DNA of 26,162 nt from a virus. The position numbers and the translations under genes were made by a program. Each line of letters begins with the position of its first letter. Position 1 is the first letter of the stretch. Below are positions 1 to 26,162 of this stretch, one piece after another. The notes under the pieces were generated by a model, which saw nothing but the letters and a program-made list of their open reading frames with translations, made no database searches and was not told where the DNA came from. Location of the stretch: IMG/VR virus record IMGVR_UViG_3300032462_000070, positions 1-26,162 of that record; one strand, 5' to 3'.

Positions 1-468
1 TGTAACATATTCAATGCCCTAATCAAGAAGAAAGAATGTATTAAATACTTAGATGATAAGAGGATAAGACTTTCTGCAGCCACAGACATAACCAATGAAC
101 AAGTATTGAACGAGTTAAAACAATGGGCGTACAGTGATGCTACTGATTTTATTAGTTTGACAGAAAATGAAATAAAGGAACTACCGCCAGAAGTAAGGCG
201 AACAATTCAAAGCTTTAAAGCCACAGAACGAAAGGAAAAAGACAGGTCGGGCAATGAGATAACCACCAAAGCAATAGAAATAAAGCTGATTAATAAGGCA
301 GATGCCTTGAAGGAGATCTCAAAACATATCGGTTTTTACGAGATAGACCACAAACAGAAACAGCCACTTTTAAACCTATCCAACGCAACGCCTGATGAAT
401 TAAATACAATTTTGAAGCTATTGACAGACCAAAAACAAAGCAAAGAGACAAAAACAATAGACGTCTAA
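1..468 (+). CDS. Terminase small subunit, 5' end cut by window edge
   Basis: Small-terminase proteins bind the packaging site on phage DNA and hand it to the large-subunit motor. The reading frame is open from base 1 to the stop at 466-468, so the gene begins outside the window; a TTG at 106 is not needed as a start. The visible 155 residues show the Terminase_2 pattern: a helical segment ending in RIRLSAATDITNEQVLNEL, then an LKQWAYSDATDF block, where AxxDxxDF is typical of the family, and a later ALKEISKHIGFYEIDHK block. The C-terminus is polar and lysine-rich. GC is near 37-40% in the lines counted, higher than in the head genes downstream. The large subunit is not adjacent but starts at 4861. 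Family assignment comes from recalled motifs. Confidence 0.85.
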   Translation, partial: CNIFNALIKKKECIKYLDDKRIRLSAATDITNEQVLNELKQWAYSDATDFISLTENEIKELPPEVRRTIQSFKATERKEKDRSGNEITTKAIEIKLINKADALKEISKHIGFYEIDHKQKQPLLNLSNATPDELNTILKLLTDQKQSKETKTIDV

Positions 469-779
469 AAAATACAAAGCCAATGACAGTAATGGCAAAT
501 TCTACTTGTTACACACGTGGGAGACAAATAATTTTTAAGGTATTAATATGAATAATAGACACCCTTTGAATAAAAGACTATTAATTTTGTTAGATAAAGA
601 CCCCCCCTCGACCCGAACGGACACACGCCTTCTACCCCCACACAAAAATTTTTCCTAAGATTAGGTTTTGGTTGGTGCTTTTTAGTAAGGGAATGGGTAG
701 TTGTGGTTTGTGGGGCATATGGTGTCGGTTTAAGGTCATTGTTTGGATTTGTGTTGTGGTTGGTTGAAAAATGATTTCG

Positions 780-792
780 AGTGCTTTGCACT
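780..792. repeat. Small inverted repeat AGTGC-TTT-GCACT
   Basis: A perfect 5-bp inverted repeat with a 3-base loop, preceded by TCG. It resembles the one at 934-946 in layout (TCGA, then a TGC-nnn-GCA core), so the two may be copies of one protein-binding or structural signal. Short stems like this also arise by chance. Confidence 0.35.
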
Positions 793-826
793 TATTGTGT
801 TGTGATTTTTATTTCAATGTATTGCG

Positions 827-836
827 TATCGCGATA
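827..836. repeat. Perfect 10-bp palindrome TATCGCGATA
   Basis: A self-complementary 10-mer with a CGCG core in an otherwise G/T-rich noncoding stretch. CG dinucleotides are rare in this window, so it stands out. It could be a binding site for a dimeric protein; nothing in the sequence says which. Confidence 0.35.
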
Positions 837-933
837 TGGGTATATTCCTTTCTTTATGTTTACGGGTATTTCTGTTTGGGTTGGTATAAATTGAGGTAAA
901 TGAGTGTAAATCGAGGGGGTGAAAAATAAATCG

Positions 934-946
934 AATGCTACGCATT
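934..946. repeat. Small inverted repeat AATGC-TAC-GCATT
   Basis: A perfect 5-bp inverted repeat with a 3-base loop, lying directly after the second TAAATCGA (927-934). It has the same geometry as the repeat at 780-792, about 150 bases upstream. Confidence 0.35.
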
Positions 947-1014
947 GTTTATGGTTATGTCTTTAGGGGATTGTGTTCCTTTATGGTTTTTAAAATAGTT
1001 ACGAATTTCTTAGG

Positions 1015-1041
1015 TTTGTATGTGTTAAGTAGTTACCTTTG
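1015..1041 (+). promoter_or_regulatory. Candidate Bacteroidota promoter for the 1061 gene
   Basis: A -7 box TACCTTTG at 1034-1041 matches the TAnnTTTG consensus of Bacteroidota. A TTTG at 1015-1018 could be the -33 box, but the 15-base spacer is shorter than the usual 18-20. The ATG lies 20 bases after the -7 box. Confidence 0.45.
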
Positions 1042-1060
1042 TTTAAACTAAAACTATATT

Positions 1061-1300
1061 ATGACACCAAAAGAAAAGTCAGAAGATTTATTTAACTACT
1101 TCCACAATGACTTACAGAACGAAGATACTGATTGTGGGCAAGAAATTTTAGTATCTTTATTGGCTATAAGATATTCGTTGAAGTGTGTGGATGAAATGAT
1201 TAAAGCATCCAATAGAATTACAAATCATTTACCAGATAGTTGGGTAGGAGAAGAACAAAATTATTATAAAGAAGTTAAAAAAGAAATAAATAAACTATAG
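1061..1300 (+). CDS. Small hypothetical phage protein (79 aa)
   Basis: I cannot assign a function. The 79-residue product is acidic and helical, opens with MTPKEKSEDLF and closes with YYKEVKKEINKL. This layout (a PKEK start, a central cysteine-containing helix with VDEMIKA, and a final VKKEI) recurs in small proteins of flavobacterial phages and prophages as I recall them, which supports a real gene. There is no signal peptide or membrane segment. The start is the first ATG, 20 bases after a -7 promoter box, with A/T-rich sequence and no Shine-Dalgarno before it. It is the first gene after the long noncoding stretch; a hairpin (1303-1340) and a 47-residue membrane-protein gene follow. Confidence 0.7.
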   Translation: MTPKEKSEDLFNYFHNDLQNEDTDCGQEILVSLLAIRYSLKCVDEMIKASNRITNHLPDSWVGEEQNYYKEVKKEINKL

Positions 1301-1364
1301 ACTAATGTTTGGCAGAAAACAGTAAAAGTGCCAAAGATTAATTTTAATTAAATAAATAAACTAT
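1284..1364. repeat. 15-bp direct repeat flanking a hairpin
   Basis: AAATAAATAAACTAT occurs exactly at 1284-1298, the end of the 79-aa gene, and at 1350-1364, the start region of the next gene. Between the copies lies an inverted repeat: TAATgTTTGGCA at 1303-1314 pairs with TGCCAAAgATTA at 1329-1340 over 12 positions with one G-G mismatch and a 14-base loop. There is no clean T-tract, so it is a poor intrinsic terminator; an RNA processing or folding site is possible. The repeat is A/T-rich and so only mildly surprising. Confidence 0.45.
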
Positions 1365-1506
1365 GATTAAAAGAATTTTAATGGTTATCTCATTTCCAAT
1401 AATATTACCAATTCAAGGTTTAGAATTAATCTATTTTTCAATTAGATGGATTTTAACTGGTGAAGAATTTGGAGACCCTATCTTTTTTAAAATATTTAAT
1501 AAATAA
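1363..1506 (+). CDS. Small membrane protein (47 aa), unknown function
   Basis: An open frame of 47 codons from an ATG that overlaps the repeat copy at 1350-1364. The product begins MIKR, then has a hydrophobic stretch at residues 5-17 (ILMVISFPIILPI), a second apolar stretch around 19-32 with aromatic residues, and a short acidic/aromatic tail (GEEFGDPIFFKIFNK). It would sit in the membrane as one or two short helices. Comparable small membrane proteins occur in flavobacterial phages from memory, but no function is known to me. The gene ends just before a promoter-like box (1515-1522) and a strong terminator (1553-1583). Confidence 0.6.
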   Translation: MIKRILMVISFPIILPIQGLELIYFSIRWILTGEEFGDPIFFKIFNK

Positions 1507-1514
1507 AAATTCAC

Positions 1515-1522
1515 TATCTTTG
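1515..1522 (+). promoter_or_regulatory. Candidate -7 promoter box TATCTTTG
   Basis: Matches TAnnTTTG. The only candidate -33 box is a TTTA at 1494-1497 with a 17-base spacer, so support is weak. A transcript from here would meet the terminator at 1553-1583 after about 60 bases. Confidence 0.35.
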
Positions 1523-1552
1523 TTTTTTCATGGTATAGTTTTTTAGTTAATT

Positions 1553-1583
1553 AAAGTGGTTACTTCTGGTAGCCACTTTTTTT
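1553..1583 (+). terminator. Strong intrinsic terminator
   Basis: AAAGTGGTTAC (1553-1563) pairs with GTAGCCACTTT (1569-1579) over 11 bp including one G-U pair, with a 5-base loop, followed by a run of seven T (1577-1583). It would end transcription from the small genes upstream. The T-run is followed at once by G and a TACCTTTG promoter box. Confidence 0.85.
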
Positions 1584-1584
1584 G

Positions 1585-1592
1585 TACCTTTG
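1585..1592 (+). promoter_or_regulatory. Candidate -7 promoter box TACCTTTG fused to terminator
   Basis: Matches TAnnTTTG and starts two bases after the terminator T-run. The -33 position would fall inside the terminator hairpin (TTCTGG at 1564-1569) and is a poor match. The same architecture recurs at 14042-14085. Confidence 0.4.
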
Positions 1593-1757
1593 AATATTGT
1601 AAGTTAAATCGAGCGTTATCCTGCATACGTCTTTCAAGGAGCAGAATGTCCATAAACATTCCAAGACTTAGATAAGTTGACAGTAACTTATAAATAGTAG
1701 GCTTAATAAGTAATAACGTGGGGCGTAATTGTTCTGCGTTATTTACATTTAATAGTA
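1593..1757 (+). ncRNA. Possible noncoding RNA or long leader between two promoters
   Basis: These 165 bases lie between the promoter box at 1585-1592 and the box at 1758-1765 and hold no credible + strand gene. Base composition is more balanced than in the flanking genes. Possible structure includes AATAACG at 1712-1718 pairing with CGTTATT at 1737-1743 (7 bp, 18-base loop) and shorter stems upstream. It could be an independent small RNA or a 5' leader of the 1785 gene. I do not recognise a known RNA family. A minus-strand frame of 80 codons covers it but looks like chance. Confidence 0.3.
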
Positions 1758-1765
1758 TATCTTTG
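1758..1765 (+). promoter_or_regulatory. Candidate promoter box TATCTTTG for the 1785 gene
   Basis: Matches TAnnTTTG and lies 19 bases before the ATG at 1785, giving a short A-rich leader typical of flavobacterial translation starts. No good -33 box is seen at the usual spacing; the nearest TTG is at 1729-1731. Confidence 0.5.
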
Positions 1766-1784
1766 TAAAAAAAAACAAACAACA

Positions 1785-2207
1785 ATGGCTAAAAAAATTT
1801 ATATTTCAGGAAATTCATTTATAGTTCAAGATACTATTACAGACATTATAGAAATTGAAAAACCTGCTAAAGACATTTATTTTAATAATTCCTTATTAAA
1901 TGATGGATATATATCGGTTATTCAAAGAGATGGTTCAAATAGTGCTGATTCATCAATAGGTAAAGAGATTGCATTGGCAGATTCTTTAGATATAAGCAAT
2001 TTAGTTTTTACTGCATCTACATTTAGAAGTTTTGCCCGATTAAATATGGGAAAGTCTAGCGCTGGTGGCAGCGCAGGATTTCCGTCAGTTAGTACTTATG
2101 CAGATTTATTATTATTAGACCCTCAACCAGAGGTTTTAACTATTTATAGTGTATTTACCCTTATTGTATTAACGAATAACATTTTTACCCTTATTATGTT
2201 ATATTAA
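1785..2207 (+). CDS. Phage protein of unknown function, apparently truncated (140 aa)
   Basis: The product begins MAKKIYISGNSFIVQDT and has alternating strand-like segments up to a SSAGGSAG linker at about residues 90-97. It then reads FPSVSTYADLLLLDPQPE. From memory, flavobacterial phage proteins of this type continue well beyond the STYADLLL motif with a further domain; here the chain ends after a hydrophobic tail, VFTLIVLTNNIFTLIMLY. That tail comes from two in-frame near-copies of TTTACCCTTATT, at 2154 and 2184, with a period of exactly 30 bases, so the end looks like duplicated or degenerate sequence replacing a lost domain. It has its own promoter box and is followed by an A/T-only inverted repeat and the next promoter. 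Possibly a small virion or fibre-related protein; not certain. Confidence 0.6.
   Translation: MAKKIYISGNSFIVQDTITDIIEIEKPAKDIYFNNSLLNDGYISVIQRDGSNSADSSIGKEIALADSLDISNLVFTASTFRSFARLNMGKSSAGGSAGFPSVSTYADLLLLDPQPEVLTIYSVFTLIVLTNNIFTLIMLY
2154..2202 (+). repeat. In-frame tandem repeat, 30-base period
   Basis: TTTACCCTTATT starts at 2154 and again at 2184, and each copy is followed by a similar T/A-rich stretch. The period of 30 bases keeps the frame and yields the repeated residues FTLIVL and FTLIML at the C-terminus of the 140-residue protein. Confidence 0.6.
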
Positions 2208-2230
2208 AATAAAAAATAATTAACTTTTAT

Positions 2231-2261
2231 TTTTGTTTATCCAAATATTGTATTAACTTTG
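2231..2261 (+). promoter_or_regulatory. Bacteroidota-type promoter for the small-gene operon
   Basis: TTTTG at 2231-2235, an 18-base spacer and TAACTTTG at 2254-2261: the best match in the window to the TTTG-N(18-20)-TAnnTTTG promoter. The next ATG starts at 2269, only 7 bases after the -7 box, so the message would have almost no leader. The -33 box overlaps the end of an AAAATAAAA/TTTTATTTT inverted repeat. Confidence 0.7.
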
Positions 2262-2268
2262 TCTTTAT

Positions 2269-2436
2269 ATGGAGGTAAAGAAATCAATACAACTTATTAA
2301 TTCTCAAATATTTACACTCAATGCTCAACGAGCTGAAATTCAAAGATTGTGTAATCATACTCCAATACCTTATAAATTTGGTAATACTAACAAAAGTACT
2401 TGTAGTGAGTGCGGAATAACTATTAACTATGAATGA
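2269..2436 (+). CDS. Small protein with CxH...CxxC zinc-site pattern (55 aa)
   Basis: A 55-codon frame from the ATG directly behind a strong promoter. Residues 1-27 look helical and hydrophilic (a QIFTLNAQRAEIQRL stretch). The C-terminal half carries C28 and H30, then C45 and C48 (TCSECG), a spacing that could form one small zinc-binding site. This pattern and the PYKFGN segment support a real gene. I know of no function; a small DNA- or RNA-binding factor is one guess. Its stop overlaps the ATG of the next gene by 8 bases (2429-2436), so translation is probably coupled. Confidence 0.65.
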   Translation: MEVKKSIQLINSQIFTLNAQRAEIQRLCNHTPIPYKFGNTNKSTCSECGITINYE

Positions 2437-2650
2437 ATTAAGACCATTAATCGAAATTTTAGAAGTAAAAGATGAATTAATTGAAAAATATATTAAACTT
2501 ATGAATCCTCCTAGAAAATGGGTTAAAGATATTGTAAAAGAAATTGATGTAGTTATTAAATACAACGTTAATTTTATGCCTTATTGGATGGTTAAAGAAC
2601 TTGAAAAGTTGGGCTTTGATATAAATGAAAATCAAGAAAACTTATTTTAA
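2429..2650 (+). CDS. Hypothetical phage protein (73 aa)
   Basis: No family recognised. The 73-residue product is mostly helical and charged, with LRPLIEILEVKDELIEKYIKL near the N-terminus, a NPPRKW turn and a final LEKLGFDINENQENLF. There is no membrane segment or metal-site motif. The ATG overlaps the end of the preceding 55-aa gene and its TAA shares one base with the ATG of the next gene (TAATG), so it lies within a tight operon of four small genes (2269-2946) leading into the phosphoesterase gene. An ATG on the same message with these overlaps is the natural start. Confidence 0.7.
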   Translation: MNELRPLIEILEVKDELIEKYIKLMNPPRKWVKDIVKEIDVVIKYNVNFMPYWMVKELEKLGFDINENQENLF

Positions 2651-2778
2651 TGAATGAATTTGAAGAATTTATACAACATTTAAAAGATAAATGTTCTACC
2701 GATGAAACTATAGACAAACAATTCAAATTTGCAGTAAATATAATATGGTCTAAATATCACAATTCTAAAACTAATTAA
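2650..2778 (+). CDS. Hypothetical small protein (42 aa)
   Basis: A 42-codon frame whose ATG overlaps the previous stop by one base and which ends 3 bases before the next ATG. The product is acidic at the start (MNEFEEFIQHLKDKC) and then basic/aromatic (FAVNIIWSKYHNSK), probably two helices. Nothing identifies a function. Gene spacing and codon use like its neighbours are the main support. Confidence 0.55.
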   Translation: MNEFEEFIQHLKDKCSTDETIDKQFKFAVNIIWSKYHNSKTN

Positions 2779-2781
2779 ATT

Positions 2782-2946
2782 ATGAAAACTACTTGGAAAA
2801 TTAATAATATTAGAAAGACTACATCAGAAGATGAATTTACAAAAATAACTTTTAAAGATTACAGAGGTGAATGGACTATTAAATTAGACAATCCTCGACA
2901 CCTTGTTCAAGACTTGGATAAGTTTGCTAACCCAAAAGGACTTTAA
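2782..2946 (+). CDS. Hypothetical small protein (54 aa)
   Basis: A 54-codon frame starting 3 bases after the preceding stop and ending 3 bases before the phosphoesterase ATG. The product (starts MKTTWKINNIRKTT, ends LVQDLDKFANPKGL) has a strand-like middle, FTKITFKDYRGEWTIKL, and a helical end, suggesting a small folded domain. Function unknown. Tight spacing suggests co-transcription with the small genes upstream and the phosphoesterase downstream. Confidence 0.6.
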   Translation: MKTTWKINNIRKTTSEDEFTKITFKDYRGEWTIKLDNPRHLVQDLDKFANPKGL

Positions 2947-2949
2947 TAT

Positions 2950-4164
2950 ATGAGTAAATCAACAAGATGGCTTTTTAAAAAGGAAGCAGAAAAGTTAGGA
3001 TTAAAAGTAAAAGAGAATGGAAAAGATAGAAAAAATGCAAGGTATCAAATAGAAGATGAAGATTGGTTAGTTATCTATGCTAAAAGAATGAAACCTAACA
3101 AACGTAGTTTTGTTGAGGTTATTCATAAGAAGAATAAAGATGGTGAAATTACATCTACTACAGAAAAATTACAGAGTGAACCAATAGAAGTTCCAGATAA
3201 TTTTGAAGTAGTAAAAATAAGCACTTCTAAAACAACAGGACAACAATGGATTCAGTATCAACCTAAAAAGGTAGAAGAAGAAATTTCAGATTTTAATATT
3301 GATAGTATCATTAAAAAGTATATCAATCCAGTAGAAGTTAAGAAAGTAAAACAAGAAACTACACAAGACTTTCAAACACTAACTTTTACAGATGTTCATG
3401 TTGGAATGGACACAGATAAGGATAATAACTCAATGTATGCTATTAAATGGGATAGAAATAGTATTTTAAAAAGTGCTAAAGATATTATTGACAATGTTAC
3501 TTCAAATATTACTGCTCCAACTTTAATAATTGACGATTTAGGAGATTTATTAGATGGTTTAAATGCAAAAACGACAAGAGGTGGACACGATTTACCACAA
3601 AATATGACAAATGAAGAGGCATTTGATTGTGCATTAGAGTTTAAAATGTACATAATAGATAATCTTGTACCATATTTTAATAAATTGGTGATAAATAATA
3701 TATGTAATGATAATCATGCAGGTTGTTTTGGATATTTCGTTAATGAAGCATTTAAACAAATAGTAGAACAAAAATATAAAGACGTAATGGTAAATAACCA
3801 TAGACAATTTATAAACCACTACTACATTAATGATATTTGTTTTGTAATTACACATGGTAAAGACGATAAATCATTAAAGTTTGGATTTAAACCTGCTCTT
3901 GACACAAAGCAAATAGAAAAGATAGACCAATATTGTAAACATAATAACGTTTATAAAAAAGCAAAGTTAATAGTATTTAAAAAAGGAGATAGCCACCAAG
4001 CATTGTTTGATATGTGTACTTCTGACGACTTCTACTACTTTAACTACCCTGCATTAAGTCCAAGTTCACAATGGGTTCAAACAAACTTTAAAAAAGGTCG
4101 TAGAGGCTTTGTATTAGAAAGTTATAAAGATTTAGAATTAACACTTAAACCAATATACTTATAA
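2950..4164 (+). CDS. Calcineurin-like metallophosphoesterase (404 aa)
   Basis: Enzymes of this fold use two metal ions to hydrolyse phosphate esters or nucleic-acid backbones. The five signature blocks can be read in order: D148-V-H150 (FTDVHVG), G198-D199 (DLGDLLDG), N255-H256 (ICNDNHAG), H302 (THGKDD) and G346-D347-S-H349 (GDSHQ). The last replaces the first histidine of the usual GHxH with aspartate, so metal binding may differ. Residues 1-135 are a basic, mixed helix/strand extension without an obvious family, perhaps for DNA binding. No signal peptide, so cytoplasmic. The gene follows the small-gene operon by 3 bases and overlaps the next gene by one. Its place before the SSB-like and terminase genes suggests DNA processing, similar in spirit to Mre11/SbcD nucleases, but RNA or a small phosphoester is also possible. 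Confidence 0.8.
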   Translation: MSKSTRWLFKKEAEKLGLKVKENGKDRKNARYQIEDEDWLVIYAKRMKPNKRSFVEVIHKKNKDGEITSTTEKLQSEPIEVPDNFEVVKISTSKTTGQQWIQYQPKKVEEEISDFNIDSIIKKYINPVEVKKVKQETTQDFQTLTFTDVHVGMDTDKDNNSMYAIKWDRNSILKSAKDIIDNVTSNITAPTLIIDDLGDLLDGLNAKTTRGGHDLPQNMTNEEAFDCALEFKMYIIDNLVPYFNKLVINNICNDNHAGCFGYFVNEAFKQIVEQKYKDVMVNNHRQFINHYYINDICFVITHGKDDKSLKFGFKPALDTKQIEKIDQYCKHNNVYKKAKLIVFKKGDSHQALFDMCTSDDFYYFNYPALSPSSQWVQTNFKKGRRGFVLESYKDLELTLKPIYL

Positions 4165-4385
4165 TGAAATTACAATTTTTAGTCGATGCAGACGAAGAGG
4201 GTGAATACGACTTCTTAGACCTATACTTATTAGAAGAAAATATAATAGGTTTTTTTGTTCCAGATGACACACCTAATTATGAAGAAAAGCTATTAAATAT
4301 AGTTATTGGAAACGGAGAACGATTTACAGTAATAATAACAAAAGAATTAACAGAGTATTTAGACATAAAATTTAAACTAAAATAA
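4164..4385 (+). CDS. Hypothetical phage protein (73 aa)
   Basis: The ATG shares a base with the phosphoesterase stop (TAATG). The product is acidic and looks strand-rich: a LQFLVDADEEGEYDFLDLYLL start, then ENIIGFFVPDD, and an IVIGNGERFTVIITKELTEYL end. The alternating pattern suggests a small beta domain. I recall similar short proteins in Bacteroidota phage genomes but no function. Co-translation with the phosphoesterase suggests a partner or regulator, which is only inference. Confidence 0.65.
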   Translation: MKLQFLVDADEEGEYDFLDLYLLEENIIGFFVPDDTPNYEEKLLNIVIGNGERFTVIITKELTEYLDIKFKLK

Positions 4386-4402
4386 ATAAAAAATAAAAAA
4401 TT

Positions 4403-4780
4403 ATGAGCGAATTATCGATTACAGGAAGAATTAAAGAATTTTTACCAGTAGAAAGTGGAATATCTAAAAAAACTCAAAAGGAGTGGCAAAAACAAAACTT
4501 TATTGTTTGTAACAATGATGGTTATGAGGGAAAGGAACAAATATATTGCTTCGAGGTATTCGGTGGAGAAAAAGTTGAAAACTTAACTAAGTTTCAAAAA
4601 GTTGGAGATGAAGTTAATGTGCAATTCAATATAAGTACTAATGAATGGAAAGGTAAATACTTTACAAGTCTTGGTGCATGGAAAATTGAAAAAGCAACAT
4701 CAGACCAACCATTACCACCACAAAATTTACAAACAGCAGAAGATGTAATAGCAACAAACGTAGATGATTTGCCTTTCTAA
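4403..4780 (+). CDS. DUF3127 / SSB-like OB-fold protein with DDLPF tip (125 aa)
   Basis: The first ~100 residues match the DUF3127 pattern of Bacteroidota: ITGRIKEFLPVESGISKKTQ, a K-Q-x-F-I-V block, an ECFEVFGGEK-like block (read here as YCFEVFGGEK), GDEVNVQFNI and a final EWKGKYFTSLGAW. This is an OB-fold related to single-stranded DNA-binding proteins. A flexible segment rich in Q and P (DQPLPPQNLQ) follows, and the chain ends DDLPF, close to the E. coli SSB tip DDDIPF that recruits replication and repair enzymes. Likely role: coat single-stranded phage DNA and recruit partners. The ATG is preceded by an A/T-only tract typical of flavobacterial starts. It sits between the phosphoesterase pair and the terminase large subunit. 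Confidence 0.85.
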   Translation: MSELSITGRIKEFLPVESGISKKTQKEWQKQNFIVCNNDGYEGKEQIYCFEVFGGEKVENLTKFQKVGDEVNVQFNISTNEWKGKYFTSLGAWKIEKATSDQPLPPQNLQTAEDVIATNVDDLPF

Positions 4781-4868
4781 AAAGGTAGTTCTATTAGGTT
4801 ATTTTATAAACGAAATAGATGCACATGAAGCCTATCAAAAAGAGCTAAAAAAGATACTAAATGGATAA
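4764..4868 (+). CDS. Possible overlapping micro-gene (34 aa)
   Basis: A 34-codon frame starts inside the end of the SSB-like gene and ends 8 bases inside the terminase gene, bridging the 80-base gap. The product ends NEIDAHEAYQKELKKILNG, which looks like a helix from a real protein. The overlaps would couple translation from the SSB-like gene into the terminase. It may instead be a chance frame or a translational bridge with no functional peptide. Confidence 0.35.
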   Translation: MICLSKKVVLLGYFINEIDAHEAYQKELKKILNG

Positions 4869-6324
4869 AAATATTGACATTAATAATTTACTTAACGGAT
4901 TAACTCCGTTTGATATTAGAACTAATTTATTTAAGAAAGGAAACTATGATTTTATAGTTGATGGAGAAGATAGGTTTGGAAAACCAGCTACTCATAAAAA
5001 AATGAAGAAATGTTTTGAAATATTAATGTCAAATAATTACAAATCAATACTTTATGGTGGAGGTGCTGGTTCTGGAAAGAGCTGGACTGGATGTTGTTGG
5101 CTTCTGTTTATGTGTATATTATATCCAAAGAGTAAGTGGTTTGTAGCAAGAAATGAAATTGGGTTAGTAATAAAATCAGTTTATGTTACTTTTATTAAAG
5201 TGTGTGAAGAATATGGGTTTGATGATTTTAATTTTAACGCTGTTCATAACTTTATAAAATTTGGAAACGGAAGTATGATTAGTTTTGTTGAAATAAAGAA
5301 AAAACCAAGCGACCCTAATTACACTTCTTTAGGTTCAACCGAGTACACAGGGGGCTGGATTGAAGAAGGTGGTGAAATTGATGAAACAGGTGCAACTGTA
5401 ATAGGAACAAGAGTTGGTAGGCATTTGAATAATAAATTCACATTAAATGGTAATGTTTTAAGAGGGATTGTCTTTATAACTTGTAATCCTGAAAAAAATT
5501 GGTTAAAAACAGAATTTTATGATAAATGGAAAAAAAATGAATTAGAACCTAAAAAGTTTTATTTACCTGCTTTAATTGATGATAATCCTTTTGCAACGGA
5601 AGATTACCATGAGAATCTAAATAATTTAAAGTTAAAAAACCAATACTTATATGAAAAATTAAAGAAAGGTGATTGGGATTATTCTGATAATCCATATCAA
5701 CTTCCTGAACAAGAAATGATAGAGGCTATTTTCTCAAACGACCATGTTGACGATGGTAAAACTTATTTAACAGCCGATGTTGCTCGACAAGGAAGTGATA
5801 AAGCAGTTATTATAGCATGGAGTGGTTGGGTAGCAAAAGAAATTATTACTTACGATAAGAGTTCTATTCCTGATATTGTACACGCTATAAAATATCTTAG
5901 GCATAAATACAGAATACCAAAAACAAGGTGTATTGCAGATGGTGATGGAGTTGGAGGTGGTGTTATTGACTATACGGACATTAAAGAGTTTAGGAACAAT
6001 GCTCGACCAATTAGAAAAGGAAAAGATACACCTAATTATAGAAACTTACAGATACAATGTTTATATCTACTTGCAGAAAAGATTAATGCAGGAGAAATAT
6101 GGATTAATGCAGATATTGAAAGTAAAGTAAAAGAAGATATAAAGGTTGAATTAGCTCAAATACAATCAGCACCAAGTAAAAGAAATGACAACAAATTAGA
6201 TTGTAAAGCTAAAGGAGATATAAAAAGTGATATTGGTCGTTCTCCTGATTATCGTGATGCTTTGTTTATGAGAATATTTTTTGATTTAAAGAAAACTGTT
6301 AATATTGTAACGAATTGGAACTAA
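4861..6324 (+). CDS. terL: Terminase large subunit (packaging ATPase and nuclease)
   Basis: This protein is the motor that pumps DNA into the prohead and cuts it. N-terminal ATPase: Walker A at residues 66-75 (GGGAGSGKSW), Walker B-like WIEEGG with E168-E169 after STEYTGG, and the coupling motif FITCNP at 205-210. C-terminal RNase H-like nuclease: D306 (LTADVARQGSD), D360/D362 (IADGDGVGGG) and D463/D467 (SPDYRDAL). At 487 residues it is of normal length for the family. All key residues are present. It is followed by an ~85-base gap with a promoter before the portal gene. The small subunit lies 4.4 kb upstream instead of next to it, which is unusual. Confidence 0.95.
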   Translation: MDKNIDINNLLNGLTPFDIRTNLFKKGNYDFIVDGEDRFGKPATHKKMKKCFEILMSNNYKSILYGGGAGSGKSWTGCCWLLFMCILYPKSKWFVARNEIGLVIKSVYVTFIKVCEEYGFDDFNFNAVHNFIKFGNGSMISFVEIKKKPSDPNYTSLGSTEYTGGWIEEGGEIDETGATVIGTRVGRHLNNKFTLNGNVLRGIVFITCNPEKNWLKTEFYDKWKKNELEPKKFYLPALIDDNPFATEDYHENLNNLKLKNQYLYEKLKKGDWDYSDNPYQLPEQEMIEAIFSNDHVDDGKTYLTADVARQGSDKAVIIAWSGWVAKEIITYDKSSIPDIVHAIKYLRHKYRIPKTRCIADGDGVGGGVIDYTDIKEFRNNARPIRKGKDTPNYRNLQIQCLYLLAEKINAGEIWINADIESKVKEDIKVELAQIQSAPSKRNDNKLDCKAKGDIKSDIGRSPDYRDALFMRIFFDLKKTVNIVTNWN

Positions 6325-6357
6325 ATATAATTGTTTAATTTTAAACATTTTGTTTTA

Positions 6358-6390
6358 ATTTTAGTATATAATAAAAATTAACTACATTTG
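6358..6390 (+). promoter_or_regulatory. Promoter for the head operon
   Basis: TTTTAG at about 6359-6364, an 18-base spacer and TACATTTG at 6383-6390 fit the Bacteroidota promoter. The portal ATG is 20 bases after the -7 box. It lies in the only sizeable gap between terL and the capsid genes and probably drives the structural operon up to the terminator at 14042-14076. Confidence 0.55.
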
Positions 6391-6410
6391 TAAAATAATC
6401 TACTGATTAA

Positions 6411-8111
6411 ATGTCTAAAAAATTTATTGAATCAAAATATAATAGTAACTCTCTTGATATTGCTGTTAGGCAGTATAAACAACTTTCTTATTTTCTTCAA
6501 TCACAAGTCGCAGATGATATTAGAGTAGATTATTTTGATAAGTATATTGAAAAAGGATATTACAATAATAATATTTTTTTAAATTGGGTAAAAAGTGTTT
6601 TTAAAACAGATAATTTTTTATCTTTTGCTAAGTACTACGGAAATCCAAATCCTTCATCTAAACTTATTAATACTAGAATAAAAGAACCATTGAGTAGAGT
6701 GTTTTTTTCGGAAGATAGTTATTTCAATTATGTTATTAAAGATAATTATGTTGAATTTCCAGAAGAATTAAATGATAATTTTGAAGAAAGATTATTTGAT
6801 GCAGTATTATTTAGATATAACGATATAATTGTACATGATTTATTTGACAAAAACAAACCTTATAGAGAATTTGTTTCTATAAAAAATGTTGTTTCAATTA
6901 AAATGAATCATCAAGATATAGAAAAAATTGCTTATACAGCAAGTGCTAAAATTAATGGAGAAGAAGTTGTTGGATATGCTTATATTGATAAAGAAAAGTA
7001 TGAATTTTATAATAAAGATAGAGATTTATTAAAAACAGAAAAACATGATTTAGGTTTTTGTCCTGCAACATTTGTAGTTAATAGTTCTTTTGAAAATGAT
7101 ATGATTGTTAAAGAATCTACATTTTCTTATTTACATCAAGATTTTAGAGAGTACTGCTTTTTAAAAACATTACAAAGAATGGTTGATGCAAATGGTACTT
7201 TACCTATTGCTGTTAAAATAAAAACTAAAGAAGTATCTAATTATAATGATGATTTTGATAATGATGGAGGCGAACCAATGTCATTAACACAAATAGGAAG
7301 TCAAGTTTCTAATGAGGCTAGAAAAACATCTGGAAGTGGTAAAGGTTCAGTTTTACAAGCAGGAACTATTGTTGAAGTTGAAGCTATAGAAAAAGTAGAT
7401 GGAAGTATTGATACTGAATTAGCTAAAAGTTTTATAACATATCACTATGCACCTACAGAAGCATTGGCTTTTTTAGATAAAAGAATAAAATCAGTAGAAA
7501 GAGATATTATAATTAGTTGTATTGGTGATTTTTCAGAAGGAAATACACCTAAAGGTTCTAAAAGTGATACAGAAATAAAATCAAACGATATTGTATCTAA
7601 ACAAGATAAGTTAAGATTTTTATCAAATAAATTAAGCAACTCAAGAACATTAAGTGATAAAGTAATGTTATCTTTAGCACATGGAAAAGATAATGTTAAG
7701 GTTGATGTATTTTACGGAAGTGATTTCTTTTTAGAAACTCAAGATAAATTATACGAGATGTTTCAAAACTCTCCAAATGCTATTGAACGTAAAAATATAT
7801 TAATTAGATTATCTCAACGTAGAAATATGTTTAATAAAGAAAAATCTAAAAGAGAAGTATTATTATATAAATTAATGCCCTATACAAGTGATAAAGATTT
7901 TGATTTAGCAGTAGAAAAAGATAAAGTTTCTGACATTAATTTTGAATATCAATCAAGATTTACATATTGGATAGCTAAGTTTGAATCTACTTATGGAAAT
8001 ATAGTAATATATTATGATGGATTAGGAAAAGAAAAAGAAAGTTCAAAATTAATAAATATAAATGATTTAATAATAGATTTAATAATAACAAATACAAATT
8101 TTAATACATAA
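6411..8111 (+). CDS. Portal protein (566 aa)
   Basis: Portal proteins form the ring at one capsid corner through which DNA passes and to which terminase and tail attach. Evidence is mainly the position directly after terL and before scaffold and capsid, the size, and the architecture: a helical/strand N-terminal half with ELSRVFF-like contact segments (read PLSRVFFSEDSYF), a long middle domain, and a helical stretch around residues 380-460 (SDTEIKSND, KQDKLRFLSNKL, DKVMLSLAHG) followed by an LYEMFQNSPNAIERKNILIR segment, which resembles portal wing and stem regions of Bacteroidota phages. No membrane segment. The start ATG follows the promoter by 20 bases. I could not align it to a named portal family by eye. 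Confidence 0.8.
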   Translation: MSKKFIESKYNSNSLDIAVRQYKQLSYFLQSQVADDIRVDYFDKYIEKGYYNNNIFLNWVKSVFKTDNFLSFAKYYGNPNPSSKLINTRIKEPLSRVFFSEDSYFNYVIKDNYVEFPEELNDNFEERLFDAVLFRYNDIIVHDLFDKNKPYREFVSIKNVVSIKMNHQDIEKIAYTASAKINGEEVVGYAYIDKEKYEFYNKDRDLLKTEKHDLGFCPATFVVNSSFENDMIVKESTFSYLHQDFREYCFLKTLQRMVDANGTLPIAVKIKTKEVSNYNDDFDNDGGEPMSLTQIGSQVSNEARKTSGSGKGSVLQAGTIVEVEAIEKVDGSIDTELAKSFITYHYAPTEALAFLDKRIKSVERDIIISCIGDFSEGNTPKGSKSDTEIKSNDIVSKQDKLRFLSNKLSNSRTLSDKVMLSLAHGKDNVKVDVFYGSDFFLETQDKLYEMFQNSPNAIERKNILIRLSQRRNMFNKEKSKREVLLYKLMPYTSDKDFDLAVEKDKVSDINFEYQSRFTYWIAKFESTYGNIVIYYDGLGKEKESSKLININDLIIDLIITNTNFNT

Positions 8112-8115
8112 ACAA

Positions 8116-8652
8116 ATGGGAAAGAAACCAGTAGTTAAGTTAAGAGTTTACAGAGGAAGAAAATTAAGTTATAACCAAGATGGTTCTGTACAAAATGAAA
8201 ATCAAATAATTTCAGTAGAACATGGAACTAAACAATGGAGTTTAACATTAAGTAATTTACCAATTAGTGGATATTGTAAAATAGAAATTGAAAAAGTTTT
8301 AAAAATAATAGAAACAGATATTAAAAATGAAAAAGGTAAAATTGAGCAAATAATTTCTTATGAAGAAATAAAAGATATAAATTCTTATGAAGAAGAAATT
8401 AAAGATGCTTTAAATCCTAAAAAAAATATTGTTAAAACAGCAGACCAATTAAGAATTGAAAAACTAGAAGCACAATTACAGGATTTTATGAATAAAGGTA
8501 ATAAAGAAGATTCTAAAAAAGAAATAAATAAAAAAGGTGATTCAGAATCAAAATCTAACCTTAAAGATGAATATCAAGAATTGTATGGTAAAAAAGCATT
8601 TAATGGTTGGGATGAAGAAAAATTAATCCAAATGATTAAAGAAAAAAAATAA
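8116..8652 (+). CDS. HeH/LEM-like C-terminal domain protein (178 aa)
   Basis: Residues 1-70 look strand-rich with a Trp-containing block (QWSLTLSNLPISG); residues 80-145 are charged and partly coiled-coil (EEEIKDALN, LRIEKLEAQLQDF); residues 148-177 (YQELYGKKAFNGWDEEKLIQ core) match the helix-extended-loop-helix or LEM-like module often seen at the C-terminus of phage head proteins near the portal. Such modules can bind DNA or other proteins. The gene starts 4 bases after the portal stop, between portal and scaffold. A head-assembly accessory role fits; the exact function is unknown. Confidence 0.65.
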   Translation: MGKKPVVKLRVYRGRKLSYNQDGSVQNENQIISVEHGTKQWSLTLSNLPISGYCKIEIEKVLKIIETDIKNEKGKIEQIISYEEIKDINSYEEEIKDALNPKKNIVKTADQLRIEKLEAQLQDFMNKGNKEDSKKEINKKGDSESKSNLKDEYQELYGKKAFNGWDEEKLIQMIKEKK

Positions 8653-8683
8653 ATAACAAAATTTAAAAAACATAAAAAGAATT

Positions 8684-9574
8684 ATGGAATTTACAGCAGA
8701 ATTTATTACAGAAAACGGATTAACAGAAGAACAAGTAAAAGCAGTTACAGGTCATTTTACAAGTGATGTAATACCAAATCTTAAAAAAGAATATGATGGC
8801 GTTGCTAACACTAATGCAGAAGGTATTTTAGATGGAGCAAGTAAATATGCAAAAGAAAAATTAGGAATTAATTTAGATAGAGAACAAGGAGAAAAAGTTG
8901 GAGATTATTTAAAAAGAGCATTAGATTCTAAATTTAATTCAACAGAAGCAGACTTACAGTTAAAACAAAAAGAAATTGAAGACAAATTATCTAATTTTAA
9001 GGGTGGAGATGAATATAAACAACAATTAGAAATTTTAAAAAACGAAAAAGACGTTTTACTTCAAAAAGTAGCTAAATTAGAGCCATTAGAAGGTTTTGAT
9101 GAAAAATATAATGGAGCAACAGAAGAATTAAGTAGGCTTAAAAAAGAAGTTGCTTATAATAGCGTTAAACCTATTTTTCCTGATACAGTTAATAAATTTG
9201 AAGCTGATGCTAAATGGAGTTCTTTTAAAAATGAATTAGAAGCAAAATATAATATTGAATTAATAGATGGTAAACCTATCGCTATTGATAAAGAAAACGA
9301 ACATAAAAGATTTGATTTAGAATCATTAGTAAATCAAAATGAAAATATTTCTGAATTGTTGAAAGGCAGACAACAAGGAGGTAATGGTGCAAGGCAAATA
9401 GATTACAAAAGTGTTGAGGGAGTTCCTTTTAAAATTCCTGAAAATGTATCAAGTGAAGATTTAACAAAATTAGTGAGGGAACACGTTTTAAGAAGTCATT
9501 CAGATATTACAAGCACAGGTTATGCACAAGAATTTAAAAACCTTTATTCTAAGGTTAAAAATGCCAAAAAATAA
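8684..9574 (+). CDS. Head scaffolding protein (296 aa)
   Basis: Scaffold proteins guide capsid assembly from the inside and then leave or are cleaved. The product is acidic and lysine/glutamate-rich, with a helical N-terminal region (LTEEQVKAVTGHFTSDV), a coiled-coil segment around residues 95-165 (LQLKQKEIEDKLSNF, YKQQLEILKNEKDVLLQKV, ATEELSRLKKEV) and a C-terminal half with GVPFKIPENV and a basic end (LYSKVKNAKK) that could touch the capsid. Position immediately before the major capsid gene is the strongest support. An A-rich tract precedes the ATG. No protease motif is visible. Confidence 0.8.
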   Translation: MEFTAEFITENGLTEEQVKAVTGHFTSDVIPNLKKEYDGVANTNAEGILDGASKYAKEKLGINLDREQGEKVGDYLKRALDSKFNSTEADLQLKQKEIEDKLSNFKGGDEYKQQLEILKNEKDVLLQKVAKLEPLEGFDEKYNGATEELSRLKKEVAYNSVKPIFPDTVNKFEADAKWSSFKNELEAKYNIELIDGKPIAIDKENEHKRFDLESLVNQNENISELLKGRQQGGNGARQIDYKSVEGVPFKIPENVSSEDLTKLVREHVLRSHSDITSTGYAQEFKNLYSKVKNAKK

Positions 9575-9631
9575 TAAAGCGAAAGACCGCAAAACAAATA
9601 AAAATAATTATTAATTTAAAATTAAACAAAA

Positions 9632-10705
9632 ATGAGTTTTTTAAACGGAACATTATTGAATGATTTGCAGTCTGACCAAGCTACTAATGAAAAGTACTTT
9701 TCAGAATTAGGAGTTATTGATGCAGTAAAAGCATCAACTCCAAGTGCAAATTACATTCCACCAAGTATTAAGGCTTCTTTAGCAAGTATGTCATCTTTAA
9801 GAGATGCAGAAATACCTGTTATTAAAGACCAAAGTGTTACAGTAGTAACTACACCAGGATTTGAATATATTCCTTCAAATTTACCAACAAGTGATAAGTA
9901 TTGGTTTCAACCATATGATGTATTTAGTGGTATGAGACATTACCCTTCTGCAAATGACAATAACATGTTAGATGCTGAATACCAAAGTAGAGAAGTTCTT
10001 AAAAATGTTCTTTACGAAATGGGTAATACTGTTGAAGGTATTTTATTAACAAGTTTAGATGCAAGAAAAACACAAATTTTAGGAAATACTGAACAAGTAT
10101 CTGCTTCAACAGGTGATTATGCATTTGATGCTGCTCCTGATATTTTAAAAGTTAAAAAAGTAGCACAAGAAGAAACTATGTTTTATTCTTTAGAGGCTTT
10201 AATGGCTGCTAATGAAGTTGCAGGTAATTACAGAATTGTAACAAACAGAGCAGGTTTAGCACGTCAAAAAGCAGAGGCTTTAAAGTACGGGGCAGGAAAC
10301 GACAAGAATTTACAAGCGTTAAATTTCTTTGGTGCTGACAGAATGCACGAATCTGGTAATATTTCTTCATCAGTTAAATTTGATGGTTATTTATTAAGAG
10401 ATGGTTCTATTGGAGTTGTAGAGAATTTTCCTTCTGATTTTAGAAAAGGAACTGAATTTGCAGGTAAAAAATGGAGTGTTTCTGATATGGAATTACCTTT
10501 CGTTAATATGAGAGCTAATATTTATACAGATAAAAATGCTACAAATGCAACATCTTTAATTACAAGTGGTACAGATTCTAATCTGATTATGTCTCATTAT
10601 GAAGAAATGGCTATTTGGGTAAGATTTTATGTTGTTTATAGATATAATTCTGATTTAGCTACTAGAGTTAATGACATTGTTAAAGTTCAAGGACTTTTAA
10701 CTTAA
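9632..10705 (+). CDS. Major capsid protein (357 aa)
   Basis: Forms the icosahedral shell. Assignment rests on position after the scaffold, size, and residue pattern: an N-terminal helix (LLNDLQSDQATNEKYFSELG), a segment with AEIPVIKDQSVTVVTTPGFEY, a spine-like helix (DAEYQSREVLKNVLYEMGNTVEGIL), and a late strand-rich region ending in YRYNSDLATRVNDIVKVQGLLT. This fits HK97-fold capsid proteins of Bacteroidota phages, but no diagnostic short motif exists. No obvious cleavable N-terminal delta domain. GC is slightly higher and codons look well chosen, as is common for highly expressed genes. An A-rich leader of more than 40 bases precedes the ATG. Confidence 0.88.
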   Translation: MSFLNGTLLNDLQSDQATNEKYFSELGVIDAVKASTPSANYIPPSIKASLASMSSLRDAEIPVIKDQSVTVVTTPGFEYIPSNLPTSDKYWFQPYDVFSGMRHYPSANDNNMLDAEYQSREVLKNVLYEMGNTVEGILLTSLDARKTQILGNTEQVSASTGDYAFDAAPDILKVKKVAQEETMFYSLEALMAANEVAGNYRIVTNRAGLARQKAEALKYGAGNDKNLQALNFFGADRMHESGNISSSVKFDGYLLRDGSIGVVENFPSDFRKGTEFAGKKWSVSDMELPFVNMRANIYTDKNATNATSLITSGTDSNLIMSHYEEMAIWVRFYVVYRYNSDLATRVNDIVKVQGLLT

Positions 10706-10729
10706 TATTAATCTTAAAAATATAAAAAA

Positions 10730-11149
10730 ATGAGTGCAAATTTTAAAACAGACGTATTAGGTAATAACGCACCTATTAAGCAGTCTTTAATAAAAACAAT
10801 TACAGTAACAGAAGAGTTAAGTTATACCGATAGTGGTTCTATGATTGCAGTAGCAACAGATGCTTTAGTTATTACATTACCTGCTACAAAAGTAGGTGTT
10901 GAATATACCTTTATAAATACTGGAGCAGATGGTAATAATATTATTACTATTTCTCCACAGGCAGCAGATGGAATTGCAGGAGTTATTACTTTAGCAGGAA
11001 CAGTTGTTGTAAGAGCAGGAACAGTTGATACAGACCTTATAAACACTAAAGCTACTTCTAAAGTAGGTAATTCTCTTACAATAGTAGGAACAGGTGTTGC
11101 AGGAGTTACTGCATGGGTTATAAAATCATCAACAGGTATTTGGGCATAA
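10730..11149 (+). CDS. Probable head decoration protein (139 aa)
   Basis: A small, strand-rich protein with many Thr, Val, Gly and Ala: TITVTEELSYTDSGSMIAV, ITLPATKVGVEYTFINTG, then ITISPQAADGIAGV and a C-terminal WVIKSSTGIWA. The DSGS...ITLPAT...GxxYTFIN pattern is common in beta-structured phage proteins encoded just after the capsid gene. Likely stabilises the outer shell as a trimeric cement or fibre protein. Starts 24 bases after the capsid stop behind an A-rich tract. It could alternatively be a small head fibre. Confidence 0.65.
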   Translation: MSANFKTDVLGNNAPIKQSLIKTITVTEELSYTDSGSMIAVATDALVITLPATKVGVEYTFINTGADGNNIITISPQAADGIAGVITLAGTVVVRAGTVDTDLINTKATSKVGNSLTIVGTGVAGVTAWVIKSSTGIWA

Positions 11150-11165
11150 TAAAAGTAAATAAATT

Positions 11166-12296
11166 ATGGTATTAGGAATTTCAGAAGATTTTACAGTTGA
11201 AGTAGCATTTGATAGTCAACTTACAACATTGCCGAGTTCGGGAATGTATGTGAATAGTGGTGTTCATCCATCTATTACAAATGAGAATCTTTTGGAGTTT
11301 TTACCTAAAACCATTTATACTTTTACATCATGGTCGAATGCAACAACATACGGAGTTTTTTCAGACACAAGAAACAAGAAGGACATTGTTTCTCTTGGTG
11401 GAAAAATATACCAATCTATTTTAGGTGGTATAAATCAATCTCCCGACGTTGCTGATTCATTGTATTGGATTGAAACAAACATAGAATCATTAAGAGTTAA
11501 AAGTTTTATTGATAAAGTAAAGGATAGAGTTTATTCAGAGTTATCTCTTGATAAGAGATTGGTTAATAATCAATTTCTTTATGAAAATGGAGATACTTTG
11601 AAAACGTTAGAAAACAATTATGCAGGGTGGGTCATAGAACCTAAAGGCTCTGATTATATTTCTTTCAAAATAAACCAAATATCTTTACAAAAAAGTGGAA
11701 CAACTCCTGTTAACTTATATGTCATTAATCAAAAGACACTTGTAGAAACAATAACTATAACTCCTAAAAATGGGGAACTTAGTTTTGTAAATACAGATAT
11801 AGTGTTAAGTGGTAAAGGAGATTTTAAGTTATTAATTGATAGTACTGATGTTTATGTAGGTGGAGCAAGTATTAATCCTTCTAAGTTTGATGGATTTGTT
11901 GCTTACACAACCAATGGAATAGGTGATGCACCTGAAAGTTCAGTTTATACTTATAACACTTATGGAAATGGGTTAGGGTTAAACCTAACTGCATATTTAG
12001 ATTCTAAAGTTTACATAGATAATAACTTATCATCGTTTGGTTCTTTTATTAGAGCAACTTTTGAATTTATGGTATTCCAAATGTTTTTACATAATTCTAA
12101 CAACAGAAGTAATAGAGCAGAAAGACTTCAAATGAATGAAAATTTGCTTATTTCAGAGTTAAAGGATATGAATGTAGATTCAGTAGTGAAAAGATATGTT
12201 GGTGAGCGTGATAGAGCTAGAAAAATGTTAGAGAAAACATTTGATACTCAATTAAAAAGCAAAGAAGGAATTAGTGTTGATTTAGGTTCTTTATAA
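11166..12296 (+). CDS. Composite structural protein with carbohydrate-binding-like segment (376 aa)
   Basis: Function not certain. Three parts can be seen. Residues ~50-103 carry W56, Y62, then a DIVSLGGKIYQSILGGINQS block and YW at 100-101, resembling the short carbohydrate-binding (CBM5/12-like) layout in which a GK-x-Y-x-S motif precedes a P...YW end. Residues ~135-260 are strand-rich and could be a jelly-roll-like domain. Residues ~265-376 are helical (RATFEFMVFQMFLHN, RAERLQMNENLL, VKRYVGERDRARKML), like neck or adaptor proteins encoded between capsid and tail tube. So it may be a head-tail connector carrying a sugar-binding decoration. Its stop overlaps the next ATG by one base. Confidence 0.55.
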   Translation: MVLGISEDFTVEVAFDSQLTTLPSSGMYVNSGVHPSITNENLLEFLPKTIYTFTSWSNATTYGVFSDTRNKKDIVSLGGKIYQSILGGINQSPDVADSLYWIETNIESLRVKSFIDKVKDRVYSELSLDKRLVNNQFLYENGDTLKTLENNYAGWVIEPKGSDYISFKINQISLQKSGTTPVNLYVINQKTLVETITITPKNGELSFVNTDIVLSGKGDFKLLIDSTDVYVGGASINPSKFDGFVAYTTNGIGDAPESSVYTYNTYGNGLGLNLTAYLDSKVYIDNNLSSFGSFIRATFEFMVFQMFLHNSNNRSNRAERLQMNENLLISELKDMNVDSVVKRYVGERDRARKMLEKTFDTQLKSKEGISVDLGSL

Positions 12297-12841
12297 TGAA
12301 TAATACAAAAAACTCGGTTGTCGGAATTGACAAAACTCTACAAGAGATTCAAGAATCCATTTATACCTTATTAGGTAATTTATGGGCTGGAGAAATTGAA
12401 GGCTTTGGAAGGGTTTATAAAAACGATTCAGATAAGGGTTCAATCCCAGAGTGGTATAATTCATTAAATAAAGATTATCAAGATGTTTACTATAATGACA
12501 ATAAATCTTGTGTTTTTTGTTTTTTGGTAGGTGATGATGATTCAACTGATGATGAGTTGGTTTTTGAATCTAAAGTTAAGTGTGTGTTTATGGTAGATTT
12601 ATCAAAAATATATGCTGACAATACTTCAAGAAATGATTCAGAAGCACATAGAGATGCAGTTCAAATGCTAAGAAGTTCTGATTTTAATAACATTGATATA
12701 ACTCAAGTACAAAGAGGTGTTGAAAATGTGTTTTCAGGATATTTTACAGACAAAGTAAAAGCAAGTATAGATATGCAACCTCTTCATTGTTTTTCAGTAA
12801 ATTTTGATTTACAATACTATTTAACAGATAAATGCAATTAA
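12296..12841 (+). CDS. Probable neck/tail-completion protein (181 aa)
   Basis: No family recognised with certainty. The product starts with a helix (KTLQEIQESIYTLLGNLW), has a mixed region with YQDVYYNDNKSCVFCFLVGDD, then strands (FESKVKCVFMVDLSKIY), a helix around ADNTSRNDSEAHRDAVQML, and a final strand pair (LHCFSVNFDLQYYLTDKCN). This order (helix, strands with a VDLSKIY-like core, C-terminal FDLQY strand) fits tail-terminator or neck proteins that cap the tail tube, and the position between connector and tube genes agrees. Translation is coupled to the previous gene by the TAATG overlap. Confidence 0.55.
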   Translation: MNNTKNSVVGIDKTLQEIQESIYTLLGNLWAGEIEGFGRVYKNDSDKGSIPEWYNSLNKDYQDVYYNDNKSCVFCFLVGDDDSTDDELVFESKVKCVFMVDLSKIYADNTSRNDSEAHRDAVQMLRSSDFNNIDITQVQRGVENVFSGYFTDKVKASIDMQPLHCFSVNFDLQYYLTDKCN

Positions 12842-12842
12842 T

Positions 12843-13076
12843 ATGAAACAAAAAAGCAAGTATAAAAAAGCAGTAATAGAAGATGTTCTTGAAGAAGTTA
12901 TTCAAGAAGAAAAACCTGTTATTGTGGAAAAAAAGAAACCTAGAATACCGACAAAGAATCATAAACTAATCAAAGATGGAGTTGTTATTGGAGACAGAGC
13001 ATACAAAATCGGAGATACAGTTAGTCTTACGGAAGAAGGAAGGATTTATTTTAAACAACAATTTTACATTAAATAA
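12843..13076 (+). CDS. Small basic/acidic phage protein (77 aa)
   Basis: A short gene starting one base after the previous stop. Residues 1-35 are charged and low in complexity (EDVLEEVIQEEKPVIVEKKK), likely disordered; residues 38-77 form a compact strand-rich unit (NHKLIKDGVVIGDRAYKIGDTVSLTEEGRIYFKQQFYI) like small domains near head-tail junction genes. Function unknown. It precedes the tail tube gene by 8 bases and belongs to the same operon. Confidence 0.65.
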   Translation: MKQKSKYKKAVIEDVLEEVIQEEKPVIVEKKKPRIPTKNHKLIKDGVVIGDRAYKIGDTVSLTEEGRIYFKQQFYIK

Positions 13077-13084
13077 TAATAATT

Positions 13085-14020
13085 ATGGCAATCATTTCAA
13101 GTATTTTAAATATTGTTTCTTGTGGGCTTAACGCTTCATTGGGAACAGGAACAAAAGGGTGTGAATCATTCTTTAAAAAAGTTAGCTCTATATGGTTAAC
13201 ATCGGAAGGTTTTAAATTCGATGGAACAGTAGCTCTAACAGAAGAGTATGTACAACAATTACAAGCAGAAGGAAAATTAATCATTTTAAAAGGTATAAAA
13301 ACATTTGCTGATAATTCAGAAGATGATGTTTTAGAAACTTTAGACGATGGAACTTCACAAGTTGCTCGTTTAGGTTTATACCAATTCGCTTTACAATTTA
13401 TTAATGGATTATATTTTCAATCAGCATTAACTTCTTTAAACTCTTTTGGAGCTTATGATGTTATGTTTGTTGATAATGAGAATAATATCTTAGGAACAAA
13501 AGCAAGTGATGGGTCTTTAAAAGGATTTTCAGTTGGTATGTTACAGGCAGGAAGATTTGCTTTTGCAACAGATTCAACAGGACAAAAACAAGCGTTAACT
13601 ATGCAACTTACTGAAAGAGATGAAGTTGATTCAAGTTATGTATTTGTACAATCTGCTCAAATAGCACCATATAAACCTAAATCAACAGACGGAGTAAATG
13701 AGGTAGTTTTATCTTATACTGCTATACCTGCTGATGATGGAACTACAATTAGTGTAAAAGCTGTATTAAAACAAGATGGTAGTGCATTTACAGGTGCAGT
13801 TTTTGGAGACTTTAACTTAAAAGTTGATGGTGTTACAGGAAACCCAACAGATGGTACTGATAGTGTAACAGCAGGAACTTATGTTCTTACTGTGGCTGCT
13901 ATATCTACAAATGAAGTTTTAGCAATTTCACTATATGATAACTCTAATAGTAGAGCTGCTATCGAGGTAGATAATGACCTTTATAAATCTAATACTGTTT
14001 CTGCAACAGCAGTAGCATAA
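13085..14020 (+). CDS. Major tail tube protein with C-terminal Ig-like domain (311 aa)
   Basis: Probably forms the stacked rings of the tail tube. Residues 1-200 hold the core, with segments such as SSIWLTSEGFKFDGTVALTE, LYQFALQFINGLYFQSAL and FSVGMLQAGRFAFAT, and a strand-rich end (YVFVQSAQI). From about residue 205 a separate strand-rich domain (VNEVVLSYTAIPADDGTTIS to TAGTYVLTVAAISTNEVL) looks like an Ig-like decoration, a common C-terminal addition on tail tube proteins. Position fits: last gene before the strong terminator and two genes before the tape measure. No sheath gene follows, consistent with a siphovirus. A missing sheath is an argument from absence. Confidence 0.7.
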   Translation: MAIISSILNIVSCGLNASLGTGTKGCESFFKKVSSIWLTSEGFKFDGTVALTEEYVQQLQAEGKLIILKGIKTFADNSEDDVLETLDDGTSQVARLGLYQFALQFINGLYFQSALTSLNSFGAYDVMFVDNENNILGTKASDGSLKGFSVGMLQAGRFAFATDSTGQKQALTMQLTERDEVDSSYVFVQSAQIAPYKPKSTDGVNEVVLSYTAIPADDGTTISVKAVLKQDGSAFTGAVFGDFNLKVDGVTGNPTDGTDSVTAGTYVLTVAAISTNEVLAISLYDNSNSRAAIEVDNDLYKSNTVSATAVA

Positions 14021-14041
14021 GATTTAATATTTTAATAATTT

Positions 14042-14076
14042 AAAAAGCTCTTGGTCTTACATCAAGAGCTTTTTTT
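14042..14076 (+). terminator. Strong intrinsic terminator after the head/tube operon
   Basis: AAAAAGCTCTTG (14042-14053) pairs with CAAGAGCTTTTT (14063-14074) over 12 bp with a 9-base loop and a T-run of seven (14070-14076). It lies 21 bases after the tail tube stop. As at 1553-1592, the T-run is followed by G and then a TAnnTTTG promoter box. Confidence 0.9.
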
Positions 14077-14077
14077 G

Positions 14078-14085
14078 TATATTTG
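14078..14085 (+). promoter_or_regulatory. -7 promoter box TATATTTG fused to terminator
   Basis: Matches TAnnTTTG and starts two bases after the terminator T-run. The next ATG is at 14091, only 5 bases on, so a message from here would be leaderless or nearly so. The -33 region falls within the terminator loop and stem (TTGG at 14051-14054) at a longer than usual spacing, which lowers confidence. Confidence 0.5.
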
Positions 14086-14090
14086 TAGTT

Positions 14091-14573
14091 ATGGAAACAT
14101 CTATCAGTCCTTATCTTAAAAAATTAGATTCTATTAAATTAGATATAGAAAAGATTGCTAAAAAAGCTATTATTGAGAACGGAACTATAATAAAAGATTT
14201 ATTAAAAGATAGGCAGTTATCAGATGGAAAAAACTCAAAAGGAAATCCATTAAAAATGAGAATTGGAAAAGGTAGTGGTTTTTATGCAGAATCAACTCAA
14301 GATTACGCAGATAAACAAGGATTGTCTATTCCAAAAACAAAAAATAGTCCTTATAATTTTCAATGGACAGGAGACACATTTGATAGCATGGGTATTAGAA
14401 CTATTAATGGTGGTTATGAAATATTTACAATAGATGGTAAACAAGGATTGTTAGAAACTATTTATGGAGAAATATTTGATTTAACAGAAGAAAATAATAA
14501 ATACGTTAATAACGAAATAATACTACCTGCATTACAAAAATATATTCTTGAGAATTTTTATAAAGTAAATTAA
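14091..14573 (+). CDS. Phage tail-completion/morphogenesis-type protein (160 aa)
   Basis: An N-terminal helical part (LKKLDSIKLDIEKIAKKAII) leads into KDRQLSDGKNSKG, a GSGFYAESTQDYADKQGL block and FQWTGDTFDSMGIR, then a strand with EIFTIDG and a final YGEIFDLTEENNKYV...ILPALQKYIL region. The order of an RQL-x-DG motif, a YxxxK-type block, a LxxTGDxxxS motif and a GEIFxLTEEN end is one I recall in small proteins of Bacteroidota phages encoded near tail genes, similar in general layout to minor head or tail-completion proteins. Exact role unknown. The ATG sits 5 bases behind a -7 box, so translation is probably leaderless. Confidence 0.6.
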   Translation: METSISPYLKKLDSIKLDIEKIAKKAIIENGTIIKDLLKDRQLSDGKNSKGNPLKMRIGKGSGFYAESTQDYADKQGLSIPKTKNSPYNFQWTGDTFDSMGIRTINGGYEIFTIDGKQGLLETIYGEIFDLTEENNKYVNNEIILPALQKYILENFYKVN

Positions 14574-14584
14574 ATAATTTTACC

Positions 14585-14592
14585 TATCTTTG
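14585..14592 (+). promoter_or_regulatory. Candidate promoter box TATCTTTG
   Basis: Matches TAnnTTTG, starting 11 bases after the stop of the 160-aa gene. T-rich sequence at 14555-14560 could hold a weak -33 element. It would produce a leader of about 105 bases before the ATG at 14702. Confidence 0.5.
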
Positions 14593-14701
14593 CTTAATAG
14601 CGAAATCTATTCCTTGATACTCTACGGGGTTGCTACAAAAGGAAGAATCAATACACCTTTATTGACTTTACGCTTTTCTAAATAAACACTAAAACTTATC
14701 A
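14593..14701 (+). promoter_or_regulatory. Possibly structured leader upstream of the tail-chaperone-position gene
   Basis: About 109 noncoding bases between a promoter box and the ATG at 14702, with more G and C than the neighbouring genes. Two stems can be drawn: TTCCTT (14610-14615) with AAGGAA (14639-14644), and TCAATA (14648-14653) with TATTGA (14660-14665). TTGAT at 14614-14618 could instead pair with ATCAA at 14647-14651, which would break both stems. This could be a cis-regulatory leader or a small RNA. I recognise no riboswitch class. Confidence 0.35.
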
Positions 14702-15322
14702 ATGAGATATTACAGAAATTGTGATGAACTACCAATTTATAATTTTTATAAGGTTATGGAAACAAAAAATTATTGTTTCTTGTGCCTTGATTATGATGAA
14801 TATAATGAGTTAGAATTAAAAGAAGATGTAGAAGAATTATGGAGCGAGATTTATGAGGAATATGTAAATATAAGTGGCGATAGTTCAACAGCTATGTATT
14901 ATGAACTAATACAAGAAGTTCTTTACTTAGAAACAAGATATAAGGTAGCTTTAGACCTTTTAAAAAACTTAGCATCTGAATCAATGAGCGAAGAGATGAA
15001 AATGGCTTACATCGAAGAATTAAGAGAATGGAAGTACAAAATAGATATATCTAAACCTTTAGGAGAAGAATTAGATAGAATGATAGTCCAATTAAAGGGA
15101 AGTGAAAATAAAATTAGATTAAAAAACAACGAGTTAGAACAATTTAAAGATGAAGGTTCTAAGAATGAAAAAGTAAGTTTAATAAAACAAACAGTTAAAT
15201 TAGAACAAGCATTGGGTAGAAATAATATAGATACAAAAAAAATACCAGTATCAAAATGGATAGCGATGATGAACGAGGTAAAAGAAATTAACGAATCAAG
15301 AAGAAAGTCAAATGGCAAATAA
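14702..15322 (+). CDS. Protein in the tail-assembly-chaperone position (206 aa)
   Basis: Lies directly before and overlapping the tape measure gene by 11 bases, the usual place of tail assembly chaperones. The N-terminus (YRNCDELPIYNFYKVMETKN, then YCFLCLDYDEYNE) is a pattern I recall in Bacteroidota phage genomes ahead of tape measures. The rest is helical and charged: ELWSEIYEEYVNIS, an IQEVLYLETRYKVAL segment, and a C-terminal coiled region with LGRNNIDTKKIPVSKWIAMM. Likely binds the tape measure during tail assembly, but this is from context. In-frame A AAA AAC occurs at 14962-14968, though a -1 shift there stops within four codons. The leader upstream may regulate it. Confidence 0.6.
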   Translation: MRYYRNCDELPIYNFYKVMETKNYCFLCLDYDEYNELELKEDVEELWSEIYEEYVNISGDSSTAMYYELIQEVLYLETRYKVALDLLKNLASESMSEEMKMAYIEELREWKYKIDISKPLGEELDRMIVQLKGSENKIRLKNNELEQFKDEGSKNEKVSLIKQTVKLEQALGRNNIDTKKIPVSKWIAMMNEVKEINESRRKSNGK

Positions 15323-18300
15323 TTATCAAGAAGCAATAAAGAAAGCAGAAGAAGGGATATCAGGACTTCATGGAAAATTAGAACAACTTCATAAATTAAC
15401 ACTAGCTAATATTAAGGAGATTGGATCATTAATGAAAACAAGTGGCTCTTCTCCTAAAGAATTAAATACACAATTAACAAAAACTAATACATTACTTACT
15501 GAATCTGAAAAACTTGCAAAAAGAAGAAAGGTTCTTGAAGAGCAAGTAGCTGCTGCTACTTCTAAGGATGGAATTGCTGTTGCTCAATTAACAAAAGAAC
15601 TTGCTGGGTTAAACTCTGAAAGTAAAGACCAAGTAAAAACAGCAAAAGAAACAAGAAAATATTTAGAAGAAACTGCAAAAGCAAGAGAAAAGGAGGCTCA
15701 AGCTGCTTTAAAATCTGCAAATGCTACTAAAGATGCTTCTCGTGCGTATAATAAATTAGTAAAAGACTTAAATATATCGAAAAAAACACTTCAAGATATA
15801 AATCTAAAATATGGAGTAAATAGTAAAGAGGCGTTAAAAGCAGCTAAAGCACATGATATTTTAGCTCAAGAAGTTAAAAAAGCAAATACTACTTTAGTTC
15901 AACTTACTGCTGCTGAAAAAAAAGAAACAGCTGCAACTAATGAATCAATAAAAGCAAAACTGAAACAAGCAGATGTTATTTATAGTAATAAACAAGCGTT
16001 AGATAAACAACGACAAGCTGCTTTAAAACAAGCTACATCTAACAAAGGATTAACAGCGACATTTAAAAACTTATTTAGATCAATGGTTGCTTTTATTGGT
16101 GTAAGAATGTTCTTTCAATTTATTAAAGATACTTTTGAACTTACAAAGAAATTAGATAGTTTAAAGTTTGCAATGTTAGCTATTACTAAATCACAAGAAG
16201 AATCTTCTAATGCTACTGAATTTTTAAGACGTATAACTAAAGCATATGGTGCTGAAATTGTTTCTACTACGGAGCGATATATTAGATTCTTAGCTGCTGC
16301 AAAACAATCTAATGTTGCATTAAAAGATACTAACCAAATATTTGAAACATTTACTAAAGTATCTGGTGTTTTAGGGATGAATACAACAGACTTAACAGGT
16401 ATATTTTTAGCATTAGAACAAATGTTATCTAAAGGTAAGGTTACAACAGAGGAGCTTAGACGACAATTAGGGGAGAGATTGCCAGGAGCAATGGGTATTA
16501 TGGCAACAGCATTAGGAGTTACTATACCTAAGCTAGATGAAATGCTTAAAAAAGGAGAAGTTTTATCAGCCGAAGTATTGCCTGAATTTGCAAGACAAGT
16601 TGAATTAAGTTTTGGAATTAATAGCGTTACAAAAGTAAATACTTTAGCTGCTGCATGGGCAAGATTAAAGAATAAATGGGTTGAGATATTTTCTGAATTT
16701 TCTAAATCTAATAATATAGCTAAAACTTTATCAAAAGGAATAGATTTACTTTCTGAAAACTTTGTAGATATAGTTAAAAATGTATTTTTTGCTATTAAGG
16801 CTTTTGTAGCTTATAAAGTTCTTTTAGGTGTAGTTGCTGCAAGAAAGATGTTACTTGCTAAAAGAACAGCACTATTAGCAGCACAACAAGTAGCTTTGGC
16901 AGCAAATATAAATATGACAACTGTTGCTTGGACAAGGCTTAAAGTTGTTATGAAAGCTAGCTGGGTAGGTATTCTTATTACTGTTTTAGCAGGTTTAGTG
17001 TGGGTTGTTGATAGATATACTATTTCATTAGAAGAAAGCACTAAAGCGTTGATAAAACAAAATGAAGAATTTTTAGAAACATCAAGAAAAGGAGCAGAGG
17101 TTGCAGAATCAAATAACAAAATGGCTGATTCTTATGATAGACTTACTGATAAGGTAGGTAAAAATAATAAAGAACAAAGTTCGCTTACTAATAGTATATC
17201 TAAAAACGAAGAAGAACAAAGAAAACTTAATGAACAGATTGAGAAAGGTGGAGATAAAACAGGGTATTTAGCTGAACAAGTAAGATTATTACATAATGAA
17301 AATATTGATTTAACTGATAAAACAATTTTATTTAAAGATGAACAAGCTGAATTAGATAGAATTACAAAAGCATTAGGAACTACTTTTTCAGGAGCAATAA
17401 CGAATAGAAATGATTATGGTGATGCAACTGAAATAAACACAACGAAGGTTCGAGAATTAACAATAGCATTAAGAGAGCAACACTTATTAGAAGCAGGAGT
17501 TAATGATGGTAATTTAGAAGAAAAAATAATAAAACTAAAAGAAGAACAATCTCGTTTAGATAATGTAATTATTGCTCAAAAAAGTATTTTAGGTAAAGGA
17601 GGAAGTGAAAAGGTAATTAAGAATATGGAATTAGCTTTTTTAAAAACCACTAAACTATCAAATGCAAATAAAACATTAATAGTACAAGCAGAAAAGCAAC
17701 TAAAGTACAATAAAGAATTAATATTCTCTTATAGTGCAGAGGGTATTGCTGCTAAAACAAAAGAAGATAAAGAAATAGCTGATGATTTAAGAAAGAAAAA
17801 ATCAAGAGAAGAAGAAGATTTAGCTATAAGAAATAGAATAAATTTAGGAAATGAAATAGCTGCATTAGAAAAAAAGAAAGATGTTTTATCAAAAGACGAA
17901 AATAAATTTAGATTAGCTAATGATAAATTATCAGAAGATTCTTCAAGAAAAGAAATGGATAGAATTGATGCTGAAATATTAAAAAGACAAAAGTTATTAG
18001 ATTTCATAAATAACAAGGAAACAGGTGGTTCAAAAAGTAAAGACAAAGACACAACCCTTGATTTATTACAAATTGGTGCAAAATTGAATAAAGATTTACT
18101 TGATAATTCAACTACATCTTATAATGATAGGCTAAAATTATTAGAAGATTATGGGGTTAGACTTAACCTAATAAATACAAGAATATTTGAAAATGACATG
18201 GATGAGGCTAAAAAGTCAACTACTGAAAGAGCGGAGTTAGAAATATTAGCTTTAGCAAATTATAGAGAAAGAATAGAAGAAAATGGTGCAGAGGAATTAT

Positions 18301-19568
18301 CTTTAAGAAAGAAAATAAATAAAGATAAAGAAACAGATTTAAAAAAGTTATTTGATGATGAGGTTGATGGAATAGAAGAGTTAGAAAAAGTTTCTGATAG
18401 ACATAGACGTAGAGAATTGGCTGCTGTGGCAGTTAATAGTGATATGACTACTAAAGAAGTTGAGGAAAGAAATAAAGAAATAAAAAGAATAAATGATAAA
18501 TTTGATAAAGCACAAGCAGAAGTTCAATTAAAAGCTCTTAATAAAATATTAGAAAACTCCAAGTTTCTTTCAGAGGCTCAAACTACTATTATTAAGGATA
18601 TGATTAATACTATTCAAATTGCTCTTAATAATTTTACATCAGATACAACTACTGATGATAAGTTAAAAGAAAGATTTGAAAAGTATAAAGATATATTTTC
18701 ATCTGTTACAGATACTTTCTTTAATATGTTTGATATTGATGTATCTAAGTTTGACTTTATATTCGATAAAATAAGAGATAGCTCTAAAGATTTATTTGAT
18801 AAAGATTCTTTAGGTGAGTGGGCAGAATTATCTAAAGAGTTAATTGGAGGCGTTCTTAATGCAAGTTTACAGAGATATGATATTGAGTTACAAGAAGCTC
18901 AAATTTATAGAGATAAAATATTAGATGATGAAAATGCTAGTGCTGAACAAAAAGAAGCAGCAAAAAAGAAGTTTGATGAAGAAGAAAGAAGAATTAAAAC
19001 TGAGAAAGCAAAACAAGAAAGACAAAATGCTTTAATTAGCATTGCAATGGACACAGCAGTAGGTGTTGCAAAGGTTATAGCACAAACAGGTGTCTTTTCT
19101 CCTGCATTATCAATACCAATAATTCTTCTTGGTGCGATACAAGCTGCAATGGTAGCAGCACAACCTTTACCTAAATTTGAAATGGGTACAGATAATGCAC
19201 CAAGAGGTTGGGCAATGACCGATGAACGTGGTTCGGAAATGATTACAGATAAATACGGTAACATTAAAGATTTAGGGAGTGATAAAGGCTCAAGATACCA
19301 ATACTTAGAACAAGGAGATAAGGTTTTCACAGCAAGTAAAACAAAAGAACTTTTAAATTCAGAATCTATACAGAATGCAGTATTTGAAATGAATATGATG
19401 GGTAATGGAGAAATATTAAGTGAAAAGAATGTAGATAAATCTTTACTAAATGAAGTTGGTGGTCTTAGAAGCGATATTGATATTATGGGTAAAAGAATTG
19501 AAAAAATGGCATCAAGAAAAATAAATGTAAACAACAAAGTAGAAATAATACAAGATAAAGCCTACTAA
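15312..19568 (+). CDS. Tail tape measure protein (1418 aa)
   Basis: Sets tail length and is ejected ahead of the DNA. Residues 1-255 are coiled-coil rich. Around 255-460 is the conserved tape-measure N-terminal block (TIGR02675-like), with FRSMVAFIGVRMFFQFI, KVTTEELRRQLGERLPGAMG near residue 377 and EVLPEFARQVELSFG. Hydrophobic segments lie at about 488-514, 551-570 (GILITVLAGLVWVVDRY) and 1260-1288. The middle is long coiled coil (EEEDLAIRNRINLGNEIAAL and similar). The C-terminus shows the typical end, LPKFEMGTDNAPRGWA followed by ERGSEMI. At about 0.15 nm per residue the length implies a tail of roughly 200 nm. The longest gene in the window; its start lies within the preceding gene, as is usual. 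Confidence 0.92.
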   Translation: MANNYQEAIKKAEEGISGLHGKLEQLHKLTLANIKEIGSLMKTSGSSPKELNTQLTKTNTLLTESEKLAKRRKVLEEQVAAATSKDGIAVAQLTKELAGLNSESKDQVKTAKETRKYLEETAKAREKEAQAALKSANATKDASRAYNKLVKDLNISKKTLQDINLKYGVNSKEALKAAKAHDILAQEVKKANTTLVQLTAAEKKETAATNESIKAKLKQADVIYSNKQALDKQRQAALKQATSNKGLTATFKNLFRSMVAFIGVRMFFQFIKDTFELTKKLDSLKFAMLAITKSQEESSNATEFLRRITKAYGAEIVSTTERYIRFLAAAKQSNVALKDTNQIFETFTKVSGVLGMNTTDLTGIFLALEQMLSKGKVTTEELRRQLGERLPGAMGIMATALGVTIPKLDEMLKKGEVLSAEVLPEFARQVELSFGINSVTKVNTLAAAWARLKNKWVEIFSEFSKSNNIAKTLSKGIDLLSENFVDIVKNVFFAIKAFVAYKVLLGVVAARKMLLAKRTALLAAQQVALAANINMTTVAWTRLKVVMKASWVGILITVLAGLVWVVDRYTISLEESTKALIKQNEEFLETSRKGAEVAESNNKMADSYDRLTDKVGKNNKEQSSLTNSISKNEEEQRKLNEQIEKGGDKTGYLAEQVRLLHNENIDLTDKTILFKDEQAELDRITKALGTTFSGAITNRNDYGDATEINTTKVRELTIALREQHLLEAGVNDGNLEEKIIKLKEEQSRLDNVIIAQKSILGKGGSEKVIKNMELAFLKTTKLSNANKTLIVQAEKQLKYNKELIFSYSAEGIAAKTKEDKEIADDLRKKKSREEEDLAIRNRINLGNEIAALEKKKDVLSKDENKFRLANDKLSEDSSRKEMDRIDAEILKRQKLLDFINNKETGGSKSKDKDTTLDLLQIGAKLNKDLLDNSTTSYNDRLKLLEDYGVRLNLINTRIFENDMDEAKKSTTERAELEILALANYRERIEENGAEELSLRKKINKDKETDLKKLFDDEVDGIEELEKVSDRHRRRELAAVAVNSDMTTKEVEERNKEIKRINDKFDKAQAEVQLKALNKILENSKFLSEAQTTIIKDMINTIQIALNNFTSDTTTDDKLKERFEKYKDIFSSVTDTFFNMFDIDVSKFDFIFDKIRDSSKDLFDKDSLGEWAELSKELIGGVLNASLQRYDIELQEAQIYRDKILDDENASAEQKEAAKKKFDEEERRIKTEKAKQERQNALISIAMDTAVGVAKVIAQTGVFSPALSIPIILLGAIQAAMVAAQPLPKFEMGTDNAPRGWAMTDERGSEMITDKYGNIKDLGSDKGSRYQYLEQGDKVFTASKTKELLNSESIQNAVFEMNMMGNGEILSEKNVDKSLLNEVGGLRSDIDIMGKRIEKMASRKINVNNKVEIIQDKAY

Positions 19569-19595
19569 TGAAAAACGCTTTAAAAAACCTTAATA

Positions 19596-21866
19596 ATGGC
19601 GGATAACCTAGAAAGAGTAAACCAAGTTTATTATACATTGTTCAGTAATTCTTTGGGTATAAAAATCATTCAAGAACCTTTCGGCTATTCAAACGACACA
19701 CCTTCTTTTACAAGAGACAAGGATAGTCGCGGGATAACAAAAAAGATTAATATTGAATTAGAGTTCTATGGAGATGCTTCTGATTATCTAAAAACTATAC
19801 ATATTGGCTCGGGTATAGAAGAAAAAGTAATATTAACTAAATATGAAAAGAATAGATTTACTTTATCTGAAAGATTCTTTATAAGATACATACAGGAATT
19901 AGATATGGGTACATTTAAAGAAATTTCAAGAACAGGAAGTGTAACCGTTGAATCTACCGAAGGAGGTATTTATACTGATATTACAAACAGAAAGAGTGAT
20001 GAATATGATTTATTAGATAATACTTCTGCTGATGGTATTGATATAGAGCCTTTAACAACACATAAATTCCAACCATTAGGAAGAAAAATATTCTTAGAAA
20101 GTTTATTAGAATCAAATAAAACAGGTTATAGAATAAACTCATTTAGATACAATAGACTTTCTTCTGACATAAGTTACACAACAAGAACAATTCCTCTTGA
20201 AATTACTTATAGTTCTGATAAAGATGATGTTGTTAATGCTTTAGATACTAATGATGCTAATAATTTATTAGAAGGTAATCAAGATTATGCATTAGGAACA
20301 AATATGAAAATTGGAACTTTCTTTTTTTTCCGAGCAGAACACGAAAAAACATTAAAAATAACATTAGATTTAGATTATAAAATAGAAAAAGTACAAAGTA
20401 GATTATCTCATGCTGTTGATTTTGCAGTGCAATTAATTGAAACAGAAAAAGAAACAGATACAGAAAATGATAAACTTGTAAAAGCTACTGTATTAGAAAA
20501 CTTTGTTCCGCAAAATGAAATAGGAGTAGATAAATCAATTAGTAGTCAAGTTTTTTATGTTACTGTTCCAAAAGATGGTAGTTTAGGGTTTGTTTTTTCT
20601 ACAGCTATGTCGTATAACGGAGGTTTTGGGGATGGAGAAACAGATGTATTTGTTAATGTGTCTAAAAGTAAAGTAGTAATTGAAGATATTACAGGTTATA
20701 ATGACGTTATTACAGAGGGGTTATGTGTAAAACCTTTTGATTTGTTTGATAGGATTGTAGCAAAAATAACGGGTAAAAAAGGAATGGTTAAATCATCTAT
20801 CTTTGAACAAGGAGGGGAATATGAAAATATTGTTGTAGATAATGGATTATTAGCAAGAGGAGTTCCTTTATCTTATGAAAATTCAGATGGAGATGAACAG
20901 AAAATGCAAATGAATTTATCTTTTCAAGATGCGTTTGAAAGTTTTAGCTATATTGAGCCATTATGTTGGTTTCCTTATATTATTGGAAATAAAGAATATG
21001 TAAGAATAGAAAAAGCAACATATACTCAACAAAATTTTATTGGTGTATCTTTGGGTGCTGTAGATAAGATAGAAAATAGTTCATCAAAAGTTGATTATTT
21101 TTCAAGTATAACACTTGGGCATGATAAAAGTTTAAATTATGAAGAAATAAGTGGTAGAGATGAAACAAATGGAAAAAGTGAATTTTCTACATTTATAACT
21201 AAGAATGAATCTAAATACTCATTCCAAAGTAAATTAAGAACAGATGCTATTGGATATGAATTAACAAGAAGAATTAGATTTGAAACTTCTCCAAAAAAAG
21301 ATACAAGAAGAGATAATGATTTATGGATGCACGATGCAAAAAAAATAGGTGATACAGATATAATAACTCATAGAAAATGGAATGATACAGATATTTTTAA
21401 TTCTGTACCAAAAGGTTTTGATTCTTTACCAACAGGTATTTACCACCCTGAAAGTTCATGGAATTTGAACTTTAGCCCAATGAATAGATTATTTTATGGT
21501 CATGGTTATTCTATAAAAAGAGGATTATATCATTATCCAAGTAAAAAGATAACATTTAGTTCAAGTAATGCTAATCAAAATATGATTACTATAAAAGATG
21601 GATTTTCATTGGCAGAAAGTGGAAATCTTACAATATCAGATATACCAAAACCAAGAATAGAAGCTAAAAAAACAAGTTTTACATTTAAAATGACACAAGA
21701 ATTAGAAAATAAATTTGCAGGATTTACAGATGTTAATGGAGATTTAGTACCTAATTTTTTTGGACTTATAGAATACCTTGAAAAAGGAGAAAAAAGATAT
21801 GGCAGATTAGTAAAATTAGAAAGTTCTGATGAAGCAAAAATAACATTAATTAACGCAAGATTATAA
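19596..21866 (+). CDS. Tail-tip/baseplate structural protein (756 aa)
   Basis: Follows the tape measure, the usual position of distal tail and tail-associated proteins. The product starts LERVNQVYYTLFSNSLGIKI, with a D-x-x-S-RGITKKINIELEFYGDASDYL block, and is strand-rich throughout with FKEISRTGSVTVESTEGG, GTFFFFRAEHEKTLKITLDLDY and a late PESSWNLNFSPMNRLFYGHG segment. No lysin, peptidase or glycosidase motif was seen. Likely a hub or adsorption-apparatus protein at the tail end. The gene ends one base before the next ATG, so the two are probably made together. Confidence 0.65.
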   Translation: MADNLERVNQVYYTLFSNSLGIKIIQEPFGYSNDTPSFTRDKDSRGITKKINIELEFYGDASDYLKTIHIGSGIEEKVILTKYEKNRFTLSERFFIRYIQELDMGTFKEISRTGSVTVESTEGGIYTDITNRKSDEYDLLDNTSADGIDIEPLTTHKFQPLGRKIFLESLLESNKTGYRINSFRYNRLSSDISYTTRTIPLEITYSSDKDDVVNALDTNDANNLLEGNQDYALGTNMKIGTFFFFRAEHEKTLKITLDLDYKIEKVQSRLSHAVDFAVQLIETEKETDTENDKLVKATVLENFVPQNEIGVDKSISSQVFYVTVPKDGSLGFVFSTAMSYNGGFGDGETDVFVNVSKSKVVIEDITGYNDVITEGLCVKPFDLFDRIVAKITGKKGMVKSSIFEQGGEYENIVVDNGLLARGVPLSYENSDGDEQKMQMNLSFQDAFESFSYIEPLCWFPYIIGNKEYVRIEKATYTQQNFIGVSLGAVDKIENSSSKVDYFSSITLGHDKSLNYEEISGRDETNGKSEFSTFITKNESKYSFQSKLRTDAIGYELTRRIRFETSPKKDTRRDNDLWMHDAKKIGDTDIITHRKWNDTDIFNSVPKGFDSLPTGIYHPESSWNLNFSPMNRLFYGHGYSIKRGLYHYPSKKITFSSSNANQNMITIKDGFSLAESGNLTISDIPKPRIEAKKTSFTFKMTQELENKFAGFTDVNGDLVPNFFGLIEYLEKGEKRYGRLVKLESSDEAKITLINARL

Positions 21867-21867
21867 T

Positions 21868-23913
21868 ATGGCAAGTACAGCAATAATAACATTTAATCCA
21901 TCAGTTGATGTAGATGCTTTAGAAACAATAATAATTACTATAAATACAGGAGTAAGTAATATAGTTTTAACAGAACAATATAGAGATTTAAGAACAGGAA
22001 TAGGGCAAGTAACTTTAGATTTAGATGCAGGATTTGAAGCTATTAATAATGCAAATAATTATTATATTGCATGGAATTTAGATTATAGTTCTGTAGGTAG
22101 TTCACAAAACCTTATAGCAACAGTTAGTTCTAATGTTGTTACAATAACGTTAGCTAATAATGCTTGGCAATTTGTAAGCGTTACTGGTACTTCTATAGAT
22201 AACACAAGTACAAGTGCTGTTATTAGTAATGTTCCTGTTGAAGATGGAAAATCACTTGAAATAACTAATTATTCTAAAGATATAGGTAACGAATGTACTA
22301 ATATGGTAACAGAGTTAACTATTGTAGGTGGTAATAATTTATATAATATTTATGTAAATAATTCTTCTATTTCAACAAGTCAAACTTCTCCAGTAGATAT
22401 TGTAATAGATAGAAATATTATTAATTCTATACGAGTTACAGACACACTAGGTATTCTTATTGGAACAATTACTAATAACTCTAATAGAAAAGTTTTATTA
22501 AGTGATATTACACCAACTATTGAAAATTTATCAGGTGGTGCAACTTTAAATATAAAAGTATCATATATTTCAGATGATGTTTCTGTTTATCAATATTCTT
22601 TAGATAATGTTACTTATCAATCTTCAAATGTTTATACAGGACTTGCTGTTGGTACTTATACTATTTATATAAAAGATGGTTTTGATTGTATTATTTCTAA
22701 AACAGGTGTTGTTATTGATGGAGTAACTATAGTTACTGACACAGTTTTTGAAATTTCTTCAATAAATCCATTTAGATTTTCTTTAATTAATTCATATAAA
22801 AAAAATCATTTAAACACAATTAGTTGCAATGAATTAAGATTAGTTAAATATCCTTTTGTTCAAAAATATTTACTTAACGATATTATTACAACTCAATTTA
22901 GAACTAATGCAAATTATATTAATTGTTTTACTTTAGATAGTGAAGGAAACACAAATACATTATCGGCAGTACAAAGAACAGAGAATACAGGATTAGAAGC
23001 AAAATCTACTTGTACATATTTTAATTTAGGTGATAATAAAAGTGCTATTTATTTTGGTGCAGTTGATTTATTAAACCCTATAACAGATGCAGTAATAGGA
23101 GATACTAATTTTGGATTTACATTACCTGAATGGGCAAATACTAAAGATAACTATGTAACCATACAGGGAATTGGAATGGTTAAAATAGATAATATTGGAT
23201 ATTCAGAATTTTATCAATCTTTTATTTTAGAGTTTAATATATCATACACAGGAAATCCTGTTGAAAGAAAAATATCAGCAAAATATAATTTACAACCTTA
23301 TGAAATATATGAGTTTACTACAACAATGATTGATGAACCTGAAAAGTTTAATGTAGTTATTGAAGTAGGAACAGCATCAGATAATATACTATTTAGTTAT
23401 GTTTCTGAATCTGTAAAAAGAGTTGAAGATAGTGATTTTCTATTTAAAATAAATTATTACGATTCTGAAAATAAAGGAGGTATGAATTATCAAACAGGAA
23501 TTAAACATTTAATTAGACTAAATGGATATGTAGATTCTGTTGGTGAACAAAAGACAGAGGGTTATGATGGAGATAAGGACTTTTATGTTACAGATAATTC
23601 TGTTTATGATTCTCAAAAGTTTACCTTTTTAAGATTAAGTAGTGAAATGGCACATAAATTAAGATTAATTTTTTCTCACCAAATTTTAGAAATTAATGGA
23701 TTATTTTATAAAATAGCAGAAGTACCAGAAATTACAGGAAATGCTAATTTTAATTTAAAGAATTTTTCTGTAACTTTGAAACGTGGTGGAGACCAATTCT
23801 TAACAGATGCACAACAAAACATTACAAATACATCAGAAGGACAAGCTATAAGTGGAGGAATAGAAGGTTCAGAAGGTAAATCTCTATTATTATGGACAAA
23901 AACAAACGGATAA
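21868..23913 (+). CDS. Tail/baseplate structural protein with Ig-like segments (681 aa)
   Basis: Starts one base after the previous stop. Residues 1-290 are Ser/Thr/Asn/Val-rich strand segments (ITFNPSVDVDALETIIIT, LATVSSNVVTITLANN-type blocks, YSLDNVTYQSSNVYTGLAVG) that look like Ig-like or fibronectin-like modules. Residues ~290-680 form a different region with CNELRLVKYPFVQKYLLND, a DEPEKFNVVIEVG block and FTFLRLSSEMAHKLRLIFSH, ending with a short polar tail. It resembles tail proteins of Bacteroidota phages that sit between the hub and the fibre. It probably helps hold the fibre on the tail tip. No enzymatic motif seen. Confidence 0.6.
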   Translation: MASTAIITFNPSVDVDALETIIITINTGVSNIVLTEQYRDLRTGIGQVTLDLDAGFEAINNANNYYIAWNLDYSSVGSSQNLIATVSSNVVTITLANNAWQFVSVTGTSIDNTSTSAVISNVPVEDGKSLEITNYSKDIGNECTNMVTELTIVGGNNLYNIYVNNSSISTSQTSPVDIVIDRNIINSIRVTDTLGILIGTITNNSNRKVLLSDITPTIENLSGGATLNIKVSYISDDVSVYQYSLDNVTYQSSNVYTGLAVGTYTIYIKDGFDCIISKTGVVIDGVTIVTDTVFEISSINPFRFSLINSYKKNHLNTISCNELRLVKYPFVQKYLLNDIITTQFRTNANYINCFTLDSEGNTNTLSAVQRTENTGLEAKSTCTYFNLGDNKSAIYFGAVDLLNPITDAVIGDTNFGFTLPEWANTKDNYVTIQGIGMVKIDNIGYSEFYQSFILEFNISYTGNPVERKISAKYNLQPYEIYEFTTTMIDEPEKFNVVIEVGTASDNILFSYVSESVKRVEDSDFLFKINYYDSENKGGMNYQTGIKHLIRLNGYVDSVGEQKTEGYDGDKDFYVTDNSVYDSQKFTFLRLSSEMAHKLRLIFSHQILEINGLFYKIAEVPEITGNANFNLKNFSVTLKRGGDQFLTDAQQNITNTSEGQAISGGIEGSEGKSLLLWTKTNG

Positions 23914-23914
23914 A

Positions 23915-26162
23915 ATGAGTACACAACAAGACCAATTAAATAGATTTTTTGAAATAATAAAATCATCTTTATTACCAAGTGAATTAGTTGAACAAACAAC
24001 AATAACTACTGATAATAATTATGCTATTATAGGTTCAGGAACAAGTGATGCTAAAAAAATTAAAATTCCTTTATTAAGAGGTTTTAGTGGAAATTGGGAT
24101 GTATCTACAAACGACCCAACATTAGCAAATGGTACTGGTGTAAGTGGTGCTATACACACAATTAGTGTTGCAGGAAGTAGAGATTTAGGAAGTGGTGAAA
24201 TAGAATATAAAGTTGACGACATAATCTATTACAATGGTTCTAAATGGGTTAGATTAAATTCTACTATTGAAAATGTTACTTGGCAAGAACCTGTAATTAA
24301 TCAAATTGATTTTACAACTTCTGAACCAGCAATAAGAACTGGAGGAGATAGATATATTAATACAGTAACAGGAACTTCTAATGAAACAGGTCAATCGGTT
24401 ACTATAAATCATATTTATCAATGGAATGGTACTGATTGGACAGATATTGTTGCAGAAGAGGGGTGGACTATTTGGGATTATACAGCAGATATAAATTATG
24501 TTTTTAATGGAACTAATTGGGTAGAACTTGGTAGTACAATTTCTCATAATAATACAATAGGTTTACAAGGTGGAACAAGTGCTGAATATTACCATTTAAC
24601 TTCTGATGAACATGGAAGAATATCTCAATGGGATTCAGCTTACACAAATAGAATAACAACTTTTTCAACAACAGGGAGCTCGGGTTCTGCTACATTAGCT
24701 TCAAATACTTTAAATATTCCAACATATACATTAAGTGGGTTAGGGTACACAGGAGATACTGATGCTAATAAATATGTTTTAGATAAAGCAAAGGTAGAAG
24801 CAGTATTAATAGGAAACATAACAAGTCATACACATACATTTGCTTCTTTAACGTCTAAGCCAACTACAATAGGAGGTTTTGGTATTACTGATTACAATTC
24901 TTTATGGGACACAAGATTAGGTGCTAAATCTACAAGTGATTTAACAGAAGGAACAAATCTTTATTACACTCAAACTCGTTTTAATTCTGCCTTTACTGCT
25001 AAATCAACTTCTGATTTAAGTGAAGGTACAAATCTTTATTACACAGAAGCAAGAGTAAACGCAAATACAGATGTTACTGCGAATACAGCAAAAGTTGGGT
25101 ATACAGAAGTATTGGTTTCTGCAAATACAAATGTTAATGCAAATACAAATGCAAGACACAATGCAGTTACATTAGGTACAGCAAATGGATTGAGTTTATC
25201 TACACAAGCGTTAAGTTTAGGGTTATCTTCTACATCTTTAACAGGGGCTTTAAGTTCTACAGATTGGAATACGTTTAATAATAAACAAGCAGCGGGAACT
25301 TACGACAATTACGTTTCTTGGAATTTAAAAGTTGGTGGAGTTCAAAAAATAGCTATTGTAAAAGATGGCGTTTTAGATATAGTTGGAGGAACAAACGTTA
25401 CTGCTACTTATAGTGCAGGTGGAGTAGTAACTCTTGCAGCAACAAACACAACCTACACTTTCGCAGAAGGAAGTACTAACGGAGCATTTAACGTTACACC
25501 ATTAGGGGGTTCTGTTCAATCAGTACCTATTCACGGATTAGGAAGTAACGCATATACTTCAACTTCTTACCTACCTTTAGCAGGTGGAACTTTAACAGGC
25601 TCACTAACAGGAATAAGTGCTACGTTCACTAGTAGTGTTACGGCAAATTCATTTATAAAAAGTGGTGGTGCTTCCTCTCAATTTTTAAAAGCAGATGGTT
25701 CTACAAGTGGAGCAGTTGAATTAACAGGCGCACAAACAATAGCAGGAGAAAAGACTTTTAGTAATAACGCTACCTTTATGGGTAATGTAGGAATAGGTCA
25801 ATCCCCCTCTTCAAGAAAATTATCTATTACATCGTCAGATTCCGAACAACTTGTATTAACAAGTACATCAGCGAGTAATTTAGCAGGTTTATTTTTAAAT
25901 GCAGCAAATACTACATTTACTCCGTTTATTGGAGCAACAGGAAATGATGTAGTTTTTAATACATCGGGTTTTGAAAGAGCGAGAATAACTACTACAGGCT
26001 TCGTAGGCATCGGGACGACAACCCCTTCTTACAAACTAGACGTCGCAGGGGACATCAACACTACAGGTAAGCTACGAGTCGCAGGAACACAGGCATTGTA
26101 TATCCCAGGTGGTAACTTCACCGGCAGTATGTTTGTGGGTGACGGGGGGCAGAACTTGAGTT
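23915..26162 (+). CDS. Tail fibre / receptor-binding protein, 3' end cut by window edge
   Basis: The frame is open from the ATG to the window end without a stop, giving at least 749 residues. Blocks typical of tail fibres appear in order: Trp-rich YQWNGTDWTD and GTNWVEL segments, EYYHLTSDEHGRISQWD near residue 224, two copies of KSTSDLxEGTNLYYTxxR (period 25 residues), LTGALSSTDWNTFNNKQ near 440, YLPLAGGTLTGSLTG near 550, and VGIGTTTPSYKLDVAGDI near 695. The last is the repeat found in many fibres before a terminal knob or chaperone domain. The gene starts 2 bases after the preceding stop. From about base 25990 the GC content jumps (53-55% in the last two full lines against ~33% at 24901-24960), suggesting recent exchange of the receptor-binding end. 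Confidence 0.88.
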   Translation, partial: MSTQQDQLNRFFEIIKSSLLPSELVEQTTITTDNNYAIIGSGTSDAKKIKIPLLRGFSGNWDVSTNDPTLANGTGVSGAIHTISVAGSRDLGSGEIEYKVDDIIYYNGSKWVRLNSTIENVTWQEPVINQIDFTTSEPAIRTGGDRYINTVTGTSNETGQSVTINHIYQWNGTDWTDIVAEEGWTIWDYTADINYVFNGTNWVELGSTISHNNTIGLQGGTSAEYYHLTSDEHGRISQWDSAYTNRITTFSTTGSSGSATLASNTLNIPTYTLSGLGYTGDTDANKYVLDKAKVEAVLIGNITSHTHTFASLTSKPTTIGGFGITDYNSLWDTRLGAKSTSDLTEGTNLYYTQTRFNSAFTAKSTSDLSEGTNLYYTEARVNANTDVTANTAKVGYTEVLVSANTNVNANTNARHNAVTLGTANGLSLSTQALSLGLSSTSLTGALSSTDWNTFNNKQAAGTYDNYVSWNLKVGGVQKIAIVKDGVLDIVGGTNVTATYSAGGVVTLAATNTTYTFAEGSTNGAFNVTPLGGSVQSVPIHGLGSNAYTSTSYLPLAGGTLTGSLTGISATFTSSVTANSFIKSGGASSQFLKADGSTSGAVELTGAQTIAGEKTFSNNATFMGNVGIGQSPSSRKLSITSSDSEQLVLTSTSASNLAGLFLNAANTTFTPFIGATGNDVVFNTSGFERARITTTGFVGIGTTTPSYKLDVAGDINTTGKLRVAGTQALYIPGGNFTGSMFVGDGGQNLS
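24923..25054 (+). repeat. Tandem repeat in the tail fibre, 75-base period
   Basis: Two 57-base units (24923-24979 and 24998-25054) encode AKSTSDLxEGTNLYYTxxR, separated by 18 bases, for a period of 25 codons. They differ at several synonymous positions, so the duplication is not very recent or is under protein-level selection. Such units build repeated turns of a fibre shaft. Confidence 0.75.

Follow-up and report, generated by a model that had tools for sequence, protein, structure and literature searches.

What is the role of a gene-free stretch of phage DNA that directly follows the gene for the small terminase subunit (terS) and in which strand composition switches sharply? The question is raised by a 26-kb virus fragment, hereafter the window (the whole stretch of 26,162 nucleotides that was analysed), which is kin to the Polaribacter phages P12002L and P12002S (Incheonvirus), its terS being 50-52% and its large terminase (terL) 52% identical to theirs. 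A preliminary description had proposed that this stretch is a packaging site (pac or cos), a replication origin or a noncoding RNA. Of these three, the comparison with relatives reported below favours the origin: on sequence grounds, positions 601-653 are probably the core of a phage replication origin, with flanks that would extend over approximately 469-1060.

The composition of the locus sets it apart from the remainder of the window (Table 1). The C-rich block, the A5T5 tract and the G/T-rich stretch lie exactly where they had been described. The C7 run is the window's only run of at least six C, AAAAATTTTT occurs a single time, and the C content of 601-643 is 58%. The 407 bases that follow the tract are 69.5% G+T, compared with an average of 48.3% (SD 4.3) over the window, and no later stretch of the same length exceeds 58.7%. 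The window's largest jump from A/C to G/T is found at position 650 with halves of 130 bp or 400 bp, and at 649 with halves of 300 bp. We find no credible gene on either strand of 469-1060, where the sole open reading frame of at least 50 amino acids is an 82-aa minus-strand frame with a GTG start that crosses the C-run, and both the absence of genes and the identity of the upstream gene as terS (matches in Table 1) stand as first described. The palindromes and short direct repeats noted earlier are present but weak, consisting of repeat families of 10-23 nt with two copies each and of several inverted repeats, for which no excess over chance is claimed.

Table 1. Features at the left end of the window, with terL for reference.
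Feature	Position	Strand	Matches and remarks
terS, small terminase subunit	1..468	+	PF03592 1.4e-6, phrog_51 7.4e-7; 5' part cut by window edge
A/C-rich noncoding left flank	469..600	+	carries words common to relatives
C7 run, left half of bipartite element	601..607	+	
36-nt spacer, near-fixed length, variable sequence	608..643	+	
AAAAATTTTT core of right box; switch point 649-650	644..653	+	
G/T-rich gene-free right flank	654..1060	+	counterpart of element-to-primase noncoding stretch in second phage group
79-aa gene, function unknown, first gene right of element	1061..1300	+	phrog_21441 9.7e-8
terL, large terminase subunit	4861..6324	+	PF04466, phrog_2

A direct DNA search of phage records with the 592-bp region gave zero matches. 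Comparison with the terS-adjacent region of related phages, a check put forward in the preliminary description, reveals a conserved bipartite element in P12002L/S and in about 15 IMG/VR relatives collected through terL. It consists of a C-run, approximately 36 nt, and a right box of the form (T)TCACCC(C/T)CACA-AWAATTTTT(C), and in these relatives it is positioned between or beside the terminase genes. The C-run usually has six to eight C, at times fewer or with interruptions, and the spacer varies in sequence while its length is nearly constant; in the window it measures 36 nt from the end of the C-run to AAAAATTTTT, its last 14 nt or so (TTCTACCCCCACAC) being part of the conserved right box. 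The left flank holds two words common to relatives, GGAGACAAATAATTTTT (520-536) and ATAAAAGACT (570-579). In P12002L/S the element lies about 80 bp after terS and is accompanied by the same composition switch and by homologous terS and terL, differing from the window in a shorter noncoding right flank. As an exact 20-letter pattern, the right box turns up seven times among viral contigs. Bacterial and archaeal contigs, 257 Gb in all, contain it only twice; neither of these two matches is associated with phage genes, and neither has a C-run at the appropriate spacing. A conserved hairpin within the spacer was also considered and dropped (mean z = -0.6 over 20 elements).

The available portions of the published description of P12002L/S report no origin or packaging site (PMC4615864). 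More generally, in the literature searched, outside of which most subscription papers fall, we found neither a replication origin nor a packaging site described for these Bacteroidota phages of marine and gut habitats, and nothing relevant on a Bacteroidota phage origin of the present form; the C7-N36-A/T architecture has no recognised counterpart in that literature or in Rfam.

A structured noncoding RNA encoded by the G/T-rich stretch would agree with the length of the gene-free region, with its two small hairpins and with the promoter-like box at its end. We regard it as highly improbable, given that the stretch folds no better than its shuffles (z = -1.0), that Rfam returns no match, and that annotated genes occupy part of the equivalent region in P12002L/S. 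Small hairpins of the form A5+...TCGnnTGC-TwC-GCAnn occur right of the element in the window (~767-795 and 919-945) as well as in contigs L009, L010, L011, L013, L016 and L050; in some relatives they are located within a small ORF, just after an A7-A8 run that is a possible slippage site.

The strand switch tracks the element, not terS. In seven of ten tested sequences (the window, P12002S and contigs L010, L053, L009, L134 and L136), the strongest A/C-to-G/T jump coincides with that of the element or is found no more than about 110 bp away; among the other three, the jump at the element ranks in the top 0.6% in L008, is weak in L037 and is lacking in L018. The terL relatives without a recognised element have no such switch upstream of terL. 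A more direct comparison is offered by terS itself, which always has the + orientation and has the element either downstream (class A) or upstream (class B). Its skew at third codon positions (G+T-A-C) averages -0.15 in class A (n=13) and +0.26 in class B (n=5), with no overlap between the two (Mann-Whitney p 2.3e-4, a value that treats related sequences as independent); the third positions of the window's terS are likewise A/C-rich (keto3 -0.20). Because class B is polyphyletic on both the TerL and TerS trees, with about three separate changes, shared descent fails to explain the flip. That the synonymous composition of the same gene flips according to its side of a 53-bp element makes these phages a clean natural test of local strand-asymmetric mutation.

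The third-position skew is strong within approximately 1-2.5 kb of the element and gone further out; that it does not span whole replichores counts against an origin. Cumulative skew over full sequences, another check named at the outset, gave a divided answer. The GC-skew minimum and the element are no more than about 110 bp apart in P12002S and contigs L010, L008 and L018, and no more than about 50 bp apart in L136 and, after detrending, in L037; in L053 and L134 the minimum is more than 1 kb away. Since the global minima largely coincide with divergent gene blocks, they are confounded and provide no independent evidence.

The element's position, at or close to the point where leftward and rightward gene blocks diverge, would suit a divergent regulatory region (a promoter or terminator, perhaps with R-loops) in which the skew comes from transcription and no origin is involved. 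Promoter-like TAnnTTTG boxes are present further right, and clusters of G on the - strand could favour R-loops. We nevertheless hold this explanation to be quite unlikely. Transcription of terS runs rightward whichever side of the element the gene lies on, yet the synonymous composition changes sign with that side, and the A/C-rich terS of class A cannot be explained by such rightward transcription. In the window, moreover, the candidate promoter box TACCTTTG (1034..1041, + strand), which we take to be a possible Bacteroidota-type -7 box (TAnnTTTG) for the next gene, is found about 380 bp right of the element.

The polarity of the switch leads back to the origin. Right of the element the + strand is depleted in C and A relative to T and G, and on the left it is the - strand that is depleted. 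From established strand logic, single-stranded DNA at divergent forks or in an opening bubble should be the + strand to the right of the site and the - strand to its left, and the observed polarity fits diverging forks, with loss seen on precisely these strands; the sign change expected of diverging forks is weak at the element in L037 and absent in L018. We suggest that the C-run and the A/T box, held approximately 36 bp apart, could form a recognition site, an opening site or both, and that one strand on each side would be repeatedly single-stranded, the + strand rightward and the - strand leftward. Deamination-type changes in such exposed DNA may then have made the + strand G/T-rich over some 0.4-2 kb to the right and A/C-rich over some 0.1-1 kb to the left. 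The exposure is presumed to stem from replication initiation, either through forks or through a D-loop or R-loop primer, with the element as a putative initiator or unwinding site.

A second, independent group of phages, whose packaging and replication genes are unrelated and in which the element has a different neighbourhood, bears on this proposal. In contig L018, a near-identical element, made up of a C9 run, a 34-nt spacer and the core CACCCTCACACAAAAATTTTT, precedes a primase-helicase gene (D5_N/DUF5906, phrog_864) by 414 bp, and terL is on the strand opposite to that gene. A scan of this group for the related right box alone, by means of a pattern that made no demand for a C-run, yielded eight loci. 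Each of them has four or more consecutive C where the spacing predicts a C-run, and seven precede a D5/DUF5906 primase-helicase gene. A Parabacteroides distasonis prophage has C11, 36 nt and AAAAATTTTT 341 bp upstream of a P4-family primase, its terL being on the other strand, some 4-5.5 kb past the primase, and LoVEphage has a looser version with 37-nt spacing upstream of a primase operon. Across the second group, the spacing from C-run to core is 34-37 nt, and the element is situated about 340-540 bp upstream of P4/D5-type primase-helicase genes. Iteron-like repeats, as judged by eye, lie between the element and the primase. In L134 and L136 the composition switch at the element is again the contig's largest, or adjacent to it, and the left arm of the switch is missing or weak in L018, LoVEphage and the P. 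distasonis prophage. The DUF5906 primase of this group was not found in the two contigs of the window's group that were searched, and the window itself is too short for its replication genes to show.

Left of the C-run, a palindrome TACATTAT-N4-ATAATGTA occurs in L134, L136, L121, L191, L192 and the P. distasonis prophage, preceded in some loci by GATTTTCAGTTAGTTA. NZ_OY725767.1, a record labelled as P. distasonis plasmid 22, looks like a chromosomal fragment, since ileS, capsule genes and a prophage are found on it.

The neighbourhood in the second group also weighs on the possibility that the element is a cos or pac initiation site, in which the C-run and the A-tract box would be putative TerS/TerL binding sites and the cut would fall in the variable spacer. 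In the window's group the element always adjoins terS, on one side or the other, through about three rearrangements, and no known replication gene adjoins it, an arrangement that speaks for packaging and counts against an origin. PF03592 (Terminase_2), to which the window's TerS belongs, is presumably the family of SPP1-type TerS, a likeness to SPP1-type pac phages. Two contigs (L032 and L050) start inside the element. The cos site of HK97 is similar in having a homopolymeric G/C run and an A-tract box near terS, with a poly-G run (G9, ~39682-39690 of NC_002167.1) that ends up 42 bp to the left of the cut and a TerS site in an A-tract at +15 to +29 (PMC11331095), and 3' cos ends were predicted by PhageTerm for another Polaribacter phage, Leef (PMC8776804), which was not recovered by our terS and terL searches.

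We nonetheless judge a packaging site to be rather unlikely. In L018, L134 and the P. distasonis prophage the same architecture precedes primase-helicase genes, and terL is on the opposite strand at a distance of 4-10 kb. With this layout, the initial argument that C-runs beside A/T tracts near terminase genes typify packaging sites loses its power to discriminate. HK97 differs in the same respect, given that the present element is not confined to the vicinity of terminase genes, and in its geometry, its G9 being on the terS strand and separated from the cut by 42 bp, with the TerS box 15-29 bp beyond that cut. Loss of the 5' strand from a cos cut end, by 5'-to-3' resection, would reverse the polarity of the skew. 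Most contigs run through the element without a break, and the P12002L/S assemblies closed as circles, for which their authors proposed permuted or redundant ends (PMC4615864). Packaging and origin functions could also share one locus.

As a packaging-site mark across many phages the pattern was rejected, with 37 matches at the true spacing against 25 in a wrong-spacing control; because of this control, most matches outside the two coherent groups are probably due to chance, including several terminase-adjacent ones that initially seemed convincing and the HNH/TerL contig L129. A motif in L019 just upstream of another terS-like gene, with no C-run at the right distance, may be a chance occurrence as well. 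Contig ends near the element in unrelated pattern matches were left out of consideration, since a pattern search cannot return contigs that are cut inside the element.

A replication origin remains the best reading, as it accounts for the element itself, for the polarity, for a skew that is local (as expected of a bubble or D-loop rather than whole replichores) and for the primase neighbourhood. Theta- and D-loop-type origins of phages, plasmids and mitochondria share with the present loci a composition that diverges from a noncoding point, with opposite A/C and G/T sides, and a primase-helicase gene adjoining the element in the second group. They differ in that the skew here is confined to 1-2.5 kb and in that neither an initiator nor clear iterons were identified in the window, where only single words are common to relatives. 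It is conceivable, although we would put it forward only tentatively, that Bacteroidota phages whose replication and packaging proteins are unrelated make use of a single portable origin element of C-run, 36 bp and A/T box, that it is read by a host factor and opened by an R-loop or D-loop, and that it leaves behind a strand-composition scar on the kilobase scale; such an element would recall the C-rich blocks of the mitochondrial control region. A short, specific and searchable element that predicts an origin or packaging site would allow origins (or genome starts) to be placed in many metagenomic phages.

Several further observations concern the surroundings of the element. Left of it, P12002L/S and contigs L009, L010, L011, L012 and L016 contain the words (CACCGANC)GGAGACAAAA(TAATT) and ATAAAAGACT, possible initiator repeats, the latter in two near-tandem copies in P12002L. 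The near-identical phages L014 (1-615) and L010 (2559-2847) have a differing block just right of the element, which in L014 reads like an HNH homing endonuclease gene. Upstream of terL, contigs L011 (1-106), L044 and L054 (both from base 1) start within arrays of short tandem repeats, (AACAAGGGCCAG)n and (TGATACAATGCACC)n. Finally, a tRNA-Leu (CAA) called by ARAGORN at 4555-4640 of the window lies wholly within the ORF of a single-strand-binding protein (4403-4780) and is probably spurious.
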